Assembly (NCBI RefSeq): GCF_000403645.1
Contig: NC_021313.1
Coordinates: 310,001-374,000 of the forward strand
Length of the DNA: 64,000 nucleotides
From: Salinarchaeum sp. Harcht-Bsk1
GTDB taxonomy: Archaea; Halobacteriota; Halobacteria; Halobacteriales; Salinarchaeaceae
Reading direction: 5' to 3'
Shown here piece after piece: positions 1 to 64,000 of the stretch; position 1 is the first letter of the stretch; the number at the start of each line of letters is the position of its first letter. The notes under the pieces were generated by a model. The model ran no database searches, was not told the DNA's origin, and saw only the letters and a program-made list of their open reading frames with translations. The translations under genes and the position numbers were made by a program.

Positions 1-173
1 TCCTCGGCGATCGGCATGCCCATCACGTCGAGCTGGCCGAGCTGCTCGAAGATTTCCGCCGGGAAGCGGTGCTCGTTCTCGATCTCCTGGGCGATCGGCT
101 CGATCTCGGCCTCGCAGAAATCGCGGACGCTGTCGCGCATCATGCGGTGCTCGTCCGGCAGCGAGAAGTTCAT
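1..173 (-). CDS. acyl-CoA dehydrogenase, N-terminal fragment (runs off window)
   Basis: Reading the minus strand from the ATG at 171-173 gives about 57 codons beginning MNFSLPDEHRMM and continuing off the left edge. The segment has the helical N-terminal pattern of acyl-CoA dehydrogenases (DEHRMMRDSVRDFCE, later a GMPI stretch near the edge). Family members oxidise acyl-CoA thioesters with FAD. Only the N-terminal helical domain is visible, so substrate class cannot be stated. It is transcribed away from the sensor kinase, which is also on the minus strand and lies upstream with a 161-nt gap. Confidence 0.8.
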   Translation of the reverse strand, partial: MNFSLPDEHRMMRDSVRDFCEAEIEPIAQEIENEHRFPAEIFEQLGQLDVMGMPIAE

Positions 174-334
174 GATCGATCGTTGGAGGGCGAGAGCAAA
201 AAGGCAGCGACGGCGAGTCGACCGATGGCTCGCGATCCCAGGCACAGCGCCGGGGAAACCCGCGCCGATGCACACATCGAGTCAGTAGTGTCGCTTCTTC
301 GTCGCAGAGAGCGCAGGAGCGAACTACCCCGCAG

Positions 335-1369
335 TCACTCGATATCCACGTCGCCGAACTCGAAACGGGCACCGCCCTCGTCGCTCTCCGTCACCGAAAC
401 GGTCCAGCCGTGGGCATCGGCGAGACGTCGCACGATCGTGAGACCCATTCCGGTCCCGTCCGGTCGCGAGGAGTGGCCGAAGGCGAACACGTCGTCGCGT
501 TCGCCGTCGGGAACGCCGACGCCGTCGTCCTCGACGTACATCGTCCGCTCGTCGGCACGCCCAACACTGACGGTAACGCCATCACCGCCGTGCTGGACGG
601 CGTTGCGAAGCAAGTTCTCGAAGACGTGTCGCAGTCTGTCAGGATCGGCCGCGATGGTGAACTCGTCGTCGATCTCGAGGGAGGCGTCGTCGGTCTCGAT
701 GGACCGCCAGCACTCACCGATGGCGTCGACGGCGTTTACGGGTTCGAGATCCCCGACGCGTTTCCCGTTCCGTGCGAGGGTAAGGGTGTCATCGACGATC
801 GTCTCTATCCGATCCAGGGCCGATTGTAGCGGTTCGAGATGTTCGCCATCGCCTTCCTCTGCGAGGAGCACCGCACGGCCACGTGCCACGTTCAACGGAT
901 TTCGCAGGTCGTGTGCGATCACCGTCGCGAACTCTTCGAGTCGCTCGTTCTGTCGCTGCAGCGCGCGGCGCCGCCGAAGTCGCCCCGAGACGTCTCGGAA
1001 GATGCCCTGGAACAACGATGAATCGCGCCCGTCGTGGTCGATCGTCCACGCGTTGATCTCGACGGGAACGCGTCGATCGTCGGCGGTCTGGACGAACACC
1101 TGATCGCCGTCATCGAACTGCGACACGACGGCGGGTTGATTCTCGAGGTGGTCCTCGAAGAGCTGGCGATAGCGGTCCCGTTCGTCCGGGGGATGGAGAT
1201 CGAGTACGGACATCGTTCGCAGTTCCGCCTGGGAGTAGCCGAAGAACGTCTCTGCCGCTTCACTCGCCTCGACGATCGAGGCCGCCTCGGGGTCGGCGAT
1301 CACGATCGCGTCCGGAGAACTCTCGATATAGCCGCGAAGGTCCGGGTGCGACGTATCGTCAGCGGACAT
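335..1369 (-). CDS. PAS-domain sensor histidine kinase
   Basis: 344 aa, soluble, no membrane segment. An N-terminal PAS domain (about residues 10-125, IESSPDAIVIADPEA) is followed by a HisKA-type dimerisation helix with the H-box HDLRNPL, and a HATPase_c domain with N-box NLLRNAVQHGG, G1 DDGVGVP and G2 GTGMGL. The longer frame starts 39 nt upstream at 1408, but MSADDTSH at 1369 is preferred because the 13 residues before it look like translated leader. No response regulator is adjacent, which is common for haloarchaeal cytoplasmic PAS kinases. The sensed signal is unknown. Confidence 0.88.
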   Translation of the reverse strand: MSADDTSHPDLRGYIESSPDAIVIADPEAASIVEASEAAETFFGYSQAELRTMSVLDLHPPDERDRYRQLFEDHLENQPAVVSQFDDGDQVFVQTADDRRVPVEINAWTIDHDGRDSSLFQGIFRDVSGRLRRRRALQRQNERLEEFATVIAHDLRNPLNVARGRAVLLAEEGDGEHLEPLQSALDRIETIVDDTLTLARNGKRVGDLEPVNAVDAIGECWRSIETDDASLEIDDEFTIAADPDRLRHVFENLLRNAVQHGGDGVTVSVGRADERTMYVEDDGVGVPDGERDDVFAFGHSSRPDGTGMGLTIVRRLADAHGWTVSVTESDEGGARFEFGDVDIE

Positions 1370-1643
1370 GCACGTTGTAGCGAGAGAACGGCAGACACTT
1401 AAGAACATTAATTTGATTCGGCGGTTTTGGCTGCAACCCTAAGATCACACAGCTAGATAGTTGCGACCATGGAAATCGGCAAGTGCCCGACCCGACAAAG
1501 ACTGCCGATCAGGAGGCGAATCATGGCGAGGTGTTCGCCTTCTCGAACGGTTCAGGCCCGCCAGACCGACGATAACCGTCCCCACGCAGCGGCCGATCGG
1601 ACGCCCTAGCAAGCATTTTACAGCCACCCCACATTTTCCGGGT

Positions 1644-2444
1644 GTGGACCTGCGCGAACTCGTCCGCGGAACGGTCGACTGGGAGACGCTCGAAGCGATC
1701 GCACGGGAACTCGCCGAGCGCTCCGACCGGGACGTCGTCCGGATCGAGTTCATGGAGGCGGACAACTGGCTCTCGACGCCGCTGGTCGTCGACGAAGAGT
1801 GGTTCGTGAAGGTGATCACGCCACAGAACGCCCGCGTGCACGGCGTGCTCACCGGTGCGCGGAACCTGGGGATGTTTTCGAGGGGAACGGAGGGCTTCTT
1901 CTCGCGGTTCGACGGCCCCGTCGAGATGGGCGAACACGAGATCGAAGCGACCCGGAGGATGCGGGAGATCGGCCTCGACGCCCCGGAGCCACTGGAGGTA
2001 TTCGAGGCCCAAGGACTCGGGGTCGTCGTCCTCGAATACCTCGACGACTATCGGACGCTCGAGGACCTGGACGTCGAGGCGCTCGATGGCGTCGCTACAT
2101 CGACCGCCGCAGCCCTCTCGACGATGCACGAGCACGGTCTCGCTCACGGTGACTTTCGGGAGGAGAACGTGCTGGTCGTCGACGAGACGCCCCACTTCAT
2201 CGACGCGACGCTCGTCGACGAGGCGGGGCTCGCAGACGCCAGAGCGTACGACCTCGCCTGCCTGCTCGCGGTACTGGAGCCACGCATCGGCGCGGCGCGC
2301 ACCGTCGAGATCGCAGCGGCGTCGTACGACGTAGAGACGGTACTCGACGCGAGCCGGTACCTGGATTTCGTCAACCTCCGACCGGACCACGAGTTCGACG
2401 CAGCACTGCTCAAGGGCGAGATCGAGAAAACAGCCGACGCCTGA
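1644..2444 (+). CDS. RIO/Bud32-like protein kinase family protein
   Basis: 266 aa if translated from the GTG at 1644. That start is chosen because a TATA-like gcatttta lies about 26 nt upstream (1615-1622) and because the longer frame from 1461 adds an unconserved-looking 61-residue lead. The catalytic loop LAHGDFREENVLV has the HGDxxxxN pattern of atypical RIO/Bud32 and aminoglycoside-phosphotransferase-like kinases, followed by a FIDAT segment at the metal-binding position usually occupied by Asp-Phe-Gly. An N-terminal nucleotide-binding lobe contains WFVKVITP, with the candidate ATP-binding Lys. Substrate unknown; protein phosphorylation or ATPase activity is inferred from the family. Confidence 0.75.
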   Translation: MDLRELVRGTVDWETLEAIARELAERSDRDVVRIEFMEADNWLSTPLVVDEEWFVKVITPQNARVHGVLTGARNLGMFSRGTEGFFSRFDGPVEMGEHEIEATRRMREIGLDAPEPLEVFEAQGLGVVVLEYLDDYRTLEDLDVEALDGVATSTAAALSTMHEHGLAHGDFREENVLVVDETPHFIDATLVDEAGLADARAYDLACLLAVLEPRIGAARTVEIAAASYDVETVLDASRYLDFVNLRPDHEFDAALLKGEIEKTADA

Positions 2445-2474
2445 GCGCCCAGCGAACAGCCGACTTCCTGGCGA

Positions 2475-3137
2475 CTACCCGTCGTGTTGGACGCCACCGG
2501 CGAGCGTCTCGTAGCTCGCTCGCCCGCGATCGGAGAGCCGTCGCGGATAGCCCCCGACGGCGAGGACGTAGTCGTCGCCGGAGCCGACGGCCTCGGACAC
2601 CTGGAGTTCGATCTCGACGGTCTGGCCCATGTTGGAGAGCTCTGCGTCGCCAGTGAACCGGGTGACGTTCGCCTCCTTGCCGAGCAGGCTGACCGTCAGT
2701 TCGCTTCGCTGCCGGAGGTTGCCGAACCCGTCGTAGCGGTTCTGGGCCCGGCCAATGATTTCCGCAGGCGACATGTCCTTGATCGGATTGAACGACTGGC
2801 CGAGGACATCCACCTTCGGGGTCGCGGCGGCCGTGAACGTCGCCGCTCGCTGATCGCCGAGGCCGACGACCGAGAGGTCGATGCTGCGGTCGTACTCGGC
2901 GTAGACGTTGGTGACCTCGACCGACCGACTTTCGCCACCGACTTCGAACGACTTCTCGAAGCTCTGCTTCTTCGTCCGGCGCTGCTCGTAGTCGGTCTCC
3001 CGAAGCGCGGCGTCGGAGACGCTTGCCTCCGATGCCGAGAAGCTGAGGTCGTCACCGAGGATGAAGTCCAGACAGCCAGCAGTGGCTGCGATCGCACCCA
3101 CTGTGCCGGTCGCGAGGAAAGAGCGGCGTGATTGCAT
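2475..3137 (-). CDS. DUF6517-type lipoprotein
   Basis: 220 aa. The N-terminus MQSRRSFLATG...AATAGC is a twin-Arg signal ending in a lipobox, so export by Tat and lipid anchoring outside the membrane are likely. The mature part (FSASEASVSDAALRETDYEQ...) matches the haloarchaeal DUF6517 pattern as I remember it. Function unknown. A second, divergent member lies at 23770-24423 with the same order: lipobox, GD-L, AVSDEAL, a central PxxxS(R/N)xE(L/I) helix and a G(V/G)xP near the C-terminus. It is divergent from the radical SAM gene across a 114-nt gap. Confidence 0.78.
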   Translation of the reverse strand: MQSRRSFLATGTVGAIAATAGCLDFILGDDLSFSASEASVSDAALRETDYEQRRTKKQSFEKSFEVGGESRSVEVTNVYAEYDRSIDLSVVGLGDQRAATFTAAATPKVDVLGQSFNPIKDMSPAEIIGRAQNRYDGFGNLRQRSELTVSLLGKEANVTRFTGDAELSNMGQTVEIELQVSEAVGSGDDYVLAVGGYPRRLSDRGRASYETLAGGVQHDG

Positions 3138-3251
3138 TACCCCGGCTACTTGCCCGATCCTTGAATACTCTGTGGGTCACCCGACGAGGCGCCGTTCCGG
3201 TCGTCCTGGCTTCGTGGCGCTTTTGCCCGTGCGAGGGGTACGATTGTTCGA

Positions 3252-4247
3252 ATGATCTCCGAGGGCTGCGAGCAGTGTGCCAAGGGCGGGAAGCTCGTCC
3301 TCTTCGTCTACGGCTACTGCGACGAGCGCGACTGCTTCTACTGCCCCCTCGGCGAGAACCGGAAGAACGTCACCGACGTCTACGCCAACGAGCGGAAAGT
3401 CGAATCCGACGAGGACGTCCTCGAAGAGGCCCACCGGATGGACGCGCTAGGCTCCTCGATCACCGGGGGCGAACCCCAGGAAGCCCTCGGGCGGACCTGT
3501 CATTACCTGGAACTGCTCAAGGACGAGTTCGGCGAAGAGCACCACACCCACCTCTATACCGGCATCACCGGCGGCCGCGAGAACATGCGCCGCCTGAGCG
3601 AGGCCGGTCTCGACGAGATTCGCTTCCACCCGCCGCTCGAGCAGTGGGGCGACCTCCACGGGACCGAGTGGGAGGACATCCTCTACATCGCCCGCGAAGA
3701 GGGTCTCACGCCCGCCTTCGAGATTCCGGGCATCCGTGCGGAGGAGGAGTTCCTCGAGTTCCTCGACGAGGGCGCAGCGGACTTCTGTAACGTCAACGAG
3801 TTCGAGATGTCCGACGGGAACTTCCGCCGGATGCAGGAGGAAGGGTTCGAGCGCAAGGAAGACCACATGAGCGCCGTCGCCGACACCCGCGACGAAATCC
3901 TCGATGTGATGGGCGACCACGAACGGGTGTACTTCTGCACCTCCGTGTTCAAGGACGCGGCCCAGCACCGCCGCCGCCTGAAGCGAATGGCGCGCAACGT
4001 CCGGCGCCCCTTCGACGACGTGACCGACGACGGCACGCTGGTCTACGGGAAGACGTGGGCAGATCCCGAACGGTTCGAGGCGCTCGGCGTTCCCGAGGAG
4101 TTCTACACGGTCAAGTCCGACCACGTCGAGGTCGCCTGGTGGCTCCTCGAAGAGATGGTCGCGGACGGCGACCTCGAACGCGGGGAAATCGTCGAACAGT
4201 ACCCGAACTACGACGGCCACGTCGTCGAGCGGACGCCAGTGGCGTAG
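3252..4247 (+). CDS. radical SAM protein of the COG2108 type
   Basis: 331 aa, soluble. Near the N-terminus are C6xxC9 and then C23-x4-C28-x2-C31 (GYCDERDCFYCPL), followed by the SAM-binding ITGGEP motif about residue 75. The canonical radical SAM spacing is CX3CX2C, so the extra residue is notable; I associate this arrangement with archaeal COG2108 proteins related to pyruvate formate-lyase activating enzymes. The reaction is unknown. A TATA-like gcgctttt sits about 30 nt upstream. It is divergent from the DUF6517 lipoprotein and is followed by an independently promoted beta-propeller gene. Confidence 0.82.
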   Translation: MISEGCEQCAKGGKLVLFVYGYCDERDCFYCPLGENRKNVTDVYANERKVESDEDVLEEAHRMDALGSSITGGEPQEALGRTCHYLELLKDEFGEEHHTHLYTGITGGRENMRRLSEAGLDEIRFHPPLEQWGDLHGTEWEDILYIAREEGLTPAFEIPGIRAEEEFLEFLDEGAADFCNVNEFEMSDGNFRRMQEEGFERKEDHMSAVADTRDEILDVMGDHERVYFCTSVFKDAAQHRRRLKRMARNVRRPFDDVTDDGTLVYGKTWADPERFEALGVPEEFYTVKSDHVEVAWWLLEEMVADGDLERGEIVEQYPNYDGHVVERTPVA

Positions 4248-4386
4248 GGACGCTGTCGATCCTGGTTGCGGTTTTTCGTACAGCGCTTCGCACCCCGTAG
4301 CTCTTCACACCACTTGGGCCGGGCCACTCGCCCGCCTCGAGGGGCGCGCGAAGTGTGCAACGACTGTTTGAGTTATCGGCACGGGC

Positions 4387-4392
4387 TTTATC
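4387..4392 (+). promoter_or_regulatory. TATA element for the beta-propeller gene
   Basis: TTTATC lies 28 nt upstream of the ATG at 4418, the position expected for a leaderless haloarchaeal transcript. It supports 4418 over the in-frame ATG at 4355. Confidence 0.6.
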
Positions 4393-4417
4393 ACGGCTAC
4401 CGTCGGTCAGACCGAGC

Positions 4418-6382
4418 ATGTCGACCAGCAATGCCGGGACGATCCTCCTCGTCGCAGTCGTCCTCGGCGTCGCCGTCGGGCTCGGCGGTGCGGTGGTCCT
4501 GACCGACGCCGGCGACAGCGACGGTGCACCGAGCAGCACCGACCCGTTCGAGGACGGCTCGGTCGGGTCGGTCGAAACGTTCGACTCCGCCGCGGAGTAC
4601 CGGGAGTACATCCAGCGTGGTTCCTCTCAGTCTGTCCACAACTTCTGGGGCGGGCCGCTCGTACTGACCGACGTCGCCGTCGAAAGGGACGACGCCGGCG
4701 GCGATGGAGGCATGGAGACCGCACCGACCGGCGACAGCAGTGCAGAGTCCGGAACGGACGGCGGCGGCTCCACCGACGATCGCCGGACGTCAGGGACGAA
4801 CGTCCAGGTCCAGGGGATCGACGAGCCGGACATCGTCAAGACCGACGGAGAGTGGGTCTACTACGCCGGCTCGAACGGACGCTACTGGGAACAATCGGAG
4901 CGAACGCAGGTGCTCAACGCCAGCGACACTGCCCATCCCGCCCGTTCGGGTGCCATTCCGGCTGGCGGTCAGCTTCTCCGGTCCGGGGACACGCTGGTCG
5001 CTATCGAGTCGGACACGCTCTACGGCATCGACGTGAGCGACCCGGAGGATCCGGAAGAGCAGTGGCGGGTGCCGCTGAACCACTCCGTGCAGACGGCCCG
5101 CCTCGCCAATGGCTCCGTCTACCTCGTCCTCAGCGACCAGCCGACGGCGGACGGTCCCTGCCCGATCGAGCCACTCGGAGACGGCCGCGCCTCCATCCCC
5201 TGCACCGAGGTGTACCACCCCGGCGGCGGGGCTGGCGGCGACACGACCTACACCGCGCTCTCGCTCGACCCCGAGAGCGGCGACGTGCAGGATCGGGTCA
5301 GCTTCGTCGGCAGCGCGCAGAACACCGTCGTCTACGTCTCGCAGGGCTCGATCTACCTGACGTTCGAGGACTCGCCGACCCGCTCCGAGACGCGGCTCGC
5401 CTTCTTCCAGGGTCCCGGGAGCGAGCACCTCGACCAGCAGGCGAAGGATCGCCTCGAAGAGATCGCGAGCTACGACCTCTCGCCGCAGGCTGCCAGCATC
5501 GAGATCGAGACGACGATCCAGCGCCGGATCCAGCGCCTGCCCGAGGACGAACGCGAGCAGGCGATGCGCGAGATCGAAGAGGACTACCAGACCTACGTCT
5601 CCGAACACAAGCGCGAACTCGTCCGGACGGGCATCGTCCGGGTCGGCATCGACGACAGTTCGCTCGCCGTCGAGGAGACTGGCGAGGTTCCCGGACGGGT
5701 CCACGGCCAGTTCTCGCTCTCCGAGCGGAACGGCTACCTCCACGTCGCGACCTCCGTCACGCCGATGGGCGGCCAGTGGGAGAACGACCTCTACACGCTC
5801 GACTCCAGCCTCGAGATCGAGGACTCCGTGACTGGCATGGGCACCGACCAGCGGATCTACTCCGTCCGGTACGTCGACGATCGCGCGTACCTCGTCACGT
5901 TCCGGCAGGTGGATCCACTCCACGTGATCGACATCTCCGACCCGACCGACCTCGAACTCCAGGGCGAGCTACAGCTCCCTGGCTACTCCGACTACCTCCA
6001 CCCGATCGGTGACGACCAGCTACTCGGGATCGGCGAGGAGGACGGCCAGGTCAAGGCGACGCTGTTCGACGTCGGCGACCCCAACGATCCGGTCGTCGCG
6101 GACGATATCCACTTCGAGGATTACGGGACCGCGATCTCCCAGACCCATCACGCGTTCCTGATCGACCAGCGCCACGGCGTGTTCTTCCTGCCCGGTAGCC
6201 AGGGCGGCCACGTGGTGAACTACGAGAACGGATCGCTGGATCGGGTCACGACGGTCGAGACCGACGGTCCCGCGCTGCGCGCCCGGTACATCGGTGACCA
6301 CCTCTACGTGTTCGGCACGGAGGAGGTCGTCGTCGTGAACGAGAACACCTGGGAGGAAACCGAGCGGATCGATCTGGGCTGA
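4418..6382 (+). CDS. secreted/membrane-anchored beta-propeller domain protein (COG4880 type)
   Basis: 654 aa. An N-terminal hydrophobic segment (about residues 7-29) acts as signal or anchor, so the bulk should face outside. It is followed by a low-complexity Gly/Ser/Asp linker (about 95-130) and a long domain starting NVQVQGIDEPDIVKTD, which I recognise as typical of archaeal secreted proteins with a C-terminal beta-propeller. Repeated blade-like strands include WVYYAGS, GYLHVATS, RAYLVTFR and HLYVFGTEE. A charged helical insert (about residues 345-415) interrupts the propeller. Function is unknown; the family is presumed to bind or scaffold at the cell surface. Start chosen from the TATA element 28 nt upstream. 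Confidence 0.85.
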   Translation: MSTSNAGTILLVAVVLGVAVGLGGAVVLTDAGDSDGAPSSTDPFEDGSVGSVETFDSAAEYREYIQRGSSQSVHNFWGGPLVLTDVAVERDDAGGDGGMETAPTGDSSAESGTDGGGSTDDRRTSGTNVQVQGIDEPDIVKTDGEWVYYAGSNGRYWEQSERTQVLNASDTAHPARSGAIPAGGQLLRSGDTLVAIESDTLYGIDVSDPEDPEEQWRVPLNHSVQTARLANGSVYLVLSDQPTADGPCPIEPLGDGRASIPCTEVYHPGGGAGGDTTYTALSLDPESGDVQDRVSFVGSAQNTVVYVSQGSIYLTFEDSPTRSETRLAFFQGPGSEHLDQQAKDRLEEIASYDLSPQAASIEIETTIQRRIQRLPEDEREQAMREIEEDYQTYVSEHKRELVRTGIVRVGIDDSSLAVEETGEVPGRVHGQFSLSERNGYLHVATSVTPMGGQWENDLYTLDSSLEIEDSVTGMGTDQRIYSVRYVDDRAYLVTFRQVDPLHVIDISDPTDLELQGELQLPGYSDYLHPIGDDQLLGIGEEDGQVKATLFDVGDPNDPVVADDIHFEDYGTAISQTHHAFLIDQRHGVFFLPGSQGGHVVNYENGSLDRVTTVETDGPALRARYIGDHLYVFGTEEVVVVNENTWEETERIDLG

Positions 6383-6433
6383 ATGTTCGACTGACGTCGA
6401 ATATGTTTACTTCCACCGCCCTCCACTAAACCG

Positions 6434-6438
6434 TTTAA
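6434..6438 (+). promoter_or_regulatory. TATA element for the orphan gene at 6462
   Basis: TTTAA within ccgtttaacc is centred 26 nt upstream of the ATG at 6462, consistent with a leaderless transcript. Confidence 0.55.
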
Positions 6439-6461
6439 CCGGTGCCTGTATTCTTCATCAT

Positions 6462-6848
6462 ATGGCAGGCAGTTGCGAGAGTTTTGTAGATTCGGTCCTC
6501 GAAGATAGGCACACCGCAGTGCTGAACCGGTACCTTCAAATGCTGGATAATGCTGACGACGAAAAAGTCGAAATTCCGAAAAGCGAACTACCTGCATTAC
6601 CCTGCGAATTCGAAGAACACTATCCGGCCAATGGAATGCAGAGAGATGGAGCCGAAGCTTCGTACCGTGATCAACGGAAGACGGACAGCGTTCACATCAT
6701 CGAATACCCAGATCACTGGACAGTTCACATCGATGACCACAACCCGAAGCACAATGATCAGAAAATCCCACACCTTGTCAATGACGCGCCAGGAGCCCTA
6801 TTGCTTGCAGCCGTTGTAATCGGTGTTTTTCTACACCATAATACCTGA
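6462..6848 (+). CDS. hypothetical protein with C-terminal hydrophobic segment
   Basis: 128 aa, not recognised. The N-terminal half is polar and charged; the middle is rich in His, Asp and Asn (DHWTVHIDDHNPKHND); the last 20 residues form one hydrophobic segment (GALLLAAVVIGVFL) ending in HHNT, suggesting a tail anchor. The DNA is visibly richer in A/T than the neighbours and codon choice is less GC3-biased, pointing to recent acquisition or weak selection. The TATA at -26 supports expression. No relative in the window. Confidence 0.6.
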   Translation: MAGSCESFVDSVLEDRHTAVLNRYLQMLDNADDEKVEIPKSELPALPCEFEEHYPANGMQRDGAEASYRDQRKTDSVHIIEYPDHWTVHIDDHNPKHNDQKIPHLVNDAPGALLLAAVVIGVFLHHNT

Positions 6849-6905
6849 GCTATTCAGAAACTGTTGTTTCTCGATTTATGTGAACAATATTGATGGATTG
6901 GCTCC

Positions 6906-7493
6906 TCAGTTCCCTTCAATCGCGTCAATGACACAAGCAGCGGCAACCACCGCGTCCCGCGGCACGTCCGTGGCGTCGTCGATGCTGACCTCGTAGGTGT
7001 CCTTCAGGCTCAACTGGCCCTCGATGTCGCCGACGTGATCGTCGTCGACGTCGGTGATCTCGTACTTGTGGGGCAGGAACGTGCCGTACGGGACGAACCG
7101 GCGAACCAGTTCCGAGACGACGCTCTGGAGTTCGATGGTCGCGACGAGCGCCTCGTTCTGTGGATGCCGGATCTTCCAGACGTCGTTGAGGAACGACCAG
7201 TTGTTGTCGAGGACGACGATGGGTTCGCCGGTCTCGGCGTCGGTGAGCGTGTAGTCGCCCGCGACGTCGAGGATCCCGCCGGCCGTGACGGTGAAGAGTT
7301 CGTCTCCGTTTGCGTCGACGAACGGGAACTCCTCCTTCATCTTGAACATCTTCTGTTTGCCCTTGAACACGAGATCGCCGTTCGAGTCGTAGGCCTCGTA
7401 CTTGTTCCGGACCAGCGACTGGACGATCTCGTACTCGTCGTCGTCGAGATCGACACCCGATATCTCGTCGATGTCGTCGGTGACTGCGCTCAT
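6906..7493 (-). CDS. LURP-one-related family protein
   Basis: 195 aa from the ATG at 7491-7493. The pattern KYEAYDSNGDLVFKGKQK, then EFPFVDANGDELFTV, DYTLTDAETGEPIVVL and an IRHPQ turn is the repeated beta-strand plan of the LURP-one/Tubby-like fold, common in haloarchaea. Members are soluble single-domain proteins; function unknown. The start is supported by a strong TATA (aatataaaaa on the plus strand, 7518-7527) about 29 nt upstream, so the longer frame from 7595 is rejected. Confidence 0.78.
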   Translation of the reverse strand: MSAVTDDIDEISGVDLDDDEYEIVQSLVRNKYEAYDSNGDLVFKGKQKMFKMKEEFPFVDANGDELFTVTAGGILDVAGDYTLTDAETGEPIVVLDNNWSFLNDVWKIRHPQNEALVATIELQSVVSELVRRFVPYGTFLPHKYEITDVDDDHVGDIEGQLSLKDTYEVSIDDATDVPRDAVVAAACVIDAIEGN

Positions 7494-7517
7494 TCCATTC
7501 GATACGTTTGTCGGAGT

Positions 7518-7527
7518 AATATAAAAA
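7518..7527 (-). promoter_or_regulatory. TATA element for the LURP-one-like gene
   Basis: On the minus strand this reads TTTTTATATT, 25-34 nt upstream of the start codon at 7493. Confidence 0.65.
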
Positions 7528-7861
7528 CTGGCGCTCTGGAGGCGTCGATTTCGAGGATTTCGTCCAAGATCGGTTCCGATGGCGGAGGGATGCAATCTGA
7601 CTCGGCGATTCCCGATCAGGGTAGCGGTGGGGCGTAGGCGCGGGCCTCTCGGTGGGATCCATTCGATGGCTAGTCCAGTCGGCCGTAGGGCTCAGCGGGG
7701 GTGTGGCCGGGCGCTAGCGAGTGTCAGCCGAGAGAGCCCCCGGACCGATTCCCAGCAGTAGCTGCTGTCGTCGCGATCCAATCGCGGTGCGAGCAGACCC
7801 CGTCGCAAGCGAGTTCGCCGGTAGTGAATTCCGGCACGTGACCGCGGCGGCGAAGCCGCAA
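7528..7861. other. intergenic region without a recognisable gene
   Basis: The gap between the divergent genes starting at 7493 and 7894 is about 400 nt. Apart from the TATA for the minus gene and gcgtttaca at about 7861-7869 for the plus gene, no tRNA, repeat array or convincing coding frame is seen. Short frames here lack haloarchaeal codon bias and acidic composition. Confidence 0.5.
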
Positions 7862-7893
7862 GCGTTTACACTGCCGCCACGCCAAGATGCCCT

Positions 7894-8346
7894 ATGGCCA
7901 ACTGTCCGCTGGCGGACGAGTGTCCCAGCTTCTCGGAGCGTATCGAGGGCATGGGATGCACTCACTACGGGGACCGGGGTGGCAAGGAGTGGTGCAACCA
8001 CTACAGCCAGCCCATCGACGACCTGAAGACCCAGCCCGTAAAGCAGGGTGAGGAAGTCGTCGTCGACGTCGAGGACATCCACGAGAGCGGCGCTGGCGTC
8101 GGGCGGACCGACGACGGCTTCGTCGTCCTCGTCGACGGCGTGTTGCCCGACGCACGCGCGAAAGTCGAGATCACGAAGGTCCACTCGAATCACGCGAAGG
8201 CCGACGAACTGGAACGGCTCCCGATGGAACCCGACGAGGAGGAAACCGCCGAGGACGCAGAAGCGACGGACGAAGCCGAGGACGCGGAGGACGAGGACGA
8301 GCGACGGCCACACCTCGGCAGCCGTGAAGACTTCTGGGGCAGCTAA
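7894..8346 (+). CDS. TRAM-domain protein with N-terminal Cys-rich segment
   Basis: 150 aa. Residues 1-40 contain four Cys (4, 10, 22, 34) and nearby His (24, 36), a possible metal site. A TRAM beta-barrel follows at about residues 50-105 (VKQGEEVVVDVEDI...GVGRTDDGFVVLVDGVLP...AKVEITKV). The C-terminus is a very acidic tail ending RPHLGSREDFWGS. TRAM domains bind RNA; small haloarchaeal TRAM proteins have been proposed as RNA chaperones. A leaderless promoter (gcgtttaca, about 28 nt upstream) fits the start. The Tfx regulator follows after 51 nt on the same strand. Confidence 0.85.
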   Translation: MANCPLADECPSFSERIEGMGCTHYGDRGGKEWCNHYSQPIDDLKTQPVKQGEEVVVDVEDIHESGAGVGRTDDGFVVLVDGVLPDARAKVEITKVHSNHAKADELERLPMEPDEEETAEDAEATDEAEDAEDEDERRPHLGSREDFWGS

Positions 8347-8397
8347 CCACCGCCTCGTTCCGGGTAGCATCGCCATGACTACCGACGACCAGAGACG

Positions 8398-8907
8398 ATG
8401 ACTGACAGTGATCGAGGAGACGGATCGACCGTAGCGTCGGTCGGAGCAGTCGCCGATTCGGAAGCGGCCGACATTCTCGCAGACGCCGGCTTCGACGCCG
8501 AGGCGAGCGTCTTGACCCCACGACAGGCAGAGGTGCTGGCACTCCGGGAACGGGGCCTCGCTCAGAACGAGATCGCCGAGCGACTCGGAACCTCGCGGGC
8601 GAACGTCTCGAGCGTCGAATCGAGCGCTCGTCGAAACGTCGAGAAGGCACGGGCGACCGTCGCCGTCGCCGAAGCGCTCCAGGCACCGGTCCGGTTGCAG
8701 TTCGAGCCCGGTACCGACGTCTACGAGATCCCTGATCGGGTATACGCCGCCTGTGACGACGCTGGCGTCAAGGTCGACGCCGCGACACCGGAGCTCATTT
8801 CGATCGTCACCGAGGCGGCAGGCGGGGCGTTCGAAGGACGCAGACTCGTCGATCCGGTGACGATCGCAGTGACTGCCGAGGGCGAGATCCGGGTTCGGAC
8901 CGCGTAG
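8398..8907 (+). CDS. Tfx family DNA-binding transcriptional regulator
   Basis: 169 aa. A central helix-turn-helix reads LTPRQAEVLALRERGLAQNE followed by IAERLGTSRANVSSVE, the signature of the archaeal Tfx family (activator first described for fmdE in Methanothermobacter). The C-terminal half (PVRLQFEPGTDVYEIP...) is the family's second conserved domain. The N-terminus carries a 40-residue extension relative to the HTH. Target genes are not evident. It could be co-transcribed with the upstream TRAM gene (51-nt gap). Confidence 0.85.
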   Translation: MTDSDRGDGSTVASVGAVADSEAADILADAGFDAEASVLTPRQAEVLALRERGLAQNEIAERLGTSRANVSSVESSARRNVEKARATVAVAEALQAPVRLQFEPGTDVYEIPDRVYAACDDAGVKVDAATPELISIVTEAAGGAFEGRRLVDPVTIAVTAEGEIRVRTA

Positions 8908-8919
8908 CAGGCGCTGGCG

Positions 8920-10206
8920 TTAGAAAATGCCCCACTGCTCGCGGAGGTCCTGGTAGCAGGACTCGTACTGTTCGAGCACCGTCGACTCGTCGAACGACGC
9001 GAAGGACTCGTCGATCGCTAGCCGTTCGAGGCCGCCGGCGTCCCGGATCGCCTGCGCGGTCTCGCGAGGATTCGTCGTCCGGAATCCGCGATCGCGGCCC
9101 TCGACGAGTTCATGCGCGCTCGAATCGGCATGATACTCGACGATCCCGACGCAGCCACAGGCAAGCGCCCAGCAGAGTTCTGTCGCGAAGACGCACCGGC
9201 GAGCCGTCTGCACGAAGGCGTGAGCGCCCCTGTAGATCGAGACGCGCTCCTCGCGGTCGCAGGCGCCAACGAAGGTGACGCGGTCGTCGATCCGGAGGTC
9301 CTTCGCCTGCTGTTCGTACTCGTGGCGAGCGGGGCCGTCGCCGACGATCGTCGCCGACCACCCGCGATCACGAAGTTCCGCGAGGCCGAGAAAGAGGCTC
9401 TCGAGATTGGCGTCCTCGTCGAGTCGGCGAGCGTAGACGACGTCGCCCTCGTCGGCCGGATCGACGGACTCGATCTGGTCGAGATCGATCGCGTTCGGGA
9501 TCACCTGGAGTTTGGCGTCGTCGGCTCCCAGTTCGAGGAGCTGTCGACGGGTGAGCCGGGAGGGCGTCACGATGCGGCCAGGGCGCTTGAGTGCCTGGCT
9601 CGTCGTCCAGCTACCGCCCTCCGAGAGCGAGGGGTCGTACCACTCCGCGAGCACCGGTGCCCGGGCGATCGTCGCACCGACGCGAGCGGCGACGACCGTC
9701 GAGGGCGGCGTGGCGACGGCGTGGATCACGTCGGGGTTGCACTTCCGTATCGCCAGCGGCGTCCACGTCGCGAACGACCGATGATCAGTCGCGTCGGCCA
9801 CGACGGCACGATAGGTGATGCCGTCGACGGTGACTGTCGATTCGACGTCGTCGTTCGATCTGGCGTCGTCTTCGGTCGCGAAGGCGTCGCCCTGGGAGGC
9901 TGCGACGCCGGATTCATCAGGAGCGCGATCCGCATCCTCGCCAGCAGCGGGCGTTCCGGCAGGCGGCAGTTGGTCCGGATCCCCCGTCGGCAGGTCGTCA
10001 GTATCCGCAGGCGACGTCTCGTCCGGATCGGCGTCCGCGACAGGTCCGTCCCCGGTCTCAGCGTCCTCACCGTCCCACCAGCGTCCACAGCAGACGGTGA
10101 CCTCGTGGCCACGGTCGTCGAGCCCACGGACGAGCCGCTGGAGTCGCCGGGTGTCGTCGGCGTCCCGGTGGTGGATCGTCTCGGGCGACACGACGGCCAC
10201 GCGCAT
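8920..10206 (-). CDS. glycosyltransferase family 4-like protein with acidic insertion
   Basis: 428 aa from the ATG at 10204-10206. GT-B fold: the N-terminal domain begins MRVAVVSPETIHHRD with ...GLDDRGHEVTVCCGRW, and the C-terminal domain has VTPSRLTRRQLLE, VIPNAIDLD, a VGDGP turn and AHAFVQTARR. About 80 residues between the first strands and the VTVDGITYRA strand are Asp/Pro/Glu-rich and low in complexity, an unusual insertion. The upstream 42 codons of the longer frame are discarded because the TATA (ATTTTTA on the minus strand, 10231-10237) fits a start at 10206. The sugar donor and acceptor are unknown; it is not inside a glycan cluster. Confidence 0.8.
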   Translation of the reverse strand: MRVAVVSPETIHHRDADDTRRLQRLVRGLDDRGHEVTVCCGRWWDGEDAETGDGPVADADPDETSPADTDDLPTGDPDQLPPAGTPAAGEDADRAPDESGVAASQGDAFATEDDARSNDDVESTVTVDGITYRAVVADATDHRSFATWTPLAIRKCNPDVIHAVATPPSTVVAARVGATIARAPVLAEWYDPSLSEGGSWTTSQALKRPGRIVTPSRLTRRQLLELGADDAKLQVIPNAIDLDQIESVDPADEGDVVYARRLDEDANLESLFLGLAELRDRGWSATIVGDGPARHEYEQQAKDLRIDDRVTFVGACDREERVSIYRGAHAFVQTARRCVFATELCWALACGCVGIVEYHADSSAHELVEGRDRGFRTTNPRETAQAIRDAGGLERLAIDESFASFDESTVLEQYESCYQDLREQWGIF

Positions 10207-10230
10207 ATTCGCCGAGAAGCACAGCCCGGG

Positions 10231-10237
10231 TAAAAAT
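10231..10237 (-). promoter_or_regulatory. TATA element for the glycosyltransferase gene
   Basis: Reads ATTTTTA on the minus strand, centred 27-28 nt upstream of the start at 10206. Confidence 0.6.
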
Positions 10238-10352
10238 CCCACTGGCCTGCGACGGGACGGGAGCAGAGGCTGGCCCCGGTCCACGCCCAGCACGTACCGG
10301 CAGACTGCCACCCGGACGCGGGGTTTTTGCACGCAGCGGCGAAATCGCGCCC

Positions 10353-12242
10353 ATGTCCTTCAGCCTCGAGCGATACCTCAACGTGCGAAGCGCCTACGGC
10401 GCCTCCTGGTCGCCAGCCGGCGATCGACTGGCATTCCTCCTCGATACGACCGGCGTCCCGCAGGTCTGGACCGTCGACGACCCCGGTGCCTGGCCGGCCC
10501 AGCACACGACCTTCGAAGAGCGGGTGACCTTCGTGGACTACTCGCCGACGCGAGAGGAACTGGTCTTCGGGATGGACGAAGGCGGCAACGAGCGCGCCCA
10601 ACTCCACCTGCTCGACGTGGACGGCGGCGAAATCGAGAACCTGACCCAGCACCCGGACGCGAAGCACCGGTGGGGTGGCTGGGCGAGCGACGGCGAGCGG
10701 TTCGCGTTCGCCTCCAATCGCCGGGACGAGGCAGTCTTCGACCTGTACGTCCAGGACCGCGATGCCCGCGGCGAGGACGCCGAACTGATCGCGGAGGGCG
10801 ACGGCTGGCTCTCGCTGGCGGGCTGGAGCCCGGAGGACGACCGGCTGCTCGTCCACGAAGCCCGTTCCAGCTTCGACCACGAACTCCACCTCTGCGACGT
10901 CGAGAGCGGCGATCTCAGGCAGGTCACCGACCACGACGACGATATCCGCTACTCCAGCCCGGAGTGGGCGCCCGACGGCGAGGGGATCTACCTCGCGACG
11001 GACGAGGACGTTGACACCCGCTCACTGTGCTATCTGGACCTCGCGAGCGGCGAAATCGAGACCTTCTGGGACGGCGGTGACTGGGAGGTCGACGGCGTGG
11101 TCGTCGACGAGGACAGCGACCTGGTCGTCGCGTCAAGGAACGTCGACGGCGAGACCGACCTCGCCGTCGGGAGACTCGCTGGCAGGACCGAGATCGATCC
11201 GCTCCCCGTGCCCGATCTCCCGGGCCCGATCGCTGGCGGCGTCGACGTGGCGCCGGACGGCGACCGGTTCTCGATTACCGCGACCGGTCGGAGCCACAAC
11301 GCGAACGTCTGGGTCGTGGACGTCGGGGACGGTTCTGCGGCTGCAGCGGCGGACGCCAGTGCCGCCGGCTTTGGCGAGAGTGAGGCGGGCGACGCTCCAG
11401 TCGAGCGCTGGACGGCGGCGCCGACGGCCGGGATCCCACGTGAAACGTTCCGCGATCCGGACCTGATCCACTACGAGACGTTCGACGGCCGGGAGATCCC
11501 TGCGCTGTTCACGCTGCCAGACGGTGCGGCGGACGCGACGGCAGACCCAACGGACGGTGATGGTTTGCCCGTGATCGTCGACGTCCACGGCGGTCCCGAG
11601 AGTCAACGCCGGCCGTCCTTCAGCGCCGTGCAGCAGTACTTCCTCGCTCGGGGGTACGCCCTGTTCGAGCCGAACGTCCGCGGCTCGACAGGGTACGGCC
11701 GCGAGTACACCCACCTCGACGACGTCGAGAACCGCATGGACTCCGTCGCGGATCTCGCGGCGGCCCACGATTGGCTCGCCGAGCGACCGGCGATCGATCC
11801 GGATCGCATCGTGGTCAAGGGCGGCTCCTACGGCGGGTTCATGGTGCTCGCGGCCATGACGGAGTACCCAGATCTGTGGGCTGCCGGCGTCGACGTCGTC
11901 GGGATCGCGAACTTCGTCACCTTCCTCGAGAACACCGGCGACTGGCGTCGGGAACTCCGGGAGGCCGAGTACGGCAGTCTCGAGGACGATCGGGAACTCC
12001 TGGAGCGAATCAGCCCGATCAACTCGATTGACGAGATCGAGGCACCGCTGTTCGTCGCCCACGGCGCGAACGATCCTCGGGTACCACTCGGGGAGGCCGA
12101 GCAGGTCGCCGACGCCGCGCGGGAGCAGGGCGTCCCCGTCGAGTTGCTCGTCTTCGACGACGAGGGCCACGGCTTCAGCAAACTCGAGAACCGCATCGAA
12201 TCCACCGAACGCATCGCGGCGTTCCTCGACGAGCACGTCTGA
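10353..12242 (+). CDS. S9 family (prolyl oligopeptidase-type) peptidase
   Basis: 629 aa, no signal peptide, so cytoplasmic. The N-terminal half shows repeated beta-propeller blades (SPTREELVFGMD, GERFAFASNRR, DDIRYSSPEWAPDG). The C-terminal alpha/beta-hydrolase domain has the nucleophile in GGSYGGFM (Ser about 492), the acid in HGANDPRVPLGEAEQ and the His in DEGHGF. DVHGGPESQ marks the oxyanion region. Such enzymes cleave short peptides, often after Pro, or remove N-terminal acylated residues. A variable linker (about 325-345) separates two blades. Start agrees with MSFSLERYLNVR, the usual haloarchaeal N-terminus of this family. Confidence 0.9.
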   Translation: MSFSLERYLNVRSAYGASWSPAGDRLAFLLDTTGVPQVWTVDDPGAWPAQHTTFEERVTFVDYSPTREELVFGMDEGGNERAQLHLLDVDGGEIENLTQHPDAKHRWGGWASDGERFAFASNRRDEAVFDLYVQDRDARGEDAELIAEGDGWLSLAGWSPEDDRLLVHEARSSFDHELHLCDVESGDLRQVTDHDDDIRYSSPEWAPDGEGIYLATDEDVDTRSLCYLDLASGEIETFWDGGDWEVDGVVVDEDSDLVVASRNVDGETDLAVGRLAGRTEIDPLPVPDLPGPIAGGVDVAPDGDRFSITATGRSHNANVWVVDVGDGSAAAAADASAAGFGESEAGDAPVERWTAAPTAGIPRETFRDPDLIHYETFDGREIPALFTLPDGAADATADPTDGDGLPVIVDVHGGPESQRRPSFSAVQQYFLARGYALFEPNVRGSTGYGREYTHLDDVENRMDSVADLAAAHDWLAERPAIDPDRIVVKGGSYGGFMVLAAMTEYPDLWAAGVDVVGIANFVTFLENTGDWRRELREAEYGSLEDDRELLERISPINSIDEIEAPLFVAHGANDPRVPLGEAEQVADAAREQGVPVELLVFDDEGHGFSKLENRIESTERIAAFLDEHV

Positions 12243-12425
12243 GCGTCCGAGGAGACGTGCGCACTGATTTGGGAGTCACGGTCGAATCGACCCGGCGACG
12301 CCCGCCGGTCGAGATGGCGATGCGCACGTCACCGGTGGACGTCCCGCCGAAGATGTTCGCCCGATTCCCGCGATCCGGGGGACGGATATCCGCTTAAGCG
12401 TCGGTCGCCACTTGCTTCGAACGAA

Positions 12426-12887
12426 ATGCCCGAGAGCTACTCGCGGCGGCAGTTCGTGGCAGGCACCAGTGCTGTGACCATCGCGGCCCTTGCCGGCTGT
12501 TCTGGCGGTGGTGGCGGTGACGGCGACAGTGACGACGGCGACGGTAGCTCCGACGGAGGGGGAGGCGGCGACAACATTGTCGCAGTTGGACCGGGCGGCG
12601 ACCTGGTGTTCGAACCGGATGAAATCACGATCTCGACGGGCGAGACGGTCACCTGGGAGTTCGAGAGTCCGACGCACAACGTCTCTGCGTACCCCGACAT
12701 GAGCGAAGAGATCTCTATCCCCGATGGTGCGTCCGGGTTCGGGACGATGGAGGAAGGCGGCGACGCCTACGAGACCGTCTCGGAGGGCGAGACGTTCGAG
12801 CACACCTTCGAGACGGCGGGTGAGTACACGTACGTGTGCGTACCACACGTCGCGTCCGGCATGATCGGGACGATCGTCGTCGAATAA
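12426..12887 (+). CDS. halocyanin-type blue copper lipoprotein
   Basis: 153 aa. SRRQF starts a Tat signal ending in the lipobox LAGC; a Gly/Asp/Ser linker follows and then a cupredoxin domain. Type-1 copper ligands are visible: His in PTHNVSAYP, Cys and His in YVCVPH, and Met in ASGMIG. Halocyanins are membrane-attached small electron carriers in haloarchaeal respiration. A TATA-like cttaag (12393-12398) lies about 30 nt upstream. It precedes an ABC-2 export pair on the same strand by 257 nt, probably separately transcribed. Confidence 0.9.
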   Translation: MPESYSRRQFVAGTSAVTIAALAGCSGGGGGDGDSDDGDGSSDGGGGGDNIVAVGPGGDLVFEPDEITISTGETVTWEFESPTHNVSAYPDMSEEISIPDGASGFGTMEEGGDAYETVSEGETFEHTFETAGEYTYVCVPHVASGMIGTIVVE

Positions 12888-13144
12888 GGGAGCGCCCCGT
12901 TCGACCGAGGGAACGCCGAGCGTCAGGCGCCCCCGCCTCGAACGAAGCCGTTCGTTGCCGTGCGTACTCCGCGGTACCGAGTGATGGTTTGTTGAGGCGC
13001 CGAACAGCATCTGTGGCCACCGGATGCTATCTGTACCCCGAGCGGAATCCGCCGTCACCGTTCGCAATCGGTCGGTTTCGGCGCGTTGCAGTGCCTGCAG
13101 AAGTCGGAAAGCTTGAAGGGACGTTCGCCTACAGTTTCTCCCGT

Positions 13145-14122
13145 ATGCCCGCTATCGAAACGAACGGACTCTCCAAGACGTACGGAGAGTCCGTGACCGC
13201 CCTCCAGGACCTCGACCTCACGGTGGAGTACGGCGACGTCTACGGGTTCCTCGGTCCCAACGGGGCCGGGAAGTCGACGACGATCAACCTCCTGCTGGAC
13301 TTCATCCATCCGACGGACGGCTCCGCGGAGGTCCTCGGCTACGACACCCGAACCGACTCCCTCCAGATTCGAGAGAACATCGGCATCCTGCCAGAGGGCG
13401 CCGAGCCCTACGATCGGCTGACCGGCCGCGAGCACGTCGAGTTCGCGATGGAGAGCAAGGACGTCGACGGCGACGTGGACGCGGTCCTCGATCGGGTCGG
13501 CCTCTCCGGCGAGGACGCAGATCGGCGGGCTGGCGGCTACTCGAAAGGGATGGCCCAGCGACTCGGCCTCGGAATGGCCCTCGTCGGCGACCCCGACCTC
13601 CTCATCCTCGACGAACCCTCCACTGGGCTCGATCCGGCCGGCATGGCCGAGATGCGCGACCTCATCCGCGAGGAGGCGGCGGACGGCACGGCCGTGTTCT
13701 TCTCGAGCCACATTCTCGACGAGGTCGAGGAGGTCTGTGACCGCGTCGCGATCCTCAACGAGGGGCGACTCGTCGCCGACGACGATCTCGACGAGCTCCG
13801 CGAGGAGTTCACCGGCGAGTGCGACGTTACGCTCGACGTCGCCGAACCGCCGGCGGGAGGCGTCGATCTCGCACCCGTCGACGGCGTCGTCGAGACGGCC
13901 GTCGAGGACGACGCGATCATCGTGACCTGCGAGCACCCGCGAGTGAAAGCCGACGTCGTCCGGTACGTCGACGACCACCACGACGTGACCGACGTCATCT
14001 CGGAGGAGACGTCCCTCGAATCGATGTTCGAGCGGTATACGAACGGCTCGGTGGAGGAGAGCGACTCAGCAGCCGACGGCGCTACGAGCGAGGCCGCCGA
14101 GCCCGCGGAGGTGGCACGATGA
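13145..14122 (+). CDS. ABC transporter ATP-binding protein (ABC-2 type)
   Basis: 325 aa from the ATG at 13145. Walker A GPNGAGKST, signature YSKGMAQRLGLG (degenerate LSGGQ typical for this clade), Walker B LLILDEPSTGLDP and H-loop SSHIL are all present. A C-terminal extension of about 100 residues follows the NBD, ending in an acidic tail. It energises the permease encoded immediately downstream (ATGA overlap). The family includes NosF-like and multidrug exporters; the substrate is unknown. Confidence 0.9.
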   Translation: MPAIETNGLSKTYGESVTALQDLDLTVEYGDVYGFLGPNGAGKSTTINLLLDFIHPTDGSAEVLGYDTRTDSLQIRENIGILPEGAEPYDRLTGREHVEFAMESKDVDGDVDAVLDRVGLSGEDADRRAGGYSKGMAQRLGLGMALVGDPDLLILDEPSTGLDPAGMAEMRDLIREEAADGTAVFFSSHILDEVEEVCDRVAILNEGRLVADDDLDELREEFTGECDVTLDVAEPPAGGVDLAPVDGVVETAVEDDAIIVTCEHPRVKADVVRYVDDHHDVTDVISEETSLESMFERYTNGSVEESDSAADGATSEAAEPAEVAR

Positions 14123-14976
14123 GCTGGTTGGCCATCGCGAGGAAGGACTTCCGGGACGCCCGACGCGCGAAGATCCTCTGGGGCGCTACCGGGATCTTTC
14201 TGTTCTTCTACGCCGTCCTCCTCCTGACGAGTTCGCAGGGAGGACAGCCCGCGGACGAAGCTGCGGTCGACGCGATCGGCGGGCTGATCTTCGCTGGCGC
14301 GTTCTTGCTCCCGCTCGTCATTATCTCGATGGGGTACCTCGCGATCGCCGGCGAACGCGAGTCCGGCTCCATCAAGTACCTGCTCGGACTCCCGAACTCC
14401 CGCCGCGAGGTGCTGATCGGAAAGTTCGTCGGACGGTCGGCGCTCGCGCTGACGGCAGTCGGTATCTCGCTCGTGGTGGGAGCCGGGATGCTGCTCTTCC
14501 AGTTCGGGACCGTCCCCGTGGAGTACCTCTCCTACAGCGCACTGACCTGCCTCTTCGCCGTCGTCTTCATCGCGATCGCCGTCGGGCTGTCCGCGCTCGC
14601 CGATACTCGGGGGAAGGCGATGGCCGGGACGATCGGGACCTACGTGCTCTTCAGCTTCATCTGGGTCGTGCCGGGGATCAACCCCAACGATAGCGTGGCG
14701 TTCGTGGTCGAAGATCTACTGGGGATGGACGCGACGCCCGAGCTCTACCAGTTCGTCCAGAACCTCAGTCCAGTATTCGCCTACGGCAACGCCGTCGACG
14801 CGATCGTATTTGGCCCGCCCGAGGGCGGCAGTTCGGGAACCAACCACCTCGATCCCGCGGCTGCAGATACGCCGTTGTACCTCTCCGATCAGTTCCTCGT
14901 ACTCTTGCTCGTCGGCTGGGTCGTCGTGCCGCTCGCGATCGGCTACCTGCGATTCCGATCGGCGGAACTGGGGTAA
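14119..14976 (+). CDS. ABC-2 type transporter permease
   Basis: 285 aa. The ATG at 14119 overlaps the stop of the ATPase gene by 4 nt, so translational coupling is likely. MSWLAIARKDFRDARR is a typical cytoplasmic lead, followed by about six membrane segments (ILWGATGIFLFFYAVLLL; FAGAFLLPLVIISMGYLAIA; LALTAVGISLVVGAGMLLF; LFAVVFIAIAVGLSAL; GTYVLFSFIWVVPGI; LLVGWVVVPLAIGYL). An extracellular loop after the fifth segment is long. This is the NosY/ABC-2 family; cargo unknown. Confidence 0.88.
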   Translation: MSWLAIARKDFRDARRAKILWGATGIFLFFYAVLLLTSSQGGQPADEAAVDAIGGLIFAGAFLLPLVIISMGYLAIAGERESGSIKYLLGLPNSRREVLIGKFVGRSALALTAVGISLVVGAGMLLFQFGTVPVEYLSYSALTCLFAVVFIAIAVGLSALADTRGKAMAGTIGTYVLFSFIWVVPGINPNDSVAFVVEDLLGMDATPELYQFVQNLSPVFAYGNAVDAIVFGPPEGGSSGTNHLDPAAADTPLYLSDQFLVLLLVGWVVVPLAIGYLRFRSAELG

Positions 14977-15019
14977 CTGCAGGAGCCAAGTTCCGCGAAG
15001 CGGGTCCGCTAACCCGCTT

Positions 15020-16321
15020 TCAGTACGGCCAGTCGCCGATCACTTTCATCCCCTCCGCGAGGTCGTCGTCCTCGAGCTGCGCCGCGATCGACTCGGGCGT
15101 CCGGTGCTCGATCGTCGTGTCGCTATCGGCGAGGTGATCGACGAGGTCGGCGATCAGGATCGACTGCTCTCGCAACGTCCGCTGTTCGAGTTTGTCGAGG
15201 GTGTCCGCGCGGGTGTGGCCCCAGCCCCGTCCTTCGTAGTCGGTCTCGCTCATGAGGTGGAAGCCCGGGACGCCCCACTGGACGTAGGGCCAGTGGTCGC
15301 TGTGTGGATTCAGTTTCGGCGTGGTCTCGATCGGGTGGTCGAAGCGGTCCGCGACCGTCTCGGCGGCCGCTTCGAGTTCGTCGAAGTCGTGCGTGTAGCA
15401 GCGGAGCGTCCGGCCTCTCACGACGCCGTCGCTGTTGACTATCGCCTTGATATCGTCGTGGTCCCGCTGGTCGCTGTCGTAGGCCGAGCCACAGAGGCCG
15501 ACCTCCTCCGCGCCGTAGACGAGCAAGTGGACCTTCGTATCGAGTTCGTCCTCCCGCGCCGCGAGCGCCTTGGCGGCCTCGACGACCACTGCTGTTCCGG
15601 CACCGTTGTCGCCCGCGCCTTCCGCGATGTCGTGCGCGTCGACGTGGCTCGTGAGGAGGACCTCTTCGTCGGTGTCGGGGCCGAGCGTCGCGTGGACGTT
15701 CCGGCTGGTCGCGTCCGAAATCTCCGCCTCGACGTCGACCGTCACGGAATCGCCCTCCCAACGGCGGAGCAGCCGGTCCCCGACCTCCTTCGAGACGCCG
15801 ATGGCAGGCACGTCGCCGATCGGATCGTCCTCCGTGCCGACGCTGCCCGTCGGTGCCAGGCAGCCCTCGACGTGGTTTCGGAAGACGAACGCAGCGGCAC
15901 CGGCCTCGACGGCGTGGTAGTACTTCTCCCGCCGATGGAGGAACCGGTCGTACCAGCCGGGGACGTTGCTCGCGGCCATGACGACGGCGCCCTCCAGATC
16001 CTGCTCGAAATCGCTGGGCAGGCCGTACCCGACGTCGATCAGTTCGCCGGTAGCTTCGCCGGAGGGGCTCCGGGGCAGGGCGATGCACTCCTGGCTCGTG
16101 TCGCCGGCGCGAAGTTCGGAGGTGCCGCGGGTCCAGCCCTGGACGTCGAAGGACTCGAGGTGGGCGTCTCGCGCGCCGACCTCGGCGAGCGCGTCTCGCG
16201 TCGCCGCCGCTGCCTCGCGTTCGCCCTCGCTCCCCGCCATCCGATCGCCGACGTCGACGAGCGTCTCCAGGTGGTTCCAGCCCGCGTCGCTCGTGAACGC
16301 CTCGCCGATCCAGTTGGTCAT
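15020..16321 (-). CDS. M28 family zinc peptidase
   Basis: 433 aa, no signal peptide. An N-terminal part with an inserted PA-like region (YYHAVEAGAAAFVFRNH) is followed by the M28 catalytic core: SHVDAHD (first His and its Asp), GAGDNGAGTA (bridging Asp), YGAEEVGLCGS (catalytic Glu and metal Glu), VNSDGVV (metal Asp) and GHTRADT (last His). Members are aminopeptidases or carboxypeptidases with two zinc ions. It converges with the ABC operon and lies divergently to the alpha/beta hydrolase. Confidence 0.88.
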   Translation of the reverse strand: MTNWIGEAFTSDAGWNHLETLVDVGDRMAGSEGEREAAAATRDALAEVGARDAHLESFDVQGWTRGTSELRAGDTSQECIALPRSPSGEATGELIDVGYGLPSDFEQDLEGAVVMAASNVPGWYDRFLHRREKYYHAVEAGAAAFVFRNHVEGCLAPTGSVGTEDDPIGDVPAIGVSKEVGDRLLRRWEGDSVTVDVEAEISDATSRNVHATLGPDTDEEVLLTSHVDAHDIAEGAGDNGAGTAVVVEAAKALAAREDELDTKVHLLVYGAEEVGLCGSAYDSDQRDHDDIKAIVNSDGVVRGRTLRCYTHDFDELEAAAETVADRFDHPIETTPKLNPHSDHWPYVQWGVPGFHLMSETDYEGRGWGHTRADTLDKLEQRTLREQSILIADLVDHLADSDTTIEHRTPESIAAQLEDDDLAEGMKVIGDWPY

Positions 16322-16475
16322 GTGTTCTCACGCGAGGACGATCCCGAAAGTTCCTCGGGATGTTCTCACGGCCCAGTCGCTGAAGGGACGGGATTCGATC
16401 ACTCGACCGCCCCCGCTCCCGGTGTGACCCGAGTCAACACGTATCTTACCACCGCAGAGACCGTACCGGTACCTC

Positions 16476-17345
16476 ATGCCGACGATCCGCACCAACGACG
16501 CGGAGACCTACTACGAACGACGCGGCAGTGGACAGCCCATCGTCTTCCTCCACGGAGCGATCCTCGATCACTCGCAGTGGGACCGGCAGGTCGACGCGTT
16601 GAGCGAGCAGTTCACGACGATCACCTACGACGTTCGCGGCCACGGTCGCACGGGTAGGACGCGACGAAACCCCTACTCTATCGAACTGTTCGCCGAGGAC
16701 CTCGGGGCACTCCTCGGCGGACTCGACTTGGAGCAGCCCGTGCTCTGTGGCCACTCGATGGGCGGGTGCATCGCTCAAGTCTACGCCGCGAGGCACCCAG
16801 AGCGCGTCGCGGGGCTGGTCCTCTCGAGCACGTTCGGACCACCGGTGTTGAGTCGGTCCGAGTGGCTCCAGCGCTCGCTCGGCTTGCGGTCGACCGTTCC
16901 ACCCGTCCGAGTGTTCGGCTACGAACGCGTCGAGAAGGCGATGGTCGGCCTCACCGAACTGTTCCAGCGAGAAGCGAGCGGCGACTACGACGCCATCGAA
17001 GCGCTCCGAGCGGACGCCCCACCCATGACGACGGACGAATTCGTGAAGGTGATCCGGTCCGTCGATTCGTTCCGAAGGTCGAACGTCGACCTGGCCGCGA
17101 TCACGATGCCGACCCTCGTCCTCTACGGCGAGAACGAACCCGGGTTCGTTCGCCAGCATGCCGCCCGTTTCGCAGCGACGCTCCCGGACGTCGCCGTCGA
17201 ACGACTACCAGGGAGCGGCCACGCGTCGAATCTGGACGACCCCGAGCGCTACACGGAGACGCTCGAGCGGTTCCTCGAGAACCGGGTCGATCCGGACCAG
17301 TCCGAAGCGTTGATGGACGAATCCGGATCGGAGCAATCCACATGA
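16476..17345 (+). CDS. alpha/beta hydrolase
   Basis: 289 aa, cytoplasmic. FLHGAILDHSQWD supplies the oxyanion HG motif, GHSMGG the nucleophile (Ser94), and GSGHASNLDDPERY the catalytic His; the acid is probably in LYGENEPGFV. The size and cap region resemble esterase/epoxide hydrolase/3-oxoadipate enol-lactonase-like enzymes; the substrate cannot be assigned. A TATA-like tatctta is about 28 nt upstream (16442-16448). The gene converges on pstA with a 15-nt gap. Confidence 0.85.
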   Translation: MPTIRTNDAETYYERRGSGQPIVFLHGAILDHSQWDRQVDALSEQFTTITYDVRGHGRTGRTRRNPYSIELFAEDLGALLGGLDLEQPVLCGHSMGGCIAQVYAARHPERVAGLVLSSTFGPPVLSRSEWLQRSLGLRSTVPPVRVFGYERVEKAMVGLTELFQREASGDYDAIEALRADAPPMTTDEFVKVIRSVDSFRRSNVDLAAITMPTLVLYGENEPGFVRQHAARFAATLPDVAVERLPGSGHASNLDDPERYTETLERFLENRVDPDQSEALMDESGSEQST

Positions 17346-17360
17346 GCGACGACTAAATCG

Positions 17361-19118
17361 TCAGCCGTCGGCCCGCTCGTACTTGTTCCTGAGCACGATC
17401 GCAGTCCCGTTCATCACGAGCAGGATCGCCAGCAGCGTCACGACGCCAGCGGGGACGACCCCCTCGCGGAACGCGCCAGGATTGTTGTACCAGGCGAACA
17501 GCTGCAGCGGCATGGCGATGGCAGTGTCGAAGAGTTCCGAGGGGGCGGACGTCGTCGAGGACGCGGCGCCGATCAGGATGAGCGGCGCCGTCTCTCCGAT
17601 CGCTCGGCCCAGCGCCAGGATCGTACCGGTGAAGATCCCGGGGAGAGCCTGGGGAATGACGACGTTCTTGGTCGTCTGCCAGCGCGTCGCGCCCATCGCG
17701 TCCGAGCCTCGCCGGAGGTCGTCCGGGACCGAGCGGATCGCTTCCTGTGCGGAGATGATCGTGATCGGAAGGATCAGCAGTGAGAGCGTGAGGCTCGCCG
17801 TGACGATCGTCCCGAGGCCGAGCCCGAGCATGTTGGCGAAGACCGCGAGACCGAGTAGCCCGTAGACGACGGACGGTACGGCCGCGAGGTTCGCGATGTT
17901 GACCTGTACGAGCCTGGTGATCGATCCAACGAGCCCCTCGTCGGCGGTGTACTCTTCGAGGAAGACCGCCGTTCCCACACCGAAGGCGAAGGAGAGGAGC
18001 GCGACCAGTGCGATGACGACGACGGAACCGACGATAGCGGGGTAGAAGCCAGCTGCTTCGGCAGGGCTCCCCTTCACGCTCGTCAAGAACTGCCAGTCGA
18101 GCCAGGGCTCGGGCCCGGCGAGGCTCAGCACGTCCACGAGACCGAGCGCGAGCGCGACGCCCGCGATGAGAACGAGTGGCACGGCCAGTCCGAGCCGACT
18201 CGGATGTGAGCCGACCGCGCGTTCGGCGTACAGCCCGGCGGGGATCAACCCGAGAAGTACGAAGAGCGCGTAGCTTGGAGGGAGTCCCAGGGCCCCGATT
18301 CCGAGACTCCCGAAGACGAGTGCGAGAGCAGTGACGCCGCCCGCAATTACGCCGGAGGCGTCCGGCCGAGCGCTGCGGTAGGTCAGCCCCACGGCGACCG
18401 CTGCGGGGATAGCCAGCGACCAGACGTGGAAGACCCAGTACGGGGTGTAAAAGATCAGGAACTGGTGGATTGCTATCGCCGCAGCCGCACCCACTGCTGC
18501 CGCGGGCACCCGGGCGATCCCGAGACGCGTGTCGGGATGCCGGCGTGCGTAAACCGTGATAGCGACGAAGGGGAGGACGCCGAGCGTGTAGAGCAGGAAC
18601 CACAGCTGAGGTTCGACCACGACGAAGAGGATGAGGATCGCGGCGCCGAGCACCAGACCGCCGATCGCCCGCCCGAGGAACCCCATCGCCACCGAACCCA
18701 CGGGACTGCGCGTACCAGCGGAGAGCACGACGCCCGCGACCGGAAGCACGACGGTAAAGAGATAGAGCAACTGCCACTCGAGGAGCGCCGCGTTCACACC
18801 GATCGCACCGAACGCCAGTTCCGCGGCGAACGCCGCCGGGACGCCGAGGACCAGCGCGGCAGCCGCCCGGACGCGAACCGCGGCGTCGTCGAGACCGACG
18901 GTGCAGAGCGCGAGTGGTGGTACGACGACCAGCCCGACGATCGTGAGGATCCAGCCGCCATCCGCGGCGTCGAGCCCGAGCGCGTCGACGGAGACGATGG
19001 CAAGCAGGATGCCAAGGGTGACGATACCGAGGAGCGAGGATCCCAGCGACAGCGCCTCGAAGAGCGTTCCCCGAAGGCGGCTCACGTGACCGAAGTCGGT
19101 CGAGTGATCGGTCGCCAT
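17361..19118 (-). CDS. pstA: phosphate ABC transporter permease PstA with long N-terminal membrane extension
   Basis: 585 aa, about twice the usual PstA size. The C-terminal 290 residues are the normal permease: GFYPAIVGSVVVIA, FLEEYTADEG, VNIANLAAVPSVVYGLLGL, and the coupling-helix sequence MGATRWQT...IPQALPGIFTG then LGRAIGETAP. The first 290 residues add roughly eight to ten hydrophobic segments with no family I recognise. It lies 2 nt downstream of pstC and so belongs to pstS-pstC-pstA. No pstB or phoU follows; the next gene is convergent. Confidence 0.9.
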   Translation of the reverse strand: MATDHSTDFGHVSRLRGTLFEALSLGSSLLGIVTLGILLAIVSVDALGLDAADGGWILTIVGLVVVPPLALCTVGLDDAAVRVRAAAALVLGVPAAFAAELAFGAIGVNAALLEWQLLYLFTVVLPVAGVVLSAGTRSPVGSVAMGFLGRAIGGLVLGAAILILFVVVEPQLWFLLYTLGVLPFVAITVYARRHPDTRLGIARVPAAAVGAAAAIAIHQFLIFYTPYWVFHVWSLAIPAAVAVGLTYRSARPDASGVIAGGVTALALVFGSLGIGALGLPPSYALFVLLGLIPAGLYAERAVGSHPSRLGLAVPLVLIAGVALALGLVDVLSLAGPEPWLDWQFLTSVKGSPAEAAGFYPAIVGSVVVIALVALLSFAFGVGTAVFLEEYTADEGLVGSITRLVQVNIANLAAVPSVVYGLLGLAVFANMLGLGLGTIVTASLTLSLLILPITIISAQEAIRSVPDDLRRGSDAMGATRWQTTKNVVIPQALPGIFTGTILALGRAIGETAPLILIGAASSTTSAPSELFDTAIAMPLQLFAWYNNPGAFREGVVPAGVVTLLAILLVMNGTAIVLRNKYERADG

Positions 19119-19120
19119 CG

Positions 19121-20080
19121 TCAGTATTCCTCCCTGTAGCGTTCGGCGATAACGTCGCTCACGACGTTCAAGACGAGCGTGACGACGAACAGCGTCAGTC
19201 CGAGCGCGAACAGCGCGTCGTAGGCGATCGAGCCACCGGTGAGTTCGCCGCCCCGCGAGTGAATCATCGCCGTCGTGATCGTCATCCCGGGTTCCATGAG
19301 GACGTCAGCCGGGTGGATGTACGGCAACACACCCGCAGCTTCCCGGACCTCCGGCATATTGGCGAGCGTCCCGGTGGCGACCGCGAGGATCATCGTCTCC
19401 CCGATAGCTCGGGAGACGGCGAGGATGTACGAAGAGGCGATGCCAGACATCGACGCCGGCACGACGATGCCAGTGGAGACCTCGAACTTCGTCGCGCCGA
19501 GGCCGTACCCGGCCTGGCGCAAGTCGTCCGGCACTGCGCTCATCGCGTCTTCACTGATCGAGGAGACCATGGGGATCGTCATGACCCCGATCATCAACGA
19601 AGCAGAGAGGACGTTGAACGTCGGCAGGGAAGGGAAGACGACCTGAAGGGCGGGCGTGATGTAGATCAGCGCGAAGATACCGTAGACGATCGTCGGGACG
19701 CCGGCGAGGATCTCGAGCATCGGTTTGAGGACCGCTCTGGAGCGCGTGCTCGCGTACTCGCTGAGGTACACTGCAGTGAGCGTTCCGACGGGAAGGGCGA
19801 TGAACCCGGCGACGACGGTGACGGACAGCGTTGCGATCACGAGTGGGACGATCCCGAAGACCTCGTTTGCCGCCCTGAACGTCGTTCCGGTCAGGAACTC
19901 GCTCACTGAGTACTCCGTGAAGAACTGGCCAGACCGGTACAGCAACATCGCTGCGATCGAGAGCGTCGTGACGAGAGTCACGGCCGCACAGGCGACGAAG
20001 AAGGCCGCCCACCCAGACTCCGTGAGATCCGTGAGCGGATCGTCGCGCGTGAGATCAGGAACGTCGGACTCCGTGCTCAT
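19121..20080 (-). CDS. pstC: phosphate ABC transporter permease PstC
   Basis: 319 aa from the ATG at 20078-20080, which overlaps the pstS stop (ATGA). About six membrane segments. Motifs include IALPVGTLTAVYLSEY, ILAGVPTIVYGIFAL, the coupling segment LGATKFEVSTGIVVPASMSG and SRAIGETMILA. It forms the phosphate channel with PstA in the cytoplasmic membrane. The long upstream frame to 20644 is antisense-type noise overlapping pstS and was not used. Confidence 0.92.
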   Translation of the reverse strand: MSTESDVPDLTRDDPLTDLTESGWAAFFVACAAVTLVTTLSIAAMLLYRSGQFFTEYSVSEFLTGTTFRAANEVFGIVPLVIATLSVTVVAGFIALPVGTLTAVYLSEYASTRSRAVLKPMLEILAGVPTIVYGIFALIYITPALQVVFPSLPTFNVLSASLMIGVMTIPMVSSISEDAMSAVPDDLRQAGYGLGATKFEVSTGIVVPASMSGIASSYILAVSRAIGETMILAVATGTLANMPEVREAAGVLPYIHPADVLMEPGMTITTAMIHSRGGELTGGSIAYDALFALGLTLFVVTLVLNVVSDVIAERYREEY

Positions 20081-21072
20081 TCCTGAACCTCCCGAATTGC
20101 CTCGTTGAGTTCCGCGAGTTCGACGCCCATCTGTTCGGCCGAGTTGGGGACGTACCCGACTTCGTCGGCGACGAGGCTCCGGTTCGCGCTCTGCTGGACG
20201 ACGTAGCGGGCGAACTCCGCGACGTGATCGTGGCGGAGCGAGGACTTGGCTGCGTAGGTGAACAGGGGCCGGGATAGTATGTCGTAGGCGCCAGAAGCAG
20301 CGGTCTCGAGACTCGGAACCGTGCAGCCGTCCCCGCTGTCGATGCCGATGGCCTTCACCGAATCCGGATTGTTGTAGTAGTAGGAGAAGCCGAGGTAGCC
20401 GATCGCGAACCGGTTCCCCTGGACGCCGGAGATGATGTTGTTGTCCTGCTCGGTTGCCTGGTAGTCGAGCGTGTGCGTCGCGTCCTCTCCCAGCACGTTC
20501 GTTTTGAAGTAATCGTACGTTCCGGAGGTGTCCGCGGCGCCGAAACGGGCGATTCGCTCGTCGGGGAACGACGACCGGACGTCGCTCCAGCGGGTCGCGC
20601 CGTCCTCGCGCCAGATCGACGCGAGCTCTTCGACGGTGAGGCAATCGACGAAGTCGGCGTCGTTGTTGACGACGACGGTGACCGCGTCCGTCGCGAGCTT
20701 CAACTCGACGAACTCGACGCCGTTACTGGAGCACTGCTCGACCTCTGGGTCCCGGATCGCGCGGCTCGCATTGTTGAAATCGGCGTTACCGGTACAGAAG
20801 TGGTCCGCGAAGCCTGCTCCTGAGCCCGTTGGGGCGATGTTGATGCTAACCGCGTCGTTGTTTCCCGCGAAGCGCTGGGCCATGAGGTCCATGAGCGGGT
20901 ACACGGTCGAACTTCCCCGGATGGTAATGGACCCCGAGAGCCCGGATCCCGAGGCCTGCGCGCTTCGGAACTCGACGCAGCCAGAGAGTGCCGCGCCGCC
21001 GACCCCCGCGATGGCAGCGAGGGCATCCCGACGCGTGACGGTCCGCCGATCGGACGATGTGCCGCGAGGCAT
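20077..21072 (-). CDS. pstS: phosphate-binding lipoprotein PstS
   Basis: 331 aa. TVTRRDALAAIAG...LSGC is a Tat signal with lipobox. The mature domain shows the phosphate-binding pattern ITIRGSSTVYPLMD, then PTGSGAGF, NASRAI and ADTSGTYDYF near the middle, plus YLGFSYYYNN. It delivers phosphate to PstC/PstA outside the membrane. First gene of the operon; expression is presumably induced by phosphate limitation, as known for pst operons in haloarchaea. The upstream region is unusually AT-rich (see the entry at 21073-21180). Confidence 0.92.
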   Translation of the reverse strand: MPRGTSSDRRTVTRRDALAAIAGVGGAALSGCVEFRSAQASGSGLSGSITIRGSSTVYPLMDLMAQRFAGNNDAVSINIAPTGSGAGFADHFCTGNADFNNASRAIRDPEVEQCSSNGVEFVELKLATDAVTVVVNNDADFVDCLTVEELASIWREDGATRWSDVRSSFPDERIARFGAADTSGTYDYFKTNVLGEDATHTLDYQATEQDNNIISGVQGNRFAIGYLGFSYYYNNPDSVKAIGIDSGDGCTVPSLETAASGAYDILSRPLFTYAAKSSLRHDHVAEFARYVVQQSANRSLVADEVGYVPNSAEQMGVELAELNEAIREVQE

Positions 21073-21180
21073 TGGGAGTTCGTACCCACAGATAGCACTA
21101 ATACCGTGCTATTTCACGTATATATGACGTCCCCCACATACACAACCATACATATACCTATATAACCAGAGTCGGTTCTA
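21073..21180. promoter_or_regulatory. AT-rich promoter region of the pst operon
   Basis: The 210 nt between pstS (minus) and the lipoate-ligase-like gene (plus) contain an AT-rich block at about 21105-21170 with CATA-type short repeats: catacacaaccatacatata followed by cctatataacc. The block lies about 35-100 nt upstream of the pstS start, where an activator for phosphate control could bind. This role is inferred from position; no known box was matched. Confidence 0.4.
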
Positions 21181-21282
21181 CCCAAGTGTCGTGGGCGAAA
21201 TCGCGGACCGCGAACCGATCGACCGATTCGGAACACCCGCTGGAGCGCAATCGCTTTGGGTCGACTACCGTTAGGATCTGGC

Positions 21283-22146
21283 ATGACGACGGAGCTCGGC
21301 CCGCTCGCCGACCGAGAGTGGCGGCTGATTCCCGAAGAATCTCGCACGGGGCCGATGCAGATGGCCCTCGAGGAAGTCGCCGCCGAGACGGCCGTGGCGG
21401 GCGGCCCGCGGACGGTCCGCGCGTTTCGCTGGGAGCCCAGTACCCTCTCGCTTGGCTACCGGCAGGAGCCCCACACCGTCGACTGGGACTACTGCGAGGC
21501 CGAGGGAATCGACGTCACCCGGCGCCAGACCGGCGGCGGCGGAATCTATCACGATCACGACGCAGATATCTCCTACAGCGTGATCGCACCGGCCGACGAA
21601 CTCCCCGGTGACCTCATGGAGACCTACGCGATGCTCTGCTCTCCGGTCCTCCACGCCTTCGATCGGATGGGCGTGGACGCGGCATTCGCCGACGCCGAAC
21701 AGCCGGCGATTCACGAGCCAACCTGCTACCTCCGGGCTATCAATCCGGCACACGACATCGTGGCGACGCCATCGAACGATCCAGACGGCGCGTCCACCGA
21801 AGCCACGCCGAAGAAACTCAGCGGAAACGCCCAGTACCGGCAACGCGAGGCCGTGATCCAGCACGGCTCCCTGTCCTACGCACTGGCAACGGATCATCAC
21901 CTCGGCGTCTTCGCCGATCCGGGCATCGACGAGGAGCGATTCCGCGAACGAGTGACGTCGCTCCGTGAGCAAGCCGGCGTTTCGCGTGCCGACGCGGTCG
22001 ACCACCTCGAAGCGGCCCTGACCGAGTGGGCCGACGCCGAGGTCGGCCAGTGGACCGACGCCGAACTCGATCGCGCCCGAGAACTCGCGGAGACGAAATA
22101 CGCGAGCGAGTCCTGGCTCCGAGAGCGGGTCGTCGCGGAGGACTGA
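21283..22146 (+). CDS. lipoate-protein ligase A-like (biotin/lipoate transferase family) protein
   Basis: 287 aa from the ATG at 21283. WEPSTLSLGYRQ, VTRRQTGGGGIYHDH (the lipoate-binding Gly-rich loop, usually RRxSGGGxVYHD) and KKLSGNAQYRQR (catalytic-type Lys) identify the LplA/LipB fold. The C-terminal DAVDHLEAALTEW segment is also typical. The family attaches lipoate or octanoate to E2 and GcvH proteins; some haloarchaeal members have diverged and the substrate is not certain. Single gene, divergent from pstS. Confidence 0.85.
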   Translation: MTTELGPLADREWRLIPEESRTGPMQMALEEVAAETAVAGGPRTVRAFRWEPSTLSLGYRQEPHTVDWDYCEAEGIDVTRRQTGGGGIYHDHDADISYSVIAPADELPGDLMETYAMLCSPVLHAFDRMGVDAAFADAEQPAIHEPTCYLRAINPAHDIVATPSNDPDGASTEATPKKLSGNAQYRQREAVIQHGSLSYALATDHHLGVFADPGIDEERFRERVTSLREQAGVSRADAVDHLEAALTEWADAEVGQWTDAELDRARELAETKYASESWLRERVVAED

Positions 22147-22230
22147 AGCGTCGCGTCGAGCGTCTTCCTCGACGACGGCAGGGCAGCCCACATCGAAGTC
22201 CCTTTGCTGGTCGACTGGCTCCCATCTGGC

Positions 22231-23064
22231 ATGAAGATCGGAGCACACGTCTCGATCGCCGGCGGCGTTGACAACGCCGTCGATCGACAACTCGACGTCG
22301 GGGGGAACTGCGGCCAGATCTTTACGACCTCGCCGCAGGTCTGGCAGGAACCGAGCATCGACGAGGAAGAAGCCGCGTCGTTCCGGGAGCAGACCGCCGA
22401 GAAACTCGAGGGCCCCTGGCTGATCCACTCGTCGTACCTCGTCAACCTCGCGACGCCGAAGGACGACCTCCGCGAAAAGTCGATCGCCAGCATGCAGGCC
22501 GAACTCGACGCGGCCGAACGACTCGGGGTCCAATACGTCAACGTCCACCTCGGAGCCCACACCGGCGCGGGCGTCGAGGGCGGCCTCGACAACGCAGCCG
22601 AGACGCTCGACGCTCTGGACGTCCCCGACGGGGTCCAGATCCTCGTGGAGTCCGACGCGGGCTCCGGCACGAAGCTCGGCGGCGAGTTCGAACACCTCGC
22701 TGGCGTCCTCGATCGGAGCGAGCAGGACCTCGGCGTCTGTCTGGACACCGCTCACAGTTTCTCGGCGGGCTACGATCTCTCGACCGAGGACGGTGTCGAG
22801 GAGGCAGTGGCGGAGTTCGACGACGTCGTCGGCCTGGAGCACTTGAAAGCGCTCCACCTCAACGACTCCAAGCACGGGCGCGGTACCAACAAGGACGAGC
22901 ACGCCCACGTCGGCGAAGGCGAGATCGGCGTCGAGGGGATGACCGCGGTCCTCTCCCACCCAGAGCTACGCGACCTCCCGTTCGTCCTCGAGACGCCGAC
23001 GGAGAACGGCAAGAGCTTCGAGTGGAACGTCGACCGGGCCCGGGAACTCCAGCAGGACGCCTGA
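22231..23064 (+). CDS. nfo: deoxyribonuclease IV (apurinic endonuclease, Nfo)
   Basis: 277 aa from the ATG at 22231. [17 protein letters not shown], the metal-binding [48 protein letters not shown] and ...FVLETPT correspond in order to the TIM-barrel zinc ligands of endonuclease IV. It cleaves 5' of abasic sites in base excision repair. Follows the lipoate-ligase-like gene by 84 nt. Confidence 0.93.
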
Positions 23065-23298
23065 GCGCTCGTCCGTTCGCTGACGCACTGCGCCGCTACT
23101 TTCTGACACGGGGCCTCCAAGCAGAGCGACGGGTAGAGCGAATTTTTCGAATCCGACGAAAGCAGTCGATCCTTCCCAGGGTCCGAAATCGGAGCGTTCA
23201 CTCGCAAACCGTCTTCACGAAAGCCACGGGAAGATACCTTACTTCCACTGATTATCGTTGTTGTATGTATAAATATATGGTGCAGTTATTACGATCAG

Positions 23299-23347
23299 TT
23301 TAATAGCTTGTGGCCATTGGGTGAGTCCAAGTGGCCACTAACGGCCA
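23299..23347 (+). promoter_or_regulatory. promoter with TGGCCA operator-like repeats
   Basis: A TATA-like tttaata (23299-23305) is followed by TGGCCA at 23311-23316 and again at 23332-23337, exactly 21 bp apart. The second copy forms the inverted repeat TGGCC-(6)-GGCCA (23332-23347) ten bases before the ATG at 23357. The arrangement suggests a repressor site covering the transcription start of a leadered mRNA; the function is inferred. Confidence 0.45.
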
Positions 23348-23356
23348 TAGATTACC

Positions 23357-23620
23357 ATGACAGATCTCGGAGGCCTACTCGTCGGCACCCTCGGGATGGT
23401 GGGGACGGTCGCGTCTGGGTGGTACGTGATCAGGGGTCCGTTCTTCGGGTACCCGGTCCCGCCGGCAGAGTACCTGCTGGCAGCCTGTGGCGTATTCATC
23501 CTCGCGACCTATCTCTTCGCCTGGGGACTCGACAGGAACTACCGATCGTACAAGACGGAACGTCCGAACATCGACGAGGAGCAGAACCAGACGCTCGACA
23601 TGCCGTTCGGTCCGCGATAG
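23357..23620 (+). CDS. small two-helix membrane protein
   Basis: 87 aa, unrecognised. Two hydrophobic segments (about 4-25, GGLLVGTLGMVGTVASGWYVI, and 37-57, AEYLLAACGVFILATYLFAW) enclose a short loop GPFFGYPVPP. The C-terminus is polar and cytoplasmic or external (NIDEEQNQTLDMPFGPR). A possible operator lies between its TATA box and start. The 290 nt upstream are AT-rich and hold no other gene. Confidence 0.7.
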   Translation: MTDLGGLLVGTLGMVGTVASGWYVIRGPFFGYPVPPAEYLLAACGVFILATYLFAWGLDRNYRSYKTERPNIDEEQNQTLDMPFGPR

Positions 23621-23769
23621 CACCGCGAATCGTCACGCGGACGCGTCGTCCTCGGTACCGGGCAGTCAGTCACCGCTGTTCTGCGCGCTCCTCGCTACCC
23701 TGCTCGTAGCTTCGACACGGTTTGGCCGTGGAAGAGGAATGACGGCCGATCCGGCAGCAACGGATCCGA

Positions 23770-24423
23770 TCAGATCGACGCCGGGTGCTCGATCCCGCGC
23801 AGGAGACGGTGAATCTCGGGCGCTTGCTGGGCGAGCGCCTCCGGGTGGACGCCGATACCGATCACGAGGTCGTCCTCGTGTTGCACCTTCGTGACGTGTA
23901 CGTAGAGCGTGACCTCCCGACCCTCGATGGTGGTGGTCGTCTCGAAGACGCTGACCGCCGCGGCGTAGCCGAGGACCGGCTCGGTTCGCTCAGAGACCTT
24001 CGTGAGATTGCCAAGCTGGCCGACCTCCGATTCGAGCTCCCCCTGGAAGCGTTCCACGAGTTCGCGGTTCGACATCCTGGCGGCGGGGTTGGCAGACTCC
24101 CCGGCGACCGAGACGTCCGGCGTCGAGATGACGACGAACCCGCCGGTGTCTCGCTCGAAACGCTCCAGATTCGTGGTCCGGTTGTAGATCGTCGCGTGCG
24201 CCGAGGCGTTGATCTCGCGCTCCTGGCCTGCGACTGCCACCGTCTCGTTGAGCCAGAGCGTCCGATGGTCCGAGAACTGGAAACCGGTTTCAGCGAGTGC
24301 CTCGTCGCTCACTGCCGCCGGCTCGGAGTCCATCTCGAGACCGTCGCCCAGCACCAGTCCGACGCAACCAGTCGTGACGAGTAACCCGACGACAGCGAGG
24401 ACGAGCAGCCCCTGCCGCTTCAT
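23770..24423 (-). CDS. DUF6517-type lipoprotein (second copy)
   Basis: 217 aa. The signal MKRQGLLVLAVVGLLVTTGC is Sec-like with a lipobox, unlike the Tat signal of the paralogue at 2475-3137. The mature region follows the same plan (LGDGLEMDSEPAAVSDEALAETG; TPDVSVAGESANPAARMSNR; GVHPEALAQ). Likely surface-anchored; function unknown. It is followed by the geranylgeranyl-reductase-type gene upstream in the same orientation, with a 101-nt gap and probably its own promoter. Confidence 0.75.
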   Translation of the reverse strand: MKRQGLLVLAVVGLLVTTGCVGLVLGDGLEMDSEPAAVSDEALAETGFQFSDHRTLWLNETVAVAGQEREINASAHATIYNRTTNLERFERDTGGFVVISTPDVSVAGESANPAARMSNRELVERFQGELESEVGQLGNLTKVSERTEPVLGYAAAVSVFETTTTIEGREVTLYVHVTKVQHEDDLVIGIGVHPEALAQQAPEIHRLLRGIEHPASI

Positions 24424-24524
24424 GCCCGTTCAATTGGTACCAGCCGATAAAGGGTTTCCGGGGGGCGAAGGCCGAGCCTACCGAGTCGGTGGGCGGAGGA
24501 CAGCGTACGAAGCAACGACGACAG

Positions 24525-25754
24525 CTAGCCGGAGTAGTGGAGTTTCGCCAGTCGGGCGAGCGTCGGAACGTCCCGGAGATGGAGCAGGCTCGCGATCGCG
24601 CGCTTGTTCCCCTCGTTCGCCTCGGCGAGGGTGTTCTTCGCAGCGCTCCGGAGGTCGTTCATGAGCTGATCGTAGCGACCGTTCGGAGCGAGGTAGAGCA
24701 GCTTCGTCATCAGGAGCCGCTTGTTGACGTTCGGGGCGACGTCCTGGTGCCAGAGCTTGTCGTAGATCGACAGCTTCTCCGCGGAGGTGTTCACCTCGCC
24801 GGTCAGCGCGTGGTCTGCGACGATCGCCGCCGAGCGAGCGGACTTCATGCACTTGTGGATGCCCTCTCCCCAGAGCGGATCGATCGTCGGAACGGTGTCG
24901 CCGATCGCCATGAACGAGTCCGTCGACAGCGACGTCGGGGGCTGGATGTGAGCCGATCCACGGTGTTGCTTGCCCTCGAGTCGGGTGGCGTCCTGGAGCC
25001 GGGGATCTTTCCCGACCCAGTAGTCGAGGTAGCCGTCGATCGTCCGGTCGGCGGTGGCGTAACGCTGGTAGCTCTCGTTCTGGATGTAGCACAGGCCGAC
25101 CTTCGCCGTGTCGTCGCCCGTGTGGAAGATCCAGGAGTACCCACCCGGCGCGAGGTCGTGGTCGAGGCGGAGCATCATCGCGTCGGCGAGGTCGGCGTGG
25201 CCGTCGGCGTCGAGATTCACGCCTTCGAACTCGTACTCGATCCCGATTGCCTGGTTCCGTCGCTCGAGGTTGCTGACGCCCAACTTCTTGGCGAGCGGCG
25301 CGCTCGGCCCCGTCGCGTCGACGATCACCTCGCCGCGAACTTCCTCGTCGCCGTTGTAGGTGACGCCGACCAGTTCGCCGCCCTCCGTGAGTGGCGCCGT
25401 CACCCGCGCGTCCCAGATGTAGTCGGCCCCCTTCTCCTGGCTGTCGGCCACGAGGAATCGTTTGAAGTCGGCGAACTCGAGGACGGCACCCGGTTGGTCC
25501 TGCACGTAGAAGTCGTTCGGAGATTCTAGCACTACCTCGTCGGTGAACTGCATCACGACGTCGTCGGGGATCCCGAAGGCTGCCATCATCGAGGGGAAGG
25601 TGCCCCCGGTGGACTTGTTCGACTGTGCGGGGAACTCGTCCTCGGCTTCCGTCTCGAGGACCACCACGTCGTATCCCCGCGCGGCCACGTCCCGAGCGCA
25701 CTGCGCGCCAGCCGGGCCCGCGCCGGCGATCACCACGTCGTAGTGGTCGTCCAT
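24525..25754 (-). CDS. geranylgeranyl reductase family FAD-dependent oxidoreductase
   Basis: 409 aa from the ATG at 25752-25754. The FAD-binding GAGPAGAQCARDVAARGYDV (GxGxxG) is at residues 10-30; the family-specific central and C-terminal parts include VDATGPSAPLAKKL, PGGYSWIFHTGD, FMAIGDTVPTIDPLWGEGI (the GD motif contacting FAD) and a helical C-terminus. Relatives saturate the isoprenoid chains of archaeal lipids or act as halogenase-like flavoproteins. The substrate is uncertain, because haloarchaea carry several copies. The frame extending to 26513 is unsupported. Confidence 0.85.
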   Translation of the reverse strand: MDDHYDVVIAGAGPAGAQCARDVAARGYDVVVLETEAEDEFPAQSNKSTGGTFPSMMAAFGIPDDVVMQFTDEVVLESPNDFYVQDQPGAVLEFADFKRFLVADSQEKGADYIWDARVTAPLTEGGELVGVTYNGDEEVRGEVIVDATGPSAPLAKKLGVSNLERRNQAIGIEYEFEGVNLDADGHADLADAMMLRLDHDLAPGGYSWIFHTGDDTAKVGLCYIQNESYQRYATADRTIDGYLDYWVGKDPRLQDATRLEGKQHRGSAHIQPPTSLSTDSFMAIGDTVPTIDPLWGEGIHKCMKSARSAAIVADHALTGEVNTSAEKLSIYDKLWHQDVAPNVNKRLLMTKLLYLAPNGRYDQLMNDLRSAAKNTLAEANEGNKRAIASLLHLRDVPTLARLAKLHYSG

Positions 25755-25930
25755 GGGCGAAGGTCCGCCCTGACGGTTATGAATATTGCTGAATGCAGTG
25801 GCCATGCCGGCGAATCCCGGCGTTTGCCGCAGGTCAGATTTCGCTGGCTGCCGAGCGTGACTCTCACTCGACGGTACCGCGGTCGCCGGCTTCCCAACGC
25901 CTTTCATCTGACGGTGGCAAGTGTCGGCCG

Positions 25931-26764
25931 ATGAGTGAGCAGCTTCCAGCAGCGGCTGATTGTCCGACAATCGACGGCGTCCCAGCGCTCGGCATCGGGA
26001 CCTGGGAGAACGAGGACCCAGAACAGTGTGCCGAAAGCGTCCGGACGGCCCTCGAAGCGGGCTATCGCCACGTCGACACCGCACAGATCTACGGCAACGA
26101 AGAAGCGGTCGGCAACGGCATCGCCGCTGCCAACGTGGATCGCGAGGACATCTTCCTCGCGACCAAGGTATGGATCGACAACCTCGACCACGACGACGTG
26201 ATCGCGACGACCGAGGAGAGCCTCGAGAAACTCGGCGTCGACCGCGTCGACCTCCTCTACGTCCACTGGCCTGCGCGTGCGTACGATCCCGAGGACAGCC
26301 TCTCGGCGTTCGCCGAACTCCGCGAGCGCGGTTTGATCGACCACGTCGGCGTGAGTAACTTCCTGCCCGAGCAGGTCGATCGCGCCATCGAGGTCTCGGA
26401 GGCGCCCATCGTCGCCAATCAGGTCGAACTCCACCCGTACCTGCCACAGTACGACCTGGTCGAGCACTGCCAGGACCGCGACGTGACCGTCGTGGGCTAC
26501 TCCCCGCTCGCACGCGGGAACGTGCTGGACGACGACACCATCGGTGCCATCGCCGAGAAGCACGGCGTCAGCGAGGCACAGGTCAGCCTCGCCTGGCTGC
26601 GCCAGCGCGACGTCGTGACGATTCCGAAGGCTACCAGCGCCGAACACGTCCACGACAACTGGAAGAGCCTGGACCTGACCCTCGACGACGAGGACGTCGA
26701 GCAGATCGAATCGATCGAGCACCGCGAACGGCAGGTCGATCCGAGCTTCGGCCCCTGGAACTAG
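25931..26764 (+). CDS. aldo/keto reductase
   Basis: 277 aa from the ATG at 25931. The TIM-barrel tetrad is visible: Asp and Tyr in VDTAQIYGNEE, Lys in ATKVW, His in YVHWPA. NADPH-binding is indicated by VGYSPLARGN and IPKATSAEHVHDN. These enzymes reduce aldehydes or ketones such as sugar aldehydes or 2,5-diketogluconate. It has its own promoter region, divergent from the flavoprotein gene. Confidence 0.9.
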   Translation: MSEQLPAAADCPTIDGVPALGIGTWENEDPEQCAESVRTALEAGYRHVDTAQIYGNEEAVGNGIAAANVDREDIFLATKVWIDNLDHDDVIATTEESLEKLGVDRVDLLYVHWPARAYDPEDSLSAFAELRERGLIDHVGVSNFLPEQVDRAIEVSEAPIVANQVELHPYLPQYDLVEHCQDRDVTVVGYSPLARGNVLDDDTIGAIAEKHGVSEAQVSLAWLRQRDVVTIPKATSAEHVHDNWKSLDLTLDDEDVEQIESIEHRERQVDPSFGPWN

Positions 26765-26908
26765 GCCCGGTTCGCTCGGCAGCACGGTCGGTGCTACGAC
26801 CGGTGGCACGATCGGTGGTACGTTCGGCTTACCGATCCCCACCTCGGCGAGCAGGATTCCGCCGTCGTTCCCCAACATTCAATTCCCGGCGGCGCGCAGG
26901 CAGTTAGT

Positions 26909-27655
26909 ATGGCAGCCGGCTCTGCGCGCGGCGGCGTCCTCGACGGGGTCAAGATCGACCTCCGACGGCTCCACGACACGTGGATGGAGCTGATCTTCCC
27001 CCGCCAGCGGCAGGCGCACTCCGTCCTCGGTCGATGGACCCCGAACACGACCTCCGGGCAGATCCTCTACAAGATCTGGGGCGCGCTCGGCATCCTCATG
27101 GTCGGGATCCTCTATCCGCTCGCCCTCTTCGGCGTCGTCACGCGCTTTTACTCCCGTCGCATCGACACGATGATCGCAGGTATCGGCATCCTTGGCGTGG
27201 TGCTCGTCGCCGCCGTCGTCTGGGGCGGCCTCGCGATCGCAGCACACTTCAGACTCTCCTGGAATGGATTCGTCGCCGTCGCCGCGGCGGGCGGCGTCGC
27301 CACGATATCGGCGGGGATCGCGGCGCTCTGCACGCGCTACGGTGGCCGGGGATTGACCATCGGCATCGCCTATCCAGCGGCGATGACGGCCATCTTCCTG
27401 CCGCCGATCGTCGCCGCGCTCTTTTCGGGTGTGGTCGGTGACGCACTCTTCCCACGGAGCGAGGACCTCGCGATCTGGCTACTGGACAACGTCCTGTTCG
27501 TCGGTGGACTCAACGAGCAGATTCGCGACGCCTTCGAACTCGAGGGATTCAGCTACGTCCTGATGTGGCTGGGCATCTCCATCCCACTGGGCTGGCTCCT
27601 CGGCCTCGTCGTCTCGCTCGCGGGCGTCATCCGCCCGAGCGGGGAATCAGCCTAA
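26909..27655 (+). CDS. conserved haloarchaeal polytopic membrane protein
   Basis: 248 aa. After about 55 cytoplasmic residues (MAAGSARGGVLDGVKIDLRR; WMELIFPRQ) there are five hydrophobic segments (KIWGALGILMVGILYPLALF; MIAGIGILGVVLVAAVVWGG; GFVAVAAAGGVATISAGI; IGIAYPAAMTAIFLPPIVAAL; YVLMWLGISIPLGWLLGLVVSL). No catalytic motif is recognised. It resembles haloarchaeal membrane proteins of unknown role. The following small membrane gene has its own TATA. Confidence 0.72.
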   Translation: MAAGSARGGVLDGVKIDLRRLHDTWMELIFPRQRQAHSVLGRWTPNTTSGQILYKIWGALGILMVGILYPLALFGVVTRFYSRRIDTMIAGIGILGVVLVAAVVWGGLAIAAHFRLSWNGFVAVAAAGGVATISAGIAALCTRYGGRGLTIGIAYPAAMTAIFLPPIVAALFSGVVGDALFPRSEDLAIWLLDNVLFVGGLNEQIRDAFELEGFSYVLMWLGISIPLGWLLGLVVSLAGVIRPSGESA

Positions 27656-27709
27656 TCGCACCCGACGATGCGATCCCGTCTTTCCGGCCAGTCACACCGA
27701 TACGCCCGG

Positions 27710-27717
27710 TATTTTTA
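27710..27717 (+). promoter_or_regulatory. TATA element for the 64-aa membrane protein
   Basis: TATTTTTA centred 27 nt upstream of the ATG at 27741. Confidence 0.6.
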
Positions 27718-27740
27718 GGTCGGAGCGCCTTCCACCGATC

Positions 27741-27935
27741 ATGGTCGAATTCAACGCAGTCACGACCGCCGTCGCGTTCCTCGCCGTGATCGTCGTCGGC
27801 ATCGGTGGACTGCTGGGAATGGGTTTCATGACGTTCCGGACGACGATGATGATGGTCGCCCCGTCGATGGCGATCTTCGGGCTCATCTGCCTCGCGATCG
27901 GCGTGCAGTTCGGTGAATACCGGGCGGCCCAGTGA
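27741..27935 (+). CDS. small two-helix membrane protein
   Basis: 64 aa, two membrane segments (AVAFLAVIVVGIGGLLGMGF and MMMVAPSMAIFGLICLAIGV) linked by MTFRTT. I recognise it only as a common haloarchaeal small membrane protein type. The strong TATA at -27 and haloarchaeal codon bias support it as a true gene. Confidence 0.7.
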   Translation: MVEFNAVTTAVAFLAVIVVGIGGLLGMGFMTFRTTMMMVAPSMAIFGLICLAIGVQFGEYRAAQ

Positions 27936-28269
27936 CCACCCGGATCTGACTGTTCTCACGGCTCCTCGATCGCCGCTGCCGTCGAAGCAATAGCTACAGG
28001 CAGCGTCAGCGGCATCGCTCGGCGTTGGGGTCAGATGGAGACCCCCGGACCGAATCGTGAACAGCGGACAAATCGGCTCACTCGGCCGTCCGCCTGCGGG
28101 GGCTAGAATTATCGTACGCAGGTCCGGTGAGGGTGACTTCTGCAGGCAGACGGTTCACGCCGCTCAGCGTCGTCGAATCGCAGAAGCGTCCTGGCGGAGT
28201 CCTGCGCGAGCGGAGCGAGCGCAGGGCACGCCAGGACGTGAACGTAGTGAGTGTAACGAACGAAGTGAG
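27936..28269. other. gene-free region downstream of tRNA-Arg, with hairpins
   Basis: No convincing coding frame. The half nearer the tRNA is a palindromic block (28187-28238) and a gaacgtagtgagtgtaacgaacgaagtgagc stretch of degenerate GAGC/GAAC repeats, a type often seen beside haloarchaeal tRNA genes. Confidence 0.5.
28187..28238. repeat. palindrome containing a copy of the tRNA-Arg 3' end
   Basis: cgtcctggcg (28187-28196) is perfectly complementary to cgccaggacg (28229-28238); inside, cctgcgc (28201-28207) pairs with gcgcagg (28219-28225). The outer arm lies within a 14-nt repeat (gcgtcctggcggag at 28186-28199) of the real tRNA-Arg 3' end (28269-28282), 83 bp away. It could be a terminator for the minus-strand tRNA or a remnant of integration at the tRNA. 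Confidence 0.6.
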
Positions 28270-28342
28270 CGTCCTGGCGGAGATTTGAACTCCGGTCCCC
28301 GGCTCCGCAGGCCAGGAGGATAGTCCACTACCCTACCAGAAC
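28270..28342 (-). tRNA. tRNA-Arg (anticodon GCG)
   Basis: The minus strand folds into a 73-nt tRNA: acceptor GTTCTGG/CCAGGAC, D-arm containing GGGTAGTGG, anticodon stem CTGGC/GCCGG closing the loop CTGCGGA (GCG, decodes CGC), T-arm CGGAG-TTCAAAT-CTCCG, discriminator G. No CCA is encoded. A TATA-like ctttagtg lies about 30 nt upstream on the minus strand. Confidence 0.85.
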
Positions 28343-28457
28343 TCATTCTATGATAGGAGCAGAGCGCACTAAAGGAGTTACGAATCGGTGCCGGCGTGGG
28401 TGAAGGACTCGTTTGAACGTTCGGTACTCCCTTTTGAGTGGGGAACGAATTGAGTGT

Positions 28458-29003
28458 ATGAAGCGACGCACGGTCCTCTCGACCGTTGCAGCCGCCAGTG
28501 CCGCCGGAGTGGCGGGATGTCTCTCGCGTGGCGACGACGGGTCGGACGATAGCGACGGCGACTCGAATTCCGACGCTACCGACGGCGATTCCGGCAGTGA
28601 CGTCACGAACGACAGTGGAAACGTCACCAACGGCGGAAGTGGGGGCTGTTCGGATCCCTGCGAAACACCGGCGATCGGCGAGCAGTCGATCGAAACGACC
28701 TCCACGACCTGTGACGGTCAGGACACGTCCGAAGCGTCGGCGCGCGTCGACGATCACGACGTCGTGGTGCAAGGAACGCTGTCGGCGTCGACGCCATGCC
28801 ACGACGCGGTACTCACGGACGCGTCGATCGAGAACGGTCAGCTCCGGGTGACCGTCGACGTCACTCCTCGCGACGGAGTCTGCGCCCAGTGTATTGCAGA
28901 AATCTCGTACAGAGCCACGATCGGCGTGACGAACGTGGACGCCATCGACGGAGTGCAGGTGCGCCACGTCGGCGGCCAGGAGCATTCCTGCGAACTCGAC
29001 TAG
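28458..29003 (+). CDS. Cys-containing lipoprotein, function unknown
   Basis: 181 aa from the ATG at 28458. MKRRTVLSTVAAASAAGVAGC is a Tat-like signal with lipobox, followed by an Asp/Ser/Gly linker to about residue 70. The mature domain has seven Cys (CSDPC, TCDG, PCHDA, VCAQC and HSC near the end), enough for disulphides or a metal site. The fold is not recognised. The in-frame codons before 28458 are not used because the lipoprotein signal begins there. Confidence 0.72.
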   Translation: MKRRTVLSTVAAASAAGVAGCLSRGDDGSDDSDGDSNSDATDGDSGSDVTNDSGNVTNGGSGGCSDPCETPAIGEQSIETTSTTCDGQDTSEASARVDDHDVVVQGTLSASTPCHDAVLTDASIENGQLRVTVDVTPRDGVCAQCIAEISYRATIGVTNVDAIDGVQVRHVGGQEHSCELD

Positions 29004-29201
29004 CGGGGAGCCCTTCGAGCACCGGCGCGATCGATTCGCGGGCCACACCTTCTTGTCGGAAGCCGGGGCAAGCCGGGCCCGTGTACCGACGAACCCCCGG
29101 CGACGATCGTCAGTCGACGCGAGTCGAAAACCGACAGCCAGCGCGGCGATTCCGCGCCAACGACAACGCTTAAACGGCGGCCTACCATGCTGAGCGATAG
29201 A

Positions 29202-30821
29202 ATGGGCGTCATCGAGGAGATCCACGAGGACCTCGAGGCCGACGTGGAGTTAGCGGAGTTCCGCGACGCGGTCGAGGAACGCGTCGAGCGGATGGGGGGA
29301 CTCGCGGACGAGGAGACCGCGGCGATGCTCGTCGCGCACGAACTCGACGAGGACGGCGGCGAAGTCGAGGGCGTCGCGGAGATCGAAGCGGGCATGGAGG
29401 AGGTCAAGTTCGTCGCGAAGGTCGTCTCCGTGGGCGAACTGAAGACCTTCGAGCGAGACGACGACGGGAGTGAGAACGACGACGTCGACGAAACCGAAGC
29501 AGAGGAGGAACCGGCTGCCCGCGAGGAGGGAGCAGCCCAGGACGAACAGTCCAACGAGGGCCGCGTACTCAACGCCGAGGTAGCCGACGAGACCGGGCAG
29601 ATCCGGGTCGCCTTCTGGGACGCACTCGCCACCGACGCCGCCGAGCGGATGGAACGAGGCGACGTCGTCCGGATCGCTGGCCGGCCCGCCGAGGGCTACC
29701 GGGGCCTGGAAGTGAACGTCGACAAGGCAGAACCGGATCCAGGCGTCGAGGTCGACGTCGATCTGGAGGGCACGACCAGCATCGACGACCTGACGCTGGG
29801 CCGGTCGGACGTCAACGTCGAGGCCCTCGTACTCGACACCGAGTCCGTCCGTACCTTCGACCGCGACGACGGCTCGGAGGGGAAGGTCTCCAATCTCGCA
29901 CTCGGCGATCCCTCGGGGCGCATCCGGGCGACGCTCTGGGACGGCATGGCCGATCGCGCCGAGGAACTCGAACCCGGCACCTCCGTCGAGGTCGTCGACG
30001 GCTACGTTCGCGAGCGCGACGGCGACCTCGAACTCCACGTCGGCGAACGTGGCGCAGTCGAGGAAATCGACGAGTCGGTCGAGTACGAACCGGACTCGAC
30101 GCCGATCGGCGAGGTCGAGATCGACCAGCAGGTCGACCTCGTCGGCGTCGTCCGTTCGGCCGATCCCAAACGCACCTTCGACAGGGACGACGGGTCCGAG
30201 GGCCAGGTCCGAAACGTTCGCGTCCAGGACGACTCGGGAGACATTCGCGTGGCCCTCTGGGGCGACAAGGCGGACCTCGACATCTCACCGGGTGACGAAC
30301 TCGCGCTTGCGGACGTGGAGATCCAGGACGGCTGGCAGGACGACCTCGAAGCATCTGCAGGCTGGCAGGCAGCGGTGACGGTGCTCGAGCGCGACGACGG
30401 CCTCCCCGCAGGTGGCGGCGGGACCGCCGACGGCGACGCGGACCTCTCGGCCTTCGGAGACGACGGCTCGGGCGACAGTGGCGACGAAGCGGCGAGCGAG
30501 GGCGCGACGGACGACGCCGAATCCAGCGGCGCGGAACGACCGGTGGCCGAGGCAGCGGACGCGACCGCAGAGGGGCCGGGCGCCCAACGGGGCACCAGTT
30601 CGGAGTCGGTCGACGACGCCGACGACGACGCGGTCGTCGCCGTTGGCGAGACTGTCGAGTTCACCGGCGTCGTGGTCCAGGCTGGCGATCCGATCATCCT
30701 CGACGACGGCGAGCAAACGGTCCGCGTCGACGCAGACGCCGACATCCACCTCGGCGACGAAATCACCGTCCGGGGCGAGGGCGTCGAGGACGACCGGATC
30801 GCCGCCGCCGACGTCTTCTGA
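29202..30821 (+). CDS. replication protein A, multi-OB-fold type (RPA2-like)
   Basis: 539 aa from the ATG at 29202. The TATA cttaaac (29168-29174) is about 30 nt upstream of this codon and too close to the alternative ATG at 29187. A helical N-terminus (GVIEEIHEDL...MGGLADEETAAML) precedes three OB-fold repeats marked by TGQIRVAFWD, TFDRDDGSEGKV...GRIRATLWDG and TFDRDDGSEGQV...GDIRVALWGD. Then comes an acidic Ser/Asp/Glu linker (about 400-480) and a final short OB-like segment. It binds single-stranded DNA in replication and repair. It is followed by the histone and histone deacetylase genes, a neighbourhood I recall from Haloferax for rpa2. Confidence 0.88.
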   Translation: MGVIEEIHEDLEADVELAEFRDAVEERVERMGGLADEETAAMLVAHELDEDGGEVEGVAEIEAGMEEVKFVAKVVSVGELKTFERDDDGSENDDVDETEAEEEPAAREEGAAQDEQSNEGRVLNAEVADETGQIRVAFWDALATDAAERMERGDVVRIAGRPAEGYRGLEVNVDKAEPDPGVEVDVDLEGTTSIDDLTLGRSDVNVEALVLDTESVRTFDRDDGSEGKVSNLALGDPSGRIRATLWDGMADRAEELEPGTSVEVVDGYVRERDGDLELHVGERGAVEEIDESVEYEPDSTPIGEVEIDQQVDLVGVVRSADPKRTFDRDDGSEGQVRNVRVQDDSGDIRVALWGDKADLDISPGDELALADVEIQDGWQDDLEASAGWQAAVTVLERDDGLPAGGGGTADGDADLSAFGDDGSGDSGDEAASEGATDDAESSGAERPVAEAADATAEGPGAQRGTSSESVDDADDDAVVAVGETVEFTGVVVQAGDPIILDDGEQTVRVDADADIHLGDEITVRGEGVEDDRIAAADVF

Positions 30822-30968
30822 CCGCTCTCGCGTTCCGAGGACGACGAGCGATACTCCGTCGGCTGGTCGCGAGTGCAGCGATCCTCGCTCGCGGGACGAG
30901 CCAGACGGAGAGCATCTGAACGCCACGCAGAGCAAAACGTTAACGGCAGCGCTCCCCCGAAAGCAGGT

Positions 30969-31406
30969 ATGAGCGTCGAGCTCCCCTTCGCACCAGTCGA
31001 TACGATCATTCGACGGAACGCCGGCGACCTCCGGGTGAGCGCGGAGGCCGCCGAGGAGCTCGCCAGACGAGTCGAGGACCGCGGTGCCGACCTCGCCGTG
31101 GACGCGGCCGAGCACGCGACGGCAGACGGGCGGAAGACGCTGATGGCGGAGGACTTCGGCGTCGAGGCGACGATCGACAAGAACGCGCTGGAGCTACCCG
31201 TCGCGCCGGTCGATCGCATCGCCCGTCTGAAGATCGACGGGCAGTACCGCGTCTCCATGGACGCCCGCATCGCACTCGCCGACATCCTCGAGGACTACGC
31301 AGACAACGTCGCCGAAGCGGCGGCGATCCTCGCCCGGCACGCCGATCGCCGGACGGTGAAAGCCGAGGACGTCGAGACCTACTTCGCGCTGTTCGACGCC
31401 ACGTGA
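30969..31406 (+). CDS. hstA: archaeal histone with two tandem histone folds
   Basis: 145 aa. Fold 1: LPFAPVDTIIRRN...RVSAEAAEELARRVED...GRKTLMAEDF; fold 2: LPVAPVDRIARLK...RVSMDARIALADILEDYA...RRTVKAEDVETYF. Both repeat the archaeal histone pattern in one chain, as in all haloarchaeal histones. A TATA-like cgttaacg sits about 27 nt upstream, fitting a leaderless mRNA. The next gene, a histone deacetylase homologue, starts 2 nt after the stop codon, so both are probably one transcript. Whether it packages DNA or acts as a regulator in this acidic form is debated. Confidence 0.93.
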   Translation: MSVELPFAPVDTIIRRNAGDLRVSAEAAEELARRVEDRGADLAVDAAEHATADGRKTLMAEDFGVEATIDKNALELPVAPVDRIARLKIDGQYRVSMDARIALADILEDYADNVAEAAAILARHADRRTVKAEDVETYFALFDAT

Positions 31407-31407
31407 G

Positions 31408-32421
31408 ATGCAGTTTGGGTACAGCGACCTCTGTCTCGAGCACGATCCAGGGCGGCGGCACCCGGAGTCGCCGGACCGTCTCCGGGCGATTCGCGAGGGA
31501 CTGAAACGCCAGCACGGCGTGGAGTACGTCGACGCAGATCCGATCGACCTCGACGCCGTGCGGGAGCTCCACGACCCCGACTACGTCGAGGAACTACAGT
31601 CGTTCTGCGAAGACGGCGGCGGCGAGTGGGATCCCGACACCGTCGTCGTCCACGGAACGTGGGACGCGATCCTGAAGAGCGCCGGACTGGCACGCTGGGC
31701 CGCCGAGCGCGTGATGGCCGGCGACGACGGCCGCGACACGCCATTCTCGATCGGCCGACCGCCAGGCCACCACGCCGTGGCCGACGACGCGATGGGATTT
31801 TGCTTCGTGAACAACGCCGGGATCGCCGCCCAGACCGCCCTCGAAGCCGGTGCCGACCGCGTCGCCATTCTCGACTGGGACGTCCACCACGGCAACGGTA
31901 CGCAGGACCTGTTCTACGATCGCGACGACGTCTTCTTCGCCTCCATCCACGAGGAGGGCATCTACCCGGGCACCGGGGACAGCAACGAGACCGGCACCGG
32001 AGCCGGAGCAGGCGCGACCCTCAACGTCCCGATGCCCCCGGGCGCTGGTGACGCCGCGTACGGCCTCGCCATAGAGTCGCTGGTCCGACCCGCACTCGAA
32101 CGAGTCGAGCCGGACTGCTTCCTGATCAGCGCGGGCTTCGACGCCCACCGCCACGATCCGATCTCGCGGATGAGCGTCTCGACGGAGGGCTACGGCTGGC
32201 TGGCGACGCTCGCGCGGTCGATCGCGGACGACGTCGGTGCAGGCCTCGGATTCGTGCTCGAGGGCGGCTACGGACTCGACGTGCTCGCCGAGTCCGTGCG
32301 CACCGTCCACGAGGTCTGTGACGGCTACCAGCCGGTGGAGCCCGACGAGGAGCCGAGCGAGGCCGTCCGGTCCCGGATCGACGCGATCGCGACGGCACAC
32401 CAGGCGGTGCGGGGCGACTGA
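31408..32421 (+). CDS. histone deacetylase family protein (class II-like, HdaI type)
   Basis: 337 aa. The catalytic metal-binding motifs are intact: RPPGHHA, DWDVHHGNGTQ (zinc Asp and His), SAGFDAH (zinc Asp) and LEGGYGLD. FSI and AGATLNVPMPPG match the family loop. Members remove acetyl groups from lysine side chains or from polyamines and other small substrates. One nucleotide separates it from the histone stop, so it is probably co-expressed with the histone. Whether the histone is its substrate is inference only. Confidence 0.92.
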   Translation: MQFGYSDLCLEHDPGRRHPESPDRLRAIREGLKRQHGVEYVDADPIDLDAVRELHDPDYVEELQSFCEDGGGEWDPDTVVVHGTWDAILKSAGLARWAAERVMAGDDGRDTPFSIGRPPGHHAVADDAMGFCFVNNAGIAAQTALEAGADRVAILDWDVHHGNGTQDLFYDRDDVFFASIHEEGIYPGTGDSNETGTGAGAGATLNVPMPPGAGDAAYGLAIESLVRPALERVEPDCFLISAGFDAHRHDPISRMSVSTEGYGWLATLARSIADDVGAGLGFVLEGGYGLDVLAESVRTVHEVCDGYQPVEPDEEPSEAVRSRIDAIATAHQAVRGD

Positions 32422-32454
32422 GTGACGATTCGCGGAGCGGTCCGCGGCGACCGC

Positions 32455-33840
32455 TCACGGACTCGGGTCGAAGTACTCCGCGAGTGGATCGGCGAACGCC
32501 GGGAGCAAGTCGACGAGGTCGTCGCCGACCAGCACCTCGTACTCGCTCTGGAGGCGTCGCTCGACGCCGGCGCCGTGTCGCACGTCGAAGAGCGAGTCGC
32601 CGTCGAGGAGGTCGATCGCGTTCGTCGCCTCGCGTGGTCGTTCGACCACGTACCGATCCTCCTCGACGAACGGGCCGTAGACGTCGGGATCGTCCGCGTA
32701 GGCGTCGTAGAAGTTGTCGGCGTGCTCGCGGACCTGGACGGGCGGTCCTTCGTGGCGCTCGACGGCCGGTCGGTGAGTGACCTCGAGTTCGACCAGGAGG
32801 ATCGCCTCGCCCTCGGCGACGGCGGTCGTCGAGCGAAGGACGTCGAAGCCCTTGCGCTCGAGGAGTCCGACGACGCCGCCCAGCGACGCCCGAAGCTGCG
32901 GATAGAGGTCATCGTCGACGAGGTCCGGCGCAGTGAACCTGATCGCCACGGGCGTGGTATCCCTGCGCTCGACGTGTTCGCAGAGCCCCTCCGCCGTGAT
33001 CGCCGGCACCTCGCTCGGTGGGACCTTCTCCGTCTCGAAGTAGGCCGGATCCGGGTCGTCGAGGAACTCGCGGGCGTAGTGCTGGAGCCGCGCGACGTTC
33101 GCCGCCGAGCAGACCGCCGCGACGTTCCGCTCGGGATCGGTGGGATCGATGACCACGAGCGGATCGTCGAACGTGGCGGTGCCGTGATCGACGGGGTCGA
33201 GGACCACCGGCGGTTGCCAGTCGGCAGCCGCCTCGAGCAGGCCACGGAACCCGCCGTACACCAGGACGAGCAACTCGGTGAGGTAACCGGAGAGGCCGCG
33301 GGTGCGGAGGTTGCTCCCGTAGATGCCGATCGTGGTCGCGAACGCCTTGGCGAGTCTGACCTCGGTCGCGAGGTCGTCGTCGAGGCGATCCTGGACGTAC
33401 TCGGTGTGGAACGGCGTGCGATCGACGGCGGATCGTATCTCCGTCGCGTCCTCGAGGTCGTAACATGGGACGACGTCGACGGCGATCGCGTCGAGGGAGC
33501 CTTCGGCGACCGTCCCGGTGACGTACGGGTGCTCGGCGTACTCCTCGTGGCCGTTTCCGAGGACCGCGTGGCCGACCGCGAGTCCGTGTTCTTCCAGGGA
33601 TTCGCGACCGAGGTCCGCCGGGAACTGCAGGAAGACGTCGACGTCACGCTCGCCGGGCAGCCAGGTCGATCTGGCAGTCGAGCCCACGAGCGCGATCTCG
33701 GCCTCGACCTCGCGGTCCGCGATGGCGCGTTCGGCGCGCTCGCACAGCCGCTCGGTCGCCGTCGCGAGTGCCGAGCGTTCGGCCTCGTCCGGTGTGACGA
33801 GTTCCCGTGCCCGGTCGAGCACGGCGTCGAGGTCGTCCAT
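32455..33840 (-). CDS. cca: CCA tRNA nucleotidyltransferase (archaeal class I)
   Basis: 461 aa. GSTARSTWLPGERDVDVFL carries the nucleotidyltransferase GS and DxD residues; AVDVVPCYDL gives the third carboxylate. The body and tail domains (VRLAKAFATTIGIYGSN; LRTRGLSGYLTELLV; VHYG-like VYGGFRGLL) match archaeal CCA-adding enzymes. It adds the 3' CCA; none of the four tRNA genes here encodes CCA. It is placed opposite the HDAC gene and next to tRNA-Asn. Confidence 0.93.
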   Translation of the reverse strand: MDDLDAVLDRARELVTPDEAERSALATATERLCERAERAIADREVEAEIALVGSTARSTWLPGERDVDVFLQFPADLGRESLEEHGLAVGHAVLGNGHEEYAEHPYVTGTVAEGSLDAIAVDVVPCYDLEDATEIRSAVDRTPFHTEYVQDRLDDDLATEVRLAKAFATTIGIYGSNLRTRGLSGYLTELLVLVYGGFRGLLEAAADWQPPVVLDPVDHGTATFDDPLVVIDPTDPERNVAAVCSAANVARLQHYAREFLDDPDPAYFETEKVPPSEVPAITAEGLCEHVERRDTTPVAIRFTAPDLVDDDLYPQLRASLGGVVGLLERKGFDVLRSTTAVAEGEAILLVELEVTHRPAVERHEGPPVQVREHADNFYDAYADDPDVYGPFVEEDRYVVERPREATNAIDLLDGDSLFDVRHGAGVERRLQSEYEVLVGDDLVDLLPAFADPLAEYFDPSP

Positions 33841-33987
33841 CTCGCCCGAGCGTTCACCTGTCTGGGCCGAAAGGGTTCCGGTCGGTCCGAGGTGGGGTGT
33901 CCGGGGCAGACCGTGCTACGCCCTGGCGTAATCCGGGGAAAGCGAAAGCCTAATCAAATGCTTCCGGGCTATTTGTGCCTGCAGCGG

Positions 33988-34060
33988 GCCGCCATAGCTC
34001 AGTTGGTAGAGCACCACGCTGTTAACGTGGTTGTCCCAGGTTCGAGCCCTGGTGGTGGCG
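33988..34060 (+). tRNA. tRNA-Asn (anticodon GTT)
   Basis: Acceptor GCCGCCA/TGGTGGC, D-arm GCTCAGTTGGTAGAGC, anticodon stem CCACG/CGTGG with loop CTGTTAA, T-arm CCAGG-TTCGAGC-CCTGG, discriminator G. A TATA-like cctaatc lies about 35 nt upstream. No encoded CCA. Confidence 0.95.
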
Positions 34061-34068
34061 CTCCTTGC

Positions 34069-34073
34069 TTTTT
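34069..34073 (+). terminator. T-run after tRNA-Asn
   Basis: Five T residues 8 nt beyond the tRNA end, in a pyrimidine-rich stretch (ctccttgctttttc), typical of archaeal intrinsic termination. Confidence 0.45.
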
Positions 34074-34137
34074 CGCGACGTATGATCCACGAGTCGGCGG
34101 TCCGGCCCGCCGAACAGGCGAGGAATTAGGAGTCGGT

Positions 34138-35541
34138 ATGCCCAACAAGAGCGGCATGGACGAGTCCGTGACGCGCCGGAGAGCACTCTTCCTCGGGGGC
34201 GCAGCCGTCGGCATCGCCGGCTGTATCGGCACAGACGACGGGACGGAGAGCAACGACGATGGAGACGGAACGGGCGACGGCGCACCGGACGGGGCCGGTG
34301 GTGGACAGGATGGAAGCGACGACGGGACCGACGCGGAGGTGCCACTGCAGAACGTCCCGGACTCGATCGCCCTCGATACGCTCGTTGACGGCCTCCAGGC
34401 ACCGGTTGGCATCGAATTCTCACCCGATTCCGAACGCGCGTACGTGCTCGAGCAGGGCGGTCGGATCCTGGCACTCGACGGGAGCGGTTCGCTGCTCGAT
34501 TCGCCAGTGCTCGACCTTCGAGAGCCGATCGTCGCGGGCGGCGAACGCGGCCTGCTCGGACTCGCCTTGCACCCCGAGTTCGCGAGCAATCGGCAGGCGT
34601 TCGTCCGATACAGCGCGCCGTCACGCGAGGGCACGCCCGACGGATACGACCACACCTTCGTGCTCGCGTCTTTCGAGGCGACCGAGGACGGCACCTCGTT
34701 CCGTCGCGAGAGCGAGCAGACGATTCTCGAGATTCCCGAACCCCAGAGCAATCACAACGCCGGTGACCTCGCGTTCGGGCCCGACGGATACCTCTACGTC
34801 CCGGTCGGCGACGGTGGCGCTGGCGACGACCAGGGCGCCGGCCACGTCGACGACTGGTACGGCGAGGTCGCGGGCGGGAACGGCCAGGACGTGACCGAGA
34901 ACCTCCTCGGGAGCCTCCTCCGCCTCGATATCGACGGTGGCGATCCGTACGCGATTCCGGACGACAACCCGCTCGTCGGAGAGGCCGGCCGGGACGAACA
35001 CTACGCCTGGGGATTCCGGAACCCCTGGCGGATCTCCTTCGACGCCGGCGGCGACGGTACCGATCTCTACGTCGCCGACGTCGGCCAATCGAGCTACGAA
35101 GAGGTGAACCTGGTCGAGGCCGGTGGGAACTATGGCTGGAACGTCCGCGAGGGTGCGCACTGCTTCCAGACGGAGTCCTGCCCCTCGAGGACGCCGGACG
35201 ACGTCCGAGGCGGCGAACCACTGCTCGATCCAGTCGTCGAGTACCCACACAGCGGCGGGGAGGTCACGGGCGTCTCGGTCATCGGCGGTCACGTCTACCG
35301 CGGGGCAGCAATCGACGGCCTCGGCGGCGTCTACGTGTTCGGTGACTTCGCTCCGCGGGGCAAACTGTTCGCTTCAGCGCCCGGCGAGGGAGGGTCGACC
35401 TGGCCGATTCGGACGATCGCGATCGATGGAGCCTCCGTCGAGTCGCTGTACGCGTTCGGGCAGGACGGCGAGGGCGAATGTTACGCACTCGGGAGTGGCG
35501 CGAACGGCGGGACGGTGTGGCGACTCGGCCCGGCCGAGTGA
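34138..35541 (+). CDS. PQQ-dependent sugar dehydrogenase-like lipoprotein
   Basis: 467 aa from the ATG at 34138, preceded by AGGAG at -9 as a possible ribosome site. RRRALFLGGAAVG...GIAGC is a Tat/lipobox signal followed by an acidic Gly-rich linker (about 35-65). The catalytic beta-propeller has LVDGLQAPVGIEFSPDS, RGLLGLALHPEF, NHNAGDLAFGPDGYLYVPVG, LRLDIDGGDPYAIP, HYAWGFRNPWRISFD and YGWNVREGAHCF, the glucose/sorbosone dehydrogenase signature. Members oxidise aldose sugars outside the membrane with PQQ; the electron acceptor is unknown here. Confidence 0.88.
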   Translation: MPNKSGMDESVTRRRALFLGGAAVGIAGCIGTDDGTESNDDGDGTGDGAPDGAGGGQDGSDDGTDAEVPLQNVPDSIALDTLVDGLQAPVGIEFSPDSERAYVLEQGGRILALDGSGSLLDSPVLDLREPIVAGGERGLLGLALHPEFASNRQAFVRYSAPSREGTPDGYDHTFVLASFEATEDGTSFRRESEQTILEIPEPQSNHNAGDLAFGPDGYLYVPVGDGGAGDDQGAGHVDDWYGEVAGGNGQDVTENLLGSLLRLDIDGGDPYAIPDDNPLVGEAGRDEHYAWGFRNPWRISFDAGGDGTDLYVADVGQSSYEEVNLVEAGGNYGWNVREGAHCFQTESCPSRTPDDVRGGEPLLDPVVEYPHSGGEVTGVSVIGGHVYRGAAIDGLGGVYVFGDFAPRGKLFASAPGEGGSTWPIRTIAIDGASVESLYAFGQDGEGECYALGSGANGGTVWRLGPAE

Positions 35542-35715
35542 GACGCGGTGGAGCGATCACTCGTGCGAGCACGCGAGGTCCAGCGACGCCACGGTCGGGG
35601 CAGTCGGAGTGCCCTGACTGCCGCTGGGCGCGACCGAACCCACCGACGGAGGCTACTTCGCGTTCTGAAACCGCCACTACCGTTTGATAATCACGGAACG
35701 CATGGACACAGGTAC

Positions 35716-35934
35716 ATGCCAGAGGGGAGCGATGCGTATCCGGGGGAAGAGGAAATCGAATGGGGGAGCGACCCGGGGCCGGCCACCGATCCAGACCGAC
35801 AGCGCGTCGTGACGATCGCCTCCGACGACGTCGTCACCGTCGCGGAGCGGGACGAACTGGAGCGTCGGGGTGCGACGACGGCGTGGATTTCGATGGACGC
35901 AGAGCACGTCGTCGACGTCGCGGATCGCCAGTAA
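35716..35934 (+). CDS. small acidic haloarchaeal protein
   Basis: 72 aa from the ATG at 35716. Very acidic; MPEGSDAYPGEEEIEWGSD then VVTIASDDVVTVAERDELERRGATTAW. I recognise the N-terminal pattern only as a common small haloarchaeal protein; no function. A TATA-like tgataat (about 35687) is 27-29 nt upstream. It ends shortly before the convergent DUF2891 gene. Confidence 0.7.
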   Translation: MPEGSDAYPGEEEIEWGSDPGPATDPDRQRVVTIASDDVVTVAERDELERRGATTAWISMDAEHVVDVADRQ

Positions 35935-35967
35935 TCGTCAACTCGGATCGCCTTCTGCCGCAGGTCG

Positions 35968-37047
35968 CTATCGCGCCGGTGCGATGCCGCCCTCGTCCCT
36001 GGTGAGCAGATAGAGCACGAACGAGGAGAGCCAGTGTGCGCCGGCGTAGTCGTCGGTGAAAGCCACCTCGAGGCCGGCCTCGGCGTGGCGCTGTGCACTC
36101 CGATCGAACAGACCGGAATAGGGGTGCGCCTCGAGCGTCGAGGCCAGCCCCGCGAGGGCCCACGCCTTCGAGACGTTCAGCCCGACGAAGTGGAGGGCGA
36201 GGCCGTCGTCGGGATCCGGGTCGACCTCGATCGGATCGAGAATCGAATCGTAGGGCTCGATCGTCAGATCGGGGAAGAAGTCGTCGACCCAGGCGGCGAA
36301 CTCGTCGGGAGCGAGAACCCTGCGTAGGAGGTCGGCCTCCGCGAGCGCCGGCGAGAGGAAGTCCCAGCCCAGTGGCTCGTACTCGACCGGATAGGAGCGA
36401 TCGTCGAGGTAGAAGCCCCGCGTAGCGTCCTCGACGGCACTCGCGAGCGACTCGTCCGCCACCGTCCGCGCGTAATCGAGGACCAGGCCGAGCGCGAACG
36501 CCGTGTTCTGGTGCGTGCCGACGCGGAACGGCTCGTCCTGTGTGAGAAACTCGGATTCGACGAGCGCACGAATCTGCTCCTCCAGCGACGCGAGCGTGGA
36601 TTGCCACCCATCGGCGAGGTCGTCGTCCCACAGCGACAGCTCCGCGGCGAGCTGTAGCAACCACGCCCAGCCGTAGGGCTTCTCGAAGGTTGGGTGTTCC
36701 TCGAAGTAGCCGACCTCGGCCTCGATCGCCGCCGGCGTGAGACGGTCGTCGATCGACGCCACGATCCGCTCCCGTTCTGGGTGGTCCTCGAACAGTCGGA
36801 GCTGCCGGACAAGCGCCCAGTGGCTATGCACCGCGGAGTGCCAGTCGAAGCAGCCGTAGAAGACCGGGTGGTCGGCTTTCGGCTGGACCTCGTCGTCGGG
36901 GGCGTCGACCGACCCGACGTAGTGGGGAAACTCTGTCTCGATGGACTCCAGCGGGTGGTGGGCGAGCGCTGCCGCCTCCTCGGTTCCCATCCACTCGGAC
37001 GTCCCCGACAGGAGCGTGGTCGCTTCGACGGACGTGAACGCAGTCAT
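35968..37047 (-). CDS. DUF2891 domain-containing protein
   Basis: 359 aa, all-helical pattern. The segment HPVFYGCFDWHSAVHSHWAL is the diagnostic DUF2891 motif, followed by YGWAWLLQLAAELSLWDD, DFLSPALAEADLLRRVL and an AHWLSSFVLYLLT C-terminus. The (alpha/alpha) barrel-like repeat pattern resembles sugar-active or epimerase-like folds, but no activity is established for the family as far as I know. A TATA (TTTATT on the minus strand, about 37070) lies 25-28 nt upstream. Confidence 0.85.
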   Translation of the reverse strand: MTAFTSVEATTLLSGTSEWMGTEEAAALAHHPLESIETEFPHYVGSVDAPDDEVQPKADHPVFYGCFDWHSAVHSHWALVRQLRLFEDHPERERIVASIDDRLTPAAIEAEVGYFEEHPTFEKPYGWAWLLQLAAELSLWDDDLADGWQSTLASLEEQIRALVESEFLTQDEPFRVGTHQNTAFALGLVLDYARTVADESLASAVEDATRGFYLDDRSYPVEYEPLGWDFLSPALAEADLLRRVLAPDEFAAWVDDFFPDLTIEPYDSILDPIEVDPDPDDGLALHFVGLNVSKAWALAGLASTLEAHPYSGLFDRSAQRHAEAGLEVAFTDDYAGAHWLSSFVLYLLTRDEGGIAPAR

Positions 37048-37171
37048 TCGTCACGTAGTCTCGACTGCTGCTCAATAAATTGGGAGCGTAGCGGTCTCGC
37101 TGATCGTGGGAATCGAACGGCGGTGACTCAGAATAATCACGTCAGTCGTCGCCGGGACGGAGACAGCAGGA

Positions 37172-37246
37172 AGCCGGTGGAGGGATTTGAACCCTCGGCC
37201 TAATCCTTACGAAGGATTCGCTCTAGCCAGTCTGAGCTACACCGGC
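37172..37246 (-). tRNA. tRNA-Thr (anticodon CGT)
   Basis: The minus strand gives acceptor GCCGGTG/CACCGGC as GCCGGTG and CCACCGGC, D-arm GCTCAGACTGGCTAGAGC, anticodon stem AATCC/GGATT with loop TTCGTAA (CGT), T-arm GAGGG-TTCAAAT-CCCTC, discriminator T. TATA-like cttaact about 30 nt upstream on the minus strand. Confidence 0.93.
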
Positions 37247-37302
37247 GTGCACTCACTGGTATCCAAGTTCGAGAGTTAAGGGTTCCGAAACTCCGTGCGG
37301 GC

Positions 37303-38289
37303 TCACCGACGGCGGAGGCGAACGTCGAGACAGACGTTCACCTCATGTGGCGCGTAGGAACGGACGACGCGCTCGGTCTCGACGTCGACCTCGTAGCCGG
37401 CAGCGTCGGCGGCAGCCTCGATCGCCTCGGTCCCGGGGCCGAACGGATCGTCCTCGTGTTGGATATCGTAGAAGTGGAGGACGCACTCGTCGCCGGCGAG
37501 CAACATCGCCGTCTCGAGGAATTCGTCGGCACTGTGTGGGAGGTTCATCACGAGTCGGTCGGCCCAGTCGCCGTACCCATCCGTCGTCTCGCGGACGTCC
37601 GCGGCGAGAGCAGTCACCGATTCTGCGACGCTGTTGCGCTCGGCGTTCTCGCGGAGGTACTCGATCGCGACCGGGTTCTTGTCGACGCCGACGGCCGTCG
37701 CACCGCGCTTCGCGGCCGGGATCACGAACGGCCCGACGCCGGCGAACATGTCGAACACGTGTTCGTCCGCTTCGACTTGTTCGGTAACGCGGTGGCGCTC
37801 GGTCGCGAGACGCGGCGAGAAGAACACCTCGGCGAGGTCGACGAGGTACTCAGAGCCGTACTCGCGGTGGACGGTCTCTGTCGTGTCGCCGTGGAGGACC
37901 TCCCACTCGCGGACCCGCAGTTCGCCCTCGATTTTCGAGGCGCGGTTGAGGACCGTCTCGACAGGGATGTCCGAGTCCACGATCGCGTCGGCGAGGGCCC
38001 GCGCTCGCTCGGGATCGTCCTCGTCGACCACGACGACGTCGCCGATGCGCTCGTAGCTTGCCTCGAACTCGACGAGGTCGTTCGGGACCGTCTGGGTGTC
38101 GCGCTCGCCGGTGGCGTGATCGACGACGTCGAGGTCGTCCGGGATGGCGCCGGGATCCATGACGGGAACGAAGATGGCGTCGCCCTCGACGGCGATCTGG
38201 CGATCGTGATCGAGGAGGTCGGCCGCCTCGAGGCGCTGCCTGACCGCCTCGCCCTCGGTTCGCGGAACCGTCACGCACGGCGACTGCAT
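37303..38289 (-). CDS. Trm5-type tRNA (guanine-N1) methyltransferase
   Basis: 328 aa from the ATG at 38287-38289. Archaeal Trm5 plan: an N-terminal D1 domain (LEAADLLDHDRQIAVEGD...), an insert domain, VEFEASYERIGDVVVVDEDD, then the class I methyltransferase core with FSPRLATERHRV, DMFAGVGPFVIPAAKRGA (SAM-binding), GVDKNPVAIEYLREN and MNLPHSADEFL (the NLP active-site element). It methylates G37 next to the anticodon in tRNAs with G36, such as tRNA-Arg and tRNA-Pro species; it lies beside tRNA-Thr by position only. Confidence 0.9.
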   Translation of the reverse strand: MQSPCVTVPRTEGEAVRQRLEAADLLDHDRQIAVEGDAIFVPVMDPGAIPDDLDVVDHATGERDTQTVPNDLVEFEASYERIGDVVVVDEDDPERARALADAIVDSDIPVETVLNRASKIEGELRVREWEVLHGDTTETVHREYGSEYLVDLAEVFFSPRLATERHRVTEQVEADEHVFDMFAGVGPFVIPAAKRGATAVGVDKNPVAIEYLRENAERNSVAESVTALAADVRETTDGYGDWADRLVMNLPHSADEFLETAMLLAGDECVLHFYDIQHEDDPFGPGTEAIEAAADAAGYEVDVETERVVRSYAPHEVNVCLDVRLRRR

Positions 38290-38413
38290 GCACTCGCCTC
38301 GGATCCGGCCTTCGGTAAGGCTGACGCTCCACGATCGGCCGGGGCGAGAGCGCGGTCTGCGCGGAACCCCCGCGACCCGGAAAGATATGGGACGGGCCAC
38401 CGATTGACTCTGC

Positions 38414-39199
38414 ATGGACCTCGGACTCGACGGCAACGCTGCACTGGTCACGGCGAGCACGAGTGGCCTCGGCCTCGCGAGTGCACACGCCCTCGCACGC
38501 GAGGGCGCGAACGTCTCGATCTGCGGACGCACCGAGTCGCGACTCGACGAGGCGAAGGAGACGATCGAAGCCGACGCCGCAGGCAACGTGATGGCTCGGC
38601 AGGTCGACGTCACGGATCCCGACGAGGTACGCGCGCTCGTGGAGACGACCGCCGAGGCGTACGGCGGCATCGACCACGTCGTGACCTCCGCGGGTGGCGT
38701 CCCGAGCGGCTCCTTCCTCGACATGGAGGATCGGGACTGGTACCAGGCCTACGACACGCTCGTGATGAGTCACGTCTGGACGCTGCGTGCCGCCCACCCC
38801 CATCTCGTCGAGAGCGACGCGGGCTCGATCACCTCGATCACGTCGACCAGCGTACAGGAGGCGATCGACGGGCTCGTACTCTCGAACGCAGTCCGGCGCG
38901 CGGTCGTCGGCACGATCGACACGGTCGCACGAGAGTGGGCGCCGGGGATCCGTGCCAACGTCGTGATGCCGGGCGCCCACGAGACGCCCCGTATCGAGGA
39001 GCTGATCGAGCAGGCGCTCGATCGCGGCGAGTACGACAGCTACGAGGAGGGACTGACTGACTGGGCCGCACCGATCCCGCTCGACCGGATCGGCGACCCA
39101 ATGGAGCTGGGCGACGTCGTTGCGTTCCTGGCGAGCGAGCGGGCCAGCTTCGTCACGGGCGCGACGATTCCCATCGACGGCGGCCGGACGCGGAGCTAG
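38414..39199 (+). CDS. SDR family oxidoreductase with substituted catalytic residues
   Basis: 261 aa. The Rossmann NAD(P)-binding motif is TASTSGLGLASAHALA and a SAGG motif matches NNAG. The catalytic Ser region is present (SITSITSTSVQ), but the Tyr-x3-Lys positions read LVLSNAVRRAVVG, so Tyr and Lys are absent. The C-terminal FVTGATIPIDGGRTRS is the usual FabG-like end. The LSNxxR variant occurs in a recognisable SDR subgroup annotated as 3-oxoacyl reductase homologues; the true reaction is unclear. Confidence 0.85.
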   Translation: MDLGLDGNAALVTASTSGLGLASAHALAREGANVSICGRTESRLDEAKETIEADAAGNVMARQVDVTDPDEVRALVETTAEAYGGIDHVVTSAGGVPSGSFLDMEDRDWYQAYDTLVMSHVWTLRAAHPHLVESDAGSITSITSTSVQEAIDGLVLSNAVRRAVVGTIDTVAREWAPGIRANVVMPGAHETPRIEELIEQALDRGEYDSYEEGLTDWAAPIPLDRIGDPMELGDVVAFLASERASFVTGATIPIDGGRTRS

Positions 39200-39232
39200 G
39201 GCGTATCGGCGAGATCGGTCTAGACGGACGGT

Positions 39233-39598
39233 TCACCAGGTCTCGACGCTACCCTCGCGCACGGCCTCGACGCAATCCTCACAGTCCTCGTTGCCAGCCT
39301 CGTAACAGGAGGGCCGACCCTTGTCGTCAAGCGGTGCGAGCCGTCGCTCCTCGTAGCGCCTGCAGACGAGCCGAACGCGCCCCTCCTCGTCCGTCGGGAG
39401 GGACCCGGCGCTGCGGGCGTTCGAGAAGGCGTCTTTCGCGTCCCCGAGCTGGCTGCGTGCGTTCTTGATGTTCCCGAGGAATCCGCTGGATCCGGACTCC
39501 TCGTCGGTGGATGGTTCACGTTCCGCGTCTTCTGCGTCCGTGGAGTCCCGCGGCGTGGCCGCATCCCCGTTGGGTTCCGGATCGTCCGCGTCCGTCAT
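39233..39598 (-). CDS. conserved acidic protein with C-terminal Cys cluster
   Basis: 121 aa from the ATG at 39596-39598. The first 45 residues are disordered and acidic; a helical segment (GNIKNARSQLGDAKDAFSNA) follows. The C-terminus has RLVCRRYEERR, PSCYEAGNEDCEDCVEAV: four Cys in a pattern that could bind a metal. Not recognised. It is convergent with the SDR gene, 33 nt apart. Confidence 0.6.
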   Translation of the reverse strand: MTDADDPEPNGDAATPRDSTDAEDAEREPSTDEESGSSGFLGNIKNARSQLGDAKDAFSNARSAGSLPTDEEGRVRLVCRRYEERRLAPLDDKGRPSCYEAGNEDCEDCVEAVREGSVETW

Positions 39599-39766
39599 CG
39601 TGACCACTCGCTCATGAGCGGCACGTAGCGCGGCACCCCCAAAAGATGGTGGGTACGCGTGGCTACCAGATGGCGGCTCGCCGGCCGAGGAGACTACCCC
39701 ATCCCGTCGTGAGGTACCCGCAATGACACGGCCAGTAATGGATTCACTCGCGTTAGCAAGAAAGCC

Positions 39767-39772
39767 TTTTTA
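39767..39772 (+). promoter_or_regulatory. TATA element for the GH3 gene
   Basis: TTTTTA centred 26 nt upstream of the ATG at 39796, indicating a leaderless mRNA. Confidence 0.65.
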
Positions 39773-39795
39773 CCCAGTGGTATCTCCTCACAGCC

Positions 39796-42036
39796 ATGTC
39801 AGAATCCGAGGCGAGGCATCCCTACGAGGATCCCTCGCTGTCGACCGAAGCGCGGATCGACGACCTCCTCGACCGGATGACGCTCGAGGAGAAAGCCGGC
39901 CAGCTGGTAGGGATGCCGCTCGGCAACTTCGAGCGGGGACGCGACGTCGACGAAGCCAAGGAGCTCGTCGACGAGCACCACCTCGGGTCCGTCGCGCCCT
40001 TCGGCTGGGGCGGCGCGTTCTACTGGACCCCGGACGAGTGTGCCGAGGTCGCCCGGGAGCTGCAGGAGTACGCCCGCGAGGAGACGCGCCTCGGGATTCC
40101 GCTGCTGTTCAACGCCGACGCCGTACACGGCCACGCCTACGTCAAGGGCGCGACGACCTTCCCGAACGGACTCGGGATGGCCGCGACGTGGGACACTGAA
40201 CTGACGAAACGCGCCGGCGAAGTCACCGGCCGCGAACTTCGTGCAACCGGGATCCACCAGAACTACGGTCCGACCTGCGACGTTGGCCGCGACCCCCGCT
40301 GGGGCCGTGCCCACGAGACCTACGGCGAGAGCCCCTACCTAGTGAAGGAACTGATCGGTGCCGAAGTCACTGGCCTCCAGGGCGAGCACGGAAACGTCGA
40401 CGACGAGTCCGTCATCGCCACTGCCAAGCACTTCCCGGCCTACGGTGAACCGCGTCGCGGCGAAGACGCCGCACCCGTCGAGATCTCGAACTCTACGCTC
40501 CGTCGGGTCTTCCTCCCCTCCTTCGAGGCAGCCGTCGAAGCAGACGTCTGGTCCGTGATGCCCTGCTACAACTCGATCGACGGCGAGGCAGTCCACGGCT
40601 CCCGACGCTTCCTCACCGAACTCCTCCGTGAGGAACTCGGCTTCGACGGCCACGTCGTCTCGGACTGGGGCGGCGTCGATCACCTGCAGAACGACCACAA
40701 AGTTACGCCCGACGACGAGGCGAGTTCGCGGCTGACCCGGCAGGCCGGTCTCGACGTCATCTCCGTCGGCATGGGCCGTCACGCCGAGCACACGGTCGAC
40801 CTCGTCGAGTCCGGCGAACTCTCCGAGGACCGCATCGACGAGAGCGTCCGTCGCGTGCTCCGCGCGAAGTTCGAACTCGGACTCTTCGAGGGCGAGACCG
40901 CCGATCCCGAGGAGGCAGAAGCGACGCTCCGTGACGAGGAACACGTCCAGCTCTCCCGCGAGAGCATCCAGAAGTCCATCACCCTGCTCCAGAACGACGG
41001 CGACGTCCTGCCCCTGGACGATCCCGACGAGATCTTCGTAGGCGGTCCGAACGCCGACGACCTCATCGCCCAGATCGGCGGCTGGTCGATCATGGACGAG
41101 GAGGGCGTGCCCGGCAAGACGATCCGCGAGGGGCTCGAGTCCGTCACCGACGCGGAGATCACGTACGAGCGCGGCGCCGGCGTCGCCGAGTACGACGACG
41201 TCGAAGCCGCCGCCGAGAAGGCCGCCGAGGCCGACGTGGCCGTCGTCGCCGTCGGCGAAGACTGGTACATCCACGAGTTCGGGCCCCAGCAGGACGCTGG
41301 CCACCCAACCGGGGAGTTCCCGACGCGGACGGAACTCGAACTGCCCGATCCCCAGATCGAACTGGTGAAGGCGATCCAGGAGACCGGTACGCCGACGATC
41401 GGCTTGCTCGTCACCGGCCGACCACTCGCCATCCCGTGGATGGCCGAGCACCTCGACGCGCTGATGATGACCTACTTCCCTGGCAGCGAGGGCGGCGAGG
41501 TCGTCGCCGAAGCGCTGACCGGCGAGATCGAGCCCGCGGGCCGGCTTCCGGTATCCATTCCGAAGTCGAGTGGCCACCTGCCCACGTACTTCAACTACCT
41601 CCGCCACCCGCGCCCGATCGGCGACGACGAGCACACCGACTCCTACGACCCACTGTTCGAGTTCGGTCACGGACTCGGCTACTCCGAGATCGAGACGACC
41701 GGCCTCTCGCTGTCCGCCGATGCGATCGGCCCTGGCGAGACCGTCGACGTCGAGGTCACCGTCGAGAACGTCGGTGACCGGGCGAGCAGTGAGGTCGTCC
41801 AACTGTACGTGACCGACGAGTGGAGCACGCGCGTCACCCCGATTCGTGAACTCAAAGGCTTCCAGCGCGTCGAGGTCGACGCTGGCGACACGGCGACCGT
41901 CACGCTGGAACTCTCCGGCGAGGAGCTCGGCGTCGTCGGACCGGACACGCCTCACCACGTCGAGGATGGCGTCTTCGAACTCCGGGTTGACGACCTCGAG
42001 GCCGAACTGACCGTCGAGAGCGAGTACGACTACTGA
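39796..42036 (+). CDS. glycoside hydrolase family 3 enzyme (beta-glucosidase/xylosidase type)
   Basis: 746 aa, no signal peptide, so apparently cytoplasmic. The N-terminal TIM barrel (ARIDDLLDRMTLEEKAGQL; NADAVHGHAYVKGATTFPN; TAKHFPAYGEP) carries the nucleophile Asp290 in VVSDWGGVDHL. The alpha/beta sandwich follows (ESIQKSITLLQNDGDVLPL; EFGPQQDAGHPTGEFP), and the fibronectin III-like C-terminal domain has GETVDVEVTVENVGDRASSEVVQLYV. It releases terminal sugars from beta-linked oligosaccharides. No sugar transporter is adjacent, except for a broken binding protein at 43.8-45.6 kb. Confidence 0.93.
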   Translation: MSESEARHPYEDPSLSTEARIDDLLDRMTLEEKAGQLVGMPLGNFERGRDVDEAKELVDEHHLGSVAPFGWGGAFYWTPDECAEVARELQEYAREETRLGIPLLFNADAVHGHAYVKGATTFPNGLGMAATWDTELTKRAGEVTGRELRATGIHQNYGPTCDVGRDPRWGRAHETYGESPYLVKELIGAEVTGLQGEHGNVDDESVIATAKHFPAYGEPRRGEDAAPVEISNSTLRRVFLPSFEAAVEADVWSVMPCYNSIDGEAVHGSRRFLTELLREELGFDGHVVSDWGGVDHLQNDHKVTPDDEASSRLTRQAGLDVISVGMGRHAEHTVDLVESGELSEDRIDESVRRVLRAKFELGLFEGETADPEEAEATLRDEEHVQLSRESIQKSITLLQNDGDVLPLDDPDEIFVGGPNADDLIAQIGGWSIMDEEGVPGKTIREGLESVTDAEITYERGAGVAEYDDVEAAAEKAAEADVAVVAVGEDWYIHEFGPQQDAGHPTGEFPTRTELELPDPQIELVKAIQETGTPTIGLLVTGRPLAIPWMAEHLDALMMTYFPGSEGGEVVAEALTGEIEPAGRLPVSIPKSSGHLPTYFNYLRHPRPIGDDEHTDSYDPLFEFGHGLGYSEIETTGLSLSADAIGPGETVDVEVTVENVGDRASSEVVQLYVTDEWSTRVTPIRELKGFQRVEVDAGDTATVTLELSGEELGVVGPDTPHHVEDGVFELRVDDLEAELTVESEYDY

Positions 42037-42056
42037 CCGCGCCCCCGTAGTGGGTA

Positions 42057-42061
42057 TTTTT
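42057..42061 (+). terminator. T-run after the GH3 gene
   Basis: tgggtatttttgtagg lies about 20 nt after the stop codon. The five Ts may terminate the GH3 transcript; the same sequence could also be read as a weak TATA. Confidence 0.35.
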
Positions 42062-42132
42062 GTAGGCACCCAAATTCGAGGAGCTCGGATGGTCGAACGC
42101 TCTCGCTTCACTTCCGCCGAGCATGCCTCTGG

Positions 42133-42189
42133 TTTAAGTACGATAGCGACCTAGCCCTGCGTGCCTCCCACCCCAAACACAAGAGGAGG
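42133..42189 (+). promoter_or_regulatory. rpa3 promoter with leader and Shine-Dalgarno sequence
   Basis: TATA tttaa at 42133-42137 predicts transcription start near 42162, about 40 nt before the ATG at 42201. GAGGAGG at 42183-42189 is 11 nt upstream of the start. Unlike most genes in the window, this mRNA seems to have a 5' leader with a ribosome site. Confidence 0.55.
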
Positions 42190-42200
42190 CGAACGCAACC

Positions 42201-43130
42201 ATGGCAGATCTACGCCAGCACGCGGAGGAAATCCGCGACCGATTTGAGGATCACCTCGATGTCGACGTCGAGGAGGTACAGGAACGACTCGAGACGCTCG
42301 TCGAGCAGTACGCGGTCCCCGTCGAGGAAGCCCGACGCAGCGTCGAGAGCACGTATCGCGAGGAAGCAGGCATCGAGCGCGAGGACGTCGCTGGCGGGTC
42401 CAGCGACCTCGTCGAACTCGCGGCGATCGACGCCCCCGAGGAGTGGGTGACCGTCGAGGCGACGGTCGCCGACCTCTGGGAACCCCGCAGCGACTCGATC
42501 GCACAGGTCGGGCTGCTGGGCGACCCATCCGGCACGATCAAGTTCACGAAGTGGGACACCTCCGACCTCGAGGAACTCGAGGAGGGCCAGTCCTACCGGC
42601 TCGGCAACGTCGTCACCGACGAGTACGAGGGCCAGTTCTCCGTCAAACTGAATCGCACGACCACGATCCAGCCACTCGACGAGGAGATCGAGGTCGGCGA
42701 CGATTCCGAGGAGATCGAGGGCGCCCTCATCGACGTCCAGTCCGGCTCCGGCCTGATCAAGCGCTGTCCCGAGGAGGACTGCACCCGCGTCCTCCAGAAC
42801 GGGCGGTGCTCGGAGCACGGCGACGTCGAAGGCGAGTTCGACCTCCGCATCAAGGGCGTTCTCGACGACGGCAACGAGGCCCGCGAGGTCATCTTCAACC
42901 AGGAGGCCACCGAGGACCTCACCGGCATCGAGCTGGAGGAGGCCAAGGACATGGCCATGGACGCCCTCGACACAGAGGTCGTCGCCGAGGAGATGACCAC
43001 CGACGTGCTCGGGCGCTACTACCGCGTCTCCGGGCCAACCTTCGGGCGCTACCTGCTCGTCGACGAGATGGAGCGCCTCGGAGCGCCAGACGGAATCGAG
43101 GAGACGCTCATCAAAGCGAGGTCGATCTGA
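42201..43130 (+). CDS. rpa3: replication protein A with zinc finger (RPA3-like)
   Basis: 309 aa. A helical N-terminus (about 1-70) precedes an OB fold (WVTVEATVADLWEPR...GTIKFTKWDTSDLEELEEGQ, FSVKLNRTTTI), and a zinc-finger segment C-x4-C-x8-C-x2-H (CPEEDCTRVLQNGRCSEH) leads into a second OB-like region (DLRIKGVLDDGNEAREVIF). It binds single-stranded DNA. The downstream gene is its associated protein RPAP3, starting directly at the next base, as in the rpa3 operon of Haloferax. Confidence 0.92.
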   Translation: MADLRQHAEEIRDRFEDHLDVDVEEVQERLETLVEQYAVPVEEARRSVESTYREEAGIEREDVAGGSSDLVELAAIDAPEEWVTVEATVADLWEPRSDSIAQVGLLGDPSGTIKFTKWDTSDLEELEEGQSYRLGNVVTDEYEGQFSVKLNRTTTIQPLDEEIEVGDDSEEIEGALIDVQSGSGLIKRCPEEDCTRVLQNGRCSEHGDVEGEFDLRIKGVLDDGNEAREVIFNQEATEDLTGIELEEAKDMAMDALDTEVVAEEMTTDVLGRYYRVSGPTFGRYLLVDEMERLGAPDGIEETLIKARSI

Positions 43131-43715
43131 ATGTCCAGCGCACCCACCCGCGAGGTCGCCCGCCGCGTCTTCGCGCGCGAGTTCAACGACGCCAGCTACA
43201 CGTTCAAGGAGTCCGACGACGAGCGCGCGCCCAACTACGCGCTCTTGCCGACCGGCGAACGCGCCAATCGCGTGTTCTTCGTCGGCACCCTCACCGAGAA
43301 GGAGGACGTCGGCGACGACAGCGAGTACTGGCGTGGCCGCATCGTCGACCCCTCCGGCACGTTCTTCGTCTACGCCGGGCAGTACCAGCCCGAGGCGGCG
43401 TCCATGCTCCGGGAGCTCGAAGCTCCCGAGTACGTCGCCGTCGCTGGGAAGCCCCGGACCTACGAGACCGAGGAGGGCCAGGTGAACGTCTCCGTACGAC
43501 CGGAGTCGATCACCGTCGTCGACGAGGGCACCCGCGACCGCTGGGTCGTCGAGGCCGCCGAGCGCACCATCGAGCGCATCGAGGCCTTCGACGACGAGAC
43601 CAGCGAGTACGCCACGATGGCCCGCGAGGAGTACGGTGACGACACCAGCGACTACCTCGAGGCCGCCATCGAGGCGCTCGAGACGATCGAAGGCGAGCCC
43701 GCGCCGACGCCCTAG
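43131..43715 (+). CDS. rpap3: RPA-associated protein (RPAP3-like, COG3390)
   Basis: 194 aa. APTREVARRVFAREFNDASYTF, GERANRVFFVGTLTEKEDVG, WRGRIVDPSGTFFVYAGQYQPEA and VAVAGKPRTYETEEG are typical of the haloarchaeal RPA-associated OB-fold proteins. It is needed with RPA3 for repair in Haloferax. The ATG follows the rpa3 stop without a gap, so translation is coupled. No phosphoesterase third gene is present, which argues for the RPA3 rather than the RPA1 operon. Confidence 0.92.
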   Translation: MSSAPTREVARRVFAREFNDASYTFKESDDERAPNYALLPTGERANRVFFVGTLTEKEDVGDDSEYWRGRIVDPSGTFFVYAGQYQPEAASMLRELEAPEYVAVAGKPRTYETEEGQVNVSVRPESITVVDEGTRDRWVVEAAERTIERIEAFDDETSEYATMAREEYGDDTSDYLEAAIEALETIEGEPAPTP

Positions 43716-43803
43716 GTCCCCGCGATTCTCACACGCTCCGCCGGGACCGGTTCCCGGCATACAGTACCCATGAAGCCTCTTGCTCAGCTGCGATCGTGCT
43801 CAA

Positions 43804-45590
43804 TCAGCTCCGCTGGTACTTCAGCAGACCTGGAGTTTCGTACTCGGGCAGCGTTTCAGACACCTTTGGGAGCCACCACTGCGGCCAGTGACAGTGGAGA
43901 TGCTCGGACGAGTCCGGGATTGCGAACCGCTCGGTGTCGATGAACGATTGCACCCGGTCCTCGAATACGAACGCACACGGGAGATCGCGATTAACGGTCA
44001 GTGCGAGGCGCTCTGCGATCGGCCGCTGCTCGGCGCGCGAGGCCGTTGTTCGCAGTCGGGAAAGCTCTTCATTCGCGTCAATTTCGGTATCGTCGACTGC
44101 AACAGTCTCGGCCTCGTACCCGGCGAAGTGTTCGTCGGCGTCGGGATCGCCACGGATGAGAAACTCGAAGGCGAAAAACGGGTGATAGCGCTGCACTCGT
44201 GGTTCTGGACCAGTCCGTGCCGCGACGAGGTCGACACCGTCGAGAGCGATCAGGTCGGCGGGATCTCCTCGCTTCGCCTCGGCGGTGACCGTCCAATCCG
44301 TATCATCGAATTGGTCCTCGATCGACCGCACAGCGAGTCCCCACGAAGTCTCCTGCTCAGGGAACGCGATCGTCACGTCGAGCTCGTCAGGCTCGTACCC
44401 GATCTCCGTCAGAAGTGATTCTGCCCGCTGCATCCCGCCGTCGTACGTGAGAAACGACGACTCGTCGGAGGGAAGTGACCAGTTCGAACGGGTCGCTGCA
44501 GAGAGCCCAGTTGGCGTCGGATCCACGAGGCTCGTGGATGAGCCTATCTCGTCGAGGACCGCGTCCCGATCGATTGCGTGGAGCAACGCCTGTCGGGCCG
44601 AACGATGGTTCCAGGGCTCGCTGTCGGGATCGAACCAGAGACCCAGGCCGGTGCCCGCCGGAAACGTGATTTCCCGCATCGTTTCGGGGAACTGCTCCCG
44701 GGTCTCAGATGTCGTAAAGAGGTCGGAAATGCCGTCACTCTCGCCCGCGATGAGGAGGTCATAGACGCTGACCTCGCTGGAGCCCGAGCTGACCTCATAT
44801 CCAGACCAGTTGTAGTGGCGTGCGAGTGTATGATCGGAGATTTCATTGATGTCGTTCCGGACGGTGAACCTCACATCGTCGCGGCTCAATTCGGTGACAG
44901 CGAGAGGACCAGATGCATCAGGTGACGTAACCTCAACAGCACTCGGGTCGTCCCTCCAGTCTTGGCCCTCCCAGGAATCGGGGGGATATCTGCGAGTAGC
45001 GGGAGGAGGGTGTACTCTACAAGGTCGGGATTCAGATCCGTGGGGTAGGAAATAGAGAGTTTGAAATCGCCTGATACGGACACATCGTGAACAAACCTCG
45101 TCGCGGCGTGTTCGGCAACTTCGTAGACCTCCAACTGGAACGCGAGGTTATCAGCCGTGATTGGTTCACCCGTATTTGACCACGTGAACCCCTCGGCAAG
45201 GTCCATGTTGAGCTGACCCTCGCTGTGTCTCCAGGACTGGACGAGGTGTGGGTGAAACCGATCAGCGCCAACGAGGTACTGCGTCCATTGGGCGAACACT
45301 CCACGGCTGCTGTCAGGCCGGACATCCACAAAGGGGTTGAAGTCGTAGGCTGTGACGGGGAGATCTTCCAATGCCGCGTCGAATAGGGCGACGCCCCGGT
45401 CATCGGAAGGGGACTCGTCATTGGCATCGGTAGCTTCCGTGTCGCCAACGTCCTCATCGCTTGAGGACGGTAATGCTGTGCAACCGGAAACCGCGAGGCT
45501 GCCCGCCGAAGCACTTCCGTAAAGAAACCGACGCCGTCCGACAGACAGATCCACCGTACATCTGTCGCCGTCACAATCCATTGTCGCCAT
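43804..45590 (-). pseudogene. frameshifted family 5 extracellular solute-binding lipoprotein
   Basis: Two frames on the minus strand form one protein. The 5' part (45590 to about 44985) has a Tat/lipobox signal (GRRRFLYGSASAG...SGC), an acidic linker and the N-terminal lobe (AYDFNPFVDVRPDSS; WRHSEGQLNMDLAEGFTWSN). It ends in a C6 run at 44980-44985 (minus strand ATCCCCCCGATT), after which the frame reads into junk. One more C would continue PPDSWEGQDW and join the downstream frame (TVRNDINEISDH; GLWFDPDSEPWNHRSARQAL). The rest is intact to 43804. The family is SBP_bac_5 (peptide/nickel/sugar binding). No permease or ATPase genes are adjacent. It may be a true pseudogene, a phase-variable gene, or a base-call error. 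Confidence 0.82.
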
Positions 45591-45593
45591 AGT

Positions 45594-45925
45594 TAATTCA
45601 TATTTATTACAGATATATTTTGTGGAGTCCGGACAGTTCGGTATCCCGGTATTCAGTAGCCCTCGTGATTTCTTCCTGAAACTACCGAGAGAACAGACCG
45701 GTAAAACGGCTGCATGTGAACGGGTCAGTTTAGAGATAAGAGGATTAGGCCCTTAGTCGGTTCTCTGGAAGCCCTCCATAGCCAAACGAATGAGCTTCCA
45801 AGGCGATCCATGCTAAGCTACAATTTGAAAATTGATCTGCTGCGTATGCGATGCTGAACCTCTCAAGCGCTAGACGCGCGTCTGACGAACGATTAAGTAC
45901 GAGCACTACCCATATCGATGACACC
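45594..45925. other. AT-rich intergenic region
   Basis: About 330 nt between the frameshifted binding protein (minus) and the RHH gene (plus). It holds AT-rich promoter sequence for the minus gene (catatttattacagatatattt near 45600-45625), and a gattaag TATA near 45894-45900 for the plus gene. A minus-strand frame (45745-46011) overlaps the RHH gene and was not accepted. Composition is lower in GC than average, like the adjacent pseudogene. Confidence 0.5.
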
Positions 45926-46345
45926 ATGGGCAACAAGAACAAGACGATCTCCTTCCGGGTCAACGAGGACTCCTTCGAGACCCTGCGGGAGATCGCCGAG
46001 GAGCGCGACATCTCCCTCTCCGCCGTGTTCCGCGACTACGTCGACATGCTGGTCGCACACGACGGGCAGGTCGAGGTCGTTCCCGAGCACGAGGTGCGGG
46101 ACAGCGCGGAGGAGGCGACCGCGGAGTTCCCGCCGAAGGTCACCGTGCCGAAGAGCTTCGTTCGCGAACACGAGCGCCTCGAACTCGAGGCCGAACACCT
46201 CCGCGAGCAGCTCGACGAGCACAAGCAGTACGTGACCGCGCTGCGCGAGGAGCTCGATTCCTCGGCGGACGCCGACGACGTCATCCACCTCGAAGAGCTC
46301 GACGAGGACCGAGGTGAGTCAGAGGAGCCCTTTCGTCTCGGCTGA
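45926..46345 (+). CDS. ribbon-helix-helix protein with C-terminal coiled coil
   Basis: 139 aa from the ATG at 45926. Residues 5-45 (KTISFRVNEDSFETLREIAE then RDISLSAVFRDYVDML) match the CopG/RHH DNA-binding fold. A Pro-containing linker and a heptad-rich helix (HERLELEAEHLREQLDEHKQ) follow, then an acidic tail. Likely a DNA-binding regulator or architectural protein; target unknown. A TATA-like gattaag lies about 28 nt upstream. Confidence 0.78.
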   Translation: MGNKNKTISFRVNEDSFETLREIAEERDISLSAVFRDYVDMLVAHDGQVEVVPEHEVRDSAEEATAEFPPKVTVPKSFVREHERLELEAEHLREQLDEHKQYVTALREELDSSADADDVIHLEELDEDRGESEEPFRLG

Positions 46346-46440
46346 GGCGGGCGGCTACGGTGGCCGTCTCGCTGGAGACAGCTCCGAGAAGGAGGATCGC
46401 TCCGACGTGCGTCGCTCCGAGGAAGCGGACCGAACCTCGA

Positions 46441-46896
46441 CTACCCCTCGAGCCGACGAATCGCGGCTGCTGCCCGACGGCGGGCGTCGTCGTTCCCCTC
46501 GACGACGGCCAGGTCTTCGACGGCCTCCAGAATCCGAACCGCGCGATCGAGGAAGGATAGGACGTCGCCGGAGTACGCGTAGACCATGTACTCGGCGGAC
46601 ATGACGTCGACGATGGCCTCCGGGGAGTGCCCCTCTTCTCGCAGTTCCAGCAGGTAGACGAGGAACTTCTCCTCCGGGCAGCCGCAGTAGGGATTCGAAT
46701 CGCAGTCACAATCGAGGAAGTCCTGCGCGAAGTCCAGCACCTTCTCGCGCGTCGCCTCGTCGAGTTTCTCCAGCCCGTCGCCCTGGAAGAGGAGGTCGAG
46801 GGTCGCGCCGGAGAAGGCACCACGCGGGATCGAGGTCTCGAGCTGGCTCGAGAGCTGCCGGTGGTTCTTGACGTAGATCTTGTCGGTGATCGCCAC
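46441..46896 (-). CDS. DUF5814-type haloarchaeal protein
   Basis: 151 aa with GTG start at 46894-46896 (VAITDKIYVKNHRQLSSQLE). I favour this over the longer frame because a TTTTTG element on the minus strand lies about 27 nt upstream and the family normally begins with AITDKIYVKNHRQL. A compact Cys cluster LDCDCDSNPYCGCPEEKF (four Cys) could bind zinc or Fe-S. The rest is helical (KLDEATREKVLDFAQDF; VLSFLDRAVRILEAVEDLA). Function unknown. Confidence 0.8.
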   Translation of the reverse strand: MAITDKIYVKNHRQLSSQLETSIPRGAFSGATLDLLFQGDGLEKLDEATREKVLDFAQDFLDCDCDSNPYCGCPEEKFLVYLLELREEGHSPEAIVDVMSAEYMVYAYSGDVLSFLDRAVRILEAVEDLAVVEGNDDARRRAAAAIRRLEG

Positions 46897-47056
46897 GTTG
46901 GAAGCGGATAGACGGAGGAGCGCAAAAAGCGACTCGTCCCGTTGCCGCAGCCGCGGTCGACGCTCGAGCGTGTGGTATCGCGGACGGGAATCCGTGGCAC
47001 GCGTCGGGGACAGTCGTAACCTATAACACCGCACCGCGGGGTACAATCGAATGCGC

Positions 47057-47130
47057 GTCCGGGTTGGGGTAGTGGTTATCCTTCAGCCTTGTGGAGGCTG
47101 AGACGCGGGTTCGATTCTCGCACCCGGACC
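47057..47130 (+). tRNA. tRNA-His (anticodon GTG)
   Basis: The 8-bp acceptor GTCCGGGT/ACCCGGAC includes the G-1:C73 pair diagnostic of tRNA-His. D-arm GGGTAGTGGTTATCC, anticodon stem CAGCC/GGCTG with loop TTGTGGA (GTG), T-arm GCGGG-TTCGATT-CTCGC. TATA-like cctataac (about 47018-47026) is 30-38 nt upstream. Its 3' end is duplicated downstream. Confidence 0.95.
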
Positions 47131-47143
47131 TTCCTGCCGCGAG
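47108..47143 (+). repeat. direct repeat copy 1, tRNA-His 3' end
   Basis: A 36-nt sequence starting ggttcgattctcgcacccgg, covering the T-arm, acceptor end and 13 nt of flank. The identical copy is at 47243-47278. A 15-nt inverted partial copy (gcgagaatcgaaccc) lies between them at 47174-47188. Confidence 0.85.
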
Positions 47144-47242
47144 GAACGTAGTGACGAGCGGTGACGCCGGAAGGCGAGAATCGAACCCTGGAAGACGCAG
47201 CCCACGAGCGACCGAAGGGAGCGAGTCGGACCGTCTTCCTCA

Positions 47243-47278
47243 GGTTCGATTCTCGCACCCGGACCTTCCTGCCGCGAG
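47243..47278 (+). repeat. direct repeat copy 2, tRNA-His 3' end (att-like)
   Basis: Perfect 36-nt copy of 47108-47143, offset by 135 bp. Duplication of a tRNA 3' end plus flank is the mark of site-specific integration. The intervening DNA contains hairpins (ggaagacg...cgtcttcc) but no gene, so it could be a decayed or minimal insertion, or a local duplication. Confidence 0.6.
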
Positions 47279-47351
47279 AAACGGACGTGAGGAGTGGAAA
47301 AGCTGGAAGCGGTGAAGGGGCAGACCGTCTGAAGAGTGCCGCTGAATCGGA

Positions 47352-48050
47352 CTACGATTCGTCGGCACCGACGGTTGGCGTGATTTCGCCGCCCGTCGTG
47401 GCCATCGCGGTCCGGTTGTTGACCGTCACCGTGAACGTCGCCCCGTCGGCCTGTTCGATGAGCACGCTCCCACCGCTGCCGGGTTCGCCATCGTAGACAC
47501 GGCAGGTCATGCGTATGTGAACGTCCGTCTCCTGCGTGCCACCGTCGGAGTCGGCCTCAAATACCGAGACGTCGTACTTGTTGGCAGAGTCGAGCAGGTT
47601 GCTGCCACTGCCAGCGATCGCGTAGCTCTGCTGTCCGTAGGGTGCGCCGTACTTGAACTGGAAGATGCCGTCGGTCCCAGTGTCTTGGGTGTAATCGTTG
47701 GAACCGCCCCAGTTAGCGCCGAGTTCGCCGTAGTCGGAACCGTGGCTCCGCCAGTTGCTCCAGCCACCACCCGTGTTGACGCGGGATTCGACCCGGTACC
47801 AGCCGTAGGTGGCTTCCTCGTCGAGTCCGTCCCACTCGAAGCGGAGTCGGCCGCCGAAGGCCACGTACTGGATCTCGCCGTCGTCGGTCGTAACCGCGCT
47901 CGGATTCGACGCCTCGAGGCTGGTGTCGGCTGCTGCAACCGTTCCGCTCAAGGCGAACAGACCCAGGCCGCCGACTACCCCTGCAGCGCCCGCACCGCCG
48001 ACTCCCTTGATCACTGTCCGTCGATCGAGCCGTGGTATGTCGGTCGACAT
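47352..48050 (-). CDS. Tat-exported protein of unknown function
   Basis: 232 aa. MSTDIPRLDRRTVIKGVGGA...VGGLGLFALSGTVAAA is a clear Tat signal without a lipobox. The mature part is rich in Gly, Ser, Asn and Asp with predicted beta structure (LRFEWDGLDEEATYGWYRVE; DVHIRMTCRVYDGE; TFTVTVNNRT). A single Cys. Not recognised; a soluble extracellular beta-sandwich is possible. It sits directly beside the duplicated tRNA-His 3' end. A TATA-like tattac on the minus strand (about 48081) lies about 30 nt upstream of the start. Confidence 0.75.
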   Translation of the reverse strand: MSTDIPRLDRRTVIKGVGGAGAAGVVGGLGLFALSGTVAAADTSLEASNPSAVTTDDGEIQYVAFGGRLRFEWDGLDEEATYGWYRVESRVNTGGGWSNWRSHGSDYGELGANWGGSNDYTQDTGTDGIFQFKYGAPYGQQSYAIAGSGSNLLDSANKYDVSVFEADSDGGTQETDVHIRMTCRVYDGEPGSGGSVLIEQADGATFTVTVNNRTAMATTGGEITPTVGADES

Positions 48051-48291
48051 ACATTGTTCTCTACCAACAAATGTGTGTTTGTAATAATCCGTCTTCGGCC
48101 GGGGTAGTAGTGGTATACTATCTGGTCAGTACAGATTCCACGAGTGACAACTTCCGTTACAACAGTCGGGCGAGGAGTGGAAACGAGATGCTATGCGAAT
48201 TAATACTATACCGAGCGTATCGGGTCATCCGGACGACGACCGCCAGGAATAGGAACGGACGTGAAGAGAGGAACGACGTCGACGTACGGAA

Positions 48292-48672
48292 CTACAACAC
48301 CAGCTGCTCCAGCTGCGTCCGCCGCCGATCGATGTCGACTGCCGGGTCGAGTCCCGGATCGTTCGCCAGCCGATCGAGCGCGAGCATCGGGTCGGCGCCG
48401 TCGGCCTCTATCTCGTCGATGAGCCCCTCGATGTCGGCGCGGTTCGTCGCCAGCGAGTCGAGGAGATCGACGAGCAGGAGCGTACCCACGCCGGCGTCGC
48501 CCTCCGGAAGGTCCTCGCTGATCGCGTCGAGATCGTGACCGCTGCCTCCCTCCCCAGCTTCGACGGTCAAGCAGTTCGTGCAGACCGAGACAGTGGCGCC
48601 TTGCGCGTAGGGCTGCAGCGACTCCGGAACGACGAGATCGACGGTCGGCTCGTCACAGCGAGTACATGACAT
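48292..48672 (-). CDS. DUF6276-type protein with two CxxC motifs
   Basis: 126 aa. An N-terminal zinc ribbon (MSCTRCDEPTVDLVVPESLQ...VSVCTNCLTVE) is followed by a helical region (LLLVDLLDSLATNRADIEGL; PMLALDRLANDPGLD). This matches a small haloarchaeal family I know as DUF6276. Role unknown. It lies downstream of atpD with a 99-nt gap, on the same strand. Confidence 0.8.
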   Translation of the reverse strand: MSCTRCDEPTVDLVVPESLQPYAQGATVSVCTNCLTVEAGEGGSGHDLDAISEDLPEGDAGVGTLLLVDLLDSLATNRADIEGLIDEIEADGADPMLALDRLANDPGLDPAVDIDRRRTQLEQLVL

Positions 48673-48771
48673 ACTCGCCGAGTCGGGAGGGGTAGTGAAA
48701 AGGGCCAGGAGATGGATCGACGGCGATCCGACTGGGGGCAGCGAAGAGAGAAAATCGGAGCAGCGCGAACG

Positions 48772-49473
48772 CTAATCGGACGTCCCGGCAGCGACGGCCT
48801 CCTCGGTCTCGGAGGCTGCCTCCTCAGCAGCGGCTTCGGCCTTCTCTGCCGCTTCCTTCTTCGCCTTGATCTTCTTCATCCGGAAGATCTCCTCGCGTTC
48901 CTGTTCCTCGAGCTTCTGCTCGATGTACTCCTTGTTCTCGTGGAGTTCGGGCAGGAGCTTGAACTCCAGGGCGTTGACGCGGCGCTTGGTCTTCTCGATC
49001 TCGTCGAGCATCTTCTTCATCGCCGTCTCGACCTCTGCGGCGAGGATGATCGACTCGATCAGTTCTTCGTAGGCTGCCGCAGTTTCGTCGATGCGCGCGC
49101 TAGTGCCGAGGACGCCGTAGCCGCGCTGGTCGAGACTCTTCTGGACGCTGGAGGACTCGATCTGGGGCACGACGACGCCCATGATGTTCTTGGCCTCGGT
49201 CGTGATCTCCGGGTGGTCCTTGAGCGCGGACGCCGCCCCACGGACCGCGACGTCGCCCTCCATGGCGCGAGCCATGTCGATGGTCTGCTGGGCCTGCTCG
49301 TAGTCGGCCTCGACGTTCTCCCGAACGGACTGGGCCTGATCGAGGATCTCCTTGAACTCCATGATCAGCCCGTCGCGCTTCTTCTCGAGGGTGTCGTGCC
49401 CACGCTCGGAGAGCTCGATCCGGTCCTCAATCTCCATGAGGTTCTTCCGGGTGGGTTTGACGTCCTTGGCCAT
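48772..49473 (-). CDS. atpD: A-type ATP synthase subunit D
   Basis: 233 aa from [11 protein letters not shown] at 49473. Central-stalk coiled coil: [20 protein letters not shown] at the N-terminus and [20 protein letters not shown] near residue 160. The C-terminal extension is Lys/Ala/Glu-rich (about residues 195-233), typical of haloarchaea. It should rotate with F and C to couple proton flow to the A3B3 head. It is separated from atpB by about 4.3 kb holding four unrelated genes, so it probably needs its own promoter. Confidence 0.95.
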
Positions 49474-49582
49474 TGGCGGAGCCTTGCCCACGGATGGGGG
49501 TAGTCCTTACGATTGGTGGCGGGGGACGTGTGGCTCTGGAGGGTCGTAGGAACGGACCGCGTGGAAAGGAAGGCCGCGGCGA

Positions 49583-50263
49583 TCAGCGAGCGGATCGCCG
49601 GCGCACCGCAAGCAGTCCGCCCGCGACGAGGAGCGCGATCCCGGGGAGGACCGCCGAGGGTGCCAGCTGCCCGTCGCCACCGCCGCCGGACGTCGTCATC
49701 GTCACTTCAAATCCGGAGAGATCCGCTTCCGCCGACCACGTCGCTTGACCGTCCGCCTGCTCCGTGGGCGTCACCGACGTGTCGACGATCTCCTCGCCCT
49801 CCGGGGCCCGCACGACGAGGGGTCGGCCCGAATCGAAGCCGTCGTCAAAGGGCGCGGAGAGCACGAGTTCGTCGCCGTCAATGGCAGCGAGATTCGTCCA
49901 GGTCGCTGAGAGCCGGACGACCCCGACGCCGTCGCGTCGGTCGAACGTCGCCTCGACGTCCTGGATCGCCATCTCGCGGCCGGTCTCGTTGCTCACGCTT
50001 TCTGCGACGCCCCAGAGTCGGGCCTCGTATCTGGTGGAGAGGTTCTCCCGCTCGTCCTCGAGGTTGGCGAAGGATTGCTGCTGGGCGTCGTCTTCGAGGT
50101 CGTACGTGTAGACGGTGGTGACGATGGCGTCACCGTCCGCCTGCAAGTCGACGTTCACCCGCTCCTGAGGACGGTCCTGAGCAACCGCACCCGTCGCCCC
50201 GACCAGCGCGATCAGCGTTGCCACCGCGGCGAGCGTCGCGGCGGCGCGTAGCGTCGCTCGCAT
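49583..50263 (-). CDS. secreted protein with C-terminal membrane anchor (DUF7345-like)
   Basis: 226 aa. N-terminal signal (ATLAAVATLIALVGATGAVA), an extracytoplasmic beta-rich domain (VNVDLQADGDAIVTTVYTYD; RYEARLWGVAESVSN; VVRLSATWTNLAAIDGDEL), and a C-terminal hydrophobic segment with basic end (LPGIALLVAGGLLAVRRRSAR). The domain resembles the external part of the regulator at 52006 (EEFEARMTGVVESANG; WGVVTYTFRWEGFAATEGDGL). The start overlaps the stop of the upstream gene (TGATG), so the two are translationally coupled. Function unknown. Confidence 0.8.
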   Translation of the reverse strand: MRATLRAAATLAAVATLIALVGATGAVAQDRPQERVNVDLQADGDAIVTTVYTYDLEDDAQQQSFANLEDERENLSTRYEARLWGVAESVSNETGREMAIQDVEATFDRRDGVGVVRLSATWTNLAAIDGDELVLSAPFDDGFDSGRPLVVRAPEGEEIVDTSVTPTEQADGQATWSAEADLSGFEVTMTTSGGGGDGQLAPSAVLPGIALLVAGGLLAVRRRSAR

Positions 50264-51627
50264 CAGTCGTCGCTGTCGTCGCCGTCGTCCTCATCACTGT
50301 CCGAGTCGTCCGACGAGTCGTCGCTGTCGTCGCCGTCGTCCTCATCACTGTCCGAGTCGTCCGACGAGTCGTCGCTGTCGTCGCCGTCGTCCTCATCACT
50401 GCCCGAGTCGTCCGACGAGTCGTCGCTGTCGTCGCCCTCGAACTCCATCTCGAGTTCGCCCTCGCTGTCGCCGTGCTCGACCTCGACGTCGAACCCGTCT
50501 TCGCCGACCTGCACCGTCACGGTGCCGTTCTCGTCGGTTGTGCCGCCCGCACCGTCGTCTACCTCGACGTCGGCGCCAGCGACGGGGTTACCCTCGGCGT
50601 CGGTGACGCGGATCGTCACGGTGTCGTCCGTGGCGGGGTCGCCGTCGACCACGGTGATGGTGAGCTCGCCCTCGGACTCGTCGTCTTCCTCGTCGTCACC
50701 GTCGTCCTCGGCTTCGCGCTCGATCTCCTCCTCCAGCGAGAAGACCGCGTTCTCGCGAGCGTCGACGCTCACCTCTGCTTCCCCGCTCGAGGACGGGCCC
50801 TGGTACTCGAATTCGAACTCGTAGTACCCGTCGTCCTCGGTCTCGGCCTCGTCGAGGGTCCAGGTCCCGTTGTCGTCAGGCGAGGACAGCGCCGCCTCGG
50901 CCGTGGCCTGCGCCTCGCTCCGGTTCACCTCGAAGGTACCGTGCTCGGGCTCCTCGCCCTCGAACCCGCGGGAGTACTCGCCGTCCTCGGACTCGACCTC
51001 GACTTCGAGGCCGTTCTCGGTCTCGACGGAGAACTCGCCGTCGGACTGCCCGGTGAACTGCGCGAGCAGTGCGGCGGTGCCGCTTCCGGAGACCGACCGG
51101 AGCTGCTGACGGGCCTCCGCGACTTCGGCGGCGTTGTAGCCGGCAGCCTCCAGCGCGTCGGGCGAGGTCTGGGCCGCGGCGACCGAGACGCGGTCGAACC
51201 CGTTCTGGATGGCGTCAGCGCGGGCGTGGAGTACCGCGAGCCGTTGCCCGTACTCGGCCGCCGATAGTTCACCCTCGTCGTAGGCCATCGTCGCCGCCTC
51301 GTAGTCCGCGGCGATCTGGCCCGCCCGGTCCTGCAGCGTCGCGGAGAGGTTCGCGATCGCGGCCGCCCGCTCGGAGTCGTTCTCCGCGTCGAGCTCCGCC
51401 TCGAGCGACCCGACCTCCACGTCGTGGCGGACCTCCTCGTCGGTCACCTGGATGACCGTCGCGAGCTGCGCGCCAGTCGAGGCGTTGGTGGTCGCCGCAC
51501 CGTCGTTCGCCGAACTGTCCTGCGTGCCGACGCCCACATCAGCCGCACCCACGACGCCCACGATCGGGGCGAGCGCCACGAGTGCGACCAGCGCGAGCAG
51601 CACGGTGGTCGAGTTGCGCACTGACAT
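50263..51627 (-). CDS. secreted protein with helical module, Ig-like domain and Asp/Ser repeat tail (DUF7096-like)
   Basis: 454 aa. A signal sequence (VLLALVALVALAPIVGVVGA) leads into an alpha-helical module (about 50-170: ERAAAIANLSATLQDRAGQI, ...EGELSAAEYGQRLAVLHARA), then acidic regions, an Ig-like segment (NPVAGADVEVDDGAGGTTDE) and a Ser/Asp tail made of a 17-residue repeat (three copies). No C-terminal anchor is seen; attachment may be via the coupled downstream protein. TATA (tttac on the minus strand, 51653-51658) lies about 28 nt upstream of the start, and a phased repeat array just beyond it. A helical plus Ig-like relative is at 62559-63809. Confidence 0.8.
   Translation of the reverse strand: MSVRNSTTVLLALVALVALAPIVGVVGAADVGVGTQDSSANDGAATTNASTGAQLATVIQVTDEEVRHDVEVGSLEAELDAENDSERAAAIANLSATLQDRAGQIAADYEAATMAYDEGELSAAEYGQRLAVLHARADAIQNGFDRVSVAAAQTSPDALEAAGYNAAEVAEARQQLRSVSGSGTAALLAQFTGQSDGEFSVETENGLEVEVESEDGEYSRGFEGEEPEHGTFEVNRSEAQATAEAALSSPDDNGTWTLDEAETEDDGYYEFEFEYQGPSSSGEAEVSVDARENAVFSLEEEIEREAEDDGDDEEDDESEGELTITVVDGDPATDDTVTIRVTDAEGNPVAGADVEVDDGAGGTTDENGTVTVQVGEDGFDVEVEHGDSEGELEMEFEGDDSDDSSDDSGSDEDDGDDSDDSSDDSDSDEDDGDDSDDSSDDSDSDEDDGDDSDD
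50265..50432. repeat. 51-nt tandem repeat in the DUF7096-like gene
   Basis: Units start at 50265, 50316 and 50367, with a partial fourth from 50418, each beginning agtcgtcgctgtcgtcgccg. They differ at one base (tcactgtcc/tcactgccc). They encode the 17-residue Ser/Asp/Glu repeat DSDEDDGDDSDDSSDD plus one residue at the C-terminus. The length is a multiple of three, so copy-number change would alter tail length without frameshift. Confidence 0.9.
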
Positions 51628-51652
51628 CGATCACTCCTCTCCCCCGCTCCCT

Positions 51653-51658
51653 CGTAAA
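51653..51658 (-). promoter_or_regulatory. TATA element for the secreted-protein operon
   Basis: gtaaag on the plus strand reads CTTTAC on the minus strand, about 28 nt upstream of the ATG at 51627; leaderless transcription is expected. Confidence 0.55.
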
Positions 51659-51677
51659 GGGGGAAGACCCTCCCGGC

Positions 51678-51756
51678 CCGTTGCGGACCGTTGCGAACAG
51701 TTGTGGCTCGATTTTGGACCGTTGCACGGCTCGGCCGAACCGTTGCAGTCCGTTGT
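51678..51756. promoter_or_regulatory. phased CCGTTGC repeat array (candidate operator)
   Basis: CCGTTGC occurs at 51678, 51688, 51719 and 51740, with variants CAGTTGT at 51698 and CCGTTGT at 51750; a further TCGTTGC is at 51798. Start-to-start distances are 10, 10, 21, 21 and 10 bp, so sites lie on one face of the helix. The array begins about 20 bp beyond the TATA of the DUF7096-like gene, where an activator or repressor would act. It lies about 220-300 bp upstream of the divergent regulator gene. Confidence 0.7.
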
Positions 51757-52005
51757 GCGGGTGAAATCGAGGGGCCGCACCGGGGCTGGACTCGCACTCG
51801 TTGCGATTCGATTACACCCGCATGCACCGACCGAACGATCGTGAGCCGTCGAACCGTCGGAGTCCCGCTCGCGCTCACCGTTCGGCGCTCGCCCGCGAAA
51901 CGCGACCGCGACCCACCGCCCAACCGCGACGCGACACACAGCCCGACCACGACGCGCTGGCCGGGACCGGCCCCTTTATCAACGAGCCGCCGATTCCTAC
52001 CGCTA
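51757..52005. other. remainder of the divergent intergenic region
   Basis: No gene seen. A single TCGTTGC (51798-51804) and the TATA tttatc at 51975-51980, about 28 nt upstream of the regulator start at 52006, are the only elements noted. Frames crossing this stretch are GC-rich shadows with Arg-rich composition. Confidence 0.5.
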
Positions 52006-53169
52006 ATGCGACGCGGGGGTCCCAGGCTGCAAACCGTTCCGGCGTGCGCGGTCGTCCTCCTGTTGCTCGTGGCGCTCGGCGGTCCCGTCGCTGGCGGTTC
52101 CCTCGCTAGTGGTTCCGTCGCTGGTCTTCCGGCCGTCGGTACCGCTGCCGACGGTTCCACGCTCCCGCAGCACTCGCCAGCCTCCACGCTGGCCGCCCAA
52201 TCGGACGACGTCTCCTTCGTTTCCCTCCAGGACCAGCCGGAGGCCGACGCGACCGTGACGCGGATCGTCCTCCACGAGAACGGCTCCGCGATCTGGACGA
52301 TCGAGGTCCGCACGCGGCTCACCAGCGCCGAGGAGGTCGCGGCCTACGAGTCCTTCCAGGAGCGGTTCCGCTCGAACCGGAGCCGGTTCCGCGAGGAGTT
52401 CGAGGCGCGGATGACCGGCGTCGTGGAGAGCGCGAACGGCTCCCTCGACCGGCCGATGCGTGCGACGGCGTTCTCCGCGTCGACCAGCATCGAGGAGGCG
52501 CCCCAGCGGTGGGGCGTCGTCACGTACACCTTCCGGTGGGAGGGCTTCGCGGCGACGGAGGGGGACGGGCTGGTCGTCGGGGACGTCTTCGGTGGCAACT
52601 TCTTCATCGAGGAGAACAGCGTCCTCGAGTTCGTCCTCCCCGAGGGCCACGAGGTCGAGACCGTCTCGCCGTCCCCCGATAGCCGATCCGGCGAAACCAT
52701 GCAGTGGGAGGGTCCGGCCAGCTTCGGAGACGGCCAGCCCCGGGTTGTGACGACCACCGGCGACGACGGCCTCTCGCTGGTGTGGATTCTCGTCGCCGCG
52801 ATCGTTGTCCTGGCCGCACTCCTCGCACTCGCGATCGCGTGGCGCCGCGGGAGCATCGGCGGGCGGGCGGACGAGTCCGAAACTGCCGCAGCGTCCGCCG
52901 GCGACGAGCCCGAAGGCGGCGACGCCACGGCCGCAGAGCCCGGACCGCTGACCGACGAGGATCGCGTTCGGGAGGTGCTCGAGGCCCACGGCGGCCGGTG
53001 CAAGCAGTCCCAGATCGTCGAGGAGCTCGACTGGTCGAAGTCAAAGACCTCGCGGGTGCTCTCCCGGATGGCGGAGGAGAACCGGGTCGAGAAGCTCCGG
53101 ATCGGGCGCGAGAACGTGATCGAGCTGCCCGGGAAGGAGCGAGCGCCGACGGCAGACTTCGAAGAGTGA
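52006..53169 (+). CDS. membrane-spanning winged-HTH transcriptional regulator (DUF7345/DUF7343-like)
   Basis: 387 aa. A signal segment (VPACAVVLLLLVALGGPVAG), an external domain (about 65-245), one transmembrane helix (LVWILVAAIVVLAALLALAI, about 265-285), a cytoplasmic Glu/Asp/Ala linker and a C-terminal winged helix (VREVLEAHGGRCKQSQIVEE, then SKTSRVLSRMAEENRVEKLR). This is a one-component sensor in which signal domain and DNA-binding domain are joined through the membrane. The external domain resembles the secreted protein at 49583-50263. The TATA at 51975 supports the start. Likely controls the divergent operon via the CCGTTGC array (inference). Confidence 0.85.
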   Translation: MRRGGPRLQTVPACAVVLLLLVALGGPVAGGSLASGSVAGLPAVGTAADGSTLPQHSPASTLAAQSDDVSFVSLQDQPEADATVTRIVLHENGSAIWTIEVRTRLTSAEEVAAYESFQERFRSNRSRFREEFEARMTGVVESANGSLDRPMRATAFSASTSIEEAPQRWGVVTYTFRWEGFAATEGDGLVVGDVFGGNFFIEENSVLEFVLPEGHEVETVSPSPDSRSGETMQWEGPASFGDGQPRVVTTTGDDGLSLVWILVAAIVVLAALLALAIAWRRGSIGGRADESETAAASAGDEPEGGDATAAEPGPLTDEDRVREVLEAHGGRCKQSQIVEELDWSKSKTSRVLSRMAEENRVEKLRIGRENVIELPGKERAPTADFEE

Positions 53170-53193
53170 CGACCCGGTCGTCGCCCGGATCGC

Positions 53194-53409
53194 TTATCGG
53201 CGCCGCGACGTCGGTTCGCAGTCAGGGAGCCGCGAGTTGCTGTAGTCGAAGACGAGGTAGCCGAGCGGCCCGGCGAGCGCGAGCGAGGCGGCGGACTCGA
53301 CGAAGAGGTCGCTCCCGACGAGGAAGCGGAACACGACGAAATTGATCACCACCCACAGGAGGAGCGTGTAGGTGACGTACTCGCGCAGCGCCTCCGTTCG
53401 GCTTCGCAT
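53194..53409 (-). CDS. small two-helix membrane protein
   Basis: 71 aa from the second Met (53409), which is about 27 nt from the TATA on the minus strand (actataat, 53433-53440). Two hydrophobic segments (YVTYTLLLWVVINFVVFRFL and LFVESAASLALAGPLGYLVF) and a polar, Arg-ending C-terminus. Not recognised beyond haloarchaeal conservation. It is convergent with the regulator gene. Confidence 0.68.
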   Translation of the reverse strand: MRSRTEALREYVTYTLLLWVVINFVVFRFLVGSDLFVESAASLALAGPLGYLVFDYSNSRLPDCEPTSRRR

Positions 53410-53412
53410 CAC

Positions 53413-53723
53413 GCGAACGATTCACAGGGACCGTATTATAGTTTACTCTCGAGTAGCTCGCAGGAAAAACGGCATTATCAATCGTCCCCCACGGAGCTGG
53501 CTGGCGATTCTATCGGCTGATTTTTCCTTCCGACGAACTGGCCGCCGAACGGCCCGATGCCGGTCGACGGCGGGCCGCACCCGACGCCGGTGACTCGGCG
53601 ACCGACTGGCGGGCGTCGACGTCCACGCTATCGATCGGTGTCGCTGAAGAGAATCGACTCGAGGACGATCGCCGTCAGCATACGATCGAAACGAAAAAAA
53701 AAAAACCGACGACGGCGAACTCC
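53413..53723. other. intergenic region between atpB and the small membrane gene
   Basis: Contains the TATA for the minus gene at 53433-53440 and the T-run terminator of atpB at 53694-53705. No coding frame is supported. Confidence 0.55.
53694..53705 (-). terminator. T12 terminator after atpB
   Basis: Twelve consecutive A on the plus strand, i.e. T12 on the transcribed minus strand, 19 nt after the atpB stop. It probably ends the atpH-B transcript and isolates atpD. Confidence 0.75.
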
Positions 53724-55136
53724 TCAGTCCGCGGCGACTTCCTCGGCTGCGGACTCCTCGTAGTACTCGTCGATGAGCTCCTCGTCGATCCGGTTGAGCT
53801 CGTCGCGAGGCAACATCGAGAGCAGCTCCCAGCCGATGGTGAGCGTCTCCTCGATGTCGCGGTCAGTCGTGAAGCCCTGCTGGACGAACTCCTCCTCGAA
53901 GCGGTCCGCGAAGTCGAGGAAGCGGTTGTCCCGTTCGCTCAGTGCTTCGCGACCGACGATGTTCACGAGGTCGCGCAGGTCCTCGCCCTCCGCGTACGCC
54001 GCGTAGAGCTGGTCGGACACGTCGCCGTGGTCCTCACGGGTGAGGCCCTCGCCGATCCCGTCGTCCATCAGCCGTGAGAGGCTGGGCAAGACGTTGACCG
54101 GGGGCTCGATGCCCTGAGAGTTCAGGTCGGGGTCGACGATGATCTGCCCCTCCGTGATGTACCCGGTGAGGTCCGGGATCGGGTGGGTGATGTCGTCGGA
54201 CGGCATCGTGAGGATCGGAATCTGCGTGACAGACCCGTCCTCCCCATCGATCCGGCCCGCGCGCTCGTACAGCTGGGCGAGGTCGGTGTACATGTACCCG
54301 GGGTAGCCCCGGCGACCCGGGACCTCCTCGCGGGCGGCACCGATCTCGCGGAGCGCTTCACAGTAGTTCGTCATGTCCGTGAGGATGACGAGGACGTGGT
54401 AGTCCTTGTCGAAGGCCAGGTACTCCGCCGTGGTGAGCGCGAGTCGCGGCGTGACCGTCCGTTCGACTGCGGGGTCGTCCGCGAGGTTCATGAAGACGAC
54501 AGAGCGCTCGAGTGCCCCCGTGCGCTCGAAGTCCTGCATGAACTCGTTGGCCTCCTCCTGAGTGATCCCCATCGCGCCGAAGATCACTGCGAACTCGGAG
54601 TCGCCGTCACCCTCGCCGTCGGCCTCCTCCGGCACGCTGGCCTGCCGCGCGACCTGAAGCGCCAGGTCGTTGTGGGGCTGACCGGAGCTGGAGAAGATCG
54701 GCAGCTTCTGGCCGCGAACCAGCGTGTTCATGCCGTCGATGGCGGACACGCCGGTCTGGATGAACTCCTCGGGGTACTCCCGGGAGTACGGGTTGATCGC
54801 CTCGCCGACGATGTCGCGGCGCTCGTCGGGGACGATGTCGGGGCCGCCGTCGATCGGTCGGCCGGAACCGTCGAGCACCCGTCCGAGGAGGTCCTCGGTG
54901 ACGGGCATCTTCATGGTCTCGCCGAGGAAGCGAACGGAGGCCTTGCGGTTGATGCCCTCCGTGCCCTCGAACACCTGGATCGCCACGAGGTCCGTGCTGC
55001 TCTCGAGGACCTGGCCGCGCTTGGTCTCGCCTTCCGGTGTCTCGATCTCGACGATCTCGTCGTAGCCGATCGGCTCGTCGACCTCCGCGAAGACCAGCGG
55101 TCCGCTGATCTCGGTGATCGTCTGGTATTCCTTCAT
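53724..55136 (-). CDS. atpB: A-type ATP synthase subunit B
   Basis: 470 aa from [16 protein letters not shown] at 55136. The regulatory, non-catalytic head subunit: the P-loop position reads [18 protein letters not shown], not a Walker [29 protein letters not shown] and [14 protein letters not shown] are conserved. The start codon is 2 nt upstream of the atpA stop region (next gene in the operon), and the long frame to 55520 is not used. Confidence 0.95.
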
Positions 55137-55138
55137 GG

Positions 55139-56908
<1,770 letters not shown>

Positions 56909-56914
56909 AGTGTG

Positions 56915-57232
56915 TTAGTCCATCAGGTCGATACCGATGGCTCGTTTGATCTGGTCGCGCAGCGCGCCGCCGCCCGCATCACCGCCGATGGTGACGACGA
57001 CCGGTTCGACGCTCGTCTCGACGGCTTCCCGCACGTCCCGCGAGAGGTACTCGAGGTCCTCCTGGTGCATGACGACGATGCCGACGCCGTCGTCGGCGAG
57101 CGTGTCCTCGACGGCGTCGTCGAGGTCGGACTCCTTCTTGTCGTCGGGGACGTTCGCGAACCGTCGAATGCCAGCGAGCCGGAAGCCGGTCGTGAACTCG
57201 GGGCTGCCGATCACAGCGATCTCCTGGCTCAT
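56915..57232 (-). CDS. atpF: A-type ATP synthase subunit F
   Basis: 105 aa. EIAVIGSPEFTTGFRLAGIR is the diagnostic N-terminus, then DDGVGIVVMHQEDLEYL. Central-stalk subunit that binds D. Overlaps atpC by 4 nt (start within the atpC stop region) and ends 6 nt before atpA. Confidence 0.94.
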   Translation of the reverse strand: MSQEIAVIGSPEFTTGFRLAGIRRFANVPDDKKESDLDDAVEDTLADDGVGIVVMHQEDLEYLSRDVREAVETSVEPVVVTIGGDAGGGALRDQIKRAIGIDLMD

Positions 57233-58308
57233 AGGATCACCAGCTCGTCTTCGATCTGTTGCTGGTCGAGGCCGACCTCCTTGCCCCGGGCGATCGCGCG
57301 GATGTTCTCGACCTCGCGAGTCTTCGCGAGGACGTAGGACATGACCGCCGTGATCGATACGGGGTAGACGTGTGAGAGGTGGTCAGTGTATTCGAGCAGC
57401 GCCGCGTCGAGCGCGTGTTCGAACTGGATGAGGCTGTCGGCGTCTCGCAGCCCGTCGAGAGCTGTTGAGAGCTGGTCGCCGTAGTCACTCTCGCGGAGCA
57501 ACTCGACGAGCTGGTCGAGGTCGCCCCCGACCGCACGGAGTTCGTCAGCGCCGAACAGCTCGCCGCCCTCGATTGCGTACTCTTCCGGATCGATGTTTGC
57601 GCCACTGCGGGCGACCCGCAGTGCGTTCCGCGCGTTGAGGAAGTCGATCTCGGCGACGAGGAACTCCTCGTACAGCGCAGTCGGCCCCTCGCGCTGCTGG
57701 CCCTTCTCGACGCCGGCCAGCAGGTCGGAGTAGAACGCGCGGTCGACGGCATTCTCGAGTGGAACCAGCACGTCACGGCTCTCGAACTCGTCGTAGGCCG
57801 CTTCGAGTGGTTCGCCGAAGATCGTTCCCTCGAGCGTCTCGACGATTTCCTCGATCGAGTCGGCTTCGACGATCCGGTCGAGGGTCGCGTCGTCGAGTGC
57901 GCCGGCCTGTATCAGGTCGACCCTGATCTCGTCGGGCGACGCGCCCGAGTAGACGCCACGGATGGCGGTTTTTACGTTCCAGGCGTCATAGCGCCGCAGG
58001 AACTTCGCGATCAGCTCGTGGAGTTCGCCCTCCGCCCACCGAAGGAGGTCGTCGAAGTGCTTCGCGAGGTTTCGGTTGAGTGCGTACTCGATGAGGTCCA
58101 CCCCGTCGTGGCGGGACGCGAGTGCGTTGATCTCCGTCTCGTACTCGGACTCCTCCATGAAGCGGGCGATGCCGCCAGGGCCCATGCGGACGAGCTTCCG
58201 ATAGTCCTCGTCGTCGAACAGCGCCGCACGACGCGACCGGACGCGGGCGTTGACGAACTCGGGGTTCGAGCTGCCCGTGGAGTCGCGAGTCGTGCTGGTT
58301 GGACTCAT
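57229..58308 (-). CDS. atpC: A-type ATP synthase subunit C
   Basis: 359 aa. Three repeated helical domains of the V/A-type C (d) subunit: VNARVRSRRAALFDDEDYRK at the N-terminus, AEGELHELIAKFLRRYDAWN, and ISITAVMSYVLAKTREVENI near the end. It sits as a socket between the central stalk and the membrane rotor. Overlaps atpE by 4 nt. Confidence 0.93.
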   Translation of the reverse strand: MSPTSTTRDSTGSSNPEFVNARVRSRRAALFDDEDYRKLVRMGPGGIARFMEESEYETEINALASRHDGVDLIEYALNRNLAKHFDDLLRWAEGELHELIAKFLRRYDAWNVKTAIRGVYSGASPDEIRVDLIQAGALDDATLDRIVEADSIEEIVETLEGTIFGEPLEAAYDEFESRDVLVPLENAVDRAFYSDLLAGVEKGQQREGPTALYEEFLVAEIDFLNARNALRVARSGANIDPEEYAIEGGELFGADELRAVGGDLDQLVELLRESDYGDQLSTALDGLRDADSLIQFEHALDAALLEYTDHLSHVYPVSITAVMSYVLAKTREVENIRAIARGKEVGLDQQQIEDELVIL

Positions 58309-58886
58309 TGTTCGAACAGTCGTTCGCTGACGGTCTGTAGGTTGTCCTCCCAGACGGCCTCGAGGATCGAATCGAACGTGTTGTTGATGCGAACTCTCGA
58401 AGCGTCGCTCTCGACGACCACGCCACCGAGGCAGTCGTACTCGCCCGCGTATGCGAAGCCGTCGTACTCCGTACAGAGTTCGGAGACGAGTGCCTCGTCG
58501 TCAGCGCGTGCGTAGACCTCGACGTCGTCGTCGACGTCGAGTTCGTTCGCTGCCGATTCGAGTAGCGCGGCGGTCAGCTCCTCGCGGCGTTCGCCCTCGA
58601 GCTCCGCCAGCTCGGCCTCGACGCGGTCGTGGACCCGCTCGAGGAGCTCTCGTCGGGCTTCGAGACGCTCCTGCTTGGCCTCGAGCTGGGCTGCGGAGAT
58701 GCGCTGCTCGCGCTCTTGCTCGATCTCGCGCTCGACCGACGCCTCGGCTTCCTCGCGGATCCGATCGGCGTCCTCGCGGGCCGCTTCGAGGAGCTCCTCC
58801 GCGCGCTCCTCGGCCTCCTCTTCGATCTCCTCGGCGCGCGCGTGGGCTTGCCCCTTGATGTCTTCGACGACCGTGTCAAGACTCAT
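58305..58886 (-). CDS. atpE: A-type ATP synthase subunit E
   Basis: 193 aa. Long N-terminal coiled coil (AHARAEEIEEEAEERAEELL...) and a globular C-terminal domain (TAALLESAANELDVDDD; YDCLGGVVVESDASRVRINN). Part of the peripheral stalk with subunit H (61370-61702). Confidence 0.94.
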   Translation of the reverse strand: MSLDTVVEDIKGQAHARAEEIEEEAEERAEELLEAAREDADRIREEAEASVEREIEQEREQRISAAQLEAKQERLEARRELLERVHDRVEAELAELEGERREELTAALLESAANELDVDDDVEVYARADDEALVSELCTEYDGFAYAGEYDCLGGVVVESDASRVRINNTFDSILEAVWEDNLQTVSERLFEQ

Positions 58887-58902
58887 TTGTGGAAGAGGAC
58901 GG

Positions 58903-59163
58903 CTATACGACGAAGATGGTGACCAGCGCGATGATGATCAGCGTCTCCGGAAGTGCCGTGAAGATCAGCCCAGGGACGAGGTTGTCGTCGTCCTCGGCGA
59001 CGGCACCGACGGCGGCCGACCCGATCCCACGCTGGGCGTACCCGGTACCGATCGCGGCCAGGCCGACGGCAATGGCCGCTGCACCGGAGTTGTTCAGCAT
59101 GAGCTTCTGGATGCCTTCCTGCTGCAGTACGATACTCGCCGTGTCTGCTGCAATGTCGAACAT
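58903..59163 (-). CDS. atpK: A-type ATP synthase membrane rotor subunit K
   Basis: 86 aa. A short N-terminal lead and two membrane helices (SGAAAIAVGLAAIGTGYAQR and PGLIFTALPETLIIIALVTI), with the ion-carrying Glu73 in ALPETLII. One hairpin, so a single carboxylate per monomer, unlike duplicated K subunits. Named K in haloarchaeal usage; the proteolipid c ring. Confidence 0.94.
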   Translation of the reverse strand: MFDIAADTASIVLQQEGIQKLMLNNSGAAAIAVGLAAIGTGYAQRGIGSAAVGAVAEDDDNLVPGLIFTALPETLIIIALVTIFVV

Positions 59164-59175
59164 TGTTGAGTTTAG

Positions 59176-61383
59176 TTAATCCTCTGTGGTGTTGTCTCGA
59201 TCGTAACCGAACGGGTCGAATCTCTTCCCACTGCCCTCATAAAACTTCCCAAAGAACTCGACGTACTCCAGGCGAACCGCCTGAATCATGGCGCTCACGC
59301 CGATCGCGAGTACGACGAGATGGCCGATTAGCAGCACGAGCAGCCCGCCGATCTGGCCGGCGAGGCCGGTGTGGTAGAGCCCGGAGAACACCATCTCCGC
59401 GCCCTCGTGCGTCTCGACGTAGTGGGGGCCGTGATCGATGAGGTAGTGGTAGGCACCTTTCTCGTCCTGATACGCGCCAAAGTACAGCATGTTCACGACC
59501 AGTGCCATCCCGGCCTTCGAGAGCAGTACTGCAGTTAGCCGGGTGTAGGATAGCGTGTGCGCGAACGGCTGTGCGACCTCCGGCAGCTCGTAGACGGGAC
59601 CCACGATCAGCAGGGCGATCCCGAGTGCGAGCAGCCCGAGTCCGAGGAAGCCCACCGTGGGCGAGAATCCTGCGAACCCGAACGCGAACGGCTCGCCGTC
59701 GAAGGTGGCGAAGAGGAGCTCCGGCTTGGTGCCCTCCAGGTGAGTGCTGAACACCCACAGCCAGATGCCCGTCAGCATCGCGATCCACGAACCCGATTCG
59801 AGGACGGCGTCCGTCAGGCCGTGGAGCGTGTAGTTGTCGACGAAGTCGAGCGCCCACCCGATCGTGAGGTGGACCCAGCCGGCGAGGACCGCGACGACGA
59901 GCCAGCCCGTTGCCCACTCGCCGTAGCTCAGTCCCTTCCGGAGCGGCGGGTGGCCGCCCCAGATCCACTCGCCGAGCTGGTGAAGCCCGAATATCTCGCC
60001 GTAGAACACGCCGAAGGCGATCGTGAGAATGCCGGCCCAGACGACGACCACGCCGAACTGCTGGATGGCGTCGCTGTCGAACCGGCGCATGGCGAACAGC
60101 CCTATCAGGGCGTAAATCACGCCGTAGCCGACGTCCCCGATCATGAAGCCGAAGAAGACGGGGAACGTCAGGAAGAGCACGATCGTGGGGTCGAGTTCGC
60201 CGTAGTTCGGGCGACCGACGGCCTGGACGAGCACCTCGAACGGCGTCGTCGGTTCGGGGTTGCGCTGGACGGTCGGCGGGTCGTCCCGAACGGTGACGAC
60301 ACCGCCGTCCGCCGCGACTTGCTCGTCGGATTCCTCGGCCGCGTCTGCCGTCGTTTCCGCACCGGCGGACGCGCCGGCGGTTGCCACACCGTCGCCGCCG
60401 GACTCCTCGGCGACGTCGTCGTGGTGAGCGACCTCACCGTGGCGGTCGTACGCCGCACGCTCCAGTTCTTCGAACTCGACGTGGTCACCGACCGCGTCGC
60501 GGATGGATGCCTCGACCGTCTCGAGTTCGGCCGTAGGGATCCACCCCTCGGCTACGAAGCTGTTCTCCGTCGTTGCGAAGCGTAGCGGTGCCTCGCCCTT
60601 CTGGACCTGGATCGTCAGGTACTCCTCTGCAGCGAGGAGGAAGCCGCCAACCTCGAGTTTCTGCTCCCGGAGTTCGGCGTTGAGGCTCTCGATTTCCGCT
60701 TCGAGTCGACGCTTCTCCGTACGGAGATTCTCCACGGCGTCCTCGGGGGAGCCCTCCGAGTCGGGTACCTCGATGCGGGTGAAGTCGACGCCGACGAGTG
60801 GATCCGCGGCGGCGTCCTCCATGTCGACCCCCTCTGCAGGGGCGACTGCTGCTGCGACGACCCCGTCCCCGCCGAACAGTTCGACGGCGCGGACGTCGTC
60901 GGACGCCTCGTACGCCGACCGGATCGAATCCTCGTCCCCCTCACCGACCACGACTTCGATTGCGTCGTACCCGGTGAGCAGGTCGAGGTCGATTCCGAGT
61001 CGGGCAAAGGGCGCCATCGAGCCGATTCGCTCCTCGACGGTCCGAAGCTCCTGACGGAGCTCCTGGCGGCGGTCGTCCAGATCGTTGACGGACGACCTGA
61101 CCTCTGCGAGGCGCTCGCCGAGCGTCGACGGGTCGAATCCGCGCTCGGGTGGCAGCTCCTCGTCGTCCAGGTCGAGCGTACTCTCGAGTCCGCGGACGGT
61201 GACGAGCCGCTCGGAGGCCTCGTCGGCTCCCTCGCTTGGGTCGCCGTTGTCGAAGGCCTCCCAGGACCCGTCGTAGTCCGTGAGGTGAACCCGGTTCAGC
61301 TCGTGCAGGGCGTCGATGACCTCGTCCAAGATGGACTTGGAGCCGGTCACCGAGACCTTGCTCATTCGCTCAGGTCTGAGCAT
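59176..61383 (-). CDS. atpI: A-type ATP synthase membrane subunit I (a)
   Basis: 735 aa. N-terminal cytosolic part (about 1-400) with coiled coils (VNDLDDRRQELRQELRTVEE; EKRRLEAEIESLNAELREQK) and an Ala/Thr/Glu-rich low-complexity stretch before the membrane domain. About eight membrane segments follow, including FGVFYGEIFGL, LSKAGMALVVNMLYFG and LVVLAIGVSAMIQAVRLEYVEFFGKF, with the conserved Arg in QAVRLEYVEFF. It carries the half-channels for ions. Overlaps atpH by 14 nt. Confidence 0.94.
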   Translation of the reverse strand: MLRPERMSKVSVTGSKSILDEVIDALHELNRVHLTDYDGSWEAFDNGDPSEGADEASERLVTVRGLESTLDLDDEELPPERGFDPSTLGERLAEVRSSVNDLDDRRQELRQELRTVEERIGSMAPFARLGIDLDLLTGYDAIEVVVGEGDEDSIRSAYEASDDVRAVELFGGDGVVAAAVAPAEGVDMEDAAADPLVGVDFTRIEVPDSEGSPEDAVENLRTEKRRLEAEIESLNAELREQKLEVGGFLLAAEEYLTIQVQKGEAPLRFATTENSFVAEGWIPTAELETVEASIRDAVGDHVEFEELERAAYDRHGEVAHHDDVAEESGGDGVATAGASAGAETTADAAEESDEQVAADGGVVTVRDDPPTVQRNPEPTTPFEVLVQAVGRPNYGELDPTIVLFLTFPVFFGFMIGDVGYGVIYALIGLFAMRRFDSDAIQQFGVVVVWAGILTIAFGVFYGEIFGLHQLGEWIWGGHPPLRKGLSYGEWATGWLVVAVLAGWVHLTIGWALDFVDNYTLHGLTDAVLESGSWIAMLTGIWLWVFSTHLEGTKPELLFATFDGEPFAFGFAGFSPTVGFLGLGLLALGIALLIVGPVYELPEVAQPFAHTLSYTRLTAVLLSKAGMALVVNMLYFGAYQDEKGAYHYLIDHGPHYVETHEGAEMVFSGLYHTGLAGQIGGLLVLLIGHLVVLAIGVSAMIQAVRLEYVEFFGKFYEGSGKRFDPFGYDRDNTTED

Positions 61384-61702
61384 GCACCGCCGTCTCTACG
61401 AGTTCGAGGACGTCATCGACCACGTCGTCGAGGTGCTCTTCGGCGTCGGCAACGAGCTCCTCCCGGTTGGCGCGGCCGTCCTCGAGAATTTGTTCGCGTT
61501 CCTGTTCGATCTCCTCGCGGGCAGCCTCGAGTCGTCGTTCGCGCAGATCGCGCGCCTCCGTCTCCGCTTCTTCACGGATTTCCTCGGCACGCTCGCGGGC
61601 TTCCGCGAGGCGCTCCTCGCGATCAGCCTCGGCCTCCGCGACGATATCGTCGGCCTCCCGCTCGGCCTCCTTGACACGTTCGAGAACTTCTGGCCTCGGC
61701 AT
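61370..61702 (-). CDS. atpH: A-type ATP synthase subunit H
   Basis: 110 aa, almost entirely a charged coiled coil (VKEAEREADDIVAEAEADRE...). Pairs with E in the peripheral stalk. First gene of the operon atpH-I-K-E-C-F-A-B. A leader of 112 nt separates it from the divergent methyltransferase gene. Confidence 0.92.
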   Translation of the reverse strand: MPRPEVLERVKEAEREADDIVAEAEADREERLAEARERAEEIREEAETEARDLRERRLEAAREEIEQEREQILEDGRANREELVADAEEHLDDVVDDVLELVETAVHAQT

Positions 61703-61814
61703 ATGCGATACGCAGCGGAGAGTTGTCAGGACCTGCTTAAACCGGTTGCGAAACCGCCCGATGGACGAACGTGCATAGCCAGCGTTATGCCAGCGACGTA
61801 CGAACCTCCGTCAA

Positions 61815-62435
61815 ATGGGATTCTTAGAGGACAAGGCCCGCGCGCGCCTGTTCTACAAGTACCTCTCGCGGATCTACGATCGAATCAATCCCTACGTCTG
61901 GACCGAGACGATGCGCGACGACGCCATCGACCGCTTTGACGTCGACGACGATGACCGGGTGCTCGACGTCGGCTGTGGCACCGGATTCGCGACGCAGGCA
62001 CTGGTCGAACGGACCGACGACGTCTACGGGCTCGACCAGAGTCCCCACCAGCTCGAACGGGCGCTCGCCAAGCTCGGAGACGACGACCGCGTGGAGTTCC
62101 ACCTCGGCGACGCCGAGCGGCTTCCCTACGAGACCGACAGCTTCGACGCCGTGTGGTCGTCAGGCTCGATCGAGTACTGGCCCGAACCAGTCCGGACGCT
62201 CCGGGAGATGCGGCGCGTCTGCAAACCCGGTGGCACGGTCCTCGTCGTCGGTCCCAACGAGCCGAAATCTCGCATCGGCAAGGCACTTGCGGACGCGATC
62301 ATGCTCTTCTACGGCGCGGCGGAGGCCGATCGGATGTTCGAGGCCGCTGGCTACGAGTCGGTCGAGCACTGGACGGACGGCCCCTCACACAAGCCGGACG
62401 TCGCAGTCATCTCGATGGCGCAGGTGCCCGAGTAA
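61815..62435 (+). CDS. UbiE/VTE3-like SAM-dependent quinone methyltransferase
   Basis: 206 aa. SAM-binding VLDVGCGTGFATQALVE is followed by VEFHLGDAERLPYETDSFD and the distinctive SSGSIEYWPEPVRTLREMRR. SIEYWP is the signature I know from archaeal-type 2-methyl-6-phytylbenzoquinol methyltransferases (plant VTE3) and their archaeal homologues. In haloarchaea the likely role is methylation of menaquinone or a related quinone. The proximity to the ATP synthase operon fits respiratory function but is only positional. Start ATG 61815. Confidence 0.82.
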   Translation: MGFLEDKARARLFYKYLSRIYDRINPYVWTETMRDDAIDRFDVDDDDRVLDVGCGTGFATQALVERTDDVYGLDQSPHQLERALAKLGDDDRVEFHLGDAERLPYETDSFDAVWSSGSIEYWPEPVRTLREMRRVCKPGGTVLVVGPNEPKSRIGKALADAIMLFYGAAEADRMFEAAGYESVEHWTDGPSHKPDVAVISMAQVPE

Positions 62436-62558
62436 CCCCCGACAATCCGTTGCCCGTCCATTCGCTTCTCCCGCTACTGCATCAGATTCCGTCGTTATAG
62501 CACCAGGGAACGGCGGGATTCGGGTCCAAGGACGAACGTCGCGTTCCTGACAACGTCG

Positions 62559-63809
62559 TTACGCCCAGGTCACGGACACGCTCGCCGATGCGTCCCCCGT
62601 CGAAACCGATACGTCCGAGCCGTTTCGCGGGAGGACGACCCACGCCGTGCCGTCGGCGTTCGTCTCGCCCACGACGGTGCCCTCGACGGCGAGCGTTACG
62701 TTCGACGCTGGTTCTCCACCTTCGGTGACGGTCACGCGTGCGGGGCCGGTGTCGTACGTCGGCCGGACCGAGACGGTCAGATTCCCGGTTTCGTTCGTGC
62801 TGGCGGCGCCCACCGGAAGCGTCTCGTCGAGTGCCATCCGCTGGTACTCCCAGAAGACGTTCTCCGAGACGGCGTCGACGTAGCTACGGAGTGCGCCGTG
62901 TTCGTAATTCAGCGCACCCTCGCCGAGGACGAGATAGAACTGACCGGAGACGCCCTGGCCAACCGACCCGAAGTCGTAGTTGGACCGGTACACCGGGTAC
63001 AGCTCCTCGACCGTGAGATCGGCGACCTCCGTCGGTGAGATGCCGCGCTCGGAACCGCCCACGAGCAGGTCGCTCCGATATGCTTCGCGGTGGTACGTGT
63101 CACCGTCGATCGTCGACAGAACGGTTCCGTTGGCCGACGCGAACGCGTAGAGCCGCTGTGGGGAACTCGAACCCGTCATCGCGTCGCCGACCTGCTGTCG
63201 CACGGGCCCCCGGAGTGCGATGATGTCGCCCCGAAGCGTACCGAGTTCGATCGACGCATCTGACGCCGAGTATACGTCTGCGTGGCCGTCGCTCTGTGGA
63301 TCGATCGGGTCGATGTCGTCTGCCAACCGTTCGAGTTGTCGCGCCTCCTCGTCGATCGCCCGAAGTTCAGCGAGGAACGTCTGTGTGCTCATTCCACCTC
63401 TGAGATACGCTCTCCGTACTTCTTTTTCGCGTGCGTGGAGGCGCTCGATGGATCGGTTCATCCCGCTGACCGTCTCCGCGAGAAGCTGCTGACGTCGGGT
63501 ATCGTTGTCGGCCTGCGCTAGCTGCGCGTCGAGGAGGTACCGATCGTAAGCGCCGTCGAGACGACTTCCCGATCGATCGACCGAGGCGCGAACGTTCGTA
63601 TCGACCACCGTCGTTCCTGATCGCAGATCCCCCGGGAGAACGACGCGTTCGGGAAGCGCGAGATCGCCAGGCGCCGGCTGTGGCTGGACGTCCTGGGCCG
63701 TATCGTTCTGGCCCGCAGACTGGAGTCCAACCGCCCCAGCGCCCGTCACGATCAGTAGCGCTGCGAGGCAAAGTGCGAGGGGTAGGGAGAGCCGAGTGGA
63801 GGGCAGCAT
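62559..63809 (-). CDS. secreted protein with helical module and C-terminal Ig-like domain (DUF7094/DUF7096-like)
   Basis: 416 aa from the second Met (63809), since TATAG on the minus strand (63833-63838) is about 27 nt from it. Signal LPLALCLAALLIVTGAGAVG; a helical module (about 80-170: TRRQQLLAETVSGMNRSIER; LRGGMSTQTFLAELRAIDEE) resembling that of 50263-51627; a middle domain of unknown type (FYLVLGEGALNYEHG); and a final Ig-like segment (GNLTVSVRPTYDTGPARVTV). No lipobox and no clear C-terminal anchor. Exported by Sec, function unknown. Confidence 0.78.
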   Translation of the reverse strand: MLPSTRLSLPLALCLAALLIVTGAGAVGLQSAGQNDTAQDVQPQPAPGDLALPERVVLPGDLRSGTTVVDTNVRASVDRSGSRLDGAYDRYLLDAQLAQADNDTRRQQLLAETVSGMNRSIERLHAREKEVRRAYLRGGMSTQTFLAELRAIDEEARQLERLADDIDPIDPQSDGHADVYSASDASIELGTLRGDIIALRGPVRQQVGDAMTGSSSPQRLYAFASANGTVLSTIDGDTYHREAYRSDLLVGGSERGISPTEVADLTVEELYPVYRSNYDFGSVGQGVSGQFYLVLGEGALNYEHGALRSYVDAVSENVFWEYQRMALDETLPVGAASTNETGNLTVSVRPTYDTGPARVTVTEGGEPASNVTLAVEGTVVGETNADGTAWVVLPRNGSDVSVSTGDASASVSVTWA

Positions 63810-63832
63810 GGTCGGCACGTATGTAGACTCCC

Positions 63833-63838
63833 ACTATA
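63833..63838 (-). promoter_or_regulatory. TATA element for the secreted protein at 62559
   Basis: ctataag on the plus strand (CTTATAG on the minus strand) about 27 nt upstream of 63809. Confidence 0.6.
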
Positions 63839-64000
63839 AGCTAACCGACGGCGAGTCGAAGCGAGGCTCGACCGAACCCGCACAGACTGTTCACGCCAGA
63901 GAGCGGCCACGAGAAGCGTCGAAACCGTTTCAAATGCCCTGAGACGTTTTATCTGGCATAGAAAACATTTTCTCCCCGCATCGTGGAAGCCGTGGTATGC
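63839..64000. other. right edge of window, no gene seen
   Basis: gaaaccgtttcaaatg (63917-63932) and gacgttttatctggcatag (about 63943-63961) look like promoter sequence for a gene beyond the right edge. The first includes an 11-nt gaaac/gtttc palindrome. Confidence 0.4.

Follow-up and report, generated by a model that had tools for sequence, protein, structure and literature searches.

A transmembrane DUF7345-DUF7343 protein as the candidate regulator of a neighbouring secreted protein pair in haloarchaea

Introduction

The transfer of information from the cell surface to promoters is poorly known in archaea outside two-component systems. Proteins in which one membrane helix links an external domain to a DNA-binding one have a layout typical of sensors, and the kind is already known in haloarchaea, where membrane-anchored HTH proteins have been annotated. 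HVO_0306 and HVO_1944 of Haloferax volcanii carry the annotation “probable transmembrane glycoprotein/HTH domain protein”, HVO_0307, HVO_1944 and HVO_1945 are N-glycosylated, and HVO_0306 is reported as an O-glycoprotein candidate (PMC8241124). In our literature search, we found no report of a function, an operator or a three-gene module for proteins of the HVO_0306/HVO_1944 type, and no paper describing the gene pair, gene trio or repeat array considered here; searches on DUF7345, DUF4897, DUF7096 and DUF7343 returned no papers, and COG2512 only unrelated ones.

Here we analyse three genes (A, B and C) of Salinarchaeum sp. Harcht-Bsk1, located in a 64,000-nucleotide stretch of contig NC_021313.1 (hereafter, the window), in which C is divergent from B and A.

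Results

The three open reading frames lie where the initial annotation had placed them (Table 1), and the overlap it described between B and A is present: the stop codon of B overlaps the start codon of A as TGATG (50261-50265), suggesting that the two genes are transcribed from one promoter.

Table 1. Positions of the genes, protein domains and candidate regulatory sites in the window
Feature	Position	Strand	Description
A	49583..50263	-	secreted short DUF7345 protein; hydrophobic C-terminal tail + RRR; Pfam PF24036, 6e-22
B	50263..51627	-	secreted DUF7096-type protein: helical region 51-192, beta domains, Asp/Ser-rich tail; PF23379, AF2 model
51-bp tandem repeat	50265..50440	.	3.5 copies, 98% match, codes for acidic tail of B; TRF
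TATA-like box of B	51654..51659	-	CTTTAC, 27-32 bp before B ATG; inferred from sequence
Candidate operator	51674..51755	-	phased direct repeats CAACGG(N4), B-strand reading
TATA-like box of C	51974..51979	+	CTTTAT, 27-32 bp before C ATG; inferred from sequence
C	52006..53169	+	predicted transmembrane one-component regulator; ATG at 52006
External DUF7345 domain of C	52261..52647	+	residues 86-214; Pfam; pLDDT mostly above 90
Single membrane helix of C	52771..52851	+	residues 256-282; predicted
DUF7343 winged helix of C	52948..53130	+	residues 315-375; 2e-29; MarR/ArsR-type fold matches
Canonical-pair DUF7096-DUF7094-Fn3_arc member	62559..63818	-	divergent DUF7345-DUF7343 regulator starts just past window (G000:C1:373997)

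The trio is inserted between atpB and atpD of an A-type ATP synthase gene run (window 48772-61702), as is the trio of a genome from another family (G119, locus L077). About 90 bp separate A from atpD, and the two may be co-transcribed. Window positions 47352-48050 encode a further secreted protein, which shows a weak match to a TAT signal and stays below the cut-off of every family.

The layout first described for C also stands, with a signal segment followed by DUF7345, the predicted membrane helix and the DUF7343 winged helix (PF24034, 101.5 bits against a gathering cut-off of 27.6). By prediction, C therefore combines in one protein the external sensor, membrane helix and DNA-binding domain that generally characterize a transmembrane one-component regulator. 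Its sensor domain was modelled at high confidence as strands and two long helices, and a fold search with C returned no convincing solved relative of that domain (best TM-scores below 0.5). The genome encodes three further DUF7345-DUF7343 regulators. CsmR was considered as a match for C and rejected, being small (13 kDa) and of another family.

DUF7345 (C residues 86-251; A) weakly resembles the Fenna-Matthews-Olson (FMO) bacteriochlorophyll protein in structure and sequence: the fold search gave an E value of 2e-8 but a TM-score of 0.17, and sequence profiles gave E 0.005 over one 37-residue stretch, with an hhalign probability of 15%. One FMO query sequence used in the last of these comparisons is identical to a solved chain in the database; the remaining FMO sequences were taken from database alignments. 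We regard this resemblance as a weak and unexplained lead only. DUF7345 also matches DUF4897 weakly.

The sequence pattern reported initially as common to A and the external domain of C is a true family match. Both proteins match PF24036 (DUF7345) above its gathering cut-off of 27.5 (A, 78.6 bits, 6e-22; C, 98.2 bits, 6e-28), and family profiles of 17 A-type and 26 C-type proteins align over 205 columns with a probability of 99.9% and an E value of 5e-37. At the level of sequence profiles, this comparison excludes a lack of similarity between the two external domains, which the initial annotation had named as fatal to its proposal. In a phylogenetic tree, the A proteins form one clade (100/99), the C proteins of the trio type another (96/87), within which those of divergent trios make up a sub-clade, and the regulators of the two-gene form described below (“canonical”) a third (98/86). 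Since A is a single clade apart from all C, A is, as judged from sequence, an old separate lineage and not a recent broken copy of C; for the same reason, we rejected a recent duplication of the neighbouring C as the origin of A.

A had been described as secreted and anchored. The window's A retains a hydrophobic tail followed by RRR, but the canonical PGF-CTERM motif is absent from it. The PGF_CTERM model is matched by 12 of the 17 A-family members and finds no match at the C-terminus of the window's A, which by this motif falls outside the archaeosortase substrates and whose anchor is degenerate.

The match of B to PF23379 (DUF7096) is marginal (28.0 bits against a cut-off of 27), and 15 of 19 B-family members match this model at E<=0.01. 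B contains Ig/Fn3-like domains and repeats, and its tandem repeat (Table 1) bears out the repeat content ascribed to it. A fold search with the B model found no solved relative at E<=0.001.

Of the genomes sampled, 144 of 146 from the order and 20 of 60 from the phylum encode DUF7345. The near-universal arrangement is a divergent pair without A, in which a DUF7096 gene faces a DUF7345-DUF7343 gene; among the matches listed, this canonical pair occurs in 125 of the 128 Halobacteria genomes that have both. It typically lies between etfBA and the ATP synthase operon, and the canonical DUF7096 gene is often followed by a small pilin-like gene (for example L104:5576-6046, with a PF07790 N-terminal signal below cut-off). 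For H. volcanii, the locus numbers of idsA2 (HVO_0303), menG (HVO_0309) and the atp genes (HVO_0311-0317) (PMC8305020, PMC3828320) fit the canonical gene order, which puts HVO_0306/0307 in canonical synteny. By synteny, that is, locus order together with annotation, these two genes are probably the canonical pair, and HVO_0306 and HVO_1944 are expected to carry DUF7345 and DUF7343. The N-glycosylation found in H. volcanii fits an external sensor domain.

Short A proteins occur in a minority of genomes. B is directly upstream of A in 19 of the 21 short-A loci examined, and a C-type regulator lies within ~3 kb in 13, in divergent, co-directional and convergent orders. Among these 21 loci, C is divergent in this genome and in two others (G119 and G077) and mostly co-directional elsewhere. 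Nine named loci were found with the A profile, eight of them with all three genes. They extend the set to Haloferax marinum, where the order is divergent, and to Halosimplex, Halorientalis, Natronorubrum and others, where it is co-directional; L124, one of the nine, seems to duplicate the L091 contig. The expectation that the divergent trio is conserved across Halobacteria is thus borne out for the linkage of the three genes, but not for their divergent form, which is rare (this genome, G119, G077 and H. marinum); the co-directional C-B-A order is commoner. In several families, an argG-argH-lysX/argX-argC-argB-argD arginine operon follows directly after a co-directional C-B(-A) set (L078, L079, L080, L082, L083 and L098).

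Between B and C, the plus strand carries GTTG(C/T) from positions 51680, 51690, 51700, 51721, 51742 and 51752. At 27 loci, we analysed the region from -140 to -20 upstream of B (120 bases) for periodic repetition, assigning the start of B by a signal-peptide rule. Across 18 non-redundant loci, the combined Stouffer z at a lag of 10 was 10.2, a value that, like the other z values, overstates significance because loci of related genomes are not independent; further peaks were present at 20 and 31. The controls were 155 further upstream regions from the same set of loci, among them some miscalled coding sequence, which shows up as period 3; their mean lag-10 z was -0.14, and the maximum in 20,000 draws of 18 control regions was 3.45. 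These controls reject the idea that 10-bp spacing is a general trait of these genomes. In all four divergent loci, lag 10 is the strongest lag, and the region separating C from B contains the array, always in one orientation.

The repeat unit fitted to these loci is AAWCSG. In 14 of 16 loci, the last copy of this unit has its first base at -56 to -58 relative to the start codon of B, a position that is descriptive rather than an independent test because the unit was fitted on the same loci. The only zero-mismatch triple repeat in the genome is the one that separates B from C; the pattern was taken from that site, so the result speaks to uniqueness, not discovery. Repeats one helical turn apart suggest a protein that occupies neighbouring units along a single face of the DNA. 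Given the position of the array immediately ahead of the TATA region, C, if it is the protein bound there, is most likely an activator of B-A.

The canonical pairs have a different site. The interval from the TATA box to the start of canonical regulators contains a near-invariant, near-palindromic sequence, ATRGAAAGYRTTTTC (intergenic regions of L017-L046; G000:C1:373958 in this genome). This genome has it, with one mismatch, at the canonical regulator and at one other place. The lag-10 array was sought in canonical pairs and was not found, the only signal being at lag 20 (z 3.8). The presence of ATRGAAAGYRTTTTC and lack of a 10-bp lag in canonical pairs indicate that the operator is not common to the whole family.

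Discussion

Our preferred reading, to which we assign a probability of roughly 60%, is that C regulates B-A as a transmembrane one-component protein and does so via the candidate array. The DUF7345 domain of C would lie outside the cell, connected by one helix through the membrane to a winged helix inside, which would bind the phased 10-bp array beside the B-A core promoter and most likely activate the operon. B and A would be the output of the circuit and, probably, its extracellular arm. For contact with DUF7345, B would be the best candidate; A, in most cases a surface-anchored second copy of the sensor domain, could compete for the same ligand or present it. Gene linkage and the doubled domain suggest that B and A may report the state of the surface back to C; the signal, we would guess, is a cell-surface or lipid-related cue. 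Of the membrane-to-DNA module proposed initially, the anatomy, homology and gene linkage are upheld, and a dedicated array before the secreted pair is added, but that C senses the same ligand or partner as A is something that we still infer from the shared domain.

The array itself raises the question of what binds it. It is also present before B in seven of nine loci where no neighbouring C was found (group lag-10 z 6.4), so another protein or a distant C paralog could bind it. If the array were bound by another regulator, either a paralogous DUF7343 protein, of which the three additional DUF7345-DUF7343 regulators of this genome would be candidates, or an unrelated factor, then C would mainly control itself or distant genes, and the linkage of the three genes would reflect a shared extracellular complex. 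We consider this unlikely, as the array keeps its place and orientation between C and B in 4/4 divergent loci and the zero-mismatch site is unique in the genome. The gene neighbourhoods point to another explanation, in which the real target is the adjoining metabolic operon (ATP synthase, etfBA or arginine biosynthesis), with B and A as passengers or as sensors for it: the trio lies between atpB and atpD both here and in G119, etfBA and the ATP synthase operon flank canonical pairs, and co-directional trios often precede argG-argH. These metabolic neighbours, however, vary among loci while B-A stay, two loci (L114 and L116) keep the canonical pair without adjoining atp genes, and the array sits on the promoter of B, all of which makes a metabolic target distinctly improbable.

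We give slightly less credence still to B and A being structural surface or adhesion proteins, with C a tethered regulator that senses no ligand and DUF7345 an export or assembly module. The repeats and Ig/Fn3-like domains of B, the anchoring of A in most relatives, and glycosylation in Haloferax (PMC8241124) are consistent with such roles, but nearly every genome sampled has retained a DUF7345-DUF7343 protein encoded divergently from DUF7096, and the fusion of external domain, membrane helix and DNA-binding domain is typical of sensors.

Beyond this locus, we tentatively propose, at somewhat less than even odds, that these genes represent an undescribed, near-universal haloarchaeal surface-sensing system, composed of DUF7345 transmembrane regulators and dedicated secreted DUF7096 partners. 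Control would run via helically phased arrays whose spacing from the core promoter is constant, and the three-gene form would add an anchored DUF7345 protein as decoy or co-receptor. Almost all halobacterial genomes sampled carry the two-gene form, and, by synteny, its members are among the glycoproteins already detected in the proteome of a genetically tractable model. The repeat array provides a specific DNA site that is open to direct test, and several domains of unknown function are joined into one testable hypothesis of signalling from the cell surface to genes.

In bringing together an external sensor, one membrane helix and a DNA-binding winged helix in a single protein, C resembles ToxR and CadC of bacteria. 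C has the reverse order, however, with its external domain N-terminal and its DUF7343 winged helix C-terminal, and no OmpR/PhoB-type domain was detected in C up to E 1, which sets it apart from the ToxR/CadC group, defined by an N-terminal cytoplasmic OmpR/PhoB winged helix. ArnR and ArnR1 of Sulfolobus are, like C, archaeal membrane-anchored HTH regulators (of the archaellum); they differ from C in their N-terminal HTH and in belonging to another lineage with other targets (PMC13286277). Most A-family members share the PGF-CTERM signal with substrates of archaeosortase A, whereas the window's own A does not. C is also like HVO_0306 and HVO_1944, which, as annotated, have the layout described for C and are each accompanied by a next-numbered gene for a secreted glycoprotein (HVO_0307 and HVO_1945, respectively); relative to canonical regulators of this type, the window's C belongs to a separate clade.

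Follow-up and report, generated by a model that had tools for sequence, protein, structure and literature searches.

A short array of direct repeats lies between two divergent genes of the archaeon Salinarchaeum sp. Harcht-Bsk1, one for a predicted membrane protein with a helix-turn-helix (HTH) domain (P1) and one for a secreted protein (P2) that is followed by a third gene (P3). The question raised by this locus is whether the repeats are more than a local curiosity and, if so, which protein reads them and how. The window considered here is the whole stretch of 64,000 nucleotides that was analyzed, positions 310001–374000 of a genome that consists of one contig of 3,255,260 bases (NC_021313.1); coordinates refer to the window unless stated otherwise. 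The array is real, which is settled by the conservation of its phasing in 54 distinct orthologous regions, and it is quite likely to be the operator of the P2-P3 operon, bound by the divergently encoded P1.

Sites and genes in the window

The earlier note had described six CCGTTGC-type sites spaced in multiples of about 10.5 bp, an arrangement that it judged hard to explain by chance. All six sites, of the form C[CA]GTTG[CT], are found on the plus strand between 51678 and 51756, with their TT cores on the strand opposite to P2. Four copies are exact CCGTTGC (51678, 51688, 51719, and 51740), CCGTTGT at 51750 differs by one change, and CAGTTGT at 51698 differs by two. The steps between sites are 10, 10, 21, 21, and 10 bp, and the described spacing is off by no more than about 1.5 bp across 72 bp. 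Inside the first 21-bp gap, CGATTTTGGA near 51709 forms a weak additional slot, for which the unit model places a weak extra unit in the array register (TCGATTTTGGA, 51708–51718, plus strand, register +60 from the TATA).

Chance or a compositional artefact retains only a negligible probability as the origin of this arrangement. Among 200 dinucleotide shuffles of the window, the count of C[CA]GTTG[CT] sites per 79 bp never exceeded two, a value reached in 40 of the 200, so that three sites in 79 bp occurred in 0/200 against the six observed. The motif-free 10/21-bp lag score is likewise highest at the array (19, with 14 as the top of 100 shuffles), although coding stretches of the window reach 17, a point on the side of an artefact that keeps this score from being decisive alone. 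The recurrence of the phased array in 54 diverged regions, detailed below, upholds the earlier judgment. A search of the whole genome with CCGTTGYNNNCCGTTGY returned two matches, both in this array, and none for the backwards control.

The TATA-like element of P2, the best-scoring nonamer of the putative promoter (51652–51660, minus strand; the plus strand reads TCGTAAAGG), lies about 20 bp downstream of the start of the array. P2 (50263–51627, minus strand) is a secreted, DUF7096-like protein (Pfam, 28.0 bits; cut-off 27) with an acidic repeat tail. About three copies of a 51-bp repeat, recognized by eye at 50266–50440, encode 17 Ser/Asp-rich residues each at its C-terminus. P3 (49583–50263, minus strand) is a DUF7345 protein (78.6 bits) with a C-terminal hydrophobic segment, and because it overlaps the end of P2, the two genes probably form one operon.

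P1 (52006–53169, plus strand) combines a DUF7345 ectodomain, a transmembrane (TM) helix, and a C-terminal DUF7343 winged HTH on the basis of Pfam and AlphaFold, and a likely TATA element of its own, CTTTAT, is read at 51974–51979 on the plus strand. The AlphaFold model (mean pLDDT 79.4) places the TM helix at residues 255–282 and the winged HTH at residues 315–375; the former residues are hydrophobic in sequence and are followed by WRRG, the assignment drawing on model and sequence. Both domains score above their gathering thresholds (DUF7345, PF24036, 98.2 bits, cut-off 27.5; DUF7343, PF24034, 101.5 bits, cut-off 27.6), which assigns P1 to the DUF7345-DUF7343 protein family. HTH_IclR and MarR_2 match P1 with 20.2 and 20.1 bits, both under their cut-offs, while the closest structural matches of its HTH are MarR-type and Zalpha domains (Z about 10). 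FMO proteins were set aside as a likeness of the ectodomain at Foldseek TM-scores below 0.2. With a predicted DNA-binding domain and at least one predicted TM region, P1 is a candidate transmembrane transcription regulator in the broad sense given in an excerpt of PMC10269533.

On the minus strand, P2 and P3 are followed by the gene for the ATP synthase D subunit, and P1 on the plus strand is followed by minus-strand genes of the same ATPase; the trio thus sits inside an ATPase gene neighborhood (48772–58308). It also lies beside atpB homologs in several Halorubrum-type loci; most other loci lack this neighborhood, as far as their flanks extend. One locus of Halorubrum alkaliphilum (L125, 3001–3141) holds only a P1 remnant (residues 328–374) between atpD and atpB homologs, with no P2, as if this ATPase neighborhood had lost the trio by deletion.

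Conservation and register of the array

Homologs of P1 occur in 190 of the 392 genomes of the order (E ≤ 1e-40) and those of P2 in 51 of the 392 (E ≤ 1e-15). The distribution of P2 is patchy, since one genome of the same genus (G001) and one of the same family (G002) contain no P2 at E ≤ 1e-15. Hosts among the named genomes include Halorubrum species, Haloferax marinum, Natronorubrum thiooxidans, Halobaculum gomorrense, and Natrinema salsiterrestre. The P2 set comprises 108 loci, 51 of them duplicates and 57 distinct, in which P1 is mostly divergent; when genome contigs were scanned, P1 alone as query gave no loci and an alignment as query gave 39. Lag, unit, and register tests cover 54 of the 57 distinct regions. 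The other three (L090, L066, and L055) were omitted because of a misplaced start codon or a cut upstream region; a chain search finds a five-unit array in L090 and none in L066 and L055.

The earlier note had proposed a search of homologous loci and taken absence of the array there as evidence against its reading; arrays are present at orthologous loci. Within the 54 haloarchaeal regions, lag 10 accounts for 106 TT[GT]C pairs on the same strand, where 200 shuffles lead one to expect 1.1 (sd 1.0). Other high lags are 20 (53 pairs), 21 (14), 30–32 (17, 19, and 11), and 40–42 (10, 18, and 13), most of the remaining lags being near chance, and a motif-free count at lag 10 reaches 368 vs 14.0. The cores upstream of P2 share one orientation, 228 lying on the favored strand and 42 on the opposite one. 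The unit model recovers at least three units in 51 of the 54 regions and two units in L020, L064, and L118. The z-scores and Rayleigh values that accompany these counts are inflated by the kinship of the genomes.

The units are in phase with one another and with the core promoter. With the first base of the TATA-like nonamer as reference, their cores in the window are at 29, 39, 49, 60, 70, 91, and 101, and many loci have cores at 29, 39, and 49, then at about 60 or a gap, then at about 70, 80, and 90. Some loci with a plainly mis-called TATA (e.g., L020, L027, L043, L054, L108, and L111) were retained as noise.

The assignment of the array to the secreted-protein operon is borne out by loci in which the genes have separated, since the array stays with P2 where the HTH gene lies elsewhere. 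P1 and P2 are 1–2 kb apart in L161 (genome G168) and L100 (Haloquadratum sp. J07HQX50), with the array at P2; in L088 the two genes are in tandem, and the array is immediately upstream of P2. Two genomes, G250 and G298, encode the P1 orthologue elsewhere in the genome (a split hit in G298, hence probable there). Their P2 loci (L158 and L159) carry an array that was recognized by eye after a stricter chain search had missed it, and the P1 promoters of the same genomes (L165 and L167) have no array. A role of the array as a component of P1's own promoter was rejected because the array follows P2 when the genes separate. Three genomes of genus g21 have degenerate GTTTG units, again seen by eye, at a 31%-identical P2 (L155–L157); their best P1 relatives carry a KVSMLLS helix, and a clear P1 of the main class (class A below) is missing.

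A three-unit pattern, TTKCRN5TTKCRN5TTKC, matches in 43 of the 51 P2 genomes. Among the 73 matches listed, 44, spread over 34 genomes, are found up to 420 bp upstream of a P2 hit and 29 elsewhere, the latter to be compared with a summed 24 for the backwards control; 51 genomes without P2 give 29 matches vs 39 in the control. A broad regulon was rejected, since the pattern is near control elsewhere in P2 genomes and below control in genomes without P2, and the circuit looks local. On the window's own array this strict triplet has no match (one in the control), because the steps there run 10, 10, 21, 21, and 10 with GTTGT at the third site.

Recognition helices and the proposed operator of P1

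Three classes of HTH recognition motif are distinguished: A, B (WT[DE]AKTS[QK]V), and C (KVSMLLS or KVSQLLS). The 57 trio loci make up class A, in which position 7 is always Arg (helix positions are numbered from the residue after the Trp). Position 2 is Lys, as in the SKSKTSRV helix of P1, or Ala, and the base before the TT core changes with it: G in 0.76 of 91 units under Lys helices and T in 0.59 of 122 units under Ala helices. A Lys facing G would fit ordinary base recognition. The share of TTGC by locus also differs between the two kinds of helix (0.82 vs 0.41; Mann-Whitney p 2e-6, not tree-corrected). Helix and base are concordant in 46 of the 48 loci called on both sides (18 K-G, 28 A-T, and 0 K-T), the two discordant loci, L101 and L067, both being A-G; the other 9 of the 57 rows have no call on one or both sides. 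Parsimony on the ectodomain tree requires three helix-residue changes and five base changes, and a model of dependent evolution beats independence (LR 15.5, 4 df, p 0.0037) for a helix position that was picked after viewing the alignments. The covariation rests on few events, as K and A interchange only three times on the tree. The neighboring membrane HTH protein had been named earlier as the obvious candidate regulator, and this covariation of its recognition helix with the array sequence supports the choice: judged from sequence, P1 is the best candidate binder.

The array is probably the operator of a membrane-tethered one-component regulator, itself probably an activator. P1 would present its cytoplasmic MarR/IclR-like winged HTH at the inner end of one TM helix, with the DUF7345 sensor domain outside. 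Several membrane P1 molecules would each occupy one 10-bp unit, head to tail and presumably cooperatively, on the DNA face that points to the membrane. A membrane-held HTH would reach DNA only from the membrane side, and molecules placed side by side would need a one-faced strip. Bound P1 would then, most likely, help TFB/TBP and RNA polymerase to load, given the upstream position of the array and its fixed helical register relative to the P2 TATA box. A probable role of the circuit is to tune a surface layer or complex to whatever P1 senses outside, because P3 shares the ectodomain family of P1 and P2 is secreted; P3 could compete for or share P1's ligand.

MarR-type winged HTH proteins are often repressors, and the P1 HTH matches the MarR fold. 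A filament of P1 over the array might accordingly block TFB/TBP, or hold the promoter at the membrane until a signal arrives, a reading for which the short distance of only about 20 bp between array and TATA also speaks but which is rather unlikely. Against it, the array lies upstream of the TATA and covers neither TATA nor start in the register-tested loci, and the precedent for a membrane-bound regulator in archaea, ArnR, is an activator whose boxes lie at −43 to −84 according to an excerpt of PMC6396743. Activation is modestly favored by this analogy of position, that is, placement upstream of BRE/TATA as in the activator ArnR.

It is less likely still that the array serves a different, probably soluble, regulator encoded elsewhere, with P1 a mere neighbor. 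Such a protein would suit the g21 genomes, which keep a degenerate array without a clear class A P1, as well as the unlinked P1 of G250 and G298, and the element could have been inherited along with the P2 orthologues. However, the P1 recognition helix covaries with the unit, a P1 orthologue persists elsewhere in G250 and probably in G298, and a paralogous HTH class accompanies another unit. An effect of DNA shape, by flexible or bent steps in phase, or of chromatin proteins, with no sequence-specific regulator, is compatible with helical phasing alone but is very improbable, since a specific sequence and a single orientation are maintained among the units and their sequence follows the helix class.

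An activating, membrane-held P1 has partial counterparts among known systems. ArnR and ArnR1 of Sulfolobus acidocaldarius are membrane-bound one-component activators that require two sites together for in vitro binding (PMC6396743, excerpt). They resemble the P1 system as archaeal membrane-anchored HTH proteins with sites directly upstream of BRE/TATA, but their HTH is described there as N-terminal, combined with HAMP-like and sensor domains and with two TM helices at the C-terminus, and their sites are inverted repeats (TCGAC-N5-GTCGA) in contrast to the 10-bp direct-repeat strip found here. Bacterial transmembrane activators of the ToxR type, as excerpted from PMC8517210, share with P1 an extracytoplasmic sensor, one membrane-spanning region, and a cytoplasmic winged HTH, and the ToxR operator TNAAA-N5-TNAAA is, like this array, a direct repeat with a 10-bp step. 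Their HTH is OmpR-type and N-terminal, whereas that of P1 is MarR/IclR-like and C-terminal, and the strips here have up to seven units at an archaeal TATA promoter. By Pfam and the model, P1 departs from the ArnR layout (N-terminal HTH, two C-terminal TM helices) as well as from that of ToxR, its HTH being C-terminal to the TM helix and no OmpR-type Pfam domain being present. By domain layout the P1 system therefore belongs to neither family, and the common 10-bp step is a likeness of operators, not kinship. EarA of Methanococcus maripaludis is another archaeal winged-HTH activator (PMC5512572, PMC6396743, PMC13286277), for which removal of its four binding sites abolishes fla promoter function (PMC6396743); a membrane tether is not part of its description in the excerpts of these sources.

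How membrane-held regulators act on promoters is poorly understood (PMC10269533, excerpt), and a one-faced operator that is conserved and whose helix-to-base code can be read offers a direct handle on their action in archaea. Three domains, DUF7343, DUF7345, and DUF7096, gain a hypothesis of function; searches of open-license literature found no paper naming them, and those on haloarchaeal regulators with direct repeats found none on the P1, P2, or P3 domains.

Paralogous arrays

Class B proteins belong to a paralogous set, P1b-P2b-P3b, mostly in tandem, and this genome holds both systems, its one B set (L007) lying near contig position 1,736,700. The B system has its own 10-bp array in L079, L007, and 19 further loci. 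At these 21 P2b loci, selected by P2b homology and not by array, pair counts upstream of P2b are 72 vs 5.5 at lag 10 and 29 vs 4.5 at lag 20. The unit, CCGGATTAAG, is unlike that of class A. It is mostly GATTAA/GATCAA at the 13 loci with Gln and mostly GTTTTC/GTTCAA at the 8 with Lys, the hexamers having been chosen after looking. The difference between A and B units is weak evidence by itself, as arrays and genes of the P1b/P2b loci may have been inherited together.

These two systems may tentatively be viewed as parts of a haloarchaeal family of membrane-tethered regulators with one-faced operators of 3–7 units, 10-bp steps, and a fixed TATA register, in which DNA would run along the membrane, clamped from one side by several regulators. 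The A and B circuits would be kept apart by a helix code, with Arg/TTGC and Gln/GATTAA at position 7 and, at position 2, Lys with G and Ala with T before the core.

Class C paralogues have no convincing arrays nearby by a lag score that also rises in coding DNA and that ranked known B arrays poorly (L075 and L078). Four of the 22 loci in the class C set have B-type helices (L015, L047, L086, and L183), and L047 has a B-like array. One class C paralogue of P1 (helix WSNAKVSQLLS) lies at contig positions 374051–375190, starting about 50 bp past the window end, with no array seen nearby.

Genes for DUF7344 proteins are suggestive of a further array class. At their 31 loci the lag-10 count is 33 where mononucleotide shuffles give 5.8, other lags also being high, and it drops to 15 without three g21 loci. 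In these three (L232, L233, and L234), about 3.0 kb in, four-unit TTTC arrays with 10-bp steps directly precede the TATA of a DUF7344 gene, whose product has hydrophobic helices at its C-terminus and is likely another membrane HTH protein. Other DUF7344 genes (e.g., L250, L252, and L265) have similar, less regular GTTGC units.
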